Part shown: piece by piece, positions 1 to 64,000 of the stretch
Layout of the letters: each line of letters starts with the position of its first letter
How positions within the stretch are numbered: position 1 is the first letter of the stretch
Assembly (NCBI RefSeq): GCF_014696135.1
Contig: NZ_JACJPP010000002.1
Location: 1 to 64,000 of the forward strand
Direction of reading: 5' to 3'
Length of the DNA stretch: 64,000 bases
Source of the DNA: Nodosilinea sp. FACHB-141
Lineage (GTDB): Bacteria; Cyanobacteriota; Cyanobacteriia; Phormidesmidales; Phormidesmidaceae
The notes under the pieces: generated by a model
Databases searched by the model: none
Told to the model about the DNA's origin: nothing
What the model saw: the letters and a program-made list of their open reading frames with translations, nothing else
Position numbers and translations under genes: made by a program

Positions 1-20
1 CCTGCAACTCTCCCACCCCA

Positions 21-50
21 AAAGAAAAACCCCCTGATTCATCAGGGGGC
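21..50 (-). terminator. Rho-independent terminator, minus strand
   Basis: Positions 30-49 form a hairpin with an 8-9 bp GC-rich stem (CCCCCTGA/TCAGGGGG). Read on the minus strand it is followed by a T-rich tract (complement of the A-rich run at 20-29). It lies about 140 bp past the stop codon of the prolyl oligopeptidase gene and probably ends that transcript. Confidence 0.7.
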
Positions 51-191
51 ATAACCTTGTGTCACCCATGGGGGCACAACCTTACAGCGCGTGACACACT
101 GCAATGCCCCTACGCAAATCCTGGCGATACGCCAAAAACCCCTATACCTCGGCATTTAGCAAATGGCTTCGCCCTGCCGAATTGGGAATAG

Positions 192-2312
192 CTACATCCC
201 CAAATTCGCCGCCAAAAACGCCCACTTATCTGACACTTCTTCGATCACCTTCGCCGTCGGCTTACCCGCCCCGTGCCCCGCCTTCGTCTCAATGCGAATC
301 AGCACCGGAGCCTCGCCCCCGTGGGCCGCTTGCAGCGCTGCCGCAAACTTAAAGCTGTGGGCCGGCACCACGCGATCGTCGTGGTCGGCAGTAGAAATCA
401 GCGTCGCCGGGTAGGCCGTCCCCGGCTCCAAATTGTGCAGCGGTGAATAGCCGTAGAGCACCTTAAACTCGTCTTCGTTCTGGGGCGAGCCATAGTCCGA
501 CTCCCAAGCCCAGCCAATGGTGAACTGGTTAAACCGCAGCATATCCATCACCCCCACCGCAGGCAGCGCTGCCGCAAACAGGTCGGGCCGCTGGGTCATG
601 CAGGCCCCCACCAGCAGGCCGCCGTTGCTGCCACCTGCGATCGCCAGCTTTTCCGCCGACGTATAGCCCTCAGCGATCAACCACTCCGCCGCCGCAATAA
701 AGTCATCAAACACGTTCTGCTTATTCAGCTTCGTGCCCGCCAGGTGCCACTCTTCGCCATACTCGCCGCCGCCGCGCAGGTTCGGCATCGCATAGACGCC
801 GCCCATCTCCATCCACACCAGGTTGCTCACCGAAAACGACGGCGTCAGCGAAATGCTAAAGCCCCCATAGCCATAGAGCAGTGTCGGGTTCTGCCCATTC
901 AGCTCAATTCCTTTCTTGTGGGTGATGAACATCGGTACGCGCGTACCGTCTTTGCTGGTGTAAAACACCTGGGTGGTGGTGTAGGCACTCGGGTCAAAAT
1001 CCACCTCGGGCTGGCGGTAGAGGGTGCTCTCCCCTGTCACCATGTCGTAGCGATAGATCGTGGGCGGTACCGTAAAGCTGGTAAAGCTGTAGAAGGTTTC
1101 GATATCTTCCCGCTTGCCGTCAAAGCCACCAGCGCTACCAATCCCCGGCAGCTCTACCTCCCGCACCAGCTCCCCGGTCAGCGAGAAGATGCGAATTGTG
1201 GTGTAAGCATCCTTTAGATAATCCGCCACAAACTGGTGGTTGAGAATGCCAACGCCCTCTAAGGTGTTGTCGCTTTCGGGAATGATCTCTTGCCAGTGCG
1301 ATCGCTCCGGCTGGGCAATATCGATCGCAATCAGCCGCCCCTTCGGCGCATCTAAATCAGTGCGAAACCAAAATAGCGTGCCGTCGTTATCCACAAAGCT
1401 GTAGCTGGCCTCAAACTCCGAAATCAGCTCTACCACAGGGCTTTCCGGGTTGCTCAGGTCTTTGTAAAACACCAGGTTGTTGGGGTCAGTCCCCTTCCAC
1501 ACCGAGATGATTAAATAGCGCCCGTCCTCGGTGACGCCGCCGCCAAAACCCCACTCTTTTTGGTCGGGGCGCTCGTACACCAGCACATCCTCACTTTGGG
1601 GCGTGCCCAGGCGATGGTAGTAGAGCTTCTGGTAATAGTTGATTGCCTCTAGCTTGCTCGCCTCATCTGGCTCGTCGTAGCGACTATAAAAAAAGCCCTG
1701 GTGGTCGTGGCTCCACGACGCACCCGAGAACTTCACCCACTTCAGCAAGTCGTCGGTGTCTTCACCGGTTTCAATATCGCGCACGCGCCACTCGATCCAG
1801 TCTGACCCCGCGCTCGACAGACCATAGGCCATGTATGCCCCGTTCTCACTCACCTCCATGCCGCTGAGCGAAACCGTGCCGTCTTCTGACAACGTGTTGG
1901 GGTCAAGCAGCATGCGGGGCTCGGCCTCTAGGCTAGGCAGGGTGTAGAGTACGCTCTGGTTTTGCAAGCCGTCGTTTTTGAAGTAAAAATATCGCCCGCC
2001 TCGCTTGAAAGGAGTGCTGTAGCGCTCATAGTTCCAGATTTGGGTGAGGCGATCGTTAATTTCCCCACGCCTCGACAGCGTTTGTAGATAGCCCTCAGTA
2101 ACCGCATTCTGGGCCTCAATCCATTCCTGGCTGGCAGGAGATTGCGGGTCTTCAAGCCAGCGGTATGGATCAGGTACCGCCACACCGTGGTAGGTATCGA
2201 CCTGGTCGTGCTGGGGGCTGGGGGGGTAAGTGAGGGAGTTGGCAATCATAGGGGCTTGAGATAGACCAAGGGCTAGTAGTAACCCTAACAAGAACCGTAG
2301 AGAATCGCGCAC
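192..2312 (-). CDS. Prolyl oligopeptidase family serine peptidase (S9A)
   Basis: A 706-residue serine peptidase that cleaves short peptides after proline, a full-length match to the S9A family. The N-terminal region around PYRWLED and the seven-bladed beta-propeller occupy roughly residues 30-430. The alpha/beta-hydrolase domain follows, with the nucleophile in GGSNGG (Ser about 562), the Asp in HDDRV and the His in AGHGAG. The start is a GTG preceded by AAGGG at good spacing. The first 25 residues are a hydrophobic leader, so the enzyme may be exported to the periplasm, which differs from the usual cytosolic POPs. The gene stands alone and is divergent from ligA across about 220 bp. The family call is firm and the location is inference. 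Confidence 0.93.
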   Translation of the reverse strand: MRDSLRFLLGLLLALGLSQAPMIANSLTYPPSPQHDQVDTYHGVAVPDPYRWLEDPQSPASQEWIEAQNAVTEGYLQTLSRRGEINDRLTQIWNYERYSTPFKRGGRYFYFKNDGLQNQSVLYTLPSLEAEPRMLLDPNTLSEDGTVSLSGMEVSENGAYMAYGLSSAGSDWIEWRVRDIETGEDTDDLLKWVKFSGASWSHDHQGFFYSRYDEPDEASKLEAINYYQKLYYHRLGTPQSEDVLVYERPDQKEWGFGGGVTEDGRYLIISVWKGTDPNNLVFYKDLSNPESPVVELISEFEASYSFVDNDGTLFWFRTDLDAPKGRLIAIDIAQPERSHWQEIIPESDNTLEGVGILNHQFVADYLKDAYTTIRIFSLTGELVREVELPGIGSAGGFDGKREDIETFYSFTSFTVPPTIYRYDMVTGESTLYRQPEVDFDPSAYTTTQVFYTSKDGTRVPMFITHKKGIELNGQNPTLLYGYGGFSISLTPSFSVSNLVWMEMGGVYAMPNLRGGGEYGEEWHLAGTKLNKQNVFDDFIAAAEWLIAEGYTSAEKLAIAGGSNGGLLVGACMTQRPDLFAAALPAVGVMDMLRFNQFTIGWAWESDYGSPQNEDEFKVLYGYSPLHNLEPGTAYPATLISTADHDDRVVPAHSFKFAAALQAAHGGEAPVLIRIETKAGHGAGKPTAKVIEEVSDKWAFLAANLGM

Positions 2313-2472
2313 GTAATCATGCCCTTCGTTAATTCAGGAATCCATGCCTAGGGTGGGCTATTTGCCTAGTTTTTTATAGCAGTGTTCGAATAGCTGCTAA
2401 AAACTTCTAAATTTATGGTCACAAGGCTTTGGAACCTATACATATTCTCTATTGACGAATGGCGGAAACTGA

Positions 2473-4641
<2,169 letters not shown>

Positions 4642-4965
4642 TACTCGCCAAGCTAGTTGTGATTAGCCCTGGGAACCTAGAACTCAGGATCTCAGGCTTA
4701 AGACAAACCGTGAACCATACACCTTAAACCCCAAACCACTACCAACCCATCACTACTGACTCGACAATCTACTCAAATTAGTAATCTAATTTTCGCCTCT
4801 AGGGCGGGGCAGCGCTAGCATAGAAAAATCCATCCCTCTCTATAGAAAATTGGCCACCTAATAGGGGCGATAATAGTATCTGAGTGATACAAAATGAAGT
4901 AATCCCCTGATTTGCAGCCTTAGGGCTTGAGCCGAGAATATCGGTGATGCCATGCCACAGAGCCG
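4642..4965. other. Intergenic region, no gene seen
   Basis: About 450 bases separate ligA from the start I favour for the EAL gene. I see no coding frame, tRNA or clear terminator. The part around 4670-4740 is rich in short CCTTAAACC-like runs. Confidence 0.4.
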
Positions 4966-5088
4966 TTGTTAACCAAATATCCGTACTTATGCTCTTGGCC
5001 TGGCCAAATTATCGGGTTACGTCTAGAACCATCTGAAACTGAAATCGTCTTAAGTACTGCTGCGGAATACTGTTTGGAGTACCGCTCA

Positions 5089-6351
5089 ATGGTTGGACAA
5101 CTGGGTCCGGACCCGATAGCTAACAAGCTATCGTTGCTCCCTTACGTCTTTTTGTCGGCATCTAGTGCTGAGGGAGAATCGATCGATGAGGTCGTGCTCG
5201 ATGCTCTATGCGCCATTCGCCTCTACCTCGATATGGAGGTGGCGTTCATTGCTGAATTTTCGGGTGGTAGACGCCGATTTCGCTATGTCGATTCATCTTT
5301 AGAGCATCCACCAATCGCCGTGGGTGACTCAAACCCGCTCGAAGAGAGCTATTGCCAACGCGTTGTCGATGGTCGGCTGCCAGAGCTGATTCAAGATGCC
5401 TCAGCAATCCCGGCGGCGCTAGAACTACCGGTCACTATGGACCTGCCGGTGGGAGCCCACCTCAGCGTGCCCATCCGCTTGGGAAACGGGCAGCTCTACG
5501 GAACATTCTGCTGCTTCAGCACTCGGCCCGACTTTACCCTGGGCAATCGCGACCTGTCCATCATGCGCGTGTTTGCCAATTTTGCTTCCCGCCAAATTGG
5601 CCGAGAGCTAGCCACCCAGCGCCAGTACCGAGAGATGCGCCAGCGCATTGTCTCAGTGCTAGAGTCTGAAGCGTTTACCATCGTCTACCAGCCGATTGTT
5701 CACCTAGGAGACAACAGAATCATCGGCTTCGAGGCGCTGACCCGGTTTTGGTCTAGGCCCATTCGCACCCCTGATGTGTGGTTTAACGAGGCGGCTGACG
5801 TGGGCCTCAGCGAAGAGTTGGAGATGGCGGCGATCGCTAAGGCCCTCACGGGCTTCGACCAACTCCCCGACGATATCTATTTGTCTATCAACGTCTCGCC
5901 TGACAACATCTTGAATGGCGCTATCCATCGAGCCCTCCACAATGCGCCGCTCGATCGCATTGTGCTGGAGGTCACTGAGCATGTGCCCATTCCCGACTAT
6001 TCCCAGTTCGGCCAAGCCCTAGCACCCCTGCGCGATCGCGGCATTCGCCTCGCCGTCGACGATGCTGGCTCGGGCTACGCGAGTTTCCTGCACATTCTTA
6101 AGCTCAAGCCAGAAATCATCAAGCTCGACATCGGACTCATTCGCGATATTGATACCGACCTTAACCGCCGCGCCTTAACCGCTGCGCTAGTCGGGTTCGC
6201 CCAAGAAAGCGGCAGCCAACTCGTCGCCGAAGGGGTAGAGACAGCCCCAGAGTGCACCGCTCTAAAGCAGCTTTGCGTCAACAAAGCGCAGGGATATTTG
6301 CTCGGGCATCCCCTACCGATTGGCGAAACCGCAGCGCTGTTCCAGGGCTAA
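5089..6351 (+). CDS. GAF-EAL cyclic-di-GMP phosphodiesterase
   Basis: A cytosolic two-domain protein of about 420 residues that should hydrolyse c-di-GMP to pGpG. An N-terminal GAF-like sensory domain (about 15-180) precedes an EAL domain (about 185-420). The catalytic signature is complete: EALTR, an Asn in SINVSP, the Glu in LEVTE, DDAGSGY (usual form DDFGTG), the Lys in KLDIG, and the Glu in AEGVE. Catalysis is therefore expected, although this rests on motif reading only. The frame extends 41 codons upstream to a TTG at 4966. The ATG at 5089 has a GGAG ten bases before it and starts where GAF homology begins, so I use it. With the proteins at 32526, 39980 and 44258 it belongs to the c-di-GMP toolkit of this window. 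Confidence 0.85.
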   Translation: MVGQLGPDPIANKLSLLPYVFLSASSAEGESIDEVVLDALCAIRLYLDMEVAFIAEFSGGRRRFRYVDSSLEHPPIAVGDSNPLEESYCQRVVDGRLPELIQDASAIPAALELPVTMDLPVGAHLSVPIRLGNGQLYGTFCCFSTRPDFTLGNRDLSIMRVFANFASRQIGRELATQRQYREMRQRIVSVLESEAFTIVYQPIVHLGDNRIIGFEALTRFWSRPIRTPDVWFNEAADVGLSEELEMAAIAKALTGFDQLPDDIYLSINVSPDNILNGAIHRALHNAPLDRIVLEVTEHVPIPDYSQFGQALAPLRDRGIRLAVDDAGSGYASFLHILKLKPEIIKLDIGLIRDIDTDLNRRALTAALVGFAQESGSQLVAEGVETAPECTALKQLCVNKAQGYLLGHPLPIGETAALFQG

Positions 6352-6382
6352 GGCTAAGCGGTTTTGAAATTGCCTCTCCACT

Positions 6383-6419
6383 ACTCAAAGTCCCCCAGAA
6401 TTGGGGGATTTAGGGGGCC
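6383..6419 (+). repeat. Direct repeat copy 1 flanking the DUF559 gene
   Basis: A 37 bp core, identical at 36 positions to the copy at 6912. It contains the hairpin TCCCCCA-GAAT-TGGGGGA (6391-6408). Weaker similarity extends about 20 bp upstream and 45 bp downstream of the core in both copies. Confidence 0.85.
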
Positions 6420-6473
6420 GACAGCTCTGGGCAAGCCCCCAGAAACCCTTGTAACTCGCTGTGGTTTGGCTTC

Positions 6474-6866
6474 CTAACCCCTCAATCCTGAAGAGGACCG
6501 GGATTCTGCAACTTGAGCAATGCGATCGAGAACAACGGCTAGATTGTTCACGACCTCTGCGTTTGAGAATCGTAAAACGCAATAACCGAAATCTTGAAGA
6601 TGCTCTGTCCGAGCTTTGTCGTAGGCTTCTTGCTGGTTATGAACGCTACCATCAACTTCAATAACCAATTTGCAGGATGGGCAGTAAAAGTCAACAATGA
6701 ATCGTCCCACAGGATGCTGACATCGAAACCTAAGTCCGTTCAGTTGCCGTCCTCGCAATGCTTTCCACAGTCTTGTCTCAGCAGGGGTAAGGTTTTGCCT
6801 TAACTCTCGGGCCGCCTGCTCAATTGACCGGGTAGTACCACGAATCCTTGGAAAGTCCTTGGCCAT
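6474..6866 (-). CDS. DUF559 endonuclease-like protein
   Basis: 130 residues matching the DUF559 family, which has the PD-(D/E)XK fold seen in very-short-patch repair nucleases. The likely metal-binding core is visible as VDFYC followed by the E-x-D of VIEVDG and a His two residues later (about residues 54-72). The N-terminal motif NLTPAETRLWKALR is typical. The gene stands alone on the minus strand between two copies of a 37 bp direct repeat in the same orientation, an arrangement that suggests a small mobile or repeat-associated unit. The substrate is unknown and I do not infer one. Family call firm, function unproven. Confidence 0.85.
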   Translation of the reverse strand: MAKDFPRIRGTTRSIEQAARELRQNLTPAETRLWKALRGRQLNGLRFRCQHPVGRFIVDFYCPSCKLVIEVDGSVHNQQEAYDKARTEHLQDFGYCVLRFSNAEVVNNLAVVLDRIAQVAESRSSSGLRG

Positions 6867-6911
6867 TGATGGATGTTGATAGAATTTCCTCTATTAAAAT
6901 TGCCCAGCGCC

Positions 6912-6948
6912 ACTCAAAGTCCCCCAGAATTGGGGGATTTAGGGAGCC
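6912..6948 (+). repeat. Direct repeat copy 2 flanking the DUF559 gene
   Basis: Same orientation and same internal hairpin as the copy at 6383 with one mismatch in 37 bp. A third partial motif with a C run followed by AGAATTGGAGG lies at about 7003-7026. Confidence 0.85.
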
Positions 6949-7150
6949 AGATAGCTTTTAGCAGACCACCAAGACTCTCTTGTAACCTGCTAAAATTTTG
7001 CCCCCCTGCCCCCCAGAATTGGAGGTTCTGACAGACCCTACCGATCTCACCCGCCGAGACAGCGTGTATTCTAGAGTGTCAGTCTGACCCGAGACACCCG
7101 CCCGTACCCAGGCAGTTACCCCCCAGGCAGTTACCTAAGGAGACAACGCT

Positions 7151-9058
<1,908 letters not shown>

Positions 9059-9245
9059 GGGTTTTGCGCAAATATTGAGCAGGCAACTAGCCTCAGTCGT
9101 TTGCTGGCGCGCTAGGGGCTGTCTTGGTGCGCCGCTGGGTTCCCTGACCGATGAATTCTAAGACCGCCAGGCTATCTTGGAGAAGCCTACGCTATATATA
9201 TGAATAGCCTGAAGCAAGCTTAGCGCTAGATGCCCCTCTAGCTAA

Positions 9246-10208
9246 ATGATGCCGAAAGACCTGTCATACTACGCCAAAAAGTTTGCGAAGCTGAACGTCA
9301 ACAAACATAGAGAGCGAGGGGCGGCTCCTCATGAGCCTGTGCTCTTGATTTCAGTCATTGAATTAATTGATCAGGGCAAGATTCGACTGAATCAGGTACC
9401 GCTGTCACCAGAGCTAATCTCGACGTTTCTGAAGTATTGGCGCAGCCTAGTAAGAACGGATCACCGCTCTGATATCTCACTACCATTTGTGCATTTGACG
9501 GGGGATGAGTTTTGGCACCTAACGTTTTACCCTGAGAGCGAAACGGCAACACCGACGGGGTTGGGCCGCAAGGGCGTTACGGCTGTTAGACGCATTGTTC
9601 AATACGCGTCTTTTGATCCTGAGCTATCTGTCATCTTGCAGGACCCAGGACAGCGAGTAATCTTGCTGCGGGTGCTGATTGATAGCTGGTTTTCAGGGCG
9701 ATCAAATGAGATTGAGCAGCTGTCACTAATCGATGAGTTTGAGTTGGTGAAAACCCAGCTTTTGCGAGAAGGCGGGGCAACTTACAACGTTGAGGATTTG
9801 AAGAATGAGGAGAATATCGTTGTCAGGAATGGGGCGTTTCGCAAGATTGTGGTGTCGCTTTACGACCAGCGCTGCGCATTTTGTGGGTTAAGGATTATCA
9901 GCGCTGATGGGCAAGATATTGTAGATGGTGCCCACATCAAGCCGTTTTCTGAGTTTAGGGATGATCGCTTTGTAAATGGGCTGGCGCTCTGCAAGAACCA
10001 TCATTGGGCGTTTGACCATGGCTGGTTTGGGGTGGATGACGACTACCGAATTGTGATTCCGCAGGAGCGGTTTATGGAGGAGCCAGCGGTGGAGAGTCGG
10101 GAGATGGTGGCATTTAGGGGTGAGGCGATCCGCTTGCCGGAAGAGCGAGAGTTCATGTCCAGTTTAGAGGGTTTGAGGTGGCATCGGGAAAGGTGGAGGA
10201 TGGAATAA
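9246..10208 (+). CDS. HNH endonuclease, probably phosphorothioate-DNA-dependent restriction enzyme
   Basis: 320 residues. The C-terminal half is an HNH nuclease: C210-x2-C213, H230 in DGAHIKP, N244, C249 and H252/H253 in CKNHH, consistent with a beta-beta-alpha-metal site braced by zinc. The N-terminal 170 residues (HEPVLLISVIELI, LSPELISTF, LPFVHLTGDEFWHL) resemble the sulphur-binding domain of ScoMcrA-type enzymes that cut phosphorothioate-modified DNA. That architecture is known as a type IV restriction enzyme directed at Dnd-modified DNA. No dnd or ssp modification gene is in the window, which fits an enzyme that attacks foreign modified DNA. The nuclease is clear. The sulphur-binding assignment is from memory of the family. 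The gene opens the accessory region. Confidence 0.75.
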   Translation: MMPKDLSYYAKKFAKLNVNKHRERGAAPHEPVLLISVIELIDQGKIRLNQVPLSPELISTFLKYWRSLVRTDHRSDISLPFVHLTGDEFWHLTFYPESETATPTGLGRKGVTAVRRIVQYASFDPELSVILQDPGQRVILLRVLIDSWFSGRSNEIEQLSLIDEFELVKTQLLREGGATYNVEDLKNEENIVVRNGAFRKIVVSLYDQRCAFCGLRIISADGQDIVDGAHIKPFSEFRDDRFVNGLALCKNHHWAFDHGWFGVDDDYRIVIPQERFMEEPAVESREMVAFRGEAIRLPEEREFMSSLEGLRWHRERWRME

Positions 10209-10250
10209 CCAATTTGTCAAAAGGAAGTAGCCCACATTACAAGGGACATC

Positions 10251-10554
10251 ATGGTACTGCAGGCAGCGCCACTGGATGAGCGGGTAAAAACCCAACGAAA
10301 CAGCATTTTGAATATTGCTGAGCGTTATGGTGCTTATGATATGTGGGTGTTTGGGTCAGTTGCCCGCGGTGAGAGCCACCAAACCAATGATGTTGATTTT
10401 TTATGGAGATGCCGCCAAGGCACAGCCTGTTAGATCGCATTTCCCTAAAGCAAGATTTGGAAGTTTGCTAGGATGCCGGGTGGATGTGGCAACTCTTAGG
10501 ACACTGCATGAGTGCGTTAATGACAAAATCTTGCAGGATGCCAAGCCACTATAA
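10251..10554 (+). pseudogene. MNT-type nucleotidyltransferase, two frameshifts
   Basis: The first frame gives an N-terminal MNT (minimal nucleotidyltransferase) domain with GSVARGE and the metal-binding DVDF. After DVDFL (about 10403) the homologous continuation (MPPRHSLLDRISLKQDLE) is in another frame. From about 10465 it moves to a third frame (LLGCRVDVATLRTLHE, ending KILQDAKPL). Each change is explained by loss of one base, near 10404 and near 10465. Stitched together the protein would be about 100 residues, the usual size of an MntA-like antitoxin. No HEPN partner is visible downstream. Either the gene is dead or both single-base gaps are sequencing errors. The first follows a run of six T. 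Confidence 0.75.
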
Positions 10555-10735
10555 ATGGGGATAGACTTTACCTGAATAATTTAGAGTAGGCTAGCGGGAA
10601 GCGTTGAGGGAGCAGGGGGGATGCACTCGTTAGAAGTTTATATGCTGCTGCGGCTAGCCAGGTCAGTATGCGAGAGAAAGTAGCACTTAGGAGCGAATCG
10701 ATCAGACCATTTAAACATAAGTATTTTGGATCACC

Positions 10736-11368
10736 ATGAGTCAATCTAAGCTTTTCAATATAAGTAACGCCCTAGCATTAGCAATTGGCTTGTTTGTTGA
10801 CCTTATAGCTATCCATGAGTTGCTCAACAAAACCAACACAATTGAGGCTGACGGAAATTTAGGCTTATCAGCCATTTTCTTCGTTAGCTCAGTATATCTT
10901 TTGATTTTTGCTGGAATAGGGACTAGAAGATTCTTTCACAGTCGAGCAGAATCGTCATCATCGAAATTCTTGAGTCAAAAAGCTTTCAATGAGATTGAAA
11001 AAGTAACATCACTCACTCAATATCTTCTAGCAATTCCTTGCGGGATTCTTTTTGCAATAATTCTTCCTTGGGATGAGATACTAGGTTTTTGGCTTTATGA
11101 ACATCCTCTAGGTTCTTTTTTTTGGAGTGCTAGCGATGCTTTTATTCAATTTTTCCTTTTGCTTCTCTTCTTATATGTCATCGTGGAAATATCCAGGTAT
11201 TCCTCTAGAACTTTTTATTTGTCGTTGACACCCAGTTACCGGGTTAGAGTTCCTAAGAAAAATTTGGACTTAAGTCCAGCTACCGTAATGCTAGAGAGAC
11301 AACAGAGGAAGAAGGATTCCCAATTACGAAGTTGGGAAGCGCAAGAAGACGATAATTTGAATACATAA
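10736..11368 (+). CDS. Unrecognised AT-rich membrane protein
   Basis: 210 residues that I cannot place in a family. About four hydrophobic segments (residues 8-28, 46-65, 97-117 and 131-152) suggest an inner-membrane protein. A basic C-terminal tail (SYRVRVPKKN onward) is probably cytosolic. Its DNA is clearly richer in A and T than the flanking genes and almost lacks HIP1 sites, a sign of recent transfer. It lies between a dead nucleotidyltransferase and a dead toxin-antitoxin locus. Confidence 0.55.
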   Translation: MSQSKLFNISNALALAIGLFVDLIAIHELLNKTNTIEADGNLGLSAIFFVSSVYLLIFAGIGTRRFFHSRAESSSSKFLSQKAFNEIEKVTSLTQYLLAIPCGILFAIILPWDEILGFWLYEHPLGSFFWSASDAFIQFFLLLLFLYVIVEISRYSSRTFYLSLTPSYRVRVPKKNLDLSPATVMLERQQRKKDSQLRSWEAQEDDNLNT

Positions 11369-11454
11369 CTGAAAGTACAGCCTTAAGATAAGTATGTGAA
11401 CACTGCTTACCACCCAATCTGTTCGCTGATACAAATGGTATGGTGGCACTATCT

Positions 11455-11864
11455 CTAACCAGAAGCTAGCAGATCCTCATAGGTTATAAAGTCCCTGAGC
11501 AGCAGGATATCAACGGTTTGAAACTTGCCGAGCGTCAGCAGATCTTTATCACCCGTGATGATGCAGGCTGCATTGCTAGCGATCGCAGTTCCCAGAATTT
11601 GGTCATCATCAGAATCTCGGCAAACACCACGGCTAACACAGCAGGCTCAACCACCTGCATCCTAGAGCGCAGGAGATCTTCCACCGTCTGGGCATCTTCA
11701 GCAGAGTATTTGAACTTCTGAGTCAGTTTCTCCCGCAGTTCCTGAAAGATAAATTCCGAGATAGTAACAGTGTGAGTCCTCAGACAATGCTCGACTAGAG
11801 TGTGGTAAAAACCTTGAGCAATAAATGCGGCAATTAGAACGTTGGTATTCAATACCAGGTTCAT
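11455..11864 (-). pseudogene. PIN-domain toxin (VapC-like), frameshifted and mutated
   Basis: Starts as a PIN-family ribonuclease toxin. The first catalytic acid, normally Asp in LDTNVL, is Asn here (LNTNVL, codon AAT). After about residue 80 the frame is lost. The other frame restores the family C-terminus (CRDSDDDQILGTAIA, then CIITGDKDLLTLG and FQTVDIL) and ends at a TAG at 11455-11457. The intact-looking first frame stops early at 11535. The ATG overlaps the reconstructed antitoxin stop by four bases (ATGA). A missing catalytic residue plus a frameshift argue for true decay rather than a sequencing error. Confidence 0.8.
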
Positions 11865-12074
11865 GACACCATCTCAAAGATGTCATCATCTGTATAGTCC
11901 AGCCTGCATTTTTTGCAAGAGCTGTTCGCGCAGCGACCTGAACTGATGCACAAACACAAACTCTTGCAATGCCCTTTGTAGCACCCCCTTGGGAGACAAG
12001 CCCTCAGTCTGGGGCAGGCGATTTACAGCAGCCCTGAGTTCTAGCGTAAAAGGAATTGTAAGAGTATCTTCCAT
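11861..12074 (-). pseudogene. Antitoxin of the PIN toxin, frameshifted near its end
   Basis: The ATG at 12074 opens MEDTLTIPFT, followed by a ribbon-helix-helix-like stretch (ELRAAVNRLPQTEGLSPKGV) and the conserved FVHQFRSLREQL. The frame ends at about 11886 with AGLYR. Shifting frame by one base recovers the usual antitoxin ending YTDDDIFEMVS, whose TGA overlaps the toxin ATG (11864-11861). I infer that antitoxin and toxin once formed a translationally coupled pair. The open frame reaches further upstream to 12155, but homology begins at 12074. Confidence 0.7.
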
Positions 12075-12132
12075 CGCTCTAGACCCACTAAAACTACACA
12101 CACGATAGCAGTCAACAACGGCAGCATCTACC

Positions 12133-12369
12133 CTACAGGTCTTTGATTTCTTCACCTAAGTAGCGCTCTACGAAAGCTTTTGCTGCTAAAGGATGCAGCG
12201 TTTTCAAGGCTCTAACGATATCTACAATCGTTTCACCCGACGGGTCACTCTTCTCATTTGCCCATCGGTACACGCTGTTACGTTCAATATCGAGAGCCGC
12301 CGCAAGGCTGTATTGGCTCACCTCAAACTCCTCAAGCACTTGCCTGAGCACATGTCCTGCTTTTCCCAT
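12133..12369 (-). CDS. XRE-family helix-turn-helix protein
   Basis: A 78-residue DNA-binding protein. Residues 8-60 form the HTH: VLRQVLEEFEVSQYSLAAAL with the recognition helix around DIERNSVYRWANEK. The C-terminal AFVERYLGEEI is probably a short helix. It is intact and lies 58 bp upstream of the decayed antitoxin on the same strand, so it may have regulated that locus. It is divergent from the gene at 12472, with a pair of CAAC-N6-GTTG dyads between them that could be its operator. Confidence 0.8.
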   Translation of the reverse strand: MGKAGHVLRQVLEEFEVSQYSLAAALDIERNSVYRWANEKSDPSGETIVDIVRALKTLHPLAAKAFVERYLGEEIKDL

Positions 12370-12404
12370 GCCTTCATGGTGTCAGACCAGCACAAGCGAG
12401 TAAA

Positions 12405-12438
12405 CAACTGATCTGTTGACGGCAACCAACTTGTTGAC
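12405..12438. promoter_or_regulatory. Candidate operator: two CAAC-N6-GTTGAC dyads
   Basis: CAACTGATCTGTTGAC (12405-12420) and CAACCAACTTGTTGAC (12423-12438) are two copies of one dyad, spaced 18 bp apart. A third TGTTGAC half-site follows at 12460-12466. They lie in the divergent gap between the XRE gene and the gene at 12472, where an HTH autoregulator would bind. No binding evidence; inference. Confidence 0.45.
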
Positions 12439-12471
12439 TATGATGCTAGTCATCGTTTCTGTTGACACACT

Positions 12472-12834
12472 ATGCAAAACCCCCTTTCGGCAGGCTCAGA
12501 GCAAAATCCCACCCCCGCTGCTCGCTACAGTGCCCGCATCATCACCCCCGACCCTGCCACAGGTGCAGAGCCAGCCGACCCCGGCCAAGTCCACCTCGAA
12601 CTCACCCTCAAGCTCCATAGCTACCCCAACCCAGACCGAGAGCCCGTCAAAATTCTCGTTATTGGCAGCAAGCGATCGGTTAGCTCTATCGTCGTCGCCC
12701 TTCACCAGCTCGGCTTTGCCGAAATCTTTGAGTGGACAGACTTTCTGAGCGCACCTAATGCTGATAAGCCGCTTCAGTTCCAGCCTGGTGAAGTTATGAA
12801 AGCACTGGTGAAGTTCTTACCCCGAGAAGAGTAG
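12472..12834 (+). CDS. Conserved hypothetical protein
   Basis: 120 residues with no family I can name. The first 40 residues are Pro/Ala-rich and low in complexity. The remainder is a compact alpha/beta stretch (GQVHLELTLKLH, VKILVIGSKRSVSSIVVALHQLGFAEIFEWTDFL, then PGEVMKALVKF). No signal peptide or membrane segment. It is divergent from the XRE gene and ends in a hairpin at 12848-12878. A 24 bp piece of this gene (around HQLGFA) recurs at about 13994, suggesting a decayed relative nearby. Confidence 0.6.
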   Translation: MQNPLSAGSEQNPTPAARYSARIITPDPATGAEPADPGQVHLELTLKLHSYPNPDREPVKILVIGSKRSVSSIVVALHQLGFAEIFEWTDFLSAPNADKPLQFQPGEVMKALVKFLPREE

Positions 12835-12847
12835 CGGGCAGAAATTA

Positions 12848-12878
12848 GGCTTGGCTGTCCCGATCAAGTAGCCAAGCC
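12848..12878 (+). terminator. Hairpin after the hypothetical gene at 12472
   Basis: GGCTTGGCT (12848-12856) pairs perfectly with AGCCAAGCC (12870-12878), 13 bases after the stop codon. No T-run follows, so it may stabilise or end the transcript. Confidence 0.45.
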
Positions 12879-13433
12879 GACCACACAAAAACACTATAAA
12901 CACGTTCGCCTTAGAGTCTCTGCCTCAGCACTCAGCCGTTGACCGCAACCGCGATCGCCCACTCCCCAGCCGCTAACGCTTATACCTCAAGGCTTAAAAC
13001 ATAAACCAACCAGATTAATGCCTTCTCTACAACAGCTCATGAGTTCTGCTTAAGCGTAAAGCAGTTTGACCTAACAGATAATGAGTTCTCTGTAGCAGTT
13101 AGTGAGTTCTGCCCAAGCGTAAAGTAGTTCGACCTAGCAGTTAATGGGGTCTCAGTAGGGCTTAGCTAGTGCCCTACCCGCGTTAATGCTTAGACCTTAG
13201 AATCTGTAGCCCAAACAGGCAAGACTATTTTTTCTTCCTCAAGACATTAAGCGTAAAACTACAGAACTTCTTTTACTCCACTTAAAGAGTTCTCACCCCC
13301 TGCATAAAGCTTCCATATCCCCTCACCTTCTCTGGATGCTTCTAAAGCGCGGGCGTCAACTCTGAACCCAAGTTGATTAACCAGTCAGCCCCTCCAACCC
13401 TCAAACTCAAACTCCCAAGGAGGGAGTACCACC
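12879..13433. other. Intergenic region with tandem repeat and long leader
   Basis: No coding frame supported. It holds a two-copy 63 bp repeat (13031-13156, listed separately) and a long A/T-poor leader up to the strong Shine-Dalgarno of the 13434 gene. Confidence 0.5.
13031..13156 (+). repeat. Two-unit 63 bp tandem repeat
   Basis: GAGTTCTGC(T/C)(T/C)AAGCGTAAAG recurs with a 63 bp period (13041 and 13104), followed in each unit by AGTT(T/C)GACCTA(A/G)CAG. Each unit also has a second T/GGAGTTCT-like half. It lies 280 bp upstream of the gene at 13434 and could belong to its control region. Confidence 0.6.
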
Positions 13434-13799
13434 ATGGCACGAGCCAAACGCACATCTACCTCTCTACAAAAAGCAGAACGTCGCGCTTCCGCAATGGGTT
13501 CCATCGCCCGCAACCTTGACCTGGGCAACGGTATGACCCTCGCCTCATTCTGGGCCGACATTGAAGCCATGCGCGATCGCCAGAACAAGTACAACGAGAT
13601 GCTTTCCACCGTCGATCAGCTCTACAACGAGATGCTCGCCGCCGAAAAAGCCTTGGCCGAAAAGTCTGAAAGGATGCTCAATGCCGTAGCCGTAGTCTAT
13701 GGCCGCAAAAGCTCTGAATATGAAATGGCAGGCGGCAAGCGGCGGCCTGAGCGGCGACGGGCTAGCCAGTCTGCTCCCGATCAGCAGTCAGTTGCTTAG
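13434..13799 (+). CDS. Conserved cyanobacterial hypothetical protein
   Basis: 121 residues, strongly basic at both ends. The middle (about 38-90: FWADIEAMRDRQNKYNEML and the following LYNEMLAAEKALAEKSE) has heptad-like spacing and is predicted to be a coiled coil. The C-terminal 25 residues are rich in Arg, Lys, Gln and Ser and likely disordered. A very strong AAGGAGGG precedes the ATG by 10-17 bases, so expression may be high. I recognise the general type from cyanobacterial genomes but know no function. The gene ends in a HIP1-armed hairpin. Confidence 0.7.
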   Translation: MARAKRTSTSLQKAERRASAMGSIARNLDLGNGMTLASFWADIEAMRDRQNKYNEMLSTVDQLYNEMLAAEKALAEKSERMLNAVAVVYGRKSSEYEMAGGKRRPERRRASQSAPDQQSVA

Positions 13800-13831
13800 A
13801 CACTTAACCCAAAACCAAATCAGTTTGAGGG

Positions 13832-13857
13832 GCGATCGCATAGCAGTATGCGATCGC
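13832..13857 (+). terminator. HIP1-armed hairpin after the 13434 gene
   Basis: GCGATCGCATA (13832-13842) pairs perfectly with TATGCGATCGC (13847-13857) around a GCAG loop, followed by TTCTTTC. Both arms contain a full HIP1 octamer. It sits 33 bp after the stop codon. Confidence 0.6.
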
Positions 13858-14247
13858 TTCTTTCGTCTCAGCCCCTAGCTACTGCTGCAACTCTAGGTGA
13901 TGAGCGCTGCCCACCCGACAAGATTTCATTAAACTATTGCTCATCTCCCATATATTGCTGTACAAACGCCTGTAATGCTTTAGGGTTCAGCATTGCCCTG
14001 CACCAGCTCGGCTTTGCCAACATTTGAGAACACCATACCCACCTGAGCAATCGCTACTTTCCCTAGACTAGCCACTAGGTCATCCTGCTTTCTATCAATA
14101 TCGAATTAGCGAGCTGTTAGATAAGCAAGTCAAGGTTTAAAGAACTTTTTGCTTAGTTATTACGAGCTCCCCAACCTGTCCAAGAATGCGACAGTAGAAT
14201 AGGGGTACTTTCTCAGAAAGACCGTTGTTTGCGTCGATCGCTTAGCC
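13858..14247. other. Intergenic region with a gene fragment
   Basis: No intact gene. Positions 13994-14018 closely match 12697-12720 inside the hypothetical gene at 12472 and are followed by a quick stop, so this looks like a relic of a related gene. The rest shows nothing recognisable. Confidence 0.4.
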
Positions 14248-14820
14248 ATGCCAGCCCAGCCTAAAACCAGACCCCTCGGAGAAATGTTGCAGCGGGCAGG
14301 ATTGCTCTCCCAAGCGCAGCTTGACGTGGTGCTTCAGGATCAGCAATGGCAGCCTGATCTGCGAATAGGCGACATTCTTGAGCTGCGCGGGTGGGTCAAG
14401 CGCGACGCCATTGAGTTTTTCGCTGAACAGTGGCCAAAGCTTGCCACTATCGGTCGGGATAACCCCATCGGGTATTACTTTCAGCAGGCGGGGCTGCTGA
14501 ATTCTCAACAGGTAGACGCCCTGCTGCGAGAGCAGGCACAGGCAGGGTTGAGAATTGGGGCGCTGGCGGTTTTACACGGATGGCTGTCTCAAGAGACGCT
14601 CGATTGGTTTCTGCGATCGCTAGCACCGGAGGAGTCTGCCTCCTCTGCCTTTATGAAGCGAAAGCAGGGGAATGGGAGCGATCGCATCAGCCAAGCCGGT
14701 CAAGCTCAGTCAAAACCGCAGGCTACTCAGGTGCAACCCAGTCCACCAAAGACGGTTACAGCCCCGCCAGCTAAAGAGCCAACCAAGCCCAGCCTGGATG
14801 ATATTTCCTGGGTTGATTAA
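14248..14820 (+). CDS. Two-repeat MshEN-like hypothetical protein
   Basis: 190 residues. Two internal repeats of about 45 residues are clear: LGEMLQRAGLLSQAQLDVVL...RIGDILELRGWV (10-50) and IGYYFQQAGLLNSQQVDALL...RIGALAVLHGWL (73-113). This pattern resembles the helical MshEN/GspE N-terminal module, which in some proteins binds c-di-GMP. The binding residues cannot be confirmed by eye. A flexible Gln/Pro/Ser-rich tail (130-180) ends in the acidic LDDISWVD. No membrane segment. With four c-di-GMP enzymes in this window a nucleotide-binding role is tempting but unproven. Confidence 0.6.
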   Translation: MPAQPKTRPLGEMLQRAGLLSQAQLDVVLQDQQWQPDLRIGDILELRGWVKRDAIEFFAEQWPKLATIGRDNPIGYYFQQAGLLNSQQVDALLREQAQAGLRIGALAVLHGWLSQETLDWFLRSLAPEESASSAFMKRKQGNGSDRISQAGQAQSKPQATQVQPSPPKTVTAPPAKEPTKPSLDDISWVD

Positions 14821-14839
14821 ACAGGACAGTGGCCAAACT

Positions 14840-14982
14840 ATGGGCATGACAGCCCTTCCCTTACTGACTCAAGAGCTGCTAGGGCAAATGACGGAGACCA
14901 TTGATCGGGAGGGGCGATCGCACTTGCCAACAGCCTGTATGCTGCTGCGGTTAGCCAGGTGAATCTGACTGAGGATTAGAGC
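14840..14982 (+). pseudogene. Short gene relic of unknown family
   Basis: An ATG at 14840 opens TALPLLTQELLGQMTETIDREG. Switching frame at about 14912 continues as AIALANSLYAAAVSQVNLTED and then stops. The second part matches a fragment at 10623-10663, also coding for SLYAAAASQV. I infer two relics of one small gene family. The identity is unknown. Confidence 0.35.
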
Positions 14983-15071
14983 GATCGAAGCCAGGGTTAG
15001 ATGATGACTTTCGTCATGCAATGGGAGAATCATGACGCGTTTATAGTGTATCGATCAAATTTGCTAGCTAC

Positions 15072-15098
15072 AAAAAACCCCACTGTTGCGAGCGGGGT
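15072..15098 (-). terminator. Rho-independent terminator on the minus strand
   Basis: ACCCC-A-CT (15077-15084) pairs with AG-C-GGGGT (15091-15098). Read on the minus strand the stem is followed by six T (15077-15072). No minus-strand coding gene lies upstream within 2 kb, so it may end a small RNA. Confidence 0.65.
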
Positions 15099-15250
15099 AG
15101 GTAGGTCGTTGTTGTTTAGGAGGAAAGTCGTTGGGTTGTCTACCGGGCGTGGAGAACGCTGCGATAAATCAAATCTGCGGACTGCTAGCAATGAATCAAT
15201 AGTCCCCTAAATCCTCAACTCAGGAAGTGATAGAGGTATTGGTCACTCGG
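15072..15250 (-). ncRNA. Candidate small RNA
   Basis: An orphan minus-strand terminator at 15072-15098 needs a transcript. Upstream on that strand a TATAAG-like element lies near 15255-15262, allowing an RNA of roughly 170-180 nt. The predicted RNA carries CTTTCCTCCTAAACAAC (about 15112-15128), an unpaired-looking CCUCC stretch that could pair with Shine-Dalgarno sequences. It is not a known family that I can name. The boundaries are guesses. Confidence 0.3.
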
Positions 15251-15523
15251 TGATACTTATAGCCCTATAACGTGAGCGATGCCGCCCAGTGAGATGATGC
15301 AGATCACAACTCCAAACTGACCCAGCCAAACAGAGCAGCCCGTATCCGATGAAACAGCTCTACAAAATACCGGGGCAGAATCAGACCAAACTATAAGAGA
15401 GCGTCTACAAAAGGGGGAGACCAAGCCTGAACATTGTCTTCGCACGAGGAATCAGCCAACGACTCAAGCTATAACTAATCCCTTGCTAAACAGCCCCCAA
15501 AACCCAACTTCTAAAAATTTCCT
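15251..15523. other. Gap before the methyltransferase gene
   Basis: No supported gene. A 62-residue minus-strand frame (15257-15445) has no ribosome-binding site and no recognisable similarity. Confidence 0.3.
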
Positions 15524-16405
15524 GTGCCCCCGACCTCTGCCGATCCCATCTCCTACACCGCCAAAATTGTGGCGGCGAAGCGAGCCATTGAGCAATCTCT
15601 GCCGCAGCCACTGTTCGACGACCCCTATGCGGCGGCCCTAGCGGGTGACGAGGTTGAGCATCTTCTGGCCAAATGGCAGCAAGTCTCTAATCAGCAAGAA
15701 CGCTCTCTAGAAGAAGTGGTCGCCAAGCGCACCCGCTACATCGCCATTCGCACCCGTTTCTTTGATGACCTACTGCTAGCCACTCTGCCCCAGCTACCCG
15801 AGCCTCAAGTCGTCATCTTGGGTTCAGGGCTAGATACCCGAGCCTATCGACTGCCCTGGCCACCTGCCACCTGCCTCTACGAAATCGATGTGCCAGCAGT
15901 TTTAGACTACAAAGCCAACATCCTGCGAAACTACGAGCCAAACTGTTGCCACCACCTAATTGCTGGTGACTTAGAAGATGTTCAAACCGGCTGGGTGGCT
16001 CGCCTTCTAGAGGCAGGCTTGAGGCAACTGCCAACGATTTGGCTCCTCGAAGGCGTGACGATGTATTTGCCAGAGCCTTCAGCCCACTCTCTACTGAGGA
16101 CTGTTGCTACACTAAGCTGCCCCGGCAGCGTTTTGGGTATGGATGGGGTCAACGACGGTTCGATTCGGGCGGCTCAGCGAGCTAAGCGGGATGACAGAGG
16201 GCGTGTAGTGCGCCACTGGCAGTTTGGCTGCGACGATCCCCAGCAATTGCTAGAGCGTTATGGCTGGAGCGCTAGAGTCAGCCAACCCCAAGATGTTGGC
16301 ATTGCCCACGGTAGATACCCAAAGTCCATGCCAGTTACAGCAGAGGTCGGTGGCCATCAGTCAGAGAGAGGAGTTTGGCTAGTGCAGGCTAAGAAAGACC
16401 CGTAA
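15524..16405 (+). CDS. Class I SAM-dependent methyltransferase, LCMT-like family
   Basis: 293 residues of the leucine-carboxyl-methyltransferase-like family common in actinobacteria and cyanobacteria. Residues 1-40 (ISYTAKIVAAKRAIE, LFDDPYA) and RTRFFDDLL are typical. The SAM-binding loop is VVILGSGLDTRAYRL (about 90-105), followed by YEIDVPAVLDYK, the acidic residue that holds the ribose, and by WLLEGVTMYLP. Such enzymes methylate carboxyl or hydroxyl groups of small molecules, but the substrate cannot be read. The start is GTG. The gene stands alone. Confidence 0.88.
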   Translation: MPPTSADPISYTAKIVAAKRAIEQSLPQPLFDDPYAAALAGDEVEHLLAKWQQVSNQQERSLEEVVAKRTRYIAIRTRFFDDLLLATLPQLPEPQVVILGSGLDTRAYRLPWPPATCLYEIDVPAVLDYKANILRNYEPNCCHHLIAGDLEDVQTGWVARLLEAGLRQLPTIWLLEGVTMYLPEPSAHSLLRTVATLSCPGSVLGMDGVNDGSIRAAQRAKRDDRGRVVRHWQFGCDDPQQLLERYGWSARVSQPQDVGIAHGRYPKSMPVTAEVGGHQSERGVWLVQAKKDP

Positions 16406-16542
16406 ACCCGATCGCATCAACCGCGTTCTAAATTAAAGAAATAATTGACGGCCCGGAATTCTACCAAGGGTTGATGATTAGCTCTGTATGGAGCCGTTCT
16501 GCGAGACGGACTTCTGAAACAGTCAGCAGCGAAGGCAACCTG

Positions 16543-17121
16543 ATGAGACAAATTCAACTGCGTAGCGTTTTGGCTTTAGCGCTGGTTAGCTTGGCTCAGC
16601 CTGCGATCGCCCAGTCTGAGCGTTACCCAAACGCAACAGAGCTCCAACAGCTAGCCGAGGAACTCAGGCGCAAGATTCCAGACCTTCAAGCCAGTGGTTT
16701 CTACAGTGATCGCCGCACCTTTGAAGAGTGGCAAGAACGATCGGCTTATGCAGAAGCTTGGGCTGACGTTGACCCTGCGATCGCCCCATTTCTGGGCGAA
16801 TGGACTGCCATTGAAGAATCTCTCTATATCTACCCATCTGCTCTCAGAGGAGGGGTCTGCATTCTCGACATATACCAAGATCAGAGCAAGTTCTACACTG
16901 GCCAGGTGAGAGACAACAAACTACACACCGACCAAAACGTAGTCTTCTTTCTAGACAACAACTTTTTGGGCAACGTATCGGTCTATGAAAATCAGCCCAG
17001 CCTTTATGAGTATGCTCACCCCCGACCGCTGCCCAGTTCATCAGAAGAGCTAAGGCAGTTTTACCCTGAGACTGTAGCTGCCTTTGAAGCAGCAGGTTGT
17101 CTTGTGGGCCTGCCTCAGTAG
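16543..17121 (+). CDS. Exported hypothetical protein
   Basis: 192 residues from the ATG at 16543, which follows GAAGG by 8 bases. The frame stays open 24 codons upstream, but that part is basic and out of place before a signal peptide. The leader MRQIQLRSVLALALVSLAQ ends at PAIA-Q, a clear signal peptidase I site, so the protein is periplasmic. The mature part has a helical start (LQQLAEELRRKIPDL), then a beta-rich region with FLGEWTAIEESLYIYPS and YTGQV. It has two cysteines (in GGVCILDIY and AAGCLVGL). No family recognised. Confidence 0.65.
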   Translation: MRQIQLRSVLALALVSLAQPAIAQSERYPNATELQQLAEELRRKIPDLQASGFYSDRRTFEEWQERSAYAEAWADVDPAIAPFLGEWTAIEESLYIYPSALRGGVCILDIYQDQSKFYTGQVRDNKLHTDQNVVFFLDNNFLGNVSVYENQPSLYEYAHPRPLPSSSEELRQFYPETVAAFEAAGCLVGLPQ

Positions 17122-17139
17122 CTTAGCAATTTCAGAACA

Positions 17140-17175
17140 CTTCCTCCCAACGCTACACGATCCGCTGGGAGGAAG
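17140..17175. terminator. Shared hairpin between convergent genes
   Basis: CTTCCTCCCA (17140-17149) pairs perfectly with TGGGAGGAAG (17166-17175). It sits between the stop codons of the exported protein gene (+) and the carotenoid protein gene (-), so it can serve both. Confidence 0.55.
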
Positions 17176-17189
17176 CACCTGCGTTAAAT

Positions 17190-17675
17190 CTAGATGTTGG
17201 AGCCGCTCGCGGGTTCTGCGCCCATGCCAAGGGCAGCGTCGCGCAAAAAGGTAATCTGCTCTTCAAAGCCCATCGTCTCTAGGGCAGCCAGCAGATCTTG
17301 CCCTTGATTATCAAGCTCATAATTTTCAGGCATTGGGATAATTTCACCGCTATCCATGCCCTGAGCCAGGTAATACCAAAAAGCGAGTTTTGTGTTGGCG
17401 CTCAAAGAACCGTACTCTCGGCCGATTTGGTTAGAGGCGTCACACCGTGCGATCGCGCGCATAATCTCAAGCTGCTCTTGCTGATCGACCTCTTTGACCT
17501 GGTTATAAAGACCGGTAGCAATTTCAGGGGATGCAGAGCCAGGGGCAGCTGGCGTGATCCGCTCTCCCATCTGCTCATAGACAAACCACAGCAGTGCCAG
17601 TTGCGCATCTATATCTAAGCCCTTAAAGACATTCAGAGCTTGGTTAGGATCGTTAGCGGTTGTGTAAGCAGTCAT
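17190..17675 (-). CDS. Helical carotenoid protein (stand-alone OCP N-terminal domain)
   Basis: 161 residues matching the all-helical N-terminal domain of the orange carotenoid protein with no C-terminal NTF2-like domain, as in the HCP paralogues. Carotenoid-contact positions are conserved: W30 and Y33 in LLWFVYEQMG (OCP W41, Y44) and W100, Y101 in KLAFWYYLAQGM (OCP W110, Y111). HCPs bind ketocarotenoid and, depending on clade, quench singlet oxygen or phycobilisome excitation. The clade cannot be decided by eye. The ATG at 17675 has AAAGGA before it. The longer open frame adds 29 residues without homology. No OCP, CTDH or FRP gene is adjacent. Confidence 0.9.
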   Translation of the reverse strand: MTAYTTANDPNQALNVFKGLDIDAQLALLWFVYEQMGERITPAAPGSASPEIATGLYNQVKEVDQQEQLEIMRAIARCDASNQIGREYGSLSANTKLAFWYYLAQGMDSGEIIPMPENYELDNQGQDLLAALETMGFEEQITFLRDAALGMGAEPASGSNI

Positions 17676-18087
17676 AAAAAATCCTTTTGTTGCAGCTTGT
17701 ACAAGTGGCCCTGGAAAGCACGCCTCAGCAATGAAGCCCGTACTCGGAGCCGATACCTGCAAGTTAACGGAGGATTCAACTCCCTTCCTCCTGCTATGGC
17801 AATAGCCGAAGCTATGCCAGTGGATGGGTAAAGGTCATCTAACGATGCTCTCAACCGTTTGCTGTTACTGCCACGATCGCTTGTATTTCATGCATTGTAC
17901 GGTTTACTAAAGGTCTGAGCTAACCGTTAAAACTAACTGAAAAAGACTTTGCACTTCAGCGTTGCATCTCAACCCAAAGTCGCTGCGTTTCCAAGCACGT
18001 TCTACCCTTTGGTTCTACTCGATCGCTGCAAGATTTCTTAACTTGAAGAAGCTCACAGCTAAACAGCTAAATCAGAGGGAATATCTC

Positions 18088-18660
18088 ATGGTCAGCAATA
18101 CTTCAGTAGATGTTAAACAGGTTCGCGATCGCTCGTTATGGACTGGCGTTGTTCTAACGATTTTGGGTGTAGCTGCGATCGCGCTGCCCATCGTCTCGAC
18201 CCTTTTTGTTGAAACTTGGGTAGCCGTAATTTTGGCTTCCGCAGGGGCGGCAAAGCTCGTTTATGCCTATCAAACCCGTGACAAAGGTGGCACCCTTTGG
18301 AAAGCGCTGCTTGGTGTTCTCTACATCGCTACCGGCATTATGTTGTTTGTGAATCCACGCTCAGGGGTACTCACGTTGACCCTGTTGCTTGGTAGCTTTT
18401 TACTCACCGAAGGCGTGTTTGAACTCATTCTGGCCTTCCGTCTACGACCCCAGCAAAATTGGACCTGGGCTTTGGGCAATGGCATCATCACCCTGATTCT
18501 GGGCGCTATGATCTGGTTTCAGTTTCCCTTTAACGCTCCCTGGTTGCTAGGTACTTTGGTCGGTGCCAGCATTCTCTTCACGGGCATTTCTCGCATTGGG
18601 CTATCCCTCAAAACTCGGGAATTTTCGGAGCGCGAGTCCGAATCAGCCGCTTCTGCTTGA
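18088..18660 (+). CDS. HdeD/DUF308 family membrane protein
   Basis: 190 residues of the DUF308 (HdeD) family, small inner-membrane proteins linked to acid and general stress. Six hydrophobic helices alternate with the conserved pattern GVVLTILGVAAIALP, AAKLVYAYQTR, ALLGVLYIATGIMLFVNP and ILAFRLRPQQNWTWALGNG. The C-terminus is a short charged tail. Start at 18088 follows CAGAGGGA by 9 bases. The open frame upstream of it lacks family similarity. The gene ends in a strong hairpin. Confidence 0.88.
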   Translation: MVSNTSVDVKQVRDRSLWTGVVLTILGVAAIALPIVSTLFVETWVAVILASAGAAKLVYAYQTRDKGGTLWKALLGVLYIATGIMLFVNPRSGVLTLTLLLGSFLLTEGVFELILAFRLRPQQNWTWALGNGIITLILGAMIWFQFPFNAPWLLGTLVGASILFTGISRIGLSLKTREFSERESESAASA

Positions 18661-18704
18661 GCGCTGTAGACTGCCGCAATCCCTCGATCTACAGCTACAG
18701 GGCT

Positions 18705-18739
18705 GAACCCACTGGCGATATTAATTGGCCAGTGGGTTC
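18705..18739 (+). terminator. Terminator after hdeD-like gene
   Basis: GAACCCACTGGC (18705-18716) pairs perfectly with GCCAGTGGGTTC (18728-18739) across an 11-base loop, with a TTTT a few bases later (18745-18748). Confidence 0.65.
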
Positions 18740-18806
18740 ACACTGTTTTAAACCCTGATTTTGTGGACTCCGTGGGCGATCGCCCCCTCTCCCCTACTGC
18801 GCAGCG

Positions 18807-19718
18807 CTATTTGAACCAGGTCTGTTGCAGCGCGGCGGCATCCCAGTTGGCTAAATTAGCAGCAGCCTCATAGGTGCTGTGCAGAAATTGCAGCAGCGCC
18901 TGGTCAGGGTCAGCGGCCTCGCGTACGGCATCGTAGGGCAAAACAAACTCCCCTAGCCCCTCATGAAAGAAGGCTGCCTCCGGCTGAACCGGCGCATCCT
19001 TAAACCCCTCCGGTACCGGATAGGCATAGGAGTAAAAGGCCGGGTAGCCTAGGCCCATCCCCGGCCAAAACCCAGCGCTGCTCACCTCTTGGCAGTAGGC
19101 TTCCTTAGCAACATCGTCGGGCAAGTTGGGCACACCCCCGCCATGCTCCGGTGCCGGTCGTCCCGAAAACCGTGTCACCGCCAGATCAAAGCTGCCCCAA
19201 AAAAAATGTACTGGGCTCACCTTGCCTGCAAAGTGAGAGCGAAACTCCCGAAAGACGCGATCGCTCTGCAACAGCACCCGCCAAAACCGCTGCGCCGCAT
19301 CGGCGTCGTAGGCCCCATGGGTTTCATCTTGCTCAAAGGGAATCGCATCCGGGATTTCATTAGGCGTAGTGTGAATGCGAACGGCAATATTCAGCTCTGC
19401 CAGGGCCGCCATCACCGCCTGATAAAAGTCAGCCACCGACCGAGGCCGTAGCTCAACCATTTTCACGCTGCCTTCGCTGGTGGCAATGCGCAGCTGGTGA
19501 TCAAAAAAGTCGAAGTCGATCTGAAAAATTTGATCCGCGCTCGGAATAGTACTTGTTGTCAGGCCCCGCGCAGTCAAATATAGCGGCACATGCCAAGAGT
19601 GATTAATCCAGGGCGTTTGCACCAGCCGAATTTTACCCACAATTTGAGTCCACAGGTGCAGCGTGGCGTAGGTGTCTTGCCAATCATCGAGAGGTAGCTG
19701 TGGCCAGACGTTAGGCAT
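18807..19718 (-). CDS. DUF5996 family protein
   Basis: 303 residues with the DUF5996 hallmarks: WPQLPLDDWQDTYATLHLWTQ at the N-terminus, LTARGLTTS, IDFDFFDHQL, the middle HFFWGSFDLAVTRFSGR, and the C-terminal motif YPVPEGF. The family is widespread but has no known reaction. No signal peptide or membrane helix, so cytosolic. The gene stands alone, convergent with hdeD across about 150 bp. Confidence 0.85.
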   Translation of the reverse strand: MPNVWPQLPLDDWQDTYATLHLWTQIVGKIRLVQTPWINHSWHVPLYLTARGLTTSTIPSADQIFQIDFDFFDHQLRIATSEGSVKMVELRPRSVADFYQAVMAALAELNIAVRIHTTPNEIPDAIPFEQDETHGAYDADAAQRFWRVLLQSDRVFREFRSHFAGKVSPVHFFWGSFDLAVTRFSGRPAPEHGGGVPNLPDDVAKEAYCQEVSSAGFWPGMGLGYPAFYSYAYPVPEGFKDAPVQPEAAFFHEGLGEFVLPYDAVREAADPDQALLQFLHSTYEAAANLANWDAAALQQTWFK

Positions 19719-19772
19719 AACGTTTCCCCCAATTGGTTTAAGACAAATTGGAGCACAAGATTAGCAATTTGT

Positions 19773-19800
19773 GGAAATGGGGGCGATCGCCCCCATTTCC
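19773..19800. terminator. HIP1-centred perfect palindrome
   Basis: 28 bp perfect palindrome, GGAAATGGGGGCGA followed by its reverse complement, with HIP1 at the apex. It lies 109 bp past the stop of the 19909 gene and upstream of the DUF5996 start. No T-run. Confidence 0.5.
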
Positions 19801-19908
19801 GCAGGCCCACAGCGCAGGATTTCCCTCAGTAACCAATGAGTCTGCCCTAATCCGCGCTGGGAGAGCGTAGTCGGCTAACGTCACAACAGATGCTCTGTTG
19901 AACAGCCT

Positions 19909-21252
19909 CTAAACGGCAAAGCCGGTTTTTTGCTTCTGTTTGCCCTTTGACTTTTTCTTTGAGGAGCCTTGATCTACCTCTTGCATCGCTTCCTGAAACA
20001 AGTCTTGCAGATGCATAGGCACACTTGCAATCTCTGGAAGCTTAGGCTCCAAAGGCTTTCCGGCCTGTACTAAAACATCGTCTAGATCATCTATGGTTAG
20101 ATCTGAGCGGTTGAAATGTCTCCCCAAAGCTGCCATCAACGGCGTGGCGTTGTCTTCAGCAAAGCAATGCCAAACGTAGGCGTTGACCGCATCTTCCTTG
20201 AGATATTTTTGAATGAGCTGGTCCGCCTTGCTTACAGATGCGTCATCGGGCGCTTCAAACAGCTGGGTCAAGCGCACGTAGTCTTTGAGGAACGTCTGTC
20301 CCCAACGGGGATGAACAAACACCGTCACAGCTTCTGCCCGACGCAGCTCATCAGGAAGGTTGATGGGCGGCGTTGCCATCTTAATCGCCTTATCATCCTT
20401 GAGGAGCCGGTCCACCTCTTTCCCGTCTTTGCCAAACGAGGCCATTGACTCAGCCACCTCTTCCTCAGAAACCCCAGACTCAGCGACCAGTTCTTTAAGC
20501 GACTTAGAACTGTCAATGCCGAGCGCCTCTAAACGACGCTGGGTAGAAATCTCTTGATACTCTTTGAGCTTTTTGTTCAGCTCATAGCCTGACAGAGTAA
20601 TGCGATCGCCCCCAAAAAAATCCACAAAATCGTGGTGGTAGCGCTCCACAGATTTCCAGGCTTCTTCTAAAAGCTCAGGGGCATCACCATACAGATGGTC
20701 AGGAAACCAGTTTTTAAAGTTGCCGATCGCAACGGCTAGCTTCGGCTTACCCAGCTTGCCCAGCAGCATCAAAGGGCCTGAAAACGTCCAGACATCATTC
20801 ACATCTGGCGACAGCCGAGTAACCACAATCTCTCCGGGGCTAAGACGAGCCAACTCTTCGGCCGACTGCGCCCCACTTGGCTCGACCCAATAGAGCTTTT
20901 CCGTTAGCCAGTTCATCACTTCATAGCGTTCTGGCGTAGCCTGAAGTACTTTGAACAGGCCATTAAACGTTTTCTTCCAGCTCTCAGCCAAAGCCCGGTC
21001 ACTCGGGGATAAGCTGGGCTGATTTTCAATAAAGATATCCAGCACCGATTGGCCAGCCACCTGACCTTCCGTTAAAAACATGTCGATCGCTAGGTTTGAG
21101 CGACTAATGCCTTGCAGGTTAGTGGCTGACCAAAGCTTCAGTTGATCGGCACTGTAGCGCTCTAAGGCCGTTGCTAGATCGCCCTCAGCATCTAACACAA
21201 AGGCATGCAATGCCTGTTTCAAAACCTGAGACTGATTTACGTTATCGCTCAC
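19909..21252 (-). CDS. Conserved hypothetical protein with Lys-rich tail
   Basis: 447 residues, GTG start. I do not recognise the family. Mostly helical and acidic over residues 1-420, with a charged central stretch (ELVAESGVSEEEVAESM) and the recurring theme of Asp/Glu-rich helices. A Lys/Gln-rich tail (residues 431-444, KKKSKGKQKQK) could bind nucleic acid or phosphate surfaces. No signal peptide, membrane helix or catalytic motif is visible. The gene is followed by a HIP1-centred palindrome. Confidence 0.6.
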   Translation of the reverse strand: MSDNVNQSQVLKQALHAFVLDAEGDLATALERYSADQLKLWSATNLQGISRSNLAIDMFLTEGQVAGQSVLDIFIENQPSLSPSDRALAESWKKTFNGLFKVLQATPERYEVMNWLTEKLYWVEPSGAQSAEELARLSPGEIVVTRLSPDVNDVWTFSGPLMLLGKLGKPKLAVAIGNFKNWFPDHLYGDAPELLEEAWKSVERYHHDFVDFFGGDRITLSGYELNKKLKEYQEISTQRRLEALGIDSSKSLKELVAESGVSEEEVAESMASFGKDGKEVDRLLKDDKAIKMATPPINLPDELRRAEAVTVFVHPRWGQTFLKDYVRLTQLFEAPDDASVSKADQLIQKYLKEDAVNAYVWHCFAEDNATPLMAALGRHFNRSDLTIDDLDDVLVQAGKPLEPKLPEIASVPMHLQDLFQEAMQEVDQGSSKKKSKGKQKQKTGFAV

Positions 21253-21425
21253 ACAGAACCTATCAACACAACGCAGGCAAAACTGCTGCTAACCTACCTC
21301 AAAAAATGATTTAGGACAACTCTTGCACGGCTGCCCAAACCATTACACCCATACAAACGAAAAAGATAAGCCCAACTAACGGAGGAAGAGCCGTTGTTCT
21401 AGGCATATTGCCTAGGTCGACCCTG

Positions 21426-21455
21426 AGCGAGTGGTGGCGATCGCCACCACTCGCT
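21426..21455. terminator. HIP1-centred perfect palindrome after glsB
   Basis: 30 bp perfect palindrome: AGCGAGTGGTGGCGA plus its reverse complement, apex GGCGATCGCC. It lies 55 bp past the stop of the minus-strand GlsB gene. Confidence 0.55.
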
Positions 21456-21509
21456 ACAATCCAGTTAATTGGTACTTATCTATTTTTATTCGTAGCGGAT
21501 AGCTGGTGA

Positions 21510-21779
21510 CTAAACGGCACGCTTGGCAACTGCGTAGTAAATGAACAGAGCAACGATGGCGCCCAAAACAGCGATTACCACACCACCAATGCTGAGACCC
21601 GTTGCCGTGAGGGCTAGCGATCCTGTGGTCAGTAAGGTGTAGAGGCTACCACCAACAAATGCACCAATTACACCCAAGATCAGCGTGCCCAAGATGCCGC
21701 CGCTCTGATGTCCAGGGTAAATTGCTTTAGCAATCGCACCTGCAATTAAACCCAACACGATCCAAGCTAGAATATTCAT
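21510..21779 (-). CDS. GlsB/YeaQ/YmgE family stress membrane protein
   Basis: 89 residues, three hydrophobic helices and the glycine-rich family pattern: IAWIVLGLIAGAIAK-type start, GGILGTLILGVIGAFVGG, then a C-terminal helix GVVIAVLGAIVALFIYYA. These small inner-membrane proteins (once called transglycosylase-associated) are induced in general stress. The molecular role is unknown. The ATG is at 21779. Together with HdeD, the carotenoid protein and the CsbD-like protein it gives this part of the window a stress flavour. Confidence 0.9.
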   Translation of the reverse strand: MNILAWIVLGLIAGAIAKAIYPGHQSGGILGTLILGVIGAFVGGSLYTLLTTGSLALTATGLSIGGVVIAVLGAIVALFIYYAVAKRAV

Positions 21780-22515
21780 GCCTTCTCTCCAAATGTTTTA
21801 GTAGGCAACCAGTGCCTTTTCCTTACAATCAAACAATAACTAAACAAGCTGAGTTGGCGAGACCACCCAAAGAGATAGTTGGCCTTTGTCTAAAGGCATA
21901 CATAGGTTTTGGTGGCCAAAATTACTGGTACTTTGTTGGCTTTTTCGCGTTTTGCCCACCTACTTCCTAGGGTTGAGCGTCAAGCAAGGTTTATGAACGG
22001 CAGGTCAGCCATGCTAATAGCCAGTGCAGTTCTAAGGAGTCTCGTTAAGTTGACTGGGCACCAGTTTTCTTGCCGCATAGGGCGTGTGGTCAATTCAGGC
22101 CAAAATCCTGTTCCTATCAGCATTACCCCGCCCAAAGAAGATTAGGGACCGTAACTGCTGACGCTTGAGCCGTCGCAATCAATGGACGACACCCCTAGAC
22201 AGTATGTCTAATTTAGGCAACAAACCGTTGGCCTCCTTGGCTATAAGGTCAAACTCTAAAGCGGCTCGGTTTAGTTCAAGGCGCTGGGCAGCAGTGCTTT
22301 ACTGGGCAAATGGCTCACCTGACAAAAGGTTTAGGGCTAGGTCAATTGGGGCATCTTGAGACGATGCATCTCGTCAACTGTTTTTTGTGGATGATTCTGC
22401 TTTAGCTTCTGGCGGCGTGCTGTCAGGACCGAGATCGATTCACTTGCTATAGCGCAGCACCAACGGGCCGCACAGGGCGGCAACTGACAGACTCACGCTT
22501 AGAGGTCTAACCCCC
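21780..22515. other. Long intergenic region, no gene supported
   Basis: 736 bp. Two short plus-strand frames (21909-22145, 22165-22359) lack ribosome-binding sites and similarity. The minus strand shows interrupted protein-like stretches around 22190-22350, possibly an old relic. No RNA gene seen. Confidence 0.35.
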
Positions 22516-24441
22516 ATGACGTCTTTCACCCCCTTCGACCGGGCTCAGCCGCGAGCGGCCTACATCACCCACATTGGCAAATGTCTGCCGGGAGACCCGA
22601 TCGCCAACGATGAGATGGAAGCCTATCTAGGCCAGGTAGGCGATCGCCCCTCCCGAGTCAAGGCCCGCATTCTCAAAAGCAACGGCATTCAGCAGCGCTA
22701 CTACGCCCTCGATCGCCAGCAGCAGACCACCCTCAGCAATAGCCAGATGGCGGCAGCCGCGGTGCGAGACACTTTGGCCCAGGCTGAGCTAGACCCCAAG
22801 ACCATTGATCTGTTAGCCTGCGCCACCACCTGGCCCGACCTGCTGGTGCCGGGCTTTGCCAGTATGGTGCATGGGGAACTGCCGGAGCTGGCCTCGGTAG
22901 AGGCGACCTCTCACCAGGGGGTGTGCTGCGCTGGCGTGGCGGCGCTCAAATACGCGGCGGCCCAGGTGCAGCTGAGTCAAAAGCGGCAGGCGATCGCGGT
23001 GGCCTCAGAACTGGCCTCGCGGTTGTTTAAGCACACCCGGTTTGAGGCCGAAACCGCCCATCAAGCGCGGGCTGCCCTGCCCTTCGACACCGAGTTTCTG
23101 CGGTGGATGCTGTCGGATGGCGCGGGGGCCTGCTTGGTCAGCGATCGCCCCAGCGCTAGCGGCCTCAGCCTCAAAGTCGAGTGGATTGAGTCGGTCTCCC
23201 ACGCCAACTCCCATCCGCTGTGCATGTATGCCGGGGTCGATACCCCCACGGCGCTGACCAGCTGGATGGACTTTCCCGATCAGGGGGCAGCGGCAGCGGC
23301 AGGAGCACTCAACCTGCGCCAAAATATTCGTCTGCTCGACCAGGTTGTGCAGCTGGGCGTGGAGGGCTGGATCAGGCTGATCGAAGCTGGTCGGGTGCAC
23401 CCCGACCAGGTGGACTGGCTGCTGTGCCACTACTCGTCACATTTCTTTCGCAGTCAAATCATCAATCTGCTTGAACAGGCGGGCTGCATGATTCCTGAGG
23501 AGCGGTGGTTTACCAACCTCTACACCCGGGGCAACACCGGCTGCGCTTCAATCTACCTGATGCTGGAGGAGTTATTTAACTCGGGCAAGCTGTGGCCAGG
23601 GCAGCAGATCTTTTGCTTTGTGCCCGAAAGTGGCCGGTTCACGACCGCCTACATGCTGCTGACGGTGGTGGAGGCGACTGGGCCAAGCCAGGATTTTAAC
23701 GCCACGCTGCTGCCGGCCACTGCGGCGATCGCCTCCCCTGACCGTCCCCCCTCAGCAACCGCTGCCCTGGAAACCGAAACCCCTGACACAGTCTCTGAAG
23801 CGCTGTTGCGCCAGCTGATGCTGGTGTGGCTGACCTTTGAGCGAGAGCTGCGGTCCGTCCCCATCGTCAGGCGATTGCACCGGGGGGAGTTTACCCTCGC
23901 AGACTACCGGGCGCTGCTGCGAGCCTTGCGCCCCCAGGTGGTCGATGGCGCCCGGTGGATTGCCCGAGCCGCGTCAAATATGACTGACTTTGAGCTGCGA
24001 TCGCACCTGATCGGCCACGCCCGCGACGAGCACCGCGACTTTCAAATGCTGGAGCGCGACTACGTCTCGGTCGGGGGGCAGCTCGAAGAGATTCTGGAGG
24101 CTGAGCAAAACATTGGTTCAGAAGCCCTATCTTCCTTTATTTTCCAGCGCGCTTCCCGCGAAAACCCGATTGATCTACTGGGCAGCATCTTCATTGTGGA
24201 GGGGCTGGGCAACCGCATGGCGGGCCAGTGGGCTGCGCTCATTCAACAAAGCCTGGGGTTAGATAAGACCCAGATCTCCTTCCTCAGCTACCACGGCGAG
24301 AACGACGAGGCCCATGTGCAAAAGCTCGATGCCTTTCTTAATGCCGACTGGATGACGGCGGCGATCGCCGCCCGCATTGTCAAAACGGCCCAGGTCACCG
24401 CCCGCCTGTACCGCCTGCAACTAGAAGAGATTGACCTATGA
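22516..24441 (+). CDS. Ketoacyl-ACP synthase III fused to haem-oxygenase-like diiron oxidase domain
   Basis: 641 residues in two catalytic modules. Residues 15-390 are a KAS III (FabH/OleA-like thiolase fold) with a plausible C138-H305-N340 triad (GVCCAG, CHYSSH, RGNTG). A Thr/Ala/Pro-rich linker spans about 390-425. Residues 428-640 match the iron-containing redox family with a haem-oxygenase-like fold (UndA, CADD and BesC are members). Likely iron ligands are in HARDEHRD (H501, E505), VEG (E562) and HGENDEAH (H593, D597, H600). A plausible role is to condense or bind an acyl chain and then oxidise or fragment the product. The substrate is unknown. The stop overlaps the next gene by four bases. 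Confidence 0.85.
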   Translation: MTSFTPFDRAQPRAAYITHIGKCLPGDPIANDEMEAYLGQVGDRPSRVKARILKSNGIQQRYYALDRQQQTTLSNSQMAAAAVRDTLAQAELDPKTIDLLACATTWPDLLVPGFASMVHGELPELASVEATSHQGVCCAGVAALKYAAAQVQLSQKRQAIAVASELASRLFKHTRFEAETAHQARAALPFDTEFLRWMLSDGAGACLVSDRPSASGLSLKVEWIESVSHANSHPLCMYAGVDTPTALTSWMDFPDQGAAAAAGALNLRQNIRLLDQVVQLGVEGWIRLIEAGRVHPDQVDWLLCHYSSHFFRSQIINLLEQAGCMIPEERWFTNLYTRGNTGCASIYLMLEELFNSGKLWPGQQIFCFVPESGRFTTAYMLLTVVEATGPSQDFNATLLPATAAIASPDRPPSATAALETETPDTVSEALLRQLMLVWLTFERELRSVPIVRRLHRGEFTLADYRALLRALRPQVVDGARWIARAASNMTDFELRSHLIGHARDEHRDFQMLERDYVSVGGQLEEILEAEQNIGSEALSSFIFQRASRENPIDLLGSIFIVEGLGNRMAGQWAALIQQSLGLDKTQISFLSYHGENDEAHVQKLDAFLNADWMTAAIAARIVKTAQVTARLYRLQLEEIDL

Positions 24442-25343
24442 CCTATACCCCCGTGCCCCACAACCGGCAAGACCCTAACTATTGGGATGCTATCTATGCC
24501 GACTGGGCCATCCCCCTCGACCCCACCGCCAAGGCCTACATGGTCAAAGACCTGCAAAGCTGGTCGCGCTCCTACCTGCTGCTGCCGATCAAGCTCTTCG
24601 CCAACCTGGTCATGGCTTTGATTATGACGCTCAAGCGGCTCTTGCCCTTTCAATTTCGCAACTACTGGCTGATGCACCAGTTAGCCGTCTGGTTTCTTAA
24701 CACCTTCACTACTCCCGAAGCCTGCTACCTGATTGTGCGCCACTTTGCCATTGGCTCTAATATCGTCAATTTTTTAATCGACAATGGCCCCGACCCGACC
24801 CTGCCCCACGCCACTCTCTACCCTCGCCGGGTGGAGGACCTGGCCGCTAACGCTTTTTTAGAGCACGACATCAACCTCTACAACTTTGTGCTCGACTATC
24901 ATCGCGCCCAAGAGCAGCACCCCAATTGGCTAGAGAGTGTACGTCAGCGAGGGCTCAGCTATGGGGGCATCCGCCCGGTGTCCGTCGAGATCGACATCAC
25001 TCGGCGGGGCTGGCTCCAGGTGCTCGATATGGAGTCCTCCCTGGAGCTGTTCAAGATCTGCTATTCCCTCTGGGTCACCAGCGACGAGTTTGAGCGGGCA
25101 GTGCTTTCCCTTCAGTTCGACGAAAGTTTTGCCCTCTACTTTAGCCGGGTAACCGGCGACTACGCCTGGAACCACACCGTGAAGAACCGCCATCCCCTGG
25201 CTCCCAACAGCCCCTTTGGCTCAGCCCGCAATCTGCTGCTGCACGGTCTGGCCTCAGAGTCGCTCCAGCGCTATTTGGAGCTAGCCACGGCGGATAGCTG
25301 CCCTGAGGCTAAAGCTGTCGCAATAAACCGCGTTGCTCCTTAA
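24438..25343 (+). CDS. Unrecognised partner of the KAS III-oxidase fusion
   Basis: 301 residues starting inside the stop of the preceding gene (ATGA), so translation is probably coupled and the two products work together. I cannot name a family with confidence. A hydrophobic segment at about 48-67 (LLLPIKLFANLVMALIM) and aromatic-rich helices suggest membrane attachment. The stretch FLEHDINLYNF (140-150, with E142, H143, D144) and H155 could bind metal, but no complete motif is evident. The C-terminal half has SVEIDITRRGWL and a YAWNHTVKNRHP segment. A role on a lipid or fatty-acyl product fits the neighbour and is inference only. Confidence 0.7.
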   Translation: MTYTPVPHNRQDPNYWDAIYADWAIPLDPTAKAYMVKDLQSWSRSYLLLPIKLFANLVMALIMTLKRLLPFQFRNYWLMHQLAVWFLNTFTTPEACYLIVRHFAIGSNIVNFLIDNGPDPTLPHATLYPRRVEDLAANAFLEHDINLYNFVLDYHRAQEQHPNWLESVRQRGLSYGGIRPVSVEIDITRRGWLQVLDMESSLELFKICYSLWVTSDEFERAVLSLQFDESFALYFSRVTGDYAWNHTVKNRHPLAPNSPFGSARNLLLHGLASESLQRYLELATADSCPEAKAVAINRVAP

Positions 25344-25426
25344 TGGCGCGATCGCATCTTTAGGGGCTTAGCATATTCTGAGAGGTTAGGTAAGCTAAAG
25401 GCAATGCCCTTTGCTCCATTGCCTTT

Positions 25427-27244
25427 ATGCCCATCCTCCATCAAACCTGGGATAACAGCCACTTCTTCGCGGGCAGTGATGATCCCCAAATTGCCGCAAC
25501 GGTTGAGCGGATCAAAGCGGAAATCGATACCCTATCCACCCTCTGCGCCCCGTTCATCGAGCACATCGAACCTGCCGAACCCCTTACTCAGGAAAAGTTT
25601 GAGGGGTTGCTGGCTCAAGTTAGAGCCGCCCACCAGCAGCGCACCGCCACCGCCAAACGCCTGGGCAACCTCCGCACCTTTATCTCCTCTATTCTCAGCG
25701 TTGACTCCCGCGACGCCAGCGCCAGCGAGTGGAAACCCACCCTGCAACAGCTCGGTGCCGAAATCAGTCAGGCCACTAAGGCCTTAGACATTTTTCTGCT
25801 GCGGGTCGACAACGCCTTTATCCAGGCCTTGATTGCCGATCCAGTCCTCGAAGAGCTGAGTTTCTCCCTGCTGCACCAGCGTCAGCTCAACGACCAGCTG
25901 CTCAGCCTAGCCGAAGAAAAGCTAATCACCGGCCTGGCCGTCAACGGCCTGCAGGGCTGGGGCAACCTCTACACCGAGCTATCGGGCACCCTGCAATGCA
26001 CCGTGGCCGGTGACACTGTGGGCTTGGCCAAGGCCTTTAACCTGCTCAGCTCCCCCGATCGCACCCTGCGCTCCGAGGCTTGGCATGGGGTCAACGCCGC
26101 CTGGGAGAGCCGGGCCGAGACGGTTGCCACCGTTCTCAACGCCATCAACGGCTGGCGGCTAGAGGAAACCAAACAGCGATCGCGCCACCGCAGCCTGCAC
26201 TACCTCGACAAAAGCTGCCACCAAAGCCGCATCGATCGCACCACCCTCGACGCCATGATGGAGGCTACATACCAGCGGCGTAGCCTCGGCCAGCGCGCCC
26301 TAACGGCCATGGGCAAAGTGCTCAAAATCGAGCCCATGGCCCCCTGGGATTTGTTTGCTCCGCCCCCGGCGGCAGACCAGAGCGGGGGGTTTGCCTTTGA
26401 GGCGGCGATCGAACTGGTCGCCGACGCCTTTCGACAGTTCAGCCCAGCCATGGGCGACTTTGCCATGATGATGGCCGAAAAGGGTTGGATTGACGCCCAA
26501 CCGACCCCCAACCGGGCCACGGGGGCCTACTGCACCAGCTTCGCCGAGCCCAAAGAACCGCGCATCTTTATGACCTTCGAGGGCAGCATGAACAACGTGC
26601 TGACCCTGGCTCACGAACTGGGCCATGCCTGGCACAACTGGGTTATGCAGGATCTGCCCCGCTACAAAACCTTTTACCCCATGACCCTGGCCGAAACCGC
26701 CAGCATCTTCGGCGAAACCCTGGTGCGCGATGCTCTGTTTGAGCAGGCCAGTACCCCCGAGCAGAAGCTCAAAATTGCCTGGGAAGAAGGGTCTGCGGCG
26801 GCGACATTCTTGCTCAATATTCCAGCTCGGTTCACCTTTGAGCAAAAACTGGTCGAGTCCCGCAAGCAGGGGTTTGTGATTGCTGACAATCTCAAGACCA
26901 TGATGCGCGACAGTTGGCAGCACTGGTACGAAGACAGCCTGGCCAGCTATGACGACATGTTTTGGGCCAGCAAGCTACATTTCTCGATCGCAGAGCTGGG
27001 CTTCTACAACTATCCCTACCTGTTTGGCTATCTGTTTAGCCTGGGCATCTACGCCCAAAAAGACCAATACGGCGCTCAGTTTAACGACCTATACACCAAG
27101 CTGCTGCGCGACACCGGCAGCATGACGGCGGAGGATGTCGTGCTGCGTCATCTCCAGCAAGACATTCGCCAGCCTGAGTTTTGGCAGGACAGTTTAGACA
27201 TTGTCGATCGCGCCGTCAGCCGATTAGAAAGCCTGGTGGTGTAG
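25427..27244 (+). CDS. M3 family oligoendopeptidase (PepF-like)
   Basis: 605-residue zinc metallopeptidase that should degrade short peptides in the cytosol. The zinc motif is H396-E-L-G-H400 in LAHELGHAWHN, with a downstream ETASIFGETL supplying the third ligand. The PepF N-terminal helical domain and the C-terminal Tyr/His-rich region (FYNYPYLFGYLFSLG) are complete. ATG at 25427, 84 bp after the previous gene with no hairpin between, so read-through is possible. It ends in a HIP1-centred hairpin. Confidence 0.93.
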   Translation: MPILHQTWDNSHFFAGSDDPQIAATVERIKAEIDTLSTLCAPFIEHIEPAEPLTQEKFEGLLAQVRAAHQQRTATAKRLGNLRTFISSILSVDSRDASASEWKPTLQQLGAEISQATKALDIFLLRVDNAFIQALIADPVLEELSFSLLHQRQLNDQLLSLAEEKLITGLAVNGLQGWGNLYTELSGTLQCTVAGDTVGLAKAFNLLSSPDRTLRSEAWHGVNAAWESRAETVATVLNAINGWRLEETKQRSRHRSLHYLDKSCHQSRIDRTTLDAMMEATYQRRSLGQRALTAMGKVLKIEPMAPWDLFAPPPAADQSGGFAFEAAIELVADAFRQFSPAMGDFAMMMAEKGWIDAQPTPNRATGAYCTSFAEPKEPRIFMTFEGSMNNVLTLAHELGHAWHNWVMQDLPRYKTFYPMTLAETASIFGETLVRDALFEQASTPEQKLKIAWEEGSAAATFLLNIPARFTFEQKLVESRKQGFVIADNLKTMMRDSWQHWYEDSLASYDDMFWASKLHFSIAELGFYNYPYLFGYLFSLGIYAQKDQYGAQFNDLYTKLLRDTGSMTAEDVVLRHLQQDIRQPEFWQDSLDIVDRAVSRLESLVV

Positions 27245-27295
27245 ACGCAAGAATCCACAGCATAGTTATTGCCAGTCACTAGAGCCTTGTGCTGT

Positions 27296-27325
27296 GGCGA
27301 AGTTTGGCGATCGCCAAATTTCGCC
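27296..27325 (+). terminator. HIP1-centred palindrome after the M3 peptidase gene
   Basis: GGCGAAGTTTGGCGA pairs with TCGCCAAATTTCGCC, 14 Watson-Crick pairs and one G-T, no loop beyond the HIP1 apex. It lies 52 bp after the stop codon. Confidence 0.55.
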
Positions 27326-27441
27326 TGCTTGGTTTATAGACAATCTTTGCGGCCAACTTGAGGCTGAGCAGATGCTTAAGCAGGCTTCTGTTACAGCATT
27401 GAACACCTGCTGATTCACAAACTCTGTAACAAGTGAAGACT

Positions 27442-27512
27442 AGTTAGGACAGCCCAAAATACCGAAATTCAAGCTCGTTGAGCATCTCTTTCATCTTTCG
27501 CTCCTCTATTCT
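27442..27512 (+). repeat. Dispersed 70 bp repeat, copy A
   Basis: Aligns without gaps to copy B at 51539: both begin AGTTAGG(A/G)CAGCCCAAAA and continue with AATTCAAGC-like and CATTTTTCGTTC-like segments. It sits just upstream of the DUF421 gene. Confidence 0.65.
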
Positions 27513-27526
27513 CGTTCTTCTAAGAT

Positions 27527-28081
27527 ATGAACATCATTCACGATCTGTGGATACCCAACATATCCATTCTTGAAAAGATTATTCGGCCAATTTTGGTCTA
27601 TGGCTTTTTGCTCATTGCCCTGCGGCTGGGGGGCAAACGAGAGTTAGGGCAGCTGACGGGCTTTGACCTGGTCGTGCTGCTCATGCTTTCTAACGCCGTG
27701 CAAAACGCCATTATTGGCGACGACAACTCGGTCTTAGGAGGGTTAGTTGGGGCGACTACCCTGCTGATCACAAACTATTTAGTGGTGCGTTTAGCCTATC
27801 GCTATCCTCGCATTCAGCAGGTGGTCGAAGGCCGATCGACGCCGCTGCTGTTAGATGGGCAAATGATTTCAAAAAATCTGGCCAAAGAGCTGATTAGCGA
27901 AAAAGAGTTTCGCACGGTGCTGCGCCGTCAGGGGTTTGAAAACCTAGCGGAAATTAGAGAAGCCATTTTAGAAACCAGCGGCAGCATTACCGTGGAGCGA
28001 GCCACCGATTTACCCACCCCCGTTGAGGCAGAACTGCTGCGCCGGCTCGATCGTATCGAGCAGCGGCTCCGGCAGCTATAG
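27527..28081 (+). CDS. DUF421 (YetF-like) membrane protein
   Basis: 184 residues. About three N-terminal membrane helices (ILVYGFLLIALRLGGKRELGQL, the family signature, is at 21-43; DLVVLLMLSNAVQNAIIGDD follows). The cytosolic C-terminal domain has ISKNLAKELISEKEF and EIREAILETSGSITV. DUF421 proteins are associated with envelope and spore-related stress in Bacillus; their activity is unknown. The stop codon is only 4 bp from that of lepB on the other strand. Confidence 0.9.
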   Translation: MNIIHDLWIPNISILEKIIRPILVYGFLLIALRLGGKRELGQLTGFDLVVLLMLSNAVQNAIIGDDNSVLGGLVGATTLLITNYLVVRLAYRYPRIQQVVEGRSTPLLLDGQMISKNLAKELISEKEFRTVLRRQGFENLAEIREAILETSGSITVERATDLPTPVEAELLRRLDRIEQRLRQL

Positions 28082-28085
28082 CGGT

Positions 28086-28643
28086 TTAGTCAAGATCCCC
28101 AAGGCGATCGGGAGGCCAAAACCGGAATACGGCGCGGCCAATCAGATGGTCAGCCGGCAAAAAGCCCCAGTAGTGAGAATCAAAGCTCTTGTTGCGGTTG
28201 TCGCCTAAAACTAGATAAGAATCATCAGGCACCGTCACAGGCCCATACTGGTAGTCGGGCTTAGCCGCGATGTAGGGCTCTGACTGGGGCTCGTTGTCGA
28301 CGTAGAGCTGGCCGTTTTTGACCTCAATCACGTCTCCCGGTAGACCAACCAGCCGCTTAATGAAGGCCTCGTTCTGGCCTAGGGCGTCGGGGGGACGAAA
28401 CACTACGATGTCGCCCCGCTGGGGATCGCCAAAGTCATAGCTCACCTTGTCGATGATCAGGCGATCGTTGATTTCCAGAGTGGGCAGCATTGAGCCCGAG
28501 GGAATGTAGCGCGCCTCAGCCACAAAGGTGCGAATGCCCAGGGCCAGCAGCACGCTAAGACCTAGGGTTTCGACGGTTTCACGCAAAATTCCTTTGCCTC
28601 TGGGGGCCGAAGGGCGGGGAGGGGTAGAGCTGGAATCGATCAT
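28086..28643 (-). CDS. lepB: Signal peptidase I
   Basis: 185-residue inner-membrane peptidase that cleaves signal peptides of exported proteins. One N-terminal membrane helix (about 24-42) precedes the catalytic Ser51 in PSGSMLPTL. The general base is Lys96 in FIKRLVGLPGD. The downstream boxes DSYLVLGDNR and DSHYWGF are complete. The short N-terminal Ser/Pro-rich extension is cytosolic. Many proteins in this window carry Ala-x-Ala sites it could process. Confidence 0.95.
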   Translation of the reverse strand: MIDSSSTPPRPSAPRGKGILRETVETLGLSVLLALGIRTFVAEARYIPSGSMLPTLEINDRLIIDKVSYDFGDPQRGDIVVFRPPDALGQNEAFIKRLVGLPGDVIEVKNGQLYVDNEPQSEPYIAAKPDYQYGPVTVPDDSYLVLGDNRNKSFDSHYWGFLPADHLIGRAVFRFWPPDRLGDLD

Positions 28644-29195
28644 GACTGACTCACTTACAGGGGGTGAAAGCTAATTTTCGCTGAGGCAGGGTCATTGTTG
28701 ACATAAACAAGGCCAATCACGCCATCGTCGCTGCCACAATGCTAGCGGTAAATAATCCGGTGAGCATAGGTGACCTCAAGAATGCTCTGGAGGTAGCTAG
28801 CCATAACGACACGATCGCGGTTGTGATTGAGCCAATCATAGGCGATAGAACCAGGAGACTTAGCGTGCAGTAGGTCAAAATTACCAGTGAATGCTGTTTC
28901 CCTAGCCCAGCCGATAGAGGAAACAGCTGATGTGCTGCTTAAATAGGTGGACCATCCTATCGATACGATTGATTTCTACCCATGGATTCTAGGCTATGGG
29001 CTATGTATGTCATTACAGTGGCATGACTGTGACAAAGCAATCGATTTAGGCCCTATGCAACCAGGCTGAAACGCTAGCGACACAGTATTGCCACAACCGC
29101 TGTTTACGCTTTGCCTTCAAATTGGACTGTCCTGATTAGCCCACTGCGGCTACTGATGGGCAAGACCAACGCTCCCTCACACTAGGAAACTTGCT
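28644..29195. other. Intergenic region, no gene supported
   Basis: 552 bp between divergent lepB and the DUF2949 gene. On the minus strand about 28785-28970 stays open in one frame (…SIAYDWLNHNRDRVV…) but has no start codon or ribosome-binding site at its head, so it may be a truncated relic. No hairpin or RNA gene recognised. Confidence 0.35.
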
Positions 29196-29405
29196 ATGAC
29201 CTCACCACTGCTCAGCCGGTTGGTTAGCTTCGTGCAAACCGAATTTGGGGTATCCAACGAAGAAGTGGCTACCGCGTTCCACCACAGTGACTCTGCCACC
29301 CAGCTGCCAATGATTCTCTGGCAGTATGGCTTTATCAACACAGCTCAGCTCGACGCACTGTTTGCCTGGCTAGAACGGGCCAGATTTCGCTCCGTTGAGG
29401 GGTAG
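29196..29405 (+). CDS. DUF2949 family protein
   Basis: 69-residue cyanobacteria-specific protein. The family pattern is clear: LLSRLVSFVQTEFGVSNEE, then LPMILWQYGFINTAQLDALF, then a terminal WLE. Small, helical and cytosolic, of unknown function. The ATG is preceded by AGGAAA (about 29183). Convergent with the AI-2E family permease gene. Confidence 0.85.
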   Translation: MTSPLLSRLVSFVQTEFGVSNEEVATAFHHSDSATQLPMILWQYGFINTAQLDALFAWLERARFRSVEG

Positions 29406-29451
29406 AGCGATTAGGGTTTGGCCAGCGATCGTAGGTTCTCCATGCCGCCGG

Positions 29452-30513
29452 TCAACCGACTGGGTTAGCCCCTGAGGATGGCTCAGAGGGTTGATAAATC
29501 TCCTCAAAGATTCGCTTGATTGCTCCCGCCAGCGGCACGGCCAGCAGCAACCCCAACACCCCCGCGATCTGGGAGCCAATCAACAGCAGCACCAAAATCC
29601 ACACGGGGTTTAGCCCAATGAGATCGCCCAAAATTTTGGGGGCAACGGCATTATCAATCACCTGATCAACCAGCAGAGCCACCACTACTAGCTCTCCCCC
29701 TAGCAAAATGCTGTGAAAACTCACGATGATGGTAGCCGTAAAGATGCCCACAACATCGCCAAACGGAATCAGCGTCATCAGGCCAATGCCGATGCCAAAC
29801 ACAAGCCAATAGGGAATGTGGAGCAGAAAGAAGACGGTCGTTAGACTGGTGACCATGAGTAGCGCGATCGTGGCCTGCCCCACAAAATAGTTCTTAAACT
29901 TTTCCTGAAACGCCAGCCGAATCTGACCGCCAAGGTTGCCCGGTAGCCAGCGCAGCAGACCGCTCCAAAACTCATCCCCATGCAGCAGCAGGTAGAGCGT
30001 CAGCACGACCGTAATCAATACTTCCACTAGGCTGTCAGCGACGCCAACAACCACTTCAAGCAGCTGATCGGGTAGCTGAGCCACCTCATCGGGCAGCATT
30101 TGCGCCACCTGTGTCGCCAGCGCGGTGACATTTAAAGGAATATGTTGAACCGCTAGCCAGGCATCCAACGCCTGAAACTCCTCGCTACCCGACTCTAACC
30201 AATTAGGCAGGCGAGTTTCCAAATCTCCCAACTGCTGAAGCAGGGCCGGCACTAGGGTAAAGCCCAAAACTCCCACTAGCCCAAGTGCCAAAAGCAAAAT
30301 CAGCGCGATGCTGACACCGGGTTTAATGCCGCGCTTTTCAAGCTGCTCAATCGGATAGCTCAACAGAAACGACAGCAGCGTGGCGGCAATCAGCATGGTA
30401 AATGGTGTTTGAAAGGTCTGAAAGACCCTGTAAAGCAGCCAGATGTTCAGAATGGTCAGAGGCAGGGCAATTTCCCACACCAGCCAACGGGGCAGCTTAT
30501 CGAATGCTTGCAT
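29452..30513 (-). CDS. AI-2E family (PerM-like) transporter
   Basis: 353 residues from the ATG at 30513; a TTG at 30579 would add 22 polar residues. Family hallmarks are an N-terminal helix pair, a soluble central region (about 90-170) and six more helices with FVGQATIALLMVTSL, LIPFGDVVGIFTA, VVVALLVDQVIDNAVAPKILG and the conserved LVLLLIGSQIAGVLGLLLAVPL. Members move autoinducer-2, ions or act in stress. The substrate here is unknown. No quorum-sensing gene is nearby, so I do not infer AI-2. Confidence 0.9.
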   Translation of the reverse strand: MQAFDKLPRWLVWEIALPLTILNIWLLYRVFQTFQTPFTMLIAATLLSFLLSYPIEQLEKRGIKPGVSIALILLLALGLVGVLGFTLVPALLQQLGDLETRLPNWLESGSEEFQALDAWLAVQHIPLNVTALATQVAQMLPDEVAQLPDQLLEVVVGVADSLVEVLITVVLTLYLLLHGDEFWSGLLRWLPGNLGGQIRLAFQEKFKNYFVGQATIALLMVTSLTTVFFLLHIPYWLVFGIGIGLMTLIPFGDVVGIFTATIIVSFHSILLGGELVVVALLVDQVIDNAVAPKILGDLIGLNPVWILVLLLIGSQIAGVLGLLLAVPLAGAIKRIFEEIYQPSEPSSGANPVG

Positions 30514-31000
30514 GGTCAATGGGCGTAGCCTATCAGTACGGTCTATAAGACTTAAGGTAGCGTCTTGCGATTGAGGCAAGCGGCGCGCTGAGGTAGAGAT
30601 TAGCAGTCAGTGGATGCCTTACATTAAATCCCGAGCTAATGTCCCCCGATTTGTAGGGACGTAGCATGCTACGCCCCTACGGGGTTCCTGATTACGAATT
30701 GGGGTCTACCAAATCGGATTTGGTATTAGATGATCTGCCCTAAGGGATCCACAAATTAGAGTTCCGCTTGAACCTCATTTTTGGGGAGAACTTTGAACCT
30801 GGATAGCCTATTTGTTATCGGTACTGGCGACTTCTTCCAGGGTGAGTGGGCGCGTGAGGGCCACAGGCAACAAAAGCCTCAGCAGACTCCGCTTCAAACT
30901 GCCTTACCGTTCTTTAAAGGTAGTGCAATATTGGGCTGCCATGCTGCGCTCGCTAGGGGTGTGGGGGGAATGCTTAAGAAGCCATTCCTCAAGGTTATAC
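30514..31000. other. Intergenic region holding a dispersed repeat
   Basis: Contains copy 1 of the 100 bp repeat (30625-30727) and the upstream region of the papain-like protease gene. An open frame reaching 30812 runs into that gene, but its first 63 codons show no similarity. Confidence 0.5.
30625..30727 (+). repeat. Dispersed 100 bp hairpin repeat, copy 1
   Basis: Aligns without gaps to 51392-51494 at roughly 80% identity. The core GTAGGGACGTAGCATGC-TACGCCCCTAC folds into a near-perfect 28 bp palindrome (30653-30680). The end reads AAATCGGATTTGGTATT. Looks like a non-autonomous miniature element; no transposase here. Confidence 0.75.
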
Positions 31001-32329
31001 ATGTTTACGCAGACCCGTAAGTTTCGCATTGGCGGTTATCAGCCGGGGCAAAAGCCGGACGACGTTAAGCATCACCAGATTGGCCGATTTGGGAAAGAGG
31101 AGTTGCCGGGCCGGGTCGATTTGCGCCACCACATGACTGAAGTGGAAGCGCAGGTGGGCAACAGCTGCGTAGCCAATGCCTTTGTAGGGGCCTACGAATA
31201 TCTGGCCAAGCGCGATCTGGGTGATGCTGGTAACGTCAGCCGTCTGTTTGTCTATTACAACGCGCGATCGCAAACCGGTAGCCACAACGAAGATGCTGGC
31301 ACACAGATGCGTTGTGCGATCGAAACCCTAATGCAGCACGGCGCCTGCTCCGAAGACCTCTGGCCCAATGACGAAGAGCTAATCTTCACCGAGCCTGACA
31401 CCGGGGCTTATGACCACGCCTCTAACTTCAAAATTGTCGAAACCGAGACCATCGATACCGACCTAGACCTCTGGCGACATACATTAGCTGAGGGCTACCC
31501 GATCGCCTTTGCCCTCAACACTTTTGAATCGTTTGACGAGGCCACCCGCAACAAAGGCCGCGTCCCTCAGCCCAAGCGCTCCGACAACGTGCGCGAAACC
31601 CACGGTTGGCACGCTATGCTCTGCGTCGGCTACTCCGACAAAGACCGCTTCTTTATCGTGCGCAACTCCTGGGGGCCAGAGTGGGGCGATCGCGGCTACT
31701 GCTACATTCCCTACGACTACGTCATCCACGACGACTACAACGGCCACGACTCCTGGATTATCAAGTCTCTCAGCGATCTCGACTTTAGCGCCGAAGTTTG
31801 GGAAGAGGACGAGTCATTCTTCGCCGATGAATGCTCGCTCTTGCTATACGACTTTTACATTCATACCGAAGACCCCGAAGGCTTCACCGACGCGCTTGCC
31901 GCCCTCTGCCTCACCTACGTCGAAACCGAAGACGACTACTACTTCGACTACGACTACAACGAAGACGAAGGCAGTCCCTATTTACTCAACATCCTCAACT
32001 TTGACCTCAGTGTTGAGGACGGTACTGAGTTTGTTGCCGAGCTAGACGCTCTCTGCCAAGAGTACGCCGTTGATGAATCTTATAGCTTCGGCTACGGCAG
32101 CAGCGACGAAGAAGCGACTGAGGAAGACGAAGCCGTAGAAGAAGAATCCGAAGAAGAGTACGCCGAGGAGGAATCTGAAGAAGAGTACGCTGAAGAGGAG
32201 TCTGAGGAAGAATACACCGAAGAGGAATCCGAGGAAGAGGAATATTCTGAGGAAGATGAGGAGGAGTACGCCGAAGAAGAATCCGAGGAAGAGGAGTATT
32301 CTGAGGAAGAGTACACCGAAGAAGAATAG
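31001..32329 (+). CDS. Papain-like (C1) cysteine protease with acidic tail
   Basis: 442 residues from the ATG at 31001 (AAGG 9 bases upstream). The C1 fold is complete: Q51 and Cys56 in AQVGNSCVANAF, His204 in GWHAMLCVGY, Asn222 in VRNSWGPEWG. No signal peptide or propeptide is visible, so it is probably an intracellular, uninhibited form, as in other bacterial C1 enzymes. Two similar segments of about 45 residues follow (280-320 and 327-365: LLYDFYIHTED…FTDALAALC and LLNILNFDLSVED…FVAELDALC). The last 74 residues are almost only Glu, Ser, Tyr and Asp with an 8-residue period (SEEEYAEE). The substrate is unknown. Confidence 0.88.
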   Translation: MFTQTRKFRIGGYQPGQKPDDVKHHQIGRFGKEELPGRVDLRHHMTEVEAQVGNSCVANAFVGAYEYLAKRDLGDAGNVSRLFVYYNARSQTGSHNEDAGTQMRCAIETLMQHGACSEDLWPNDEELIFTEPDTGAYDHASNFKIVETETIDTDLDLWRHTLAEGYPIAFALNTFESFDEATRNKGRVPQPKRSDNVRETHGWHAMLCVGYSDKDRFFIVRNSWGPEWGDRGYCYIPYDYVIHDDYNGHDSWIIKSLSDLDFSAEVWEEDESFFADECSLLLYDFYIHTEDPEGFTDALAALCLTYVETEDDYYFDYDYNEDEGSPYLLNILNFDLSVEDGTEFVAELDALCQEYAVDESYSFGYGSSDEEATEEDEAVEEESEEEYAEEESEEEYAEEESEEEYTEEESEEEEYSEEDEEEYAEEESEEEEYSEEEYTEEE

Positions 32330-32356
32330 CCGACTGACGGTACCTTGATTTCGATT

Positions 32357-32399
32357 AGCATGGCTTGCAGCGGCAAATTCTCCCAATGCAAGCCATGCT
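32357..32399 (+). terminator. Hairpin after the C1 protease gene
   Basis: AGCATGGCTTGCA (32357-32369) pairs perfectly with TGCAAGCCATGCT (32387-32399), 28 bp after the stop codon. Confidence 0.55.
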
Positions 32400-32525
32400 T
32401 AGGACGGTTGAGGATAGTTAGCTATAGGCGGGTAAATGCGTCGCTCTAAGCCACATAACAAAAGCCGCTCAAGCGGGTGCTACGCTTCAGAAGCTCTCTA
32501 CGCGTCGACAAGCTAAAATCCTTGA

Positions 32526-33584
32526 ATGGATGCTGATTACATCTCAACGCTGAAACAGCGGGTCAAACAGCTTGCTCTAGAACTCGAGCAAACCAAGGCT
32601 CAACTGAAACTGGAACAGCAAGAACGTGCCCAGACAGAAGCGACCCTGCGCGCAAGTAACGAACAGCTCCAGCAAATTCTCAACTCTACCGACGCGGGTA
32701 TTGCCCTTGTCGACGCCGAGCGACGATACCAGTTTGTCAACCGGTTTTATGAAGTACGCTTCAACCGTTCCCGAGAGAGCATTCTAAATAAATACGTCTG
32801 GGATGTAATTGGTGAAGAAGCATACGCCTCTGTCAAAGACTATGTTGAGCGCGTTTTAAAGGGAGAGCCTCAAAGCTTTGAATTTGGCATGGTCTATCGC
32901 AATGGTGACTACGTCTATCTCACCAGTTGTTTAACGCCAGCCTTCAGCAGTGACCAGGAGGTAGTTGGCTACTATTTATTTGTTTTTGACAGCACAGAGC
33001 GCCGTCGTCTTGAGCAATCTCTCCAGGCCGCCAATACAAAGCTAGAAAAGTTAGCCACCGTAGATAGCCTCACTCAAATCGCAAATCGACGAAAATTTGA
33101 TGACTATCTAGAGCAGGAATGGCAGCGCGCCCTACGCAGTCAGCAGCCGCTCTCGTTGATTATGTTTGATGTTGACGCATTCAAACGCTATAACGATTAC
33201 TACGGTCACCAAAAGGGTGATGACTGCTTAGTTAGCATTGCTCAGACGGTTAAATTAACAGTTGAACGGACGACTGATGTGGTAGCCCGCTACGGGGGCG
33301 AAGAATTCGCCGTTGTTTTACCCAATACTGATTTGTTTGGCGCAACTGCGATTGCAGAGCAAATTCAACAGGCCGTTAAAGCCCTAGCCATCCCCCATGA
33401 AACCTCAACAGTCAGCACCGTTGTTTCGATTAGTTTGGGTGTTGCTAGCCTAATACCCACCACCATCGGGTCGCCCAAGCAGCTTATTGCCAGTGCCGAT
33501 CGGGCGCTCTATGCCGCCAAGCAGCAGGGGCGCGATCGCTACGTTGTTGACAGCACCCAAGGTCAAGGCTCCACACCGTCATAG
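32526..33584 (+). CDS. PAS-GGDEF diguanylate cyclase
   Basis: 352 residues, cytosolic. An N-terminal coiled coil (about 5-50) leads to a PAS domain (about 50-165) and a GGDEF domain (about 180-345). The active-site signature is GGEEF in ARYGGEEFAVVLP, a fully active variant. The inhibitory I-site RxxD is present five residues upstream (RTTD), so product feedback by c-di-GMP is expected. The metal-binding Asp in MFDVDAFKRYND is present. It makes c-di-GMP from two GTP. The PAS ligand is unknown. Confidence 0.92.
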   Translation: MDADYISTLKQRVKQLALELEQTKAQLKLEQQERAQTEATLRASNEQLQQILNSTDAGIALVDAERRYQFVNRFYEVRFNRSRESILNKYVWDVIGEEAYASVKDYVERVLKGEPQSFEFGMVYRNGDYVYLTSCLTPAFSSDQEVVGYYLFVFDSTERRRLEQSLQAANTKLEKLATVDSLTQIANRRKFDDYLEQEWQRALRSQQPLSLIMFDVDAFKRYNDYYGHQKGDDCLVSIAQTVKLTVERTTDVVARYGGEEFAVVLPNTDLFGATAIAEQIQQAVKALAIPHETSTVSTVVSISLGVASLIPTTIGSPKQLIASADRALYAAKQQGRDRYVVDSTQGQGSTPS

Positions 33585-34183
33585 AAGGGTAGGAAAGGAT
33601 GTTGGCGTCGATCGCTCAGTTTCCCGCATGCCTGGAGCTTCCATATTAAAAATGAAGGATGTGAATACGATCGCAGAACAAGCTAAAGCCTAGGTGGCCA
33701 AGTGCTGCTGCCGCCCATGGCGATTGAGGGTACGCGCAAGTTTAGATAACGGCGATCGCGACCGTCATCTAAACGAGAACCAGGCAAGCAAAGAAGGATC
33801 ATGACTTGCTTACACCAGCAATCATGGAATTTGCTTGACTTGGGCAGAATAGACAAAAAACTTTAACTAAATTCCAGATTCTCAATCGAGAATCTGGTGA
33901 AAAACAGCTAGCAAACAGTGCGCTTGATCAGCAGGCAACCTCAAACTCAATCTAGAGGTCTTCAGAAGTTCGCTCTAAGCAGATTGTTAAGCTGCAATCG
34001 TACTTGCTGTTGTACAAGTAGCTTGAATAGTCTTGGCATTCGGGCACTCAACGAATTTTAACCTATCGTGCCTCCCTTCTATGCCATTCGATAGGTCCTT
34101 CCGCTTGAAGAAATTTTTAGCATTACCTAATAAACGCCTCGATTTAACCTCTTCAAACCTCAACTCTAATTCTACCTAATCCC
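33585..34183. other. Intergenic region with two hairpins
   Basis: 599 bp, no gene supported. It holds the hairpin at 33741-33773 and a perfect 10 bp stem with a 4-base loop at 33874-33897 (CCAGATTCTC-AATC-GAGAATCTGG). The sequence becomes AT-richer towards the baeRF gene. Confidence 0.45.
33741..33773 (+). terminator. Hairpin with HIP1 loop
   Basis: TTTAGATAACGG pairs with CCGTCATCTAAA (one mismatch) around a loop that contains a HIP1 octamer (GCGATCGC, 33752-33759 region). It lies 157 bp after the diguanylate cyclase. Confidence 0.4.
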
Positions 34184-35341
34184 ATGAGCTTTCTTTCGCT
34201 AGAAGAACTAAAAGAACTCGTCGAACAGCCACAAGGATTGTGTATATCGATGTACATGCCGACCGTACAGGTAGGTTCAGATACAAAGCAAAACTCTGTC
34301 CGGTTTAAAAACCTAATTCGGCAAGCAGAAGCACAGCTAGAACAGTATGAATCGCGTCCAGATGATTCGGCTCAATTCTTTGCGCCCGCCCTCGAATTAG
34401 ACAATGATGAGTTTTGGCAGCATCAGAGCGCAGGATTGGCTTTGTTTGTCGCAGAAGGATTCTTTCGTTATTACTGTGTGCCGATCGAACTGATTGAATT
34501 GGTGGTTGTGAGCGATCGCTTCCACCTTAAACCGCTAATTCCACTGCTAAGCGGAGATGACCGTTTTTATATTCTCACGCTTGGTCAGCGCGATGTGCGT
34601 CTTTTAGAAGCCAATCGTTACGGCATCACTCGTGAAATTGAAATCGAAGGCTTGCCAAAGGATATGGATGAAGCCTTGCAGTATGACGAAACATCGAAGG
34701 ATCAACAGCGGCGCCAGGAAGGTGGCGCTGGTCGTGCAGGCTTACAAGGAGGTGGCTCATATCACGGACAGGGAGCCGATCGCGAGAACGTCAAGGAAGA
34801 CTTATTGCAATACTTCCTGCTAGTGAATAAAGCGCTGCACAACTTTTTCCGCAATCGCCGTGCGCCGCTTGTTCTAGCTGGGGTTAGCTATTTGCTGCCG
34901 ATTTACCAAGAGGCCAATACTTACAATTTCATTGTGGAAGAAGGTATTCAACACAACACAAAGGAACAAACAGCGCAAGAGCTGCATGCAGAAGCTTGGG
35001 CGATCGTGGAGCCACAGTTTGAGGCAGGCAAGCAAAATGCGCTCGACTATTATCACGAGTCGAGTGCCGCTGGTAAGGGCTCGGATGACTTAAACGAAGT
35101 GATTCAAGGTGCGTTCTATGGTCGTGTAGAGCAGCTCTTCGTTCCTGTTGGAGTGCAAAAGTGGGGGCATTTCGATCCAGAAGCAATGGAGCTTGAAATG
35201 CACAATGATGCTCAACCGGGTGACGAAGATTTACTGAATGCAGCAGCGATTCAGACGATCTTTCATGGTGGAACAGTACATGCAGTTGAACCGCAGACGA
35301 TGCCGGATGACGCCCCGATCGCAGCAGTATTTCGCTACTGA
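34184..35341 (+). CDS. baeRF family 3-like protein (bacterial release-factor-like domain)
   Basis: 385 residues resembling the bacterial archaeo-eukaryotic release factor group, family 3: LCISMYMPT at the start, FKNLIRQAE, the FYILTLGQRDVRLLEANR segment (about 135-152), the gap region rich in Gly and Gln (about 180-205), and APLVLAGVSYLLPIYQEAN. These proteins share the eRF1/Pelota fold and are thought to act on ribosomes or as peptidyl-tRNA-related enzymes in stress or conflict settings. The activity is unproven. Codon use and base composition are AT-richer than neighbours, hinting at transfer. It stands alone. Confidence 0.75.
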   Translation: MSFLSLEELKELVEQPQGLCISMYMPTVQVGSDTKQNSVRFKNLIRQAEAQLEQYESRPDDSAQFFAPALELDNDEFWQHQSAGLALFVAEGFFRYYCVPIELIELVVVSDRFHLKPLIPLLSGDDRFYILTLGQRDVRLLEANRYGITREIEIEGLPKDMDEALQYDETSKDQQRRQEGGAGRAGLQGGGSYHGQGADRENVKEDLLQYFLLVNKALHNFFRNRRAPLVLAGVSYLLPIYQEANTYNFIVEEGIQHNTKEQTAQELHAEAWAIVEPQFEAGKQNALDYYHESSAAGKGSDDLNEVIQGAFYGRVEQLFVPVGVQKWGHFDPEAMELEMHNDAQPGDEDLLNAAAIQTIFHGGTVHAVEPQTMPDDAPIAAVFRY

Positions 35342-36107
35342 TTGCGTGTGAAAAGGCGCAACTGCCTCTGCTCGGTCGGTAGAGACCTTTGTGAGCGATC
35401 GCTATCCAAGCCTTCCCTCAAAGATTTGGGTGGCGATCGGATTATGCCGAAAAAAATGGTGTTGGGTTCACTATGAATCCAGCCTGTGAGCCGGATGATT
35501 GTACCCTAGCTACCCCGCTTACACTGCCTTAGCGGGTAGCTAGGGCAGTTCGCGTTCTATTTTCCTTTACCTGCCCCGCCCTGGGGCAAGCCTTGCTCAC
35601 TAACCATAGAAGGAAACAGAACCCATACCTCAATGCCTTGAACTAGCCGCCAACGGGGCGTCCAATCTTCTACCTGTTCAGCCTACCAAACCCCATCCTC
35701 GGTCAGAGCGAGTGCGCCACATGATCTATAGCAGCCTCGCCGGGCTAGACCGCACTATCAAAATTCTCCCTGTCCTCGGCTATACCAACCCTACTAACTG
35801 CTACCCCGATTCCACCCAGCATTGCCAACTCAGAGGAAATGGCACGGTCGTTAGGAGATGGGGCGTGGATTGATCATTAAGACCAGAATTGCGCGAATCG
35901 AGTAAGCACTTCTTTCTTAAGAAAGTTGTTTACCAGTTTGAGTATAGTGATTTGGGCTACAAGCCCTGGCTGCATCTCCCTCAAACGGAGGGCTGGTTTA
36001 GTCCTGGTTTCTGCCCTTAGAGCGAAGGAGATATTCATTTATTCTCCTAGGCTGAGACCATATTCAATCCGCACATTCCTAAACCGCTAAGACCTTCTTA
36101 GCATCAA
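35342..36107. other. Long intergenic region, one strong hairpin
   Basis: 766 bp with no supported gene on either strand. The hairpin at 35504-35545 is the only clear structure. A short frame at 35721-35860 has no start signals. Confidence 0.4.
35504..35545. terminator. Long inverted repeat downstream of baeRF
   Basis: CCCTAGCTACCC (35504-35515) pairs perfectly with GGGTAGCTAGGG (35534-35545), with three more pairs inside after one bulged base. A T-containing stretch follows (TTCTATTTTCC at about 35555-35565). Confidence 0.5.
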
Positions 36108-36215
36108 ATGCGGAAATTTCACCTCAAGTTAGTTACTTCACTGAATCTCAAATTGCCTCCAAAACTTTATTGGCGGGCAACCGACCATCAATTCTTGAAA
36201 ATATTGGATAGTGCC

Positions 36216-36716
36216 ATGATTACACTTTTTCGTTCTTTTTTGGTCGCGGTTTATCGTCAGCTTCCTGGCTTTTTAGCGCGACTGGGCTCAAGCTTTCAAA
36301 CTGTGCAAATGCGCCAACCTCTAACTCGCTTAGCCGCCCAAACGGCTATTGTTAGTGTGTTGGCTATGGCCTTGTGGGTGGGCTCCATCGGTGCCTACAC
36401 CCAGTCTGCCCAAGCAGGCGACAATCTGGATGGCAGAGTCTATGAGGGCGAAGCTGTGCGTCAGTCCCGCGAGCCCGGTAGCCGACATAATGTCACTGGT
36501 AGCGACCAGCCAGTAGGAACTCCGCAAGGGCTCTCCAAGGCACCCGAAGATCAGGCTCAGGGCATTCTAGACAACGTCAAGGATGCGGTTCAGAGCGTCT
36601 TGCCCGGTGAGCCCGGCAATGGAGTTGGCCAAAATGCCTACAACCCCAACACCAACCCAGACACTAACCCCAATACCCACGCCAATACCAATCCTGTCTC
36701 TACCCAGAAGCGCTAG
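36216..36716 (+). CDS. Exported hypothetical protein with Asn/Pro repeats
   Basis: 166 residues from the ATG at 36216; another ATG at 36108 would add 36. The hydrophobic segment VSVLAMALWVGSIGAY ends at QSAQA-GDN, a good signal peptidase site, so the mature part of about 100 residues is periplasmic or lumenal. It contains a helical stretch ILDNVKDAVQSVLPG and ends in NPNTNPDTNPNTHANTNP, a disordered repeat. The helical stretch resembles those of small stress proteins. Family unknown. Confidence 0.6.
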   Translation: MITLFRSFLVAVYRQLPGFLARLGSSFQTVQMRQPLTRLAAQTAIVSVLAMALWVGSIGAYTQSAQAGDNLDGRVYEGEAVRQSREPGSRHNVTGSDQPVGTPQGLSKAPEDQAQGILDNVKDAVQSVLPGEPGNGVGQNAYNPNTNPDTNPNTHANTNPVSTQKR

Positions 36717-37214
36717 GGCAGAGACTTAGTAACCCCATTACGGCATTTTTGCAGGCTAGTAAGGCACATGAACTGCCCTAAGACCTTTGGCATCTGGGTC
36801 CTAACCGTGCCTTATGTCGCTAGGAAATGCTGCATTGCTCCCTCTCTCGAGGACTCTCTTACCCTTCTACTCAAAAATGAGCGATCGCGCTATGCATCGC
36901 CTGTTTTAAGAGTGGAGGGTAAGTTTTTTTGATATCAATTTTTTTAGTAGTAACCGCTCTGCTCAACGCAGATAATCTTGACCGATATCTTCCCTTACAA
37001 AAATGAGGCAACCAATCGGAGTCTTTACAGCCCCTTTCAAGAGGGCAGTGAAGAGAGGATCCAAAATCTATAGTGCTATTTCACAGATTTGATATGCCAA
37101 TAGCTATCAAATTCTCTCAAAATCGGGCCAGAAGAAAGTCTATCTAGAGGATGTTTTAGCAAAGAGGGTTAGCAAGGTAAAACTGGATAGTTAAATTCTA
37201 TGAGGACTATGTCT
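36717..37214. other. Intergenic region, no gene seen
   Basis: About 500 bp between two exported stress-type proteins. T-rich around 36925-36945. No strong hairpin or coding frame. Confidence 0.35.
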
Positions 37215-37661
37215 ATGAAGTCTAATCGTTTTATGAACCAACTTTCGACCCTAGGTCGTAAATTGACTGCAACCATAGTTTGCCTAGTTGCGATCGCCTT
37301 TGTTTGGCAGAGCCCACTGGCCTCAAATATCTCAGCCATGGCTTCCCCCGCTGGAACTCTGATTGCGTCCGCAGACGCTGGTAACCAGGTCAAGGGTGCC
37401 GCTGAAGATATCAAAGGGGCTTCTAAAAATATCATCCGCGGTACGGAAGACAAAGTTAAAGATGCTGCTAGAAGCAATGCCTCCAAAGTCGATCAGGCTG
37501 ACGAAACAGGGAGCGCTGTTGAGGGCAAAGCCAAGCGTGATCGCAACCGTATTGAGCAAAAAGCATCCAAAGATGCCGATCGCACTGAGCAAGCAGCAGA
37601 AAAATCCATGAACGCCGTTGAGCGTGCCGTGGATAACATCAAAGGTGCTTTTAGCGACTAG
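37215..37661 (+). CDS. Exported CsbD-like stress protein
   Basis: 148 residues from the ATG at 37215; ATGs at 37200 and 37209 are also in frame. A long leader (KLTATIVCLVAIAFVW, then a small-residue region to about 50) suggests export. The mature part has CsbD-like modules: VKGAAEDIKGASKNIIRG and DKVKDAARSNASK, followed by Lys/Glu/Ala-rich helices (RIEQKASKDADRTEQ, MNAVERAVDNIKGAF). Such hydrophilic helical proteins are induced by osmotic and general stress and may protect membranes or proteins. A perfect palindrome follows. Confidence 0.7.
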   Translation: MKSNRFMNQLSTLGRKLTATIVCLVAIAFVWQSPLASNISAMASPAGTLIASADAGNQVKGAAEDIKGASKNIIRGTEDKVKDAARSNASKVDQADETGSAVEGKAKRDRNRIEQKASKDADRTEQAAEKSMNAVERAVDNIKGAFSD

Positions 37662-37742
37662 TTTTAGCGCCTGAGAGTGTAGAAAAATAAGGTGGTAAAC
37701 GCCTTAAGTAGCGCTCTTTGATCTCGTTATCAAGCTCTAGAT

Positions 37743-37770
37743 GCCCACCAACCCGATCGGGTTGGTGGGC
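37743..37770 (+). terminator. Perfect 28 bp palindrome after the CsbD-like gene
   Basis: GCCCACCAACCCGA followed by its reverse complement, apex CCCGATCGGG. It lies 82 bp after the stop codon and is followed by CCTTATTTATAA. Confidence 0.55.
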
Positions 37771-37951
37771 GTCCCTTATTTATAAGGACAAACGCAGCCA
37801 ACCTAACCTGTGCGTTCTTCGGCTAGGGCGGACAAGAAGGCTAGGCGACGGGCTCAACTGCTTTAGAAGTTACTGCGCTTTTCAGCGCCTCACTCTGACT
37901 TGGCAGTGCGGTGGGCGATCGCGCCTATCAAGCACTGTCGCTTAAAAAAAT

Positions 37952-38076
37952 CTAGAGCCAGACCATAGGCAATCCGTTGGGCAACTTGAACCGTATAGTC
38001 AGCTATTGTGGTTATTACAGTTTGTAGTCTCGCTCGTGTCTTGCAGGCGCTAGGGCCAGACTATAGACAATCCTTT
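37952..38076 (+). repeat. Short direct repeat upstream of ilvD
   Basis: CTAGAGCCAGACCATAGGCAATCC (37952-37975) recurs as CTAGGGCCAGACTATAGACAATCC (38050-38073), 98 bp apart. The second copy ends about 20 bp before the ilvD start, so it may be a duplicated promoter or operator region. Confidence 0.5.
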
Positions 38077-38091
38077 AGTCTAGAATGCGCC

Positions 38092-39936
38092 ATGCCGACC
38101 TATCGCTCCAAAACCTCCACCCAGGGACGCAACATGGCCGGGGCTCGCGCCCTCTGGCGCGCCACCGGCATGCAAACCGCAGACTTTGAGAAACCCATTA
38201 TTGCGGTGGCCAACTCCTTCACCCAGTTCGTGCCGGGCCACGTTCACCTCAAGGATTTGGGTCAGCTGGTGTGCCGCGAGATTGAGGCCGCAGGCGGCGT
38301 CGCCAAAGAATTCAACACCATCGCCGTCGACGACGGTATCGCTATGGGCCACGACGGCATGCTATATAGCCTGCCCTCCCGCGAGATCATCGCCGACTCA
38401 GTCGAGTACATGGTCAACGCCCACTGCGCCGATGCCCTAGTCTGCATTTCCAACTGCGACAAAATCACCCCCGGCATGCTGATGGCGGCCCTGCGACTCA
38501 ACATTCCCGCCGTGTTTGTCTCCGGTGGCCCGATGGAAGCGGGCAAGACCAAGCTTTCGGAGCACAAGCTCGATCTGGTCGATGCCATGGTGGTAGCGGC
38601 TGACAGCAGCATCAGCGATGAAGTGGCCGATGAGTACGAGCGCTCCGCCTGCCCCACCTGCGGATCCTGCTCGGGCATGTTTACCGCCAACTCCATGAAC
38701 TGTCTCACCGAGGCGATCGGCCTGTCGCTGCCGGGCAACGGCACCACCCTGGCCACCCACTTCGATCGCAAAGATCTCTTCCTCACCGCCGCCCGCACCA
38801 TTGTCGATATCACCCGCCGCTACTACGAGCAGGACGACGAGTCGGTGCTGCCCCGCTCGATCGCCAGCTTCGAGGCCTTTGAGAACGCGATGATGCTGGA
38901 TATCGCCATGGGCGGCTCCACCAACACCATTTTGCACCTGCTGGCTGCCGCCCATGAGGCTGGGGTCAACTTCACCCTCACCGACATCGATCGCCTGTCA
39001 CGCCAGGTACCCCAGTTCTGCAAAGTCGCCCCCAACATCCCCGACTACCATGTGGAAGACGTGCACAGGGCCGGCGGCATTCCCGCTATCTTGGGCGAGC
39101 TGGATCGCGCAGGGCTATTGCACACCGACGTGCCGACCGTCCACAGCCCCACGATGAAGGACTCCCTCGATCGCTGGGATGTGCGCCGCACCAACGACGA
39201 AGCCGTCCACACCTTCTTTAGAGCAGGCCCAGCAGGCATTCCCACCCAGCAGGCCTTTAGCCAGTCGACCCGCTGGCCCACGCTCGATCTCGATCGCGAA
39301 AAAGGCTGCATTCGCAGTGTCGACCATGCCTACAGTGCCGAGGGCGGTCTGGCGGTACTCTACGGCAACCTGGCCGAGCGCGGCTGCATTGTCAAAACCG
39401 CTGGCGTCGATGAGAGCATTCTGGTGTTTGAGGGCAAGGCCCGCATCTACGAAAGCCAGGATGCCGCCGTCAACGGCATTCTGAAAGATGAAGTGCAGGC
39501 GGGCGACGTGGTGATCATTCGCTACGAGGGGCCGCGCGGTGGGCCGGGCATGCAGGAAATGCTCTACCCCACCAGTTACCTAAAGTCGAAGGGGCTGGGC
39601 AAGGTCTGCGCCCTGCTCACCGACGGACGTTTCTCGGGCGGCACCTCGGGGCTCTCCATCGGCCATGCCTCACCAGAGGCGGGAGCTGGCGGCAATATTG
39701 CTTTGGTGGAAGAGGGCGATCGCATCCTCATCGACATTCCCAACCGCACCATCAATGTCGATCTGTCCGCAGAGGAGTTAGCCAACCGCCGGGTGGCCAT
39801 GGAGGCCAAGGGCAAAGACGCTTGGAAGCCTGCCCAGCCCCGTCAGCGGCGGGTAACCGCTGCCCTCAAAGCCTACGCCCTGCTGGCCACCAGCGCCGAC
39901 CAGGGCGGCGTGCGCAACCTGGAGATGCTGGAGTAG
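38092..39936 (+). CDS. ilvD: Dihydroxy-acid dehydratase
   Basis: 614 residues, the size of E. coli IlvD. Converts dihydroxyvalerate precursors to the 2-keto acids of valine, leucine and isoleucine synthesis. Iron-sulphur ligands are visible at C122 (SNCDKITPG) and C193 ([15 protein letters not shown]). Further signatures are [11 protein letters not shown]-like [11 protein letters not shown] and the C-terminal [15 protein letters not shown] start at ATG 38092, where family homology begins (MPTYRSKTS); the upstream frame to 38008 has none. Convergent with the large cyclase gene, 43 bp apart. Confidence 0.96.
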
Positions 39937-39979
39937 AGACTCTCGCTTAGCATGTCCCGTTGCCCAAACTGGTCTGCCC

Positions 39980-42900
39980 TCACCCACCGAGCTGAAACAC
40001 ACGGTAGCGATCGCGCCCCTGCTGCTTGGCGGCGTAGAGGGCGGCATCGGCCTGGTCAATTAGGGTTTGAGCCTGCTGCTCAACGGTGGGTATAACGCTG
40101 GCAATGCCGAGGCTAAGGGTGATGCGCTGGCCCAGGGGCGAGGCGCCGTGAAACAGCGCTAGCTCCGCCAAGGCCTGCTGAATGGCGCGGGCGATCGCCT
40201 CAGCTCCGGTCTGGTCAGTGTCGGGCAGCACCAGGGCAAACTCCTCGCCGCCGTAGCGGGCTACCAGGTCAGCCGGGCGTTTGGCCATCTGCTCTAGGGC
40301 ATGAGCCACCCGCTGCAGGCACACATCCCCCGCCGGGTGACCGTAGGTGTCGTTGTACTGCTTGAAGTGGTCAATGTCGCACAGAATCAGACTCAGGGGA
40401 GCCTGGGCCCGCAGCAAACGCCCCCACTCCTGCTGGAGGTAGGTGTCAAAGCTACGCCGGTTGGCCACCTGGGTGAGGCCGTCGTGGGTGGCTAGGTGTT
40501 CCAGCTGGCGGTTGACGGTTTGAATATGCTGGTAGAGCTGCGACTGCTGAATCGCGATCGCCAGCTGGATGGCCAGCCGCTTCAACACATCTAGCTCAGA
40601 GGTTTCCCAAGGGCGTGGCCCCTGGCTGTGGTGGGCCATCAGCATGCCCCAAAGCCGATTGCCCTGCACAATTGGCACCACCACCTGAGCCCGGGCCTGG
40701 GTAAAGCCATCGAGGGGGCAAAGGCGATCGGGCTCGGCCTGAAGGTCGGCAACCGCCTCTAAGTTGCCCTGCTGCAACTGCACCAGCCGCGCCTCAGCGA
40801 TCGGACTGTGCACCTGTTGCCCCAGCAGCGGTGGACAGCCAGCGGTGATGGCCTCGGCGATCACCATGCCCTGGCCACTGGCCTCCAAACGATAGATCAG
40901 CACTCGGTCGGTGCGCAAAAACTGCTGCACCTCAGTTACGGTGGTGGTAAGAATTGCCTTCAGGTCAAGGGTTTGGCGAATGCGTTGGGCAATTTCACTC
41001 AGCAGCCGCTCCTGCTCAGCTCGCCGCCGCAGGGCCGCCACCTCCGATCGCCTGAGCTCAGTAATATCGGTGAACGAGAGCACTACCGCGTAGGGCAAGC
41101 GTTCATTGGGATGAAAGAGGGGACGAGTATTGCAGGAAATCCAGGTAATGCCGTCGGGTTTGACCACGCCCATCACCTGGTTGTTAACCAGTTGCCCCGT
41201 GCTCAGAGTGAGTAGAGCTGGGTGCTCCTCCTGAGGGCAGGGAGAACCATCTTCCCCAATCATGTACAGGTTCATATCGGCTAGGGAGCGGCCGACGATC
41301 TGCCAACTTTGCAACCCTAAAATCTTGGCCGCACTGGCATTGCAGGTCAATAGAACGCCATCGGCCTGCACCACGGCTACCCCTTCTGAAAGGGCCGCCA
41401 CCACCGAACGATAACGCTCCTCACTGTCTTGAAGCTCTTGCAGTAGGGTAGTTTTGGCCTCAAACTCCCTGGCTAAGTGTAGGCTGGCCGCCAAAAAACC
41501 AGCCATTAGCTGTAGGGTTTGTCGATCGGACCCCGTAAAGGCGTTGGGCTGGCATGAGAAGACTTTGATCACGCCGACCCGTTCTGCCTGATAGGTCAGA
41601 GGCACCACCACCATCGATCGCAGCCCCAGCGCCTGAATAACAGAGGACTTGCTCCACCCCTCCCGATCGACATCGGCGCAGTACAGCGTGCGGCCCTCGG
41701 TGAGGCACTGACCGCCTAGGCTATCGGCCAAGGGCAATCGCCAGCCTAAATGGGCTTGAGCGATGCCGCTACCGGCCTGGCACACCAGTTCGGCACCTTC
41801 GAGGATCTCAACGGCGGCCCCGTCGGCACGGGTGAGCGATAGAGCACCTGCGGCAATCACCGCCATCACCTGTTCTAGATGAGGATTGACCAGGGCCACC
41901 TTTTGTTGGGTCTCGACGACCTCAGATAGGCGCTCTAGTTCCTGTTGCAGAGCACTTTCGGCCTGCCTGCGTTCAGCTTCGAGCTGGGCTCGTTCGCTAA
42001 TGTCTTTCATAAAGCAGTAATGACCCTGGCGCTGCTGCCGGTCATCGTAGGCCGTCACCATAAACAACTGCTTATGAAAGATTGAGCCATCCTTACGCAA
42101 GCCTCGAGCTTCGATATTGACATTGCCCTGGGCCAGCATGGCGGCATAGGCCTGGTTGAGCCGATCTAAATCATCAGGGTGAACGGTAATTTGCCAAGTT
42201 TGGCCCACCAGTTCCTCTGGGGTATAGCCCACCATGGCGGCATAGGCCTGGTTGACGCTGATGTAACGCCCGGCGTTGTCCAATCGCGAAATGCCCTCGA
42301 CGGCATGGGCTAGAGCAGTGCTCATTTCGCGCAGCTCTCGCTCGGCCTGCACACGATCGCTAATGTCTTGGGCAATGCCGTAGAGGCGCACGACCTCGTC
42401 CTGGGCATTGCGTTCGGCCTGGCCCCGGTCATCGATATAGCCCACGGTGCCGTCACTGCGGTTACACCGAATTCGGATGCTGTAGGGTTCACCGGTCGTT
42501 AGGGCTTGTTCGACCGACTGGCGCAGGTAGTCGCCGTCCTCTGGGTGGTAGAGCCGCAGCAGTTCGTCGAAGCCAGGCTCGCCCAGGGCGGGGTCGCGCC
42601 CTAAGATGCGAAATTTTTCGGCTGACCAGGTGACTTTTTGGGTGGCAACGTCGTACTCCCAACTGCCAATGCGGCCCACGCTCTGGGACTCTAGCAACAT
42701 GGCCTGGCTTTTGCGCAGGGCAATTTCTGACTGTTTGCGCTCGTTAACATCTTGAATTTGCGAGACAAAATAGAGCGGAACCTGCTGCTCGTCGGTGACA
42801 ATCGACACGCTCAGCATCACCCAGATCCAGTGGCCCTGGCGGTGGCGGTAGCGCTTTTCTAGGTGGTAGTGGCGAATGTCCTGGTTGAGCAGCTGCCGCA

Positions 42901-44077
42901 CCAGGTCTAGGTCGGTGTCTAGGTCGTCGGGGTGGGTGATGGCTTGGAACGTGGTGGCCAGCAGCTCGTCCTCGCTGTAGCCCGTGATTTCGCACAGGGA
43001 GCGATTGACCTCTAGCCAGTGACCTTCTAGGCTAACTAGCGCCATGCCGATGCCAGCGTAGTCAAAGGCGTTGCGAAAGCGCTGGTTGCTGAGGTGGAGG
43101 GCCTGGTTGCTGGTCTCTAGCTCGGCGTTGCGCTCAGCCAGCTCGGCGGTGCGCTCGGCCACCTTGGCCTCTAGGGACTGATTTAGCTGGCGCAGGGCGA
43201 TCTCGGTGCGTTTGCGATCGCTAATATTATAGGCCGTTGATCGGCTGCTGACGTAGTTGCCCTGCTCGTCATACTCGGCGATCGCGTTGAGCAAAATCCA
43301 CTGGGTGGAGCCGTCGGCCCCCACTAGCTCAAACTCTAAATCGCTAATGCGGCCCCGCTGCTTAAACAGAGAAAAGTTAGCAGCAAAGGTGGCCTGGCTG
43401 GCCGGAGTGATCACATCCCAGAAGCGCAGCCGGCCTACTACCGCCTCGCGCTCATAGCCCAGCCACCCCAGCTCGGTGTCGTTAATTTCAATAAATACCC
43501 CGTTGCTGTCGAGCGAGTGGTAGCCGCAGGGAGCCTGATGGTAGAGGTTATCGATGGCCACCCGCTGGGCGGCAGTGGTGGCGATCAGCTGACGGCTCGA
43601 CAACTGCAGCTCCAGCTGCTCCATCACCACGGCGGCCAGGTCAGCCAGGGTTTGAGTTTCATTAGCGGTGAGCTGGCGGGGCTGGTGGTCGATAATGCAC
43701 AGGGTGCCGATGGCCATACCATCGGCAGTGGTGAGGGGAGCGGCGGCGTAAAACCTGAGGCCCAGCTCGCCCTGCACCAGAGAATTGGACTGCGTGCGTG
43801 GGTCTTGACGGGCATCGGTAATGGCGTAGACCTCGCCCTGCAAAATTGCCGAGGCGCATAACCCCAACTCTCGGTCAATTTGCTCTAGGGTGACTCCATA
43901 GCGCGACTTAAACCAGATGCGATCGCGATCGACTATAGTCACCAACGCAATGGGCACCTGAAACAGGCGGGCCGCGATCGCCGTAACCCGGTCCAAGGCC
44001 TTATCCGACTGCATATCAAGGATGTGGTAGCGATGCACCGCCGCCAGCCGTTCAGCGTCGTCGGTTAAATTGTTCAT
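39980..44077 (-). CDS. Multi-sensor diguanylate cyclase
   Basis: 1365 residues without membrane helices. Approximate order: GAF (1-160), PAS (165-290), coiled coil (290-330), three PAS domains (330-705), coiled coil, GAF (735-885), PAS (890-1010), GAF (1020-1180) and GGDEF (1195-1360). The catalytic motif is GGEEF in ARYGGEEFALVLP, with the inhibitory site RPAD five residues upstream, so the enzyme should be active and product-inhibited. The third GAF has ITAGCPPLLGQQV and VVPIVQGNRLWGML, a phytochrome-related type, but I see no bilin-binding Cys in the usual place. It faces the receiver-EAL gene 180 bp upstream on the same strand. Confidence 0.92.
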   Translation of the reverse strand: MNNLTDDAERLAAVHRYHILDMQSDKALDRVTAIAARLFQVPIALVTIVDRDRIWFKSRYGVTLEQIDRELGLCASAILQGEVYAITDARQDPRTQSNSLVQGELGLRFYAAAPLTTADGMAIGTLCIIDHQPRQLTANETQTLADLAAVVMEQLELQLSSRQLIATTAAQRVAIDNLYHQAPCGYHSLDSNGVFIEINDTELGWLGYEREAVVGRLRFWDVITPASQATFAANFSLFKQRGRISDLEFELVGADGSTQWILLNAIAEYDEQGNYVSSRSTAYNISDRKRTEIALRQLNQSLEAKVAERTAELAERNAELETSNQALHLSNQRFRNAFDYAGIGMALVSLEGHWLEVNRSLCEITGYSEDELLATTFQAITHPDDLDTDLDLVRQLLNQDIRHYHLEKRYRHRQGHWIWVMLSVSIVTDEQQVPLYFVSQIQDVNERKQSEIALRKSQAMLLESQSVGRIGSWEYDVATQKVTWSAEKFRILGRDPALGEPGFDELLRLYHPEDGDYLRQSVEQALTTGEPYSIRIRCNRSDGTVGYIDDRGQAERNAQDEVVRLYGIAQDISDRVQAERELREMSTALAHAVEGISRLDNAGRYISVNQAYAAMVGYTPEELVGQTWQITVHPDDLDRLNQAYAAMLAQGNVNIEARGLRKDGSIFHKQLFMVTAYDDRQQRQGHYCFMKDISERAQLEAERRQAESALQQELERLSEVVETQQKVALVNPHLEQVMAVIAAGALSLTRADGAAVEILEGAELVCQAGSGIAQAHLGWRLPLADSLGGQCLTEGRTLYCADVDREGWSKSSVIQALGLRSMVVVPLTYQAERVGVIKVFSCQPNAFTGSDRQTLQLMAGFLAASLHLAREFEAKTTLLQELQDSEERYRSVVAALSEGVAVVQADGVLLTCNASAAKILGLQSWQIVGRSLADMNLYMIGEDGSPCPQEEHPALLTLSTGQLVNNQVMGVVKPDGITWISCNTRPLFHPNERLPYAVVLSFTDITELRRSEVAALRRRAEQERLLSEIAQRIRQTLDLKAILTTTVTEVQQFLRTDRVLIYRLEASGQGMVIAEAITAGCPPLLGQQVHSPIAEARLVQLQQGNLEAVADLQAEPDRLCPLDGFTQARAQVVVPIVQGNRLWGMLMAHHSQGPRPWETSELDVLKRLAIQLAIAIQQSQLYQHIQTVNRQLEHLATHDGLTQVANRRSFDTYLQQEWGRLLRAQAPLSLILCDIDHFKQYNDTYGHPAGDVCLQRVAHALEQMAKRPADLVARYGGEEFALVLPDTDQTGAEAIARAIQQALAELALFHGASPLGQRITLSLGIASVIPTVEQQAQTLIDQADAALYAAKQQGRDRYRVFQLGG

Positions 44078-44257
44078 CCTGGCCTGTGTGGCGAATTGTA
44101 TGCAAATGTATGGGTTTGCACGCTTTCTTTATGATGCCCTTACATAGCGTTGGGGTGATCGAGGCTTCCTCGACCTTCACAGTCTGTAGTTAACGGCTTG
44201 GGCAAACCCGGCACTAAGGACACCCCTATCTAAACTGTAAAGCCCCAGGTCAGTTTC

Positions 44258-45490
44258 CTAGCTCTCCCTCAGGGCATAACGATCGCGCACGGCTAGCCAA
44301 GGCCAAAAATCGTCGCCAGCCAGGGGGCGAGCAATGTGGTAACCCTGGGCCAGGTCGCAGCCAATGGTGGTTAGAAAATCGAGGGTTTCGGCGTCTTCAA
44401 CCCCCTCAGCGGTGCAGCGCAGCCCCAGACTGTGGCCCAGGTCAACAATAAATTTCACCACCGTGCGCGACTCGGGAGACGTCATCGCTGTCATCACAAA
44501 CGACTTGTCAACCTTAATCTCTGAGAAGGGCAGCCGCACCAGCTGCAGCATCGACGAAAACCCAGTGCCAAAGTCGTCAATCGACAGGTGAAAGCCAATC
44601 ATGCGCAGCCGGGTGAGCAGATCGAGGGAGGCCACCGGGTCATCCATGGCGCTGGTTTCGGTGAGTTCAAAAATCAGCCGGGCGGGGTCAACGCCCTGGG
44701 CACCGCAGCGCTCCTGCACGCGCTCAAACAGCGCCCCGTTGCCCAGGGTGCGGGCCGAAATATTCACCGACAGCATCAGCTGATCGCCGATCGCCGCAGA
44801 CAGCGGTGTTGCCCCCGCCGTGCAGAGCGGCCCAAACCAGGCTAGGGCCTGCTCAATCACCTGATCGGTGAGAGGGTCAATCAGATCACAGCTCTCCGCC
44901 AGGGGAATAAACCGCCCCGGCGGCAGCAGACCATAGACAGGGTGAGCCCACCGCACCAGAGCCTCAACCCCGGCCAGTTCACCGGTGGTACAGAGCACCT
45001 TAGGCTGGTAGGCCAGCACAAACTCACGGCGATCGAGGGCTTGGAGCAGGTCAGCCGGGGTCAGCTCCGGCGGCTGGAAGGGGGCACCGACAACCGGGGG
45101 CGGCGGGGGCGGGCTGGAGACTTGGCCCAGCAGCATTTCCCGCAGCTGGTTAGGCGAAAAGGGCTTGGCCAGCACCCCGGCAATGTCGAGGCCGTGCTCA
45201 ACCGCCGATCGCCCAGCGGCATCAAGCACTCGACTGCCAACACCGCTGGTAATAATAATTTTGGCCCGGCAAGACAGCTTGGCCAGCCGAGCCATGACTT
45301 GCACCCCATCCATAGTGGGCATCACCAGGTCAAGGGCAATGTGGGTGGGCTGCCACTCGCGGAGCAGGTCAAAGAACCGGTCAGGGTCGGGGGTAAAATA
45401 TACCTCCAGCCCAGCAAATTCAGCGATTCGCTGAATAGTCTCCCCGGTCATAGGGTCGTCATCTAAAATCAACAGTCGGCGATCGCCCAT
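44258..45490 (-). CDS. Receiver-EAL response regulator (c-di-GMP phosphodiesterase)
   Basis: 410 residues. A receiver domain (1-125) has the acidic pair DDDP, phosphoacceptor Asp in LDLVMPTMDG (about D56) and Lys in LAKPFS. A Pro-rich linker (about 128-140) leads to an EAL domain (145-400) with all catalytic motifs: EALVRW, SVNISA, ELTETS, DDFGTGFSS, KVDKSFV and AEGVED. It should hydrolyse c-di-GMP under control of a histidine kinase. The hybrid kinases immediately upstream (46126 and 48795) are obvious candidates, which is inference from position. The cyclase downstream on the same strand makes the opposing reaction. Confidence 0.93.
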   Translation of the reverse strand: MGDRRLLILDDDPMTGETIQRIAEFAGLEVYFTPDPDRFFDLLREWQPTHIALDLVMPTMDGVQVMARLAKLSCRAKIIITSGVGSRVLDAAGRSAVEHGLDIAGVLAKPFSPNQLREMLLGQVSSPPPPPPVVGAPFQPPELTPADLLQALDRREFVLAYQPKVLCTTGELAGVEALVRWAHPVYGLLPPGRFIPLAESCDLIDPLTDQVIEQALAWFGPLCTAGATPLSAAIGDQLMLSVNISARTLGNGALFERVQERCGAQGVDPARLIFELTETSAMDDPVASLDLLTRLRMIGFHLSIDDFGTGFSSMLQLVRLPFSEIKVDKSFVMTAMTSPESRTVVKFIVDLGHSLGLRCTAEGVEDAETLDFLTTIGCDLAQGYHIARPLAGDDFWPWLAVRDRYALRES

Positions 45491-45572
45491 GCCCTACCAA
45501 TGCCCCCCTCAAACCGTCCTTGTGCTGCCATGGTCCCAGCCAGCCCCCTCTCAGCCTGCCCACCCACCCCTA

Positions 45573-46050
45573 CCCATCCAGCACGTCACAAACTTTTTGG
45601 GCTAAATCGGCCTGCCGGTAGGACTTACTTAGCAACTTGACTCCAGGGTCAAGCCGCTCTAGGTGAACAATGACCTGCGCTGAACAGTAGCCAGGACCGC
45701 TGGGCCGCTTCTGGCTACTGTCATCTGATACCCCAGCTGCTCTAGCTGATTTTGCCCGTAGCTCGTGCACCAGGTTATCGTCTTTGACTGAGAGAAACCG
45801 TTCTTAACCAATCGCAGAGACTGCCATCGCTGCGCTTTCAGAAACGTCCTGGATTCGTTGATGTCTGGGTGAATACAGCCTAACCGTCGTGCCCTGACCT
45901 AACTCCGAATTAATTGTGATAAATCCGTTGGACTGCTGAGCAAACCCGTATACATGCTAAGCCTTAGCTTGGGACCCTGACCCGTATCTTTCGTTGTAGA
46001 TTGGGGCTCACATAGGCGAAATAGATATTCTTTATCAATGCCTACTATTG
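45573..46050 (-). pseudogene. Relic of a hybrid histidine kinase (HATPase plus receiver)
   Basis: Reading the minus strand from about 46050, broken frames give LCEPQSTTKDTGQG, LSM, then YGFAQQSNGFITINSELGQG and TTVRLYSP, matching the G2-box and end of the HATPase domain in the neighbour at 46126 (FEPFFTTKEQGKG, YGFIKQSGGH, YSELGHGTT). At least one frameshift lies at LSM/YGF. Further on, DDNLVHELRAK and ERLDPGVKLLSKSYRQADLAQK match the receiver's start and end, with its centre deleted. This is a decayed third copy in a tandem array of related kinases. No function expected. Confidence 0.7.
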
Positions 46051-46125
46051 TTATGTTGAAGACGGCATTCAGTCCGAATAAAGTCGCCGCTGCTCAGCTA
46101 GAGAAGGTGGGTTGGGGAGTTTGTA

Positions 46126-48786
46126 TCAGTGACAGGGAGCAGTCAGCGCCTCTCGAATCTTTCGCGAAAGTTCGGTGCGGCCGTAGGGCTTGCTGAGCAG
46201 CTGTATACCTTCATCTAAGCGACCTTGATGGACAATAGCATTTTCGCTATAGCCCGAGGTGTAGAGCACCCGCAGCCCCGGCCTGATCTGCTGGGCCAGG
46301 TCAGCTAGTTCGCGCCCACTCATACCGCCGGGCATCACCACGTCAGTAAACAGCAGGTCAATGTTGTCTTGCTGGTAGAGCATGGCCAGAGCTGCCGGAC
46401 CGCTGGTGGCCACCAGCACTCGGTAGCCTAGATCAACCAGCTGGTCGTGGGCGTAGCGGCGCACTAGCTCGTTGTCTTCCACCAGCAAAATCAGCTCTGA
46501 GTGGGCGGCCACCACTCCCTCTGGAGCAGGCAGGGAGGGCTGAACATCACCCCAAAATCGGGGTAGATACATTCGGATGGTGGTGCCGTGGCCCAGCTCG
46601 GAATAGATCTTGATGTGGCCTCCCGACTGCTTGATGAAGCCATAGACCATGCTCAGGCCCAAGCCGGTGCCCTTGCCCTGTTCTTTGGTGGTAAAGAAGG
46701 GCTCAAATACCCGCTCTAGATGCTTGGGATCAATGCCCACGCCCGTATCCGACACCGACACCATGACGTAATGCCCCGACACCACCTCCACGTGTTGGCT
46801 GGCGTAGTCTTGGCTAAGGTATGTGTTGGCGGTTTCAAGGGTGAGCTGGCCCCCTCGAACCATCGCATCGCGGGCGTTGAGGCAGAGGTTGAGCAGGGCG
46901 TTTTCTAGCTGGGCCGGGTCAACTAGGGCGGGCCACAGATTGGCCTCTGCCACGATGTTGATGTCAATGTGCTCGCCCAGGGTGCGACGCAGCAGCCCAT
47001 CCGTAGCGGTCATCAACTGATTGACATCAACGGGCTTGGGATCGAGGGCCTGGCGACGGGCAAAGGACAACAGCCGCTGGGTGAGTTCGGCCCCCCGCTG
47101 GGCGGCGCTGCCAATCATCTGCGCCAGGGGGTGCAGGTGAGGGTCAGCTTCAAGCATTTCGCCCAGCAGCTCGGCGTTGCCCAAAATGACGGTGAGCAGA
47201 TTGTTGAAGTCGTGGGCAATGCCCCCAGTCAGCTGCCCTATGGATTCTAGGCGCTGCGATTGGTGCAGACGCTCTTCAAGGGCTATGCGATCGGTCACAT
47301 CTTGAAAATACACCGCCAGGCCCTCGTGGGATGGATAGGCTCGCACATCTAACCAGACGTTTAAGGGGGCATAAAACTCTCGAAACTCGACCGATTGCCC
47401 CTCATTTACCGCTTTTTCATACTGCTGCTGAAAGACACTGCCGCTCGCCTCTGGAAACTCATCCCATGCATATTTGCCCAGTAGATCGACCCGCTCACGC
47501 TGCAAGAGTTGTTCGGCCTGGCGGTTGATAAAGGTAAAGTTCCACTGGCGATCGAGGGTAAAAAAGCAGTCGGTAATGCTCTCTAAAGTGGTGTTGAGGC
47601 GATCGGCGATCTGGCGGGCCTCCTGTTCAAGCTGCTTTTGGTCGTGAATTTCGATCGCAGTGCCGTACCACTTAACAATTTGCTCGGCTTCGTCACGAAT
47701 GGGCACCGCCTGCACCAGATGCCAGCGGTAGTCGCCGTCGTAGCGCCGCGTCCGAAGCTCAACCCGGTAGGGGCTGGCAGACTGCACCGCCGCCGTCCAC
47801 ACAGTCAAGCAGAGGTCAACGTCGTCAGGGTGCAGCAGGGTCATCCAGATCTGGCTCGGGGGCGTATCAGGGTCATAGATGCCGGTGTAGACCCTTAGGG
47901 CGTGGCTAGCGTAGTCGACGGTGCCGTTGGGGTCGGCGGTCCACACGATCAGGGGCATGGCGTCGGCCAGCTGGCGAAACCGCTGCTCACTGCGCTCTAA
48001 AGACACTTCAGCCAGCTTTTGCGAGGTAATGTCTTGAAAGGCCCCCTGCACGGCCACGATAGCGCCCTGCTCGTTGCGCACGGGCTGGCCAATAGAGCGC
48101 ACCCACAGCCGGCGCTGGCGGGCCGTAATAATTTGCAGCTCTTCGTCAAAGGGCAAGCCAGTCTTGACGCAGGCGGCAAAGACAGCGGTAATGCGATCGC
48201 GGTACTCAGGGGCATAAAACTCAATGCCCTGAGCCACCGTGGGGGCGAAGCCCGGCTCGACCTCGTGGATGCGACACACTTCCTCAGACCAGACCGCTAC
48301 ATGGGTGTCGAGGCGCACCAGCCAGCCGCCTAGATGGCCAATCTCGCTAGCGATTTGCAGTAAAGTCTGCTGCGATCGCAAGGTATCGTAGGCCTCGCTG
48401 AGCAACCGCTGGGTCTCTTTCACCCGGTGAACGTATTGCAAAATCGCCAGGGTGAGCCCACCGGTGGTGGCGGTTGCTAGAGCTGCCACCAGTCGATTGG
48501 CGATCGCGTAGGCCAGAGCCGCCCCGGTCAGATTCGAGGGTGACACAAAAAAGCCCACCGCCGTTAGCCCCACACCGGCCACGGTTGCTCCCACAACCCA
48601 CCAGCTATTGCGAGACAGCCCCGCCACCGCCACCCACGGCATATACAACATGCCGTGGGCAAACCCTAGGGGCGTCACCATATCGGCTAGGAACACCCCC
48701 ACAAAACCGGCGAGGGTCAACCCCCGAGCCCAGCGGGTCGAGGGTCGAGGCAGCCGAAACGTCATAGCTGGGCCGCGAGAAAACAT
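46126..48786 (-). CDS. Hybrid histidine kinase, membrane-bound, PAS-rich
   Basis: 886 residues. The N-terminal 125 residues hold about four membrane helices (LTLAGFVGVFLADMV, WVVGATVAGVGLTAVGFF and a further pair), then PAS domains (about 130-250, 265-385, 390-505), HisKA with the phosphorylated His in GGIAHDFNNLLTVI (about 520), HATPase (DTGVGIDP, GKGTGLGLSMVYGF), and a C-terminal receiver with Asp in LLFTDVVMPGG and Lys in LSKPYG. A phosphotransfer output to the receiver-EAL protein downstream is plausible. An alternative ATG lies seven codons further in. Closely related to the kinase at 48795, with 8 bp between them. Confidence 0.9.
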   Translation of the reverse strand: MFSRGPAMTFRLPRPSTRWARGLTLAGFVGVFLADMVTPLGFAHGMLYMPWVAVAGLSRNSWWVVGATVAGVGLTAVGFFVSPSNLTGAALAYAIANRLVAALATATTGGLTLAILQYVHRVKETQRLLSEAYDTLRSQQTLLQIASEIGHLGGWLVRLDTHVAVWSEEVCRIHEVEPGFAPTVAQGIEFYAPEYRDRITAVFAACVKTGLPFDEELQIITARQRRLWVRSIGQPVRNEQGAIVAVQGAFQDITSQKLAEVSLERSEQRFRQLADAMPLIVWTADPNGTVDYASHALRVYTGIYDPDTPPSQIWMTLLHPDDVDLCLTVWTAAVQSASPYRVELRTRRYDGDYRWHLVQAVPIRDEAEQIVKWYGTAIEIHDQKQLEQEARQIADRLNTTLESITDCFFTLDRQWNFTFINRQAEQLLQRERVDLLGKYAWDEFPEASGSVFQQQYEKAVNEGQSVEFREFYAPLNVWLDVRAYPSHEGLAVYFQDVTDRIALEERLHQSQRLESIGQLTGGIAHDFNNLLTVILGNAELLGEMLEADPHLHPLAQMIGSAAQRGAELTQRLLSFARRQALDPKPVDVNQLMTATDGLLRRTLGEHIDINIVAEANLWPALVDPAQLENALLNLCLNARDAMVRGGQLTLETANTYLSQDYASQHVEVVSGHYVMVSVSDTGVGIDPKHLERVFEPFFTTKEQGKGTGLGLSMVYGFIKQSGGHIKIYSELGHGTTIRMYLPRFWGDVQPSLPAPEGVVAAHSELILLVEDNELVRRYAHDQLVDLGYRVLVATSGPAALAMLYQQDNIDLLFTDVVMPGGMSGRELADLAQQIRPGLRVLYTSGYSENAIVHQGRLDEGIQLLSKPYGRTELSRKIREALTAPCH

Positions 48787-48794
48787 TCCCTAGG

Positions 48795-51203
48795 TTAACC
48801 TTTGGCAAGGGCTTGACGAACATGACGGGCCAGCTCAGCCCGCTGGTAGGGCTTGGCTAGCAGTAGAATTCCAGGCTCTTGCGCCCCCTGGTGAATCAGG
48901 GCATTTTCGGTATAGCCAGAAGTATAGAGGACCCGCAGCTGCGGCTGCAGCCGGTGAGCCGCAGCTGCTAGGTCACAGCCCGTCATGCCGCCGGGCATGA
49001 TCACATCGGTAAATAGCAGATCGATTTCAGGCCATTGATGCAGCAGCTTTAGGGCTGCTGGGCCATTTTCAGCCGCCAACACCCGGTACCCCAGACTTTC
49101 GAGCTGCTGCTGGGCGTGAGCGCGCACCAGAGCGTTGTCTTCAACAAGCAAAATTAGCTCTGAGCCACCAGAATAGGCATCTGACCATGCAGGGGAAGTC
49201 TCTGGGCCATGACAACTCTCTAAAGCCGGTTTAGAGCCATGATGGCAGCGGGGCAGGTATAGTCGCACGGTGGTTCCTGCTCCTGGCTCAGAGTCAATGG
49301 TGACGTAGCCGTTGGACTGGCGGACAAAGCCATAGACCATGCTCAGTCCTAGCCCGGTGCCTTTGCCCCTGGCCTTAGTGGTAAAAAATGGCTCAAAAAC
49401 CTGGCTCAGCAGCTCTGGCCCCATGCCCACTCCATTGTCCGACACGGCAACTAGAACATAGTCGCCTGGGGAGAAGTCGCCCTGGAACTTGTCGCCGGGT
49501 GAGATGATGCAGGTCTGGGCGGTCGTGAGGGTGAGGCGGCCCACGCCGTTCATGGCATCGCGGGCGTTGAGGCAGAGGTTGAGCAGGGCGTTCTCTAGCT
49601 GACTGGCATCGACTAGAGCAGACCCCAGCTGAATATCATAGCTACAGCGCACCTCGACCTGTTCTCCCAAGGTGCGGCGCAGCATTGCATCCATACGACC
49701 AATCAGCTGGTTGACATCAACGGGCTTGGGGTCCAGGATTTGGCGACGGGCAAAGACCAGCAGGCGCTGGGTGAGGTCGGCTCCTCGCTGGGCCGCCCCG
49801 CTGATCATATCGGCTAGCGATCGCAGCCGGGGCTGGGTGTCGAGCAGTTCGACCAGCAGCTCGGCGTTGCCCAAAATCACCGTCAGCAGGTTGTTAAAGT
49901 CATGGGCAACCCCGCCGGTGAGCTGGCCAATGGCCTCCATTTTTTGGCTTTGCAGCAGCTGCGCCTCTAGGTTCTTTTGCTCAGTTAAATTGAGCATGCC
50001 GCCAATCATCCGAAGCGCCTGCCCCTGCTCGTTGCGAATCACATAGCCGCGATCCATGACGTAGGCATAGCGGCCATCGTGGCAGCGAAATCGGTACTCG
50101 TTCGTCCAGATGGTGGCGTCTCCCTCTAGAGCTGTCTGTATTGAGGCCAGCAGCCGCTGGCGATCGTCGGGGTGCAGGCGGCTGTGCCACCAGTCGTAAG
50201 AGGTCCCAAGGTCATCATCGCCATAGCCAAACAGCATTTTATACCCCTCCCCTCGCCAGGTGATATCGGCGAGCAAATCCCAATCCCAAATGGCGTCGTT
50301 GGTGGCCTTCGAGACCAGTCGAAACCGTTCTTCACTGGCCCGCAAAGTGACCTCAGCCGTCTTCTGGGCGGTCACGTCGATTACCGTACCCAGCTGCCGG
50401 GAGGGTTGTCCCTCGGCGTCCACTTCGATGTTGCCCCGATCCGACAGCCAGCGCACATCCCCATCGGGGCGACGAATGCGGTAGGTGACCTCCAAAGTTC
50501 CGCTAAACCGATTAACTTGGGCATGGTTGCTCAGCAGTTCGGGCCGATCTTCGGGCAGCACCCACTCGATGAACCGTTCAAAGCTCTCAATAGGATCCTC
50601 GGGACGCAGGCCAAACAGGCGATAGGTGCCCACCGACCAGACTAGGTGGTTGGTGTTCAAGTCGAGGGCCCAACTGCCCATGTTGCCAATGCGTTCGGCG
50701 CTGGTAAGCAAAGTGGCCTGCTGACGAATACGGGTGGTCAACAGCGCCTCGGCTCGGCGGCGTTCAGCGTCAAGCTGCATCTGTTCGCTGAGGTCGCCCC
50801 CCGCCCCTGCCACCGACCCCGATCGCGGTCTGCGGCGGCGTGCCAGGGCACAGTCCAGGGCCCGCCCAATTTCGGCGGCGGTTTGTCCCCAAACTAGGTA
50901 ATCCTCGGCTCCAGCCCAGACGGCCTCTAACCCCAGGGCCGCCTGGTTTGGGTTGACCAACACAATCACCGGCACGTCGGGGGCTTGTGCCTGAAGCGCC
51001 TCTAACGGAGCCAGCCCCGCCGTGGCTGAGCCAGCTAAATTCAGCAAAATGCCGTCAACTTGATGGCCAGCAGCGAGGTAAGCCAAGGCGGCATCGACCT
51101 GGTCTAGGGCAACTAGCCCCAGTTGGCATGCAGGGCGATCGCACCCCAATGCTGCTGAATTCTCTCCTACCCAAAGAATCTGATTGGCCAGCTGCCCGGT
51201 CAT
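48795..51203 (-). CDS. Hybrid histidine kinase with degenerate N-terminal receiver
   Basis: 802 residues from the ATG at 51203, which has AGAGG 8 bases upstream; ATGs at 51224 and 51257 are also open but lack one. Residues 1-115 look like a receiver that lost its phosphoacceptor (GILLNLAGS where Asp is expected, and GAEDYLVWG without the usual Lys-Pro). Two PAS domains (about 180-300 and 305-425), HisKA (GGVAHDFNNLL), HATPase (DNGVGMGP, GKGTGLGLSMVYGF) and a complete C-terminal receiver (LLFTDVIMPGG, LAKPYQ) follow. Cytosolic. It reads like a duplicate of the kinase downstream with a different sensor. Confidence 0.9.
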   Translation of the reverse strand: MTGQLANQILWVGENSAALGCDRPACQLGLVALDQVDAALAYLAAGHQVDGILLNLAGSATAGLAPLEALQAQAPDVPVIVLVNPNQAALGLEAVWAGAEDYLVWGQTAAEIGRALDCALARRRRPRSGSVAGAGGDLSEQMQLDAERRRAEALLTTRIRQQATLLTSAERIGNMGSWALDLNTNHLVWSVGTYRLFGLRPEDPIESFERFIEWVLPEDRPELLSNHAQVNRFSGTLEVTYRIRRPDGDVRWLSDRGNIEVDAEGQPSRQLGTVIDVTAQKTAEVTLRASEERFRLVSKATNDAIWDWDLLADITWRGEGYKMLFGYGDDDLGTSYDWWHSRLHPDDRQRLLASIQTALEGDATIWTNEYRFRCHDGRYAYVMDRGYVIRNEQGQALRMIGGMLNLTEQKNLEAQLLQSQKMEAIGQLTGGVAHDFNNLLTVILGNAELLVELLDTQPRLRSLADMISGAAQRGADLTQRLLVFARRQILDPKPVDVNQLIGRMDAMLRRTLGEQVEVRCSYDIQLGSALVDASQLENALLNLCLNARDAMNGVGRLTLTTAQTCIISPGDKFQGDFSPGDYVLVAVSDNGVGMGPELLSQVFEPFFTTKARGKGTGLGLSMVYGFVRQSNGYVTIDSEPGAGTTVRLYLPRCHHGSKPALESCHGPETSPAWSDAYSGGSELILLVEDNALVRAHAQQQLESLGYRVLAAENGPAALKLLHQWPEIDLLFTDVIMPGGMTGCDLAAAAHRLQPQLRVLYTSGYTENALIHQGAQEPGILLLAKPYQRAELARHVRQALAKG

Positions 51204-51391
51204 AGGATACCTCTTAGGCTCCATGGATGTGGCCCTATGGCGTGGGCTACTCCCCATAGCAATCGGTCGACAAACCGTTGTTTTTGTCTATGGTAAGCAT
51301 CGAGTCACCCCTAAAGCTATCTATGGCAATAATTATTGTCGAGTGGTGGACTGCGATCGCGGCAAATTCCCTGTCATTGGTGAACTTGTAC

Positions 51392-51494
51392 TAAATCCTG
51401 AATGAATACCCCCGCTTTGTAGGGGCGTAGCATGCTACGCCCCTACAGGGTTTCTGCATCATGAATTGGGGTTCATCAAATCGGATTTCGTGTT
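51392..51494 (+). repeat. Dispersed 100 bp hairpin repeat, copy 2
   Basis: Gapless match to 30625-30727. Its core GTAGGGGCGTAGCA plus reverse complement (51419-51446) is a perfect 28 bp palindrome. Downstream GAATTGGGGTTCATCAAATC precedes GGATTTCGTG. Confidence 0.75.
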
Positions 51495-51538
51495 CGGCCT
51501 GAGCCAGCAGCTACCGTCTTATCGCGGGTCAAGTTTAA

Positions 51539-51609
51539 GTTAGGGCAGCCCAAAACGTCAGAGTTCAAACCTGTTGGGCATTTTTTCCATTTTTCGTTCT
51601 TTTGCTATG
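51539..51609 (+). repeat. Dispersed 70 bp repeat, copy B
   Basis: Gapless match to copy A at 27442-27512, ending CATTTTTCGTTCTTTTGCTA. It precedes wecB as copy A precedes the DUF421 gene. Confidence 0.65.
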
Positions 51610-51686
51610 TCTGGGTACCGCCATCTGGGATGGTGGCATGAACAGGTTATTCTGAGCATGATTTTGCATTCAAAGGGCAGCTCCCT

Positions 51687-52835
51687 ATGGTTCCACCGTT
51701 TAAAGTCTGCATTGTGTTGGGCACTCGCCCTGAGGCGATTAAACTTGCGCCGGTGATTCAGTGTTTTCGTCAGTGCCCCGACTTTGACACCCAGGTGCTG
51801 CTCACCGGCCAGCATCGGGAGATGGTGGATCAAGTCATGGCGCTGTTTAACCTGGGTGCCGACCGCGATTTGGCGATTATGCAACCCCGCCAAACCCTGA
51901 CCGACATCACCTGTCGCAGCCTCCAGGGACTAGAAGCCCTGTTTCAAGAGAGTCGCCCCGACATTGTGCTGGTGCAGGGCGATACGACGACGGCCTTTGC
52001 CGCGGCCCTAGCGGCCTTTTATCAGAAAATTCCGGTGGGCCATGTCGAGGCGGGTCTGCGCACCGACAACATCTATAACCCCTTCCCTGAGGAGGCCAAC
52101 CGACGGCTGGTTTCCCAAATTACCCAGCTGCACTTTGCGCCCACGGCTCTGTCGGTGCAGCACCTAGAGCGATCGGGGGTAACCGGTAATCTGCACCAGA
52201 CCGGCAACACCGTGATCGACGCCCTGCTGTCGGTGGCCGATCGCCGTCCCGACTGCGAGGTGCCGGGGCTAGACTGGAACCGTCACCGAGTAATTTTATC
52301 AACGGTGCATCGGCGCGAAAACTGGGGCGCACCTCTAGGGGCGATCGCCGATGGGTTTCTCAAAGTACTCGAACGGTTTCCCGACACCGCCCTGCTGCTG
52401 CCCTTGCACCGTAACCCCACGGTGCGAGACCCTCTCCAAGCCGCCCTCGGCGATCATCCCCGAGCTTTTTTGACTGAGCCTCTTGACTACACTCAGTTGG
52501 TGGGCGCGATTCAGCGGTGCTACCTGGTGATGACTGACTCGGGTGGCTTGCAGGAGGAAGCCCCCAGCCTGGGTAAACCGGTGCTGGTGCTGCGCGATAA
52601 CACCGAACGCCCCGAAGCCGTGATGGCCGGCACCGCTAAGCTAATTGGCACCGACGCCGATCGCATGCTGGCGGAGGCCGAGACGCTGCTGCTGAATTCC
52701 GAGGCTTACCAGACCATGGCCGAGGCGATCAACCCCTTTGGCGACGGCCAGGCTTCCCAGCGGATTCTTGAGATTACGCGGGCCTATCTGCAACAGACCA
52801 CAGAAGCCACGGTTCGGCAGCCCCTGGCGTGCTAG
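51687..52835 (+). CDS. wecB: UDP-N-acetylglucosamine 2-epimerase (non-hydrolysing)
   Basis: 382 residues, normal for the family. Interconverts UDP-GlcNAc and UDP-ManNAc for surface polysaccharides. Signatures: VLGTRPEAIKLAPVI at the N-terminus, LTGQHREMVDQV, VQGDTTTAFAAALAAFY, HVEAGLRT, the NPFPEEANRRL loop, STVHRRENWG, DSGGLQEEAPSLGKPVLVLR and TERPEAV. All catalytic acids and His residues are in place. The gene stands alone with no glycosyltransferase neighbours, so the polysaccharide is not identifiable. Confidence 0.95.
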   Translation: MVPPFKVCIVLGTRPEAIKLAPVIQCFRQCPDFDTQVLLTGQHREMVDQVMALFNLGADRDLAIMQPRQTLTDITCRSLQGLEALFQESRPDIVLVQGDTTTAFAAALAAFYQKIPVGHVEAGLRTDNIYNPFPEEANRRLVSQITQLHFAPTALSVQHLERSGVTGNLHQTGNTVIDALLSVADRRPDCEVPGLDWNRHRVILSTVHRRENWGAPLGAIADGFLKVLERFPDTALLLPLHRNPTVRDPLQAALGDHPRAFLTEPLDYTQLVGAIQRCYLVMTDSGGLQEEAPSLGKPVLVLRDNTERPEAVMAGTAKLIGTDADRMLAEAETLLLNSEAYQTMAEAINPFGDGQASQRILEITRAYLQQTTEATVRQPLAC

Positions 52836-52897
52836 TAGGTGGCGGAGTTCGGAGGCTGGTATGGCCCCCCAGGTAGACAGGGTCAGCGCTCAAGAGG

Positions 52898-55800
52898 CTA
52901 CTCTGCCTGCCCCTGCCCCTGGTTAAACTGCTGGGTTTCTAGCACTCCTTCCGCCTGGTTGGCGATCTGCCGCAGGCTATCCAGCATCTCGGCCTTGGCT
53001 GTGGCCCACAGCCCCCGCTGGTTGGCTTCGAGCAGGCGCTCGGCCATATCGCGCAGCGCCCAGGGGTTTGAGGTTTGCACAAAGGCCTGCACCGCTGGAT
53101 TGAGCAAGTAGGCCTGGGCCACGCCCTCATACATGTGGTCGGCGACGCAGCGGGCGGTGGCATCGTAGGCAAACAGGTAGTCAACGGTGGCGGCCATCTC
53201 AAAGGCCCCCTTGTAGCCGTGGCGCATGACGCCCGCGATCCACTTAGGGTTGACCACGCGAGAGCGGTAGACCTTGGCAATTTCGGCTTCCAGCGATCGC
53301 ACCTTGGGCTTGGCCGTTACCGCATTGTCGCCAAAGTAGGTGGCGGGCTGCTGCCCCTGGAGAGTTCTCGCCGCCACCGTCATGCCCCCCTGAAACTGGT
53401 AGTAGTCGTCAGAGTCGAGCAGGTCGTGCTCGCGATTGTCCTGGTTGTGGAGCACCACTTGCAGGTGCTTGAGCCGCTGCTCAAAAGCTTCGGGCATAGC
53501 GTGGCCCTGAGCATCGCGACCATAGGCGTAGCCGCTCCAGTTCAGGTAAGCACGGGCCAGATCTTCGTCGGTGGTCCAGTTTTGCGATTCGATTAGCCCC
53601 TGCAAGCCAGCTCCGTAGGCCCCTGGCTTAGAGCCAAAAATGCGGTAGCGCGATCGCAGCTCCGCATGCTCTGCCGTTAGTCCTTGGGCCTGCCACTCGG
53701 CACTCTCCTGCCGCGATCGCGCCGCCAAAGGATTTTGTTCCGGTGGTTCCTCCAGAGCCGCCACCGCCGCCACTGCCTGGTCTACCAGGTCGATCAAATT
53801 AGGGAAGGCATCACGAAAGAAGCCCGAAATCCGCAGGGTGACATCCACCCGCGGCCGTCCGATCGCTGACAGTGGCAGCACCTCAAAATCGACCACCCGC
53901 CGCGAGGGGCCATCCCACACCGGACGTACCCCCATCAGAGCCAAAGCTTCGGCAATGTCGTCTCCGCCGGTACGCATGGTGGAGGTGCCCCACACCGACA
54001 GGCCGAGGGTTTGGGGGTACTCGCCGTGGTCTTGGGTGTACTGCTCCACCAGCACTTCCGCCGCTCGTCGTCCCACATCCCAGGCGCTCTCGGTGGGGAT
54101 GGCGCGAATATCCACCGAGAAGAAATTGCGGCCCGTGGGCAGCACGTCGGGGCGATTGCGGGTAGGCGCTCCGGCGGGGCCACTGGGCACGTAGCGACCG
54201 TCGAGGCCCGCCAGCAGGTTGGCGAGCTCGTCCGTGGTGCGGGTTAGCGCAGGAATGAGGGTGTGCTGAATCCAGTAGAGTTCAGTGGCGAGGGCTGTTC
54301 CCCTCTCCCCCGGCCCCTCTCCCTGAGGGAGAGGGGAGTTGGAATTTTCTCCGGTTCCCTCTCCCTCAGGGAGAGGGCTAGGGAGAGGATAGCTCGGGGC
54401 AGTAACTTGCAGCAGCAACCCTTCCACCAGGCGGGAAGCTTCCTCTTCTAGGGCCTCGATCGCGTCCCCCACAATCCGGCAGTTGACCAACCCGGTGAAA
54501 GGCTCCCCAGGATCAGCGGTGAGGGGGTCGAGGTCAAGGCCCCAGGATTCGGCGATCGCCCGCGTCAATCCCTGGCGGCCAGGGCCGGGGTGGCGGGCGA
54601 TCGCCACGATCAAATCCCGTAGCTGGCGGCTATCGGGGCACTGGCCAAAGATATGGAGGCCGTCGCGGATCTGGGCTTCCTTTAGATCGCAGAGGTAGGT
54701 GTCGAGAGTAGGAAGGAGAGTGGGGAGTGGGGGAGTGAGGGAGTGGGGGAGTGTAGGGCTTTGCCCTTCTCGAAGAGTGGAGGCGGGGGAGATTTCAGTC
54801 AGGAGGCTGGTTTCGGTGAGTAGGGTGAGGATGCGATCGCCGATCAGCGCCAGCCTTGAGGGATCCAAGCTCTGGGCTTCGTAGTATTCATCCACCAAGC
54901 CTTCAAGCTTTTCGAGGGGGCCATAGAGTTCGGCGCGGGTGAGGGGTGGTGTCAGGTGGTCGAGAATTACCGCCTGGGCGCGGCGTTTGGCTTGGGAGCC
55001 TTCGCCGGGGTCGTTGACGATAAAGGGGTATAGGTGGGGCATGGGGCCAAACATGGCCTCGGGGTAGCAGTCCTGCGATAGGCCGACGCCTTTGCCGGGC
55101 AACCATTCCAGGTTGCCGTGCTTGCCCAGATGAACGATCGCCTGAGCCCCAAAGCTATGCCTCAGCCAGAGATAAAAAGCCAGGTAGTCGTGGGTCGGCT
55201 CTAGATCGGGGGAGTGGTAGTTGAGGGAGGGGTCGAGGTCGTAGCCCCGGCTCGGCTGAACACCGATGAAGATGTTGCCGAGTTGGAGTCCGGAAATGGG
55301 GAATTTCGAGTTTTGAGTTTTAAGTTCTGAGTTTTGAGTTTCTTCCCCGGCCTCCCCACCTTCTCCATCTCCCCCTGGAATGCCCCAACGAGCGCTCATG
55401 CCAGCGCGCACTGCTTCCGGCATAGTTTCAAAATACTGGCGGTAGTCAGCGAGGGGAAGAGACTGGTGAACTTGACGAAAATCCCGGCCTTCGGGGTCGT
55501 TAGTCACCCCGGCGGTGAGCTGGCGAATCAGGTCGTCGCCATCGGTGGGAATGTCGCCCAGGGTGTAGCCCGCCGCCTTGAGGGCCTGGAGAACTTCGAT
55601 CGAACTCTGGGGCGTATCGAGGCCAACGCCGTTGGCGAGGCGACCATCGCGGTTGGGGTAGTTGGCGAGAATCAGGGCGATGCGGCGATCGCCCACAGGA
55701 GTACGGCGCAAGGCGGCCCACTGGGCGGCCAGGTCGGTAACAAATTCTATACGGTCAGCTACCGGCTCGTAGGTGACCACGTCGGTTTCTAGCGTCTCGC

Positions 55801-56857
55801 TACGTTGGTTGACCGATTTAAACGAAACAGCGCGGGTAATGATGCGCCCATCTACTTCCGGTAGGGCCACATTCATAGCAATGTCGCGGGGCGAGAGGCC
55901 CAAGCTCTGACTTTCCCAGGCGGCTTTGGTACCGCCGCTGAGAATCACCTGCAGCACCGGCACGTCTAAGGTTTCCCACAAATCTAAATTGGGGGTGGCA
56001 CCGTCTAGCTTCGCCACCGAAAAGCTGGTAGTGTTCAGCAGCAGGTCAATGCCCTGGTCACCCTTGGGCTTCAGCAGAGCGATCAAATCCTCCTGCACCT
56101 CAGGATCTTGCAGTGACGATACAAATACGGGCACCGGGTGCAGCTGTCGTTCTGCCAGCGCCGCGCATAGCGCATCAATAGGCGCAGTATTGCCCGCCAG
56201 GTAATGCGCCCGGTAGAAGATCAAGCCCACTTTGACGGTTTCACGCTCCAGTCCCCCTCTCCCTATGGGAGAGGGGCTAGGGGAGAGGGGGTCGGGGTAC
56301 TTCTCCTGTTGACCAGTGAGATACACCCCAACTTTAGGGATGGGCTGCGGGGCCGGGGGGTGGTAGGTGGTATGGAGAATGCGATCGCACACCTCCATCA
56401 ACCCATTCGCCATATTCTCGACGCCGCCTTCCTTGAGGTAGCGCCACAGCTGGTTGGCCACCGTCAGCGGCACGGTCGAATGGCTGATCAGGTTAGGGGC
56501 GGGGCGATCGTCGCCGGGCAGCACAATCAGGGCGGCCCCGGTTTCGGTGGCCACCTCCCTGACCACTTCCAGACCGTAGGGCCAGTAGGCGCGCCCCCCC
56601 AGTAGCCGCACCACAATAATCTGTGCGTGGCGCAGCACATCGTCGGCGTAGGTGTCGATCGCCAACTGCTGCTGAAGCTGAAGCAGGTTGGCCACCCGCA
56701 GGGCCGGAAAATCGGCGGGGAAACTGGCCCGCGTCAAGCTTTGAATTTCGGTATCGGCGGCGGTGAGAAATACCAGGGGTGCCGGGGTTTGCTCGATAAA
56801 AATAACGCCTTCAGTATCCGGCGTCCAGCCGCCGGGGGTAGCGGCTAAGCGATGCAT
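52898..56857 (-). CDS. cobN: Cobaltochelatase subunit CobN
   Basis: 1319 residues of the CobN/ChlH large chelatase subunit family, which binds the corrin or porphyrin and inserts metal with ATPase partners. Closer to CobN by length and by segments such as HLGKHGNLEWLPGKG, LPTGRNFFSVD, DVTLRISGFFRD, SDDYYQFQGGM and the C-terminal VNPKWIAGVMRHGYKG. In cyanobacteria the partner is probably ChlI/ChlD; none is here. Four low-complexity segments are inserted in frame at about 190-203, 496-522, 690-716 and 821-850. They come from palindromic or tandem repeats at DNA level and account for part of its extra length. No cobalamin riboswitch box seen upstream. Confidence 0.9.
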   Translation of the reverse strand: MHRLAATPGGWTPDTEGVIFIEQTPAPLVFLTAADTEIQSLTRASFPADFPALRVANLLQLQQQLAIDTYADDVLRHAQIIVVRLLGGRAYWPYGLEVVREVATETGAALIVLPGDDRPAPNLISHSTVPLTVANQLWRYLKEGGVENMANGLMEVCDRILHTTYHPPAPQPIPKVGVYLTGQQEKYPDPLSPSPSPIGRGGLERETVKVGLIFYRAHYLAGNTAPIDALCAALAERQLHPVPVFVSSLQDPEVQEDLIALLKPKGDQGIDLLLNTTSFSVAKLDGATPNLDLWETLDVPVLQVILSGGTKAAWESQSLGLSPRDIAMNVALPEVDGRIITRAVSFKSVNQRSETLETDVVTYEPVADRIEFVTDLAAQWAALRRTPVGDRRIALILANYPNRDGRLANGVGLDTPQSSIEVLQALKAAGYTLGDIPTDGDDLIRQLTAGVTNDPEGRDFRQVHQSLPLADYRQYFETMPEAVRAGMSARWGIPGGDGEGGEAGEETQNSELKTQNSKFPISGLQLGNIFIGVQPSRGYDLDPSLNYHSPDLEPTHDYLAFYLWLRHSFGAQAIVHLGKHGNLEWLPGKGVGLSQDCYPEAMFGPMPHLYPFIVNDPGEGSQAKRRAQAVILDHLTPPLTRAELYGPLEKLEGLVDEYYEAQSLDPSRLALIGDRILTLLTETSLLTEISPASTLREGQSPTLPHSLTPPLPTLLPTLDTYLCDLKEAQIRDGLHIFGQCPDSRQLRDLIVAIARHPGPGRQGLTRAIAESWGLDLDPLTADPGEPFTGLVNCRIVGDAIEALEEEASRLVEGLLLQVTAPSYPLPSPLPEGEGTGENSNSPLPQGEGPGERGTALATELYWIQHTLIPALTRTTDELANLLAGLDGRYVPSGPAGAPTRNRPDVLPTGRNFFSVDIRAIPTESAWDVGRRAAEVLVEQYTQDHGEYPQTLGLSVWGTSTMRTGGDDIAEALALMGVRPVWDGPSRRVVDFEVLPLSAIGRPRVDVTLRISGFFRDAFPNLIDLVDQAVAAVAALEEPPEQNPLAARSRQESAEWQAQGLTAEHAELRSRYRIFGSKPGAYGAGLQGLIESQNWTTDEDLARAYLNWSGYAYGRDAQGHAMPEAFEQRLKHLQVVLHNQDNREHDLLDSDDYYQFQGGMTVAARTLQGQQPATYFGDNAVTAKPKVRSLEAEIAKVYRSRVVNPKWIAGVMRHGYKGAFEMAATVDYLFAYDATARCVADHMYEGVAQAYLLNPAVQAFVQTSNPWALRDMAERLLEANQRGLWATAKAEMLDSLRQIANQAEGVLETQQFNQGQGQAE
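54298..54392. repeat. Palindromic repeat pair inside cobN
   Basis: CCTCTCCCTGAGGGAGAGG (about 54316-54334) and CCCTCTCCCTCAGGGAGAGGG (about 54357-54377) are inverted repeats of a common dispersed bacterial type. In frame they encode PLPEGEGTGE and SPLPQGEGPGE. Confidence 0.75.
55308..55345. repeat. Tandem GAGTTTT/AAGTTCT repeat inside cobN
   Basis: The plus strand reads GAGTTTTGAGTTTTAAG then TTCTGAGTTTTGAGTTT, a short tandem array of the ACTCAAAAC type seen between genes in many cyanobacteria. It encodes QNSELKTQNSK in CobN. Confidence 0.7.
56253..56292. repeat. Palindromic repeat inside cobN
   Basis: CCCCTCTCCCTATGGGAGAGG followed by GGCTAGGGGAGAGGGGG. In frame it encodes DPLSPSPSPIGRGG. 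Same family as the pair at 54298. Confidence 0.75.
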
Positions 56858-57035
56858 GGGCGATCCCTAGGGCAACAACAAATCTGAAGGAACTCTAGCG
56901 TAAGTCAGGGTAGGCCCAAAACGAAAGTTACTATGGGGACTCCTTAGGATGAGGATCCTTAAACCTTAAGGCTTTCTTTGGCAACTCCCCGTTTCAAACC
57001 ACCGCAGTGGGCGCCCTCGGCCTCAAAATATAGAG

Positions 57036-59207
57036 ATGCCTGACTTTATAACCCGTGGCACCGAACAGGTCATGCCCAAGGCTGCTCTAGTTTTGCTGGG
57101 GCAGTTTTTGCGTCAGTACTGCCAGCAGTACCAGCTGACCCTGCTCACCGAAACTGACCTCCCCGCTGACACTTCTAGCGGCGACAGTTTTTGGTGTTTA
57201 GAGGGGCCAGAGCTTGCGGTAGTCGTAATGGCGCGCTCCCAGGATGACGATCGCGCCGTGGTTGGTCTCACTGCCGAGGCTGCTGTCATAGAGGCGTTCT
57301 TGGCCCGGCGGGGCTTGAGTCGGACCTTACCTACCACCAGCCTCAACTCCCTCAGCCAGTTTATGCTGGCCTGGCTGCAGGCCTGTGCTGAGGTTCCAGC
57401 TCAAATCGTTATCAACCGGCAGCGAGAGCGCCGCTTGCTGCTCAACCAGGTGATCACCAAAATTCAGGGCAGCTTGGAATTGGGTGAAATTTTAGAAACC
57501 ACTGTAGCCGAGGTGCGCCAGTTTCTTCAGGCCGATCGGCTGCTGATCTACCAGTTTGACCAGGTGCCTGCCACCCCGGTTCAGCCTATGGATAGCGATG
57601 CTCCAGCCCACTTCAGCGGGGCGCGCCCAATTGGCTATATCACCTACGAGTCGCGATCGAGCAATCGCCTCGCCTCGGTGCTCAACTACACCGAAGACCT
57701 CTGCTTTAACGACCACCCCGACTACCCCCACCAAGAGCGCCGCTACCGCCACGGTCGCCCCCTCGCCATCGACGATGTGGGCAAAGCCTACCCCCATGCC
57801 CCCTGCATGGAAACCTTTCTTCAACAAATGCAGGTGAAGTCAAAGGCCGTGACGCCCATTCAGGTAGGGCAGCAGCTCTGGGGGCTGCTGATTGTGCACC
57901 AGTGCGACGACCTGCGCCAGTGGCAGCCCTGGGAGACCGAGTTTTTGCAGCACATTGCCGAGCACCTAGCGATCGCCATCAACCAGGCCCAGCTCTACCA
58001 ACAGCTTCAGCAGCAGACCCAAAACCTGGAGGTTTGCGTCGTTGAACGCACCCAAGACCTGCGCGATGCCTTAGTGGCCGCCGAAGCCGCCAACCGGGCC
58101 AAAACCGAGTTTTTGGCCACCATGAGCCACGAGCTGCGCACCCCTCTCACCTACATCATTGGCATGTCGGCTACCCTACTGCGCTGGTCCTTGGGCGAAC
58201 TCACCCCCCGCCAGCGCGACTACCTCTCCACCATTCAAACCAGCGGCGAGCATCTGCTGCGCGTCATCAACGACATTCTCGACGTGTCAAAAATTGAGGC
58301 TGGGCGCACTGTTCTAGAAGTGCGCCAATTTTCCCTCACCTCCCTCTGTCGCCAAAGCGTCGATGGTTTTCGCACTGAGGCCGCTCAAAACGACATCGAC
58401 ATTGCCCTCGACCTCAAGCTGCCCAACGGCCAAGACACCTTTTTAGCCGACCCCCGCAGGGTGCGGCAAATTCTCGCCAACCTGCTCAGCAATGCCGTCA
58501 AATTCACCGATGCTGGTGGCAAGGTCGTTCTGCGTGTGCGGCGTGAGCAAAACGATGCCGTCTTTCAAGTCCAAGACACGGGCATTGGCATTTCAGCCGC
58601 CGCCCAATCCTTGCTGTTTGGCAAGTTTCAGCAGCTTGAGAATGTGCTCCAGCGAGAGCACCCGGGCACAGGCTTGGGCCTAGCCCTCACCAAGCAGCTG
58701 GTCGAGCTCCACGGCGGTTCTATAAAAGTGAACTCAGAGGTTGGCAAGGGCTCTATTTTTACCGTCAGAATTCCGGCGCAGCGATCGACCGAACCCCTAG
58801 CGGCCGAGCCATTGCTCACCGCCGAACCCATTGTGGGGCGCATTGTGCTGGTCGAAGACAATGAAGAAACCGCTAGCGTCATCTGTGACATGCTCACCGC
58901 CGCTGGCTACCAGGTGATCTGGATTGTGGATGGATCGCGAGTGCTCGACCAGGTAGCTCTGCTTCAACCCGCGGCCATGATCACCAGCCTCAGCTTAGCC
59001 AGCGCTGATGGCAGCGACATCATTGCCACCCTGCGCCAGGGCTCAGACTCCCCAGGGCCAAAAATCCTAGCTTTAGTCGATTTAGACACCCCTAACCAAA
59101 TAGAGCAAGCCCTCAAAGCAGGTGCCAATGACTGCGTCAGCAAACCCATCGACCCCCGGCAACTGCTAGCAACAGTCAACGCCGTTATGACTGCCCAGCC
59201 GGTGTAG
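57036..59207 (+). CDS. Hybrid histidine kinase with cyanobacteriochrome-like GAF domain
   Basis: 723 residues, cytosolic. An uncharacterised N-terminal segment (1-125) is followed by a GAF domain (about 140-320) with features of bilin-binding cyanobacteriochromes: a D221-L-C-F224 motif (DXCF type) and a second Cys257 in HAPCMETF where the canonical chromophore Cys stands, though His is replaced by Met258. [13 protein letters not shown] is typical of this family. HisKA ([14 protein letters not shown]) and HATPase ([17 protein letters not shown]) are complete. The C-terminal receiver keeps VEDNEE and SKP but has Ser in place of the phosphoacceptor Asp (MITSLSLAS). Probably a light or redox sensor kinase; chromophore binding is inference. 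Confidence 0.85.
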
Positions 59208-59264
59208 CTAAGAAATTGGGTAGAGGGTCTTGACCGAATAAGCGATCGCCATGCAGCAGAACAA

Positions 59265-59332
59265 TGTCGGTCCAAAATAACCAAAAATGTCAAAATTCAA
59301 GCCTAATTAAACATTTTTCGTTCTTTCGCTAC
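59265..59332 (+). repeat. Dispersed 70 bp repeat, copy C (diverged)
   Basis: Shares TCCAAAATA, CAAAATTCAAGCCT and CATTTTTCGTTCTTTCGCTA with copies A and B, with small gaps. It lies between two convergent genes. Confidence 0.55.
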
Positions 59333-59347
59333 AGCTCTAAAAACAGA

Positions 59348-59377
59348 GTGGGCATTGTTCTGACGAACAATGCCCAC
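59348..59377. terminator. Bidirectional terminator hairpin
   Basis: GTGGGCATTGTTC (59348-59360) pairs perfectly with GAACAATGCCCAC (59365-59377) around TGAC. Located between the convergent hybrid kinase and psb32. Confidence 0.65.
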
Positions 59378-59415
59378 AGCCCACACCTAGTGCAGGTTAG
59401 CCAAACCACCCGTCG

Positions 59416-60204
59416 TTAGGTCTCAGAAGAGGCCTGATTGCCGAGAATTGGAGTCAGAAAGGCTACTAAAGCGCCAATCAAAAAGCCAGCGACGTTACGC
59501 GTTAGGGGCAGCCAGTCACTGGTACGGGTTACTACCGGGCCAATGCCAAAGGCAAAGAACAGAATCCCCCACAGCGGCGAGAAAATCAGCACCCACTGCC
59601 AGGCGAAAATTTGTCCGGGCTTGCGAGGGTGGGCCGCAAATCCACAAATTACGCCGCCAACAATGGAGGTAATCAGTGTTAGCACCCACTGCTCTTGAGG
59701 CAGACCAGGCACCACGTTGCACCCCCCCTGGCGCAGACAGCCCTGAATCGATTCCAGGGCGCTGAGAATAGAGTTGTCTTCGCCGTTTTCGCGCACAAAG
59801 AACTGATTGCCGTAGCGGGTTTGCAGCTCAATCCAGAAGGTGCGGGGCAGCAAGTCATAAACGGCATCACCCACACTGAAGTTGAGTAGATTGCCGCCGC
59901 GCGGGTCAGCCACTAGCATAATGCTGCGATCGTCGAGACCCCAAAAGTCCTTCACCGCCCGGCCTGGGGTTTGGTCGTACTGGGTCAGCACCCGCAGCTT
60001 CCAGCCAGTTTCGGCTTCAAAGTCATTGAGCTTAGAGTCGAGGCTTTCTTCTTGGCGAGCGCTGAGCGACTTGGCCAGATCAATGATGGCAGTCTGGGTA
60101 TCGGGCAAGAGTTCTGGGTTGTCGTAAGCCAGGGCCGGTGCCATCGGCAGCCAGGCGCAGAGGCTTACTACACAAATGACCAAAATGTTTAGCACGTGTC
60201 TCAT
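59416..60204 (-). CDS. psb32: Psb32 / TLP18.3-like TPM domain protein
   Basis: 262 residues from the ATG at 60204; the frame is open 20 codons further but the signal peptide starts here. The leader VLNILVICVVSLCAW ends at APALA-YDN, sending the TPM domain (about 30-180) to the thylakoid lumen or periplasm. TPM signatures are LLPDTQTAIIDLAKSL, SLDSKLNDFEAETGWKLRVL, DDRSIMLVADPRGGNLLNF and VGDAVYDLLP. Two or three C-terminal helices anchor it. Psb32 protects photosystem II from photodamage and speeds its repair; the assignment is by similarity. Confidence 0.9.
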   Translation of the reverse strand: MRHVLNILVICVVSLCAWLPMAPALAYDNPELLPDTQTAIIDLAKSLSARQEESLDSKLNDFEAETGWKLRVLTQYDQTPGRAVKDFWGLDDRSIMLVADPRGGNLLNFSVGDAVYDLLPRTFWIELQTRYGNQFFVRENGEDNSILSALESIQGCLRQGGCNVVPGLPQEQWVLTLITSIVGGVICGFAAHPRKPGQIFAWQWVLIFSPLWGILFFAFGIGPVVTRTSDWLPLTRNVAGFLIGALVAFLTPILGNQASSET

Positions 60205-60408
60205 ACTGGCTTGCCGTAAGAACATAGAACTGACAACGACGAAGGCGACCCACCGCTGGCCCAAAGTAAAGCCAATAGTGAAGTATTTTCCTTAATTTAG
60301 TCTATACCTTTGTTAACAGATGTTTACATAACTCTAATATTTCTCTTTCAGTAGGACAAGAACTTGGCTGTCTGGGTTGGATGGTGTCAGGCCGAATTTA
60401 GAGGTTGA

Positions 60409-60456
60409 GTACAAGGCCTAGGGTTTAGGGCAAGACTTGGACCCTAGACCTTGTAC
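60409..60456. repeat. Long inverted repeat between kinase and psb32
   Basis: GTACAAGGCCTAGGGT (60409-60424) pairs with ACCCTAGACCTTGTAC (60441-60456), 15 of 16 pairs, 16-base loop. It lies downstream of the histidine kinase on the minus strand and may end that operon. Confidence 0.55.
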
Positions 60457-60501
60457 CTGAAACCTTACACCCAAGTCCTCTCCTGTAGCTTGTACCTTTG
60501 A

Positions 60502-61917
60502 TTAGCTAGAAGACAGGGGCAAGTGCAACTCCAACCGGGCCTCCCCATCGGGGCTAGGGGCCAGCGCCAGATTGCCGCCGTGGGTACGGGCGATCTCGCG
60601 AGCGAGGCTGAGGCCTAAGCCCAGCCCTTCGGTTTGGCGGGCGCGGGCGGGGTCGCCCCGGTAGAAGCGATCGAACAGGCGGCTGGCTTCGGTGGCGGTG
60701 AGGGGTGCTGTGGCGTTAGTTAATGTGAACTGCACTTGGGAATCAGCGCGGTTGACCGCCACCCGCACCCAGCCCTGGGGCAGGTTGTATTTGGCCGCGT
60801 TGGTGATCAGGTTTTGGATCACCTGGGTCAGGAGATCGCGATCGCCCATCACTCTCACCCCCGGCTCAATCTCAGCCGTCACCGCCAGCTCAGGGGCCAG
60901 CAGCGACAGATCTTCCAGCTGATCTTGCACTAAAGCGCTGAAGTCGACCGGCTGGCGCTGAATGCTCATCTGCCCGGCATCGGCCAGCGACAACAGCAGC
61001 AGTTTGCGTACAATGCCGCTTAGGTGGCGCACCTGGTCGAGCAGTTGGCTGAGAGTTTGCTGAGCCGCCGAGCCGGTTTCAACCTGTTGAATGGCTCGCT
61101 CTAGCTCGCCCTGGAGAATGGTCAGGGGCGTCTTGAGTTCGTGGGCGGCGTCGCCGCTGAAGCGAGATGCCTGTTGAAAGCTGCGCTCGAGCCGCTCTAG
61201 CATGGCGTTGAAGGCGGAAATTAGCGGTGCAAACTCGGGGTCGGGGTCGGCGGGCACCCGCTGGTGCAGCCCCTGGGCCGTCACCTGATTAATGCTTTGG
61301 CTGAGCTGGCGCACAGGCCGCAGCGCTTGGCCCGCGATCGTCCAGGCTCCGCCCCCAATCACCAGCAGTAAGCCGGGGATGGTCAGGGCGTAGATGCGTC
61401 GCAGGGTGGCCATCTCTTGACGGAGCGCGTCGAGGTTGGCAGCGATCGCCAGCTGACCCATAGGCGTAGCTCGCACCACCACTCGCCAAGGTCCGTCCGG
61501 CGTTCGCACTGTCATCAACCGGCGTGGTCCCCGACGCCCTTGAGTTGGGTCGGGTACAGGGGAGATTTGGGCGATCGCGCTGGGCCACTGGGGCGATTGA
61601 TAGATCACCTCCCCCGTGCGGCCCACAATCAGAAGCCCCACCTCGGCATCGGCGGGCAGGCCCAGGTCTCGAGCCAAATCCGGTTCTGGGTTGGGGGGCA
61701 AGCCACTGCGATCGCCGGGAGAAAAATTGCCGCGATCGCCGGGGCGACCTGGGGGAACGGTGCGTTCTAACCGGGCATCAAGGCTATCGAGCTTGGCCTG
61801 GTAGATCAGCCAGCTCGATAGCAGGGCAAACCCCAGCAGCGCGCCCCCAGCCAGAGCGGCAGACCACAGCGCCAGCCGCAGCCTTAGGGAAAGTCGGGGC
61901 AGCGGCGATCGCGTCAC
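60502..61917 (-). CDS. Sensor histidine kinase (OmpR-type partner)
   Basis: 471 residues from a GTG at 61917 that overlaps the stop of the regulator gene by four bases (GTGA). Two membrane helices (about 16-36 and 170-190) bracket a periplasmic domain of roughly 130 residues, rich in Pro and Gly with short PGDRGNFSPGDRSG repeats. HAMP, HisKA with the His in SGDAAHELKTPLTIL and HATPase (NLITNAAKYN, GLGLGLSLARE) follow. The layout matches heavy-metal or redox sensors of the CusS/RppB kind. A longer open frame to 61989 would overlap the regulator by 76 bp and is less likely. Confidence 0.92.
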   Translation of the reverse strand: MTRSPLPRLSLRLRLALWSAALAGGALLGFALLSSWLIYQAKLDSLDARLERTVPPGRPGDRGNFSPGDRSGLPPNPEPDLARDLGLPADAEVGLLIVGRTGEVIYQSPQWPSAIAQISPVPDPTQGRRGPRRLMTVRTPDGPWRVVVRATPMGQLAIAANLDALRQEMATLRRIYALTIPGLLLVIGGGAWTIAGQALRPVRQLSQSINQVTAQGLHQRVPADPDPEFAPLISAFNAMLERLERSFQQASRFSGDAAHELKTPLTILQGELERAIQQVETGSAAQQTLSQLLDQVRHLSGIVRKLLLLSLADAGQMSIQRQPVDFSALVQDQLEDLSLLAPELAVTAEIEPGVRVMGDRDLLTQVIQNLITNAAKYNLPQGWVRVAVNRADSQVQFTLTNATAPLTATEASRLFDRFYRGDPARARQTEGLGLGLSLAREIARTHGGNLALAPSPDGEARLELHLPLSSS

Positions 61918-62612
61918 GGGCGTTCCCCTCGGGCGCTCTCTTCGGGAGGGCGAAAGCGATAGCCCACTCCCCGCACGCTCTCGATCCACTGGGCCGCGTC
62001 TAGGGGGTCGAGCTTTTTGCGCAGCCGCTGAATGGCCACATCGACGACGTTGGTGCTGGGGTTAAAATCGTAGCCCCAGACATGCTCCAAAATTTGGGTG
62101 CGGGTCAGCACTCGGCCGGGCGATCGCATCAGATACTCCAGCAGATTAAACTCCCGCGCTGTTAGCTCAACCTGGTGCCCGCCGCAGGTGACCTCGCGGG
62201 TGATGCGATCGAGGCGCAGGGGGCCAGCGGCCAAAAAATTTTGTCGTTCTCCGCTGCTGCGCCGCACTACCGCATGGATGCGAGCTACCAGTTCTTCGAC
62301 ATAAAAGGGCTTGGCAATGTAGTCGTCAGCCCCGAGATTTAGCCCGGCCAGGCGATCGTCTAGCTCGTTGCGGGCAGTAATTAAAATCACTGGCACCGCG
62401 TAGCCCGCCCCTCGCAGCGCCTTGAGGATGGCCAGCCCGTCCATCCCTGGCACCATGATATCGAGCAGCACCACGTCGTAGGTGCGATCGGTGGCCAAGG
62501 CATAGCCTTCGGTGCCGTTGGGGCAGGTGTCAACCACAAAGCCCTGTTCTTGCAGCCCCTGGGCCACAAAACTGGCAATTTTGGCCTCATCTTCGACTAA
62601 TAAAACGTTCAT
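61914..62612 (-). CDS. OmpR/PhoB family response regulator
   Basis: 232 residues. Receiver (1-118) with acidic pair EDE, phosphoacceptor Asp in LLDIMVPGMDG and Lys in IAKPFY; winged-helix DNA-binding domain (130-225) with LTAREFNLLEYLMRSPGRVLTR-type helix and the wing GVGYRF. Translationally coupled to the kinase gene downstream. Divergent from the exported repeat protein at 62741 with a 22 bp dyad between them that it could bind. The system resembles metal-responsive pairs; the signal is unknown. Confidence 0.95.
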   Translation of the reverse strand: MNVLLVEDEAKIASFVAQGLQEQGFVVDTCPNGTEGYALATDRTYDVVLLDIMVPGMDGLAILKALRGAGYAVPVILITARNELDDRLAGLNLGADDYIAKPFYVEELVARIHAVVRRSSGERQNFLAAGPLRLDRITREVTCGGHQVELTAREFNLLEYLMRSPGRVLTRTQILEHVWGYDFNPSTNVVDVAIQRLRKKLDPLDAAQWIESVRGVGYRFRPPEESARGERP

Positions 62613-62647
62613 AGGCGCTCACAGCCTAGCACCGCCAGCGAACCACA

Positions 62648-62669
62648 AAAATGACAAAGCTGTAATTTG
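62648..62669. promoter_or_regulatory. CusR/CopR-like operator
   Basis: AAAATGACAA-AG-CTGTAATTTG is an imperfect dyad (7 of 10 positions) that closely resembles the copper-type box AAAATGACAA-N2-TTGTCATTTT recognised by CusR-like regulators. It sits between the divergent regulator gene and the gene at 62741, upstream of both. Inference from sequence only. Confidence 0.5.
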
Positions 62670-62740
62670 GCGGCCATGGTTTTGCCATAGTGCCCAGGCT
62701 TAATAGGAATCGTCAACCTAATCACCGGAGCAAATCATTC

Positions 62741-63307
62741 ATGGTAATTCATCGTTCACTGCTGACTGCTGGCCTGGCGGCTGCCCTGGTTGGTGGTCTA
62801 GGTTTGGCCGCCTTTAGCCAAACCACCCAGGGTCAACCCCCGCAGCCCGAAGCCACTCCAACCGAGCCCGCTCAGCGGCCCGAAGGCCGGGGGCGAGGTC
62901 ACGGTGAAGGGCTGGCCAACGCTGCGGCAGATCTAGGCGTTAGCGAGGCCGCCCTCAAAGCTGCCCTGGGTCTGCCTGCTGAACCGCCGCCGCGCCCTGA
63001 CCTAGCCGCCGCCGCCACTGAGTTAGGGGTTAGCGAAACTGAGCTAGAGGAAGCCCTACGCAGCGGCAGAGACGGCGATCGCGGCCAAAGACTGGCCACC
63101 GCCGCCACACAGCTGGACGTCAGTGAAGCCGCCTTGAAAGAAGCCTTGGGCCTACCCGCTGAGCCCCCGCCGCGCCCTGAGCTGGCCGCCGCTGCTGCCG
63201 AGCTAGGCGTCAGCGAAACCGATCTTCAGGAAGCCCTGCGCAGCAACATAGGAAGAGGCGGCGGCCCCGGCAACTGCGGTTCCGAAGACAGTTCCCCGTC
63301 GCAGTAG
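62741..63307 (+). CDS. Exported protein with 60-residue tandem duplication
   Basis: 188 residues from ATG 62741 (GGAG about 11 bases upstream). The signal peptide HRSLLTAGLAAALVGGLGLA ends near AAFS-QTT. A 60-residue unit occurs twice: AAADLGVSEAALKAALGLPAE then PPPRPDLAAAATELGVSETELEEAL, repeated from AATQLDVSEAALKEALGLPAE. Each unit contains two helical half-repeats of the form LGVSE-x-x-L-x-x-AL. The C-terminus is Gly- and Ser-rich with one Cys. Function unknown. Divergence from the two-component genes and the shared operator suggest it is their target. A terminator follows. Confidence 0.7.
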   Translation: MVIHRSLLTAGLAAALVGGLGLAAFSQTTQGQPPQPEATPTEPAQRPEGRGRGHGEGLANAAADLGVSEAALKAALGLPAEPPPRPDLAAAATELGVSETELEEALRSGRDGDRGQRLATAATQLDVSEAALKEALGLPAEPPPRPELAAAAAELGVSETDLQEALRSNIGRGGGPGNCGSEDSSPSQ

Positions 63308-63343
63308 TCCTCCAACCCCTATCAATCGTCACTCCCCTTGCTG

Positions 63344-63382
63344 CGCCTTGGAAATCACAACGAGATTTCCAGGGCGTTTTTT
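63344..63382 (+). terminator. Rho-independent terminator after the 62741 gene
   Basis: CGCCTTGGAAATC (63344-63356) pairs with GATTTCCAGGGCG (63364-63376, one G-T pair), 7-base loop, then six T. Confidence 0.8.
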
Positions 63383-63462
63383 GGTTGGGCAATACGGCAG
63401 CAAATCAGAACGCGCACAGTGACAGGTGGGAGCCTTTACCTACGTACGCTCTCGATTGAGAT

Positions 63463-64000
63463 TTAGCTGCCTTTGGCCACATCCGGCAGCGATCGCCGAC
63501 CCACATACAGCCACAGTAACCCAGCCACTCCCAACGCTATACCGGTGAGGCTCACTACCTGGGCCATTCGCAGCGGCCCCAGCATTAGGCTATCGAGACG
63601 CAGGCCCTCGATCCACAGGCGGCCTAGGCTGTAGGTGGCGAAGTAGACCAAAAAGAGCGTACCCGTCTTCAGCCGTTCAGGATGGCGCAACCCCCAGAAA
63701 AACAGCCATAGCACCAAGGCAAACACCCCCAGGTTCCACAGCGATTCGTAGAGAAAGGTGGGGTGATAATACTCCACGGTTTCCAGACCAGGGGGGCGCT
63801 GGGCGGGGGGAATATAAACTCGCCAGGGCAGATTGGTTGGGCCGCCAAAGGCTTCGGAGTTAAAGAAATTGCCCCAGCGACCAATAGCTTGGCCCAGCAC
63901 CAGGGCCGGAGCCACCACATCTGCCAAGGCCCAAAACGACAGTCGATTGAGACGAGCAAACAACAGCGCCGCCAGCATACCGCCCAAGATAGCCCCATGG
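63463..64000 (-). CDS. lgt: Prolipoprotein diacylglyceryl transferase, N-terminus missing
   Basis: The frame is open to the window edge, so only the C-terminal 178 or so residues are seen. Lgt moves diacylglycerol from phosphatidylglycerol to the lipobox Cys of prelipoproteins in the inner membrane. Visible signatures are [10 protein letters not shown] at the edge, [18 protein letters not shown] (the Lgt motif with its essential Arg), [13 protein letters not shown] and RLWIEGLR. Several membrane helices complete the fold. The stop is at 63463. Confidence 0.93.

Follow-up and report, generated by a model that had tools for sequence, protein, structure and literature searches.

A gene pair of the cyanobacterium Nodosilinea sp. 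FACHB-141 was confirmed as real: the first gene encodes a fusion of a StlD/DarB-type ketosynthase and an oxidase domain, and the second a DUF6999 protein. The pair represents one arrangement of a trio, made up of ketosynthase, oxidase and DUF6999, whose members occur fused or separate; the fused form is the usual one in cyanobacteria. Judged from its sequences, the trio is probably a relative of the known DarA/DarB-type route, and we found no paper describing it in the open-access library searched. To our knowledge, no trio member has a reported product, activity or metal content.

Both genes have ATG starts in the open reading frame list of the window, the whole stretch of 64,000 nucleotides analyzed (Table 1). 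The preliminary description had placed a fusion protein and a 301-residue protein here, the stop of one overlapping the start of the other, and this layout was borne out. In frame upstream of 22516 there is a stop at 22450, with no alternative start codon between. Across 200 single-base shuffles of 8 kb, read on one strand, stop-free runs reached at most 336 codons; the 641-codon frame is therefore not a product of chance.

Table 1. Features of the gene pair, in coordinates of the window.
Feature	Position	Strand	Basis
CDS, 641 aa, StlD/DarB-type ketosynthase + haem-oxygenase-like (iron-containing redox enzyme) domain	22516..24441	+	
Ketosynthase domain, residues 15-386	22558..23673	+	NCBIfam NF005293 over 15-385; PDB 5gk0 StlD over 13-385
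Codon of catalytic Cys137	22924..22926	+	invariant in 66/66 ketosynthases aligned; aligns with StlD Cys
Codon of triad His305	23428..23430	+	66/66; aligns with StlD His, Ala in 5gk2 (titled H302A mutant)
Codon of triad Asn340	23533..23535	+	66/66 aligned ketosynthases
Variable interdomain linker, residues 387-427	23674..23796	+	unconserved, length-variable in 22 fusions; pLDDT <50 at 389-423
Haem-oxygenase-like oxidase domain, residues 428-641	23797..24438	+	PF14518 over 475-632; profile match to PDB 3dde, E 3.5e-11
Helix 1 ligand candidates H501, E505, D508	24016..24039	+	all invariant, 21/21 domains aligned
Helix 2 ligand candidate E562	24199..24201	+	invariant, 21/21 aligned
Helix 3 ligand candidates H593-x3-D597-x2-H600	24292..24315	+	invariant, 21/21; order as last three of E-H-E-H-(D/E)-H motif
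Stop/start overlap ATGA	24438..24441	+	stop of 641-aa gene, start of 301-aa gene
CDS, 301 aa, DUF6999 (PF22523), all-helical in model	24438..25343	+	

By family assignment, the first module falls in the StlD/DarB group of KAS III-type ketosynthases, and this group is known to make cyclohexanediones and resorcinols. The module scored 444.3 bits (whole protein) and 446.7 bits (domain alone) against the NCBIfam StlD/DarB model NF005293, below the curated cut-off of 450, so the trio product could differ from that of StlD/DarB. Elsewhere this model gave 427.5 and 374 bits at two trio loci (L140 and L147) and 551.4 for a lone cyanobacterial ketosynthase (L158). The model for the dialkylresorcinol DarB proper, NF053539, gave 388 bits; nothing in 14 additional trio genomes or records reached its cut-off of 550, and the lone L158 ketosynthase was likewise below it (506 bits). 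A Cys-His-Asn triad (C137, H305, N340) was present in all 66 aligned ketosynthases, 31 from trios and 35 of DarB type. The preliminary description had named this histidine and asparagine correctly and had chosen C138 as the cysteine; position 138 is variable (C, A, G, S, T, N or L) and position 137 invariant, which makes C137 the nucleophile.

We kept the best 80 of 130 relatives. The same order of oxidase and DUF6999 was seen in 72 of 80 named-genome loci, covering at least six phyla. Both genes were present in 56 of 388 cyanobacterial genomes, in 48 of them within 300 bases, and the conserved two-gene unit proposed earlier thus stood up to the adjacency check. Pairwise distances of the three proteins correlated (r 0.72-0.85, 28 loci), more weakly outside the main cyanobacterial group (r 0.77, 0.47 and 0.57; as high in 0, 0 and 2 of 2000 permutations, 17 loci). 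A ketosynthase without DUF6999 was found in G242, G279, G294 (internal stops, shortened) and G387 (61% complete), and the converse, DUF6999 with no ketosynthase, as partial matches in G298, G143 and G330. No fourth conserved gene appeared among clustered open frames, as the largest neighbour cluster after the trio reached only 13 of 80 loci. A fatty acid hydroxylase cluster, its Pfam name taken from L150 alone, adjoins the trio at L140 (opposite strand), L141 and L150. Among the loci tested, a gene for a short-chain dehydrogenase, one for a LysR regulator, one for a methyltransferase and one for a flavin amine oxidase are each neighbours at a single locus, and at one locus a lipid gene cassette is located inside the trio. 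None of the open-access titles and abstract openings listed describes a ketosynthase partnered by a haem-oxygenase-like or iron-containing redox protein, a weak test where the listing covered 8 of 2,427 papers, and the words ketosynthase, ketoacyl, fusion, polyketide and resorcinol are absent from a 2026 review of haem-oxygenase-like oxidases. The desiccation protein DtpC (excerpt of PMC13232832) was considered as a lead to a stress role and set aside, as the trio data have no bearing on it.

In a quick tree, a branch with 100% SH-aLRT support separated the 31 trio ketosynthases from the 35 DarB-type sequences, and the two groups did not differ at any alignment column that was at least 90% fixed in each. 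A DarA-like gene lay beside 25 of the 35 DarB-type ketosynthases and was missing from the examined flank of the other 10; neither oxidase nor DUF6999 was found in the flanks examined around any of the 35. Neighbours were examined at 33 of 39 DarB-type places (L221 repeats L184, and two G602 ketosynthase fragments were set aside). Within flanks of 1.5 to 5 kb, the Bacteroidia DarB places had a DarA-like neighbour in 23 of 33 cases and an oxidase or DUF6999 in none, and four Bacteroidia fusions that we fetched had DUF6999 next to them and no DarA-like gene. Two lone cyanobacterial ketosynthases are accompanied by a DarA-like gene, and the single cyanobacterial query used in all DarA searches was taken from there. 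It matched none of the 56 cyanobacterial trio genomes at E 1e-10, Nodosilinea sp. FACHB-141 included, and none of 14 other trio genomes or records, a set without a positive control. The gene at L158:7974-8915 is called DarA-like from its position and likeness: it had no NCBIfam or Pfam match and a weak one (E 9e-4) to 2mwm, a protein titled putative trp repressor binding protein, and its relatives adjoin 23 of the 33 Bacteroidia DarB places. One Bacteroidia genome (G445) carries DarB and the trio together, so the trio need not serve DarB's product.

It has been reported, in the excerpts available, that 2-hexyl-5-propylresorcinol is lost in darA and in darB mutants (PMC6403133), that heterologous darB and darA yield a dialkylresorcinol (PMC3992019), and that DarB products are 4-carboxy-2,5-dialkylcyclohexane-1,3-diones (PMC5515871, citing Fuchs 2013). 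Our preferred reading, put forward tentatively, is that a DarB-type condensation in the trio gives a 4-carboxy-cyclohexane-1,3-dione and that the oxidase, with DUF6999, replaces the DarA oxidation, plausibly by a UndA-like decarboxylation. An acyl chain would be loaded on C137, a beta-ketoacyl and an unsaturated acyl chain would be joined in DarB fashion, and the ring would close to the 4-carboxy-2,5-dialkyl compound; the family resemblance is observed, and the chemistry is what we infer from it. The oxidase, using O2 and a metal bound by a subset of H501, E505, D508, E562, H593, D597 and H600, would then oxidize the dione in place of the aromatase DarA. A UndA-type loss of CO2 and a beta-hydrogen would place a double bond in the ring, whose tautomer is the 2,5-dialkylresorcinol, in one step, and a fused ketosynthase and oxidase would pass the labile beta-keto acid on ahead of spontaneous CO2 loss. 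DUF6999, possibly membrane-associated, may act jointly with the oxidase or take its product as substrate. Of the earlier proposal, one polypeptide that condenses acyl chains and probably oxidizes the product is supported. The full generalization is considerably more speculative: a widespread, hitherto undescribed bacterial ring-lipid route in which an iron oxidase with unusual ligands carries out UndA-like oxidative decarboxylation of a cyclic beta-keto acid, coupling decarboxylation to aromatization and making DarA dispensable, with DUF6999 as a new, near-constant partner and, in many lineages, a single channelled ketosynthase-oxidase polypeptide.

The oxidase and DUF6999 replace DarA jointly, and gene context therefore cannot say which of them aromatizes the ring. 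DUF6999 might do so, with the oxidase performing another step (hydroxylation, ring cleavage or quinone formation), a possibility that we regard as rather unlikely. The 301-residue protein, for which the preliminary description could name no family, matches Pfam DUF6999 (PF22523) at 343.6 bits, against a gathering cut-off of 27. It accompanies the oxidase nearly everywhere, and 23 sequences from several phyla hold many invariant polar residues (for example R101, H102, H143, D144, D197, E203, R220, D228 and H269), both of which would suit a catalytic role in aromatization. Against this, neither sequence nor fold searches linked it to a redox family, although missing or weak matches prove nothing, and the known link to two-electron oxidations belongs to the oxidase domain. 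The best Foldseek match in the PDB had E 0.89 and VIA Z scores were at most 3.3, which does not imply a new fold; the profile gave a single chance-like match to PDB sequences (E 0.1), and the name DUF6999 was absent from the open-access literature searched. Descent as a remote copy of the oxidase domain was tried and rejected (hhalign probability 0.4%). The preliminary description conjectured that this protein handles a lipid-like substrate; it has one strongly hydrophobic stretch and, as given above, no fold match.

We consider it unlikely that the ketosynthase instead performs an OleA-like condensation to a beta-keto acyl product, from which cleavage by the oxidase would yield a hydrocarbon-like lipid such as an alkene or a ketone. 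UndA does turn dodecanoic acid into 1-undecene (excerpt of PMC13108848), and the fatty acid hydroxylase family gene at three loci and the lipid cassette within one would fit such a product. However, StlD (PDB 5gk0-5gk2) is the nearest solved structure (phmmer E 4.4e-82; 38% identity in the Foldseek alignment) and stands far nearer than OleA in both fold and sequence, so that the OleA comparison made in the preliminary description found no support. Among the Foldseek matches listed for the fusion model, whose best 50 rows are all ketosynthases, StlD had E 1.1e-27, the best FabH-type row 1.4e-14 and the best OleA row 5.0e-14. In addition, the trio ketosynthases retain the residues common to all aligned DarB-type sequences.

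The oxidase domain, the second module, is all-helical in the AlphaFold model, and the fold search was run on the whole fusion; Pfam Haem_oxygenas_2 scored just above its gathering cut-off (32.6 against 28.9 bits), and a separate oxidase from Pseudoalteromonas (L157) had no Pfam match at 0.001. Haem-oxygenase-like dimetal oxidases carry the ligand motif E-H-E-H-(D/E)-H (excerpt of PMC11363339); UndA decarboxylates and others desaturate (excerpt of PMC13108848). The motif was not found in order: E562, H593, D597 and H600 fit and helix 1 departs, since a conserved Glu before a conserved His is absent from the 21 aligned domains of several phyla, which have H501-E505-D508 instead. The six residues first proposed as ligands (H501, E505, E562, H593, D597, H600) were all invariant; D508, unlisted then, is invariant too, and the helix 1 order is unusual. 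Alignments A3 to A5 comprised 21, 23 and 19 chosen sequences, with L148 and L139 omitted from some as partial. The residue check set out in the preliminary description did not refute its proposal either: triad and ligand candidates were kept throughout the alignments, the exception being L104, which lacks residues 375-564 and with them four of the seven candidates and retains ketosynthase and DUF6999. G159, with part of its oxidase missing, looks like the same genome as L104. Loss of the dimetal site by a His to Asp change on helix 1, leaving the domain as a mononuclear or metal-free partner, perhaps a structural one, seems the least probable alternative: D508 does lie opposite the His, and E505 opposite the Glu, of the Glu-x2-His pair of 3dde, one iron suffices for FlcD within the superfamily (excerpt of PMC11363339), and in L104 the part bearing helices 1 and 2 is missing with DUF6999 whole, but seven invariant candidates in 21 domains from several phyla, among them an additional H501 a turn ahead of E505, would be unexpected for a dead site.

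With these findings, what was an anonymous gene pair becomes a defined and testable pathway found in many phyla. They also offer a natural experiment, in which apparently the same ketosynthase chemistry is completed by DarA in some cases and by an iron oxidase with DUF6999 in others. If the proposal is true, haem-oxygenase-like oxidases gain a new substrate class, cyclic diketones, and DUF6999 gains a pathway. Unreported resorcinol- or dione-type lipids would then be expected in cyanobacteria, myxobacteria, Paenibacillus and Pseudoalteromonas, and perhaps in the laboratory model Caulobacter vibrioides, which comes from family searches of which adjacency was not part.

Among known systems, OleA of olefin biosynthesis has the same thiolase/KAS III fold and matches the trio ketosynthase much more weakly than StlD does. 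StlD, from stilbene biosynthesis, where StlC provides the aromatization step, was crystallized as a chain without a fused oxidase, unlike the 641-residue protein. The haem-oxygenase-like dimetal oxidases (UndA, BesC, SznF, CADD, AetD, PolF, MboA) have in common with the trio oxidase PF14518, the helix 2 Glu and the helix 3 H-x3-D-x2-H, and the haem-oxygenase-like structure 3dde matches it by profile; they differ in their Glu...His on helix 1 and in acting on a fatty acid or amino acid, whereas a cyclic diketone is the expected trio substrate. A further close system is the DarA/DarB pathway of flexirubins, 2-hexyl-5-propylresorcinol and cyanobacterial bartoloside-type clusters (excerpts of PMC8406957, PMC3992019 and PMC6403133). 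The trio keeps its ketosynthase family, catalytic triad and shared residues; its ketosynthases occupy a separate, fully supported side of the tree, no DarA-like gene was found, and in the place of one it has a haem-oxygenase-like domain, often fused, together with DUF6999.

Both reading frames proposed in the preliminary description were borne out at their positions, the fusion's stop and its partner's start sharing ATGA, and frames of these lengths were not obtained from shuffled DNA of equal composition. The partner, earlier assigned to no named family, is a DUF6999 protein (PF22523; E 8.5e-103). Its model is all-helical (mean pLDDT 87.9), many polar residues are invariant in the DUF6999 alignment, and a hydrophobic stretch near residues 44-65 is the strongest in this protein and in five of six others checked. 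No frame of at least 100 aa was found on the + strand in the 1 kb upstream of the fusion. Downstream of DUF6999, after 83 bases, lies a gene that we take, from our own reading of the sequence, to be a putative M3-type peptidase; its cluster was present in just 5 of 80 loci compared (the best 80 of 130 DUF6999 relatives).

Coordinates of the two genes and of further features in the window, its genome (G000) and compared loci (L; genomes, G)
Feature	Location	Positions	Strand	Remark
Fusion CDS	window	22516-24441	+	641-aa reading frame
DUF6999 CDS	window	24438-25343	+	301-aa reading frame
DUF5996 family protein	window	18807-19718	-	480.7 bits
Apparent papain-type peptidase domain	window	30812-32329	+	long Glu-rich C-terminal repeat run; by eye
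Second Haem_oxygenas_2 match	G000	G000:C10:55863-56360	-	stronger, 85 bits; in 379-codon frame
Broken fusion	L162 (G294)	3889-5499		stop codons; oxidase domain shortened
Fusion and DUF6999 separated	L160 (G215)	2644-5803		four co-directional genes between
Insertion of ~1 kb	L161 (G165)	3786-4735		near ketosynthase domain end; one frame weakly resembles UPF0236, sub-threshold
Fusion without residues 375-564	L104	8586-10879		DUF6999 whole
Neighbour cluster adjoining trio	L150	7270-8079		fatty acid hydroxylase by Pfam
Neighbour cluster adjoining trio	L141	7132-7896		
Neighbour cluster adjoining trio	L140	11016-11708		

The pairing seen in the window recurs in other genomes. Among 388 genomes of the cyanobacterial class, the ketosynthase occurs in 60, DUF6999 in 59 and both in 56, which are not 56 independent events because the genomes are related. 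Measured between match edges, the pair lies within 300 bases in 48 of the 56, within 1 kb in 4 and 3.4 kb apart in 1, and is on separate contigs in 3; partial DUF6999 matches in G298, G143 and G330 fall outside the 56. A ketosynthase without DUF6999 was seen as a lone gene in G242 and G279, as a broken copy in G294 and in the poor assembly G387. In G294, which has no DUF6999 match, this looks like joint decay. The genes lying between the two in G215 match the families CDP-alcohol phosphatidyltransferase, cytidylyltransferase, acyltransferase and methyltransferase (PF12147); the remaining loci of L077-L166 yielded no relatives of these four.

A search of named genomes with a DUF6999 profile returned 130 relatives; the best 80 were kept. 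In 72 of these 80 loci oxidase and DUF6999 share strand and order; ketosynthase sequence precedes them in 70 (L144 and L148 start within the gene), and ketosynthase and oxidase form a single frame in 57 of the 72. Fused forms come from records titled Acidobacteria, Paenibacillus, Corallococcus and Splendidivirga, and separate frames from Sorangium, Microbulbifer, Acaryochloris, Alphaproteobacteria and Eremiobacterota. For seven of the other eight loci the ketosynthase lies elsewhere in the genome or on another contig; in the last, G421, none was found. On a Pseudoalteromonas plasmid the three genes are separate, and its record annotates them as ketoacyl synthase III, iron-containing redox enzyme and hypothetical protein. 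In Alphaproteobacteria DUF6999 occurs in 5 of 289 genomes, all five with the trio in order. Genome-level matches in the control Caulobacter vibrioides were above cut-offs for DUF6999 and Haem_oxygenas_2 and below for the DarB model. One neighbour cluster adjoins the trio in three records: L150 (Bacteroidota), L141 (betaproteobacterial) and L140 (Paenibacillus).

N-terminally, the fusion has an StlD/DarB-type ketosynthase, which matches NCBIfam NF005293 at 444.3 bits (below the cut-off of 450) and StlD (PDB 5gk0) at E 4.4e-82. A fold search with the fusion's AlphaFold model (mean pLDDT 72.2, pTM 0.55) ranked StlD first (E 1.1e-27), FabH-type enzymes following from 1.4e-14 and OleA from 5.0e-14. 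A Cys-His-Asn triad is kept in all 22 fusions aligned. H305 and N340 of the triad first proposed hold, but C138 does not: in the 66 ketosynthases aligned (31 from trios, 35 of DarB type) C137, H305 and N340 never change, unlike position 138, so the nucleophile is C137. Trio ketosynthases retain the residues that all DarB sequences share, and the two groups differ at no nearly fixed column; on these sequence grounds, the same condensation as that of DarB is therefore likeliest.

Residues 475-632 match Haem_oxygenas_2 (PF14518; E 9e-8). The six ligand candidates named earlier (H501, E505, E562, H593, D597, H600) are invariant in 22 of 22 fusions, and together with D508 in 21 oxidase domains aligned. 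According to passages of PMC11363339, the ligand motif of characterised enzymes in this superfamily is E-H-E-H-(D/E)-H, and its first two residues lie on helix 1. The trio oxidase fits the second half of this motif but differs in the first, where helix 1 reads H501-x3-E505-x2-D508 and profile alignment to 3dde places E505 opposite Glu and D508 opposite His; H501 may replace the missing His. The gap in L104, either a deletion or an assembly fault of the MAG, removes four of the seven ligand candidates.

In Bacteroidia, DarB-type ketosynthases (E 1e-60) were found in 41 of 198 genomes at 46 places. Two of these are fragments; of the rest, 39 score 460-694 bits with frames 377-423 aa long, and 5 score 374-417 bits with frames 616-635 aa long. 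A DarA-like gene lies beside 23 of the 33 places examined among the 39; the flanks examined held none at the other 10, and no oxidase or DUF6999 at any of the 33. Four of the long fusions were examined and have DUF6999 next, with no DarA-like gene found; the trio is likewise present at the remaining one (G409, L150). G445 holds both a DarB ketosynthase and a trio fusion (L201, L214). The lone cyanobacterial ketosynthases of G242 and G279 have a DarA-like gene, the source of our query, and G242's locus a glycosyltransferase. This query matched 3 of the 388 cyanobacterial genomes, none of the 56 holding both trio parts. It also drew no match in another 14 trio genomes or records, among which there was no positive control. 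In a quick-method tree of the 66 ketosynthases (SH-aLRT, no bootstrap), a branch with 100% support separates the 31 trio sequences from the other 35. Furthermore, distances of the three trio proteins are correlated across 28 loci (r 0.85, 0.72, 0.72; 0 of 2000 permutations as high), more weakly over the 17 outside the main cyanobacterial group (r 0.77, 0.47, 0.57; 0, 0 and 2 of 2000).

The DarB product is given in a passage of PMC5515871, citing Fuchs et al. 2013, as 4-carboxy-2,5-dialkylcyclohexane-1,3-diones; excerpts of two further papers state that the resorcinol is lost in darA and in darB mutants (PMC6403133) and that haem-oxygenase-like enzymes can decarboxylate and desaturate (PMC13108848). 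Judging from the structure of this product, UndA-like loss of CO2 from C4 and of a hydrogen from C5 would yield a resorcinol directly. Fusion to the ketosynthase would help this oxidation, since the 4-carboxy compound, being a beta-keto acid, can lose CO2 by itself.

The initial observation thus stands, with two corrections. Open-access titles, abstract beginnings and passages yielded no description of the trio, and subscription journals may hold one. Taken together, the trio, which occurs in several phyla, looks like a new form of the DarB-kind pathway that has an unusual oxidase and a DUF6999 protein as third member. What seems one ketosynthase chemistry looks to have two endings, DarA or oxidase/DUF6999: compared with the DarA/DarB pathway, the trio, in which no DarA-like gene was found, has a haem-oxygenase-like domain where DarA would be.
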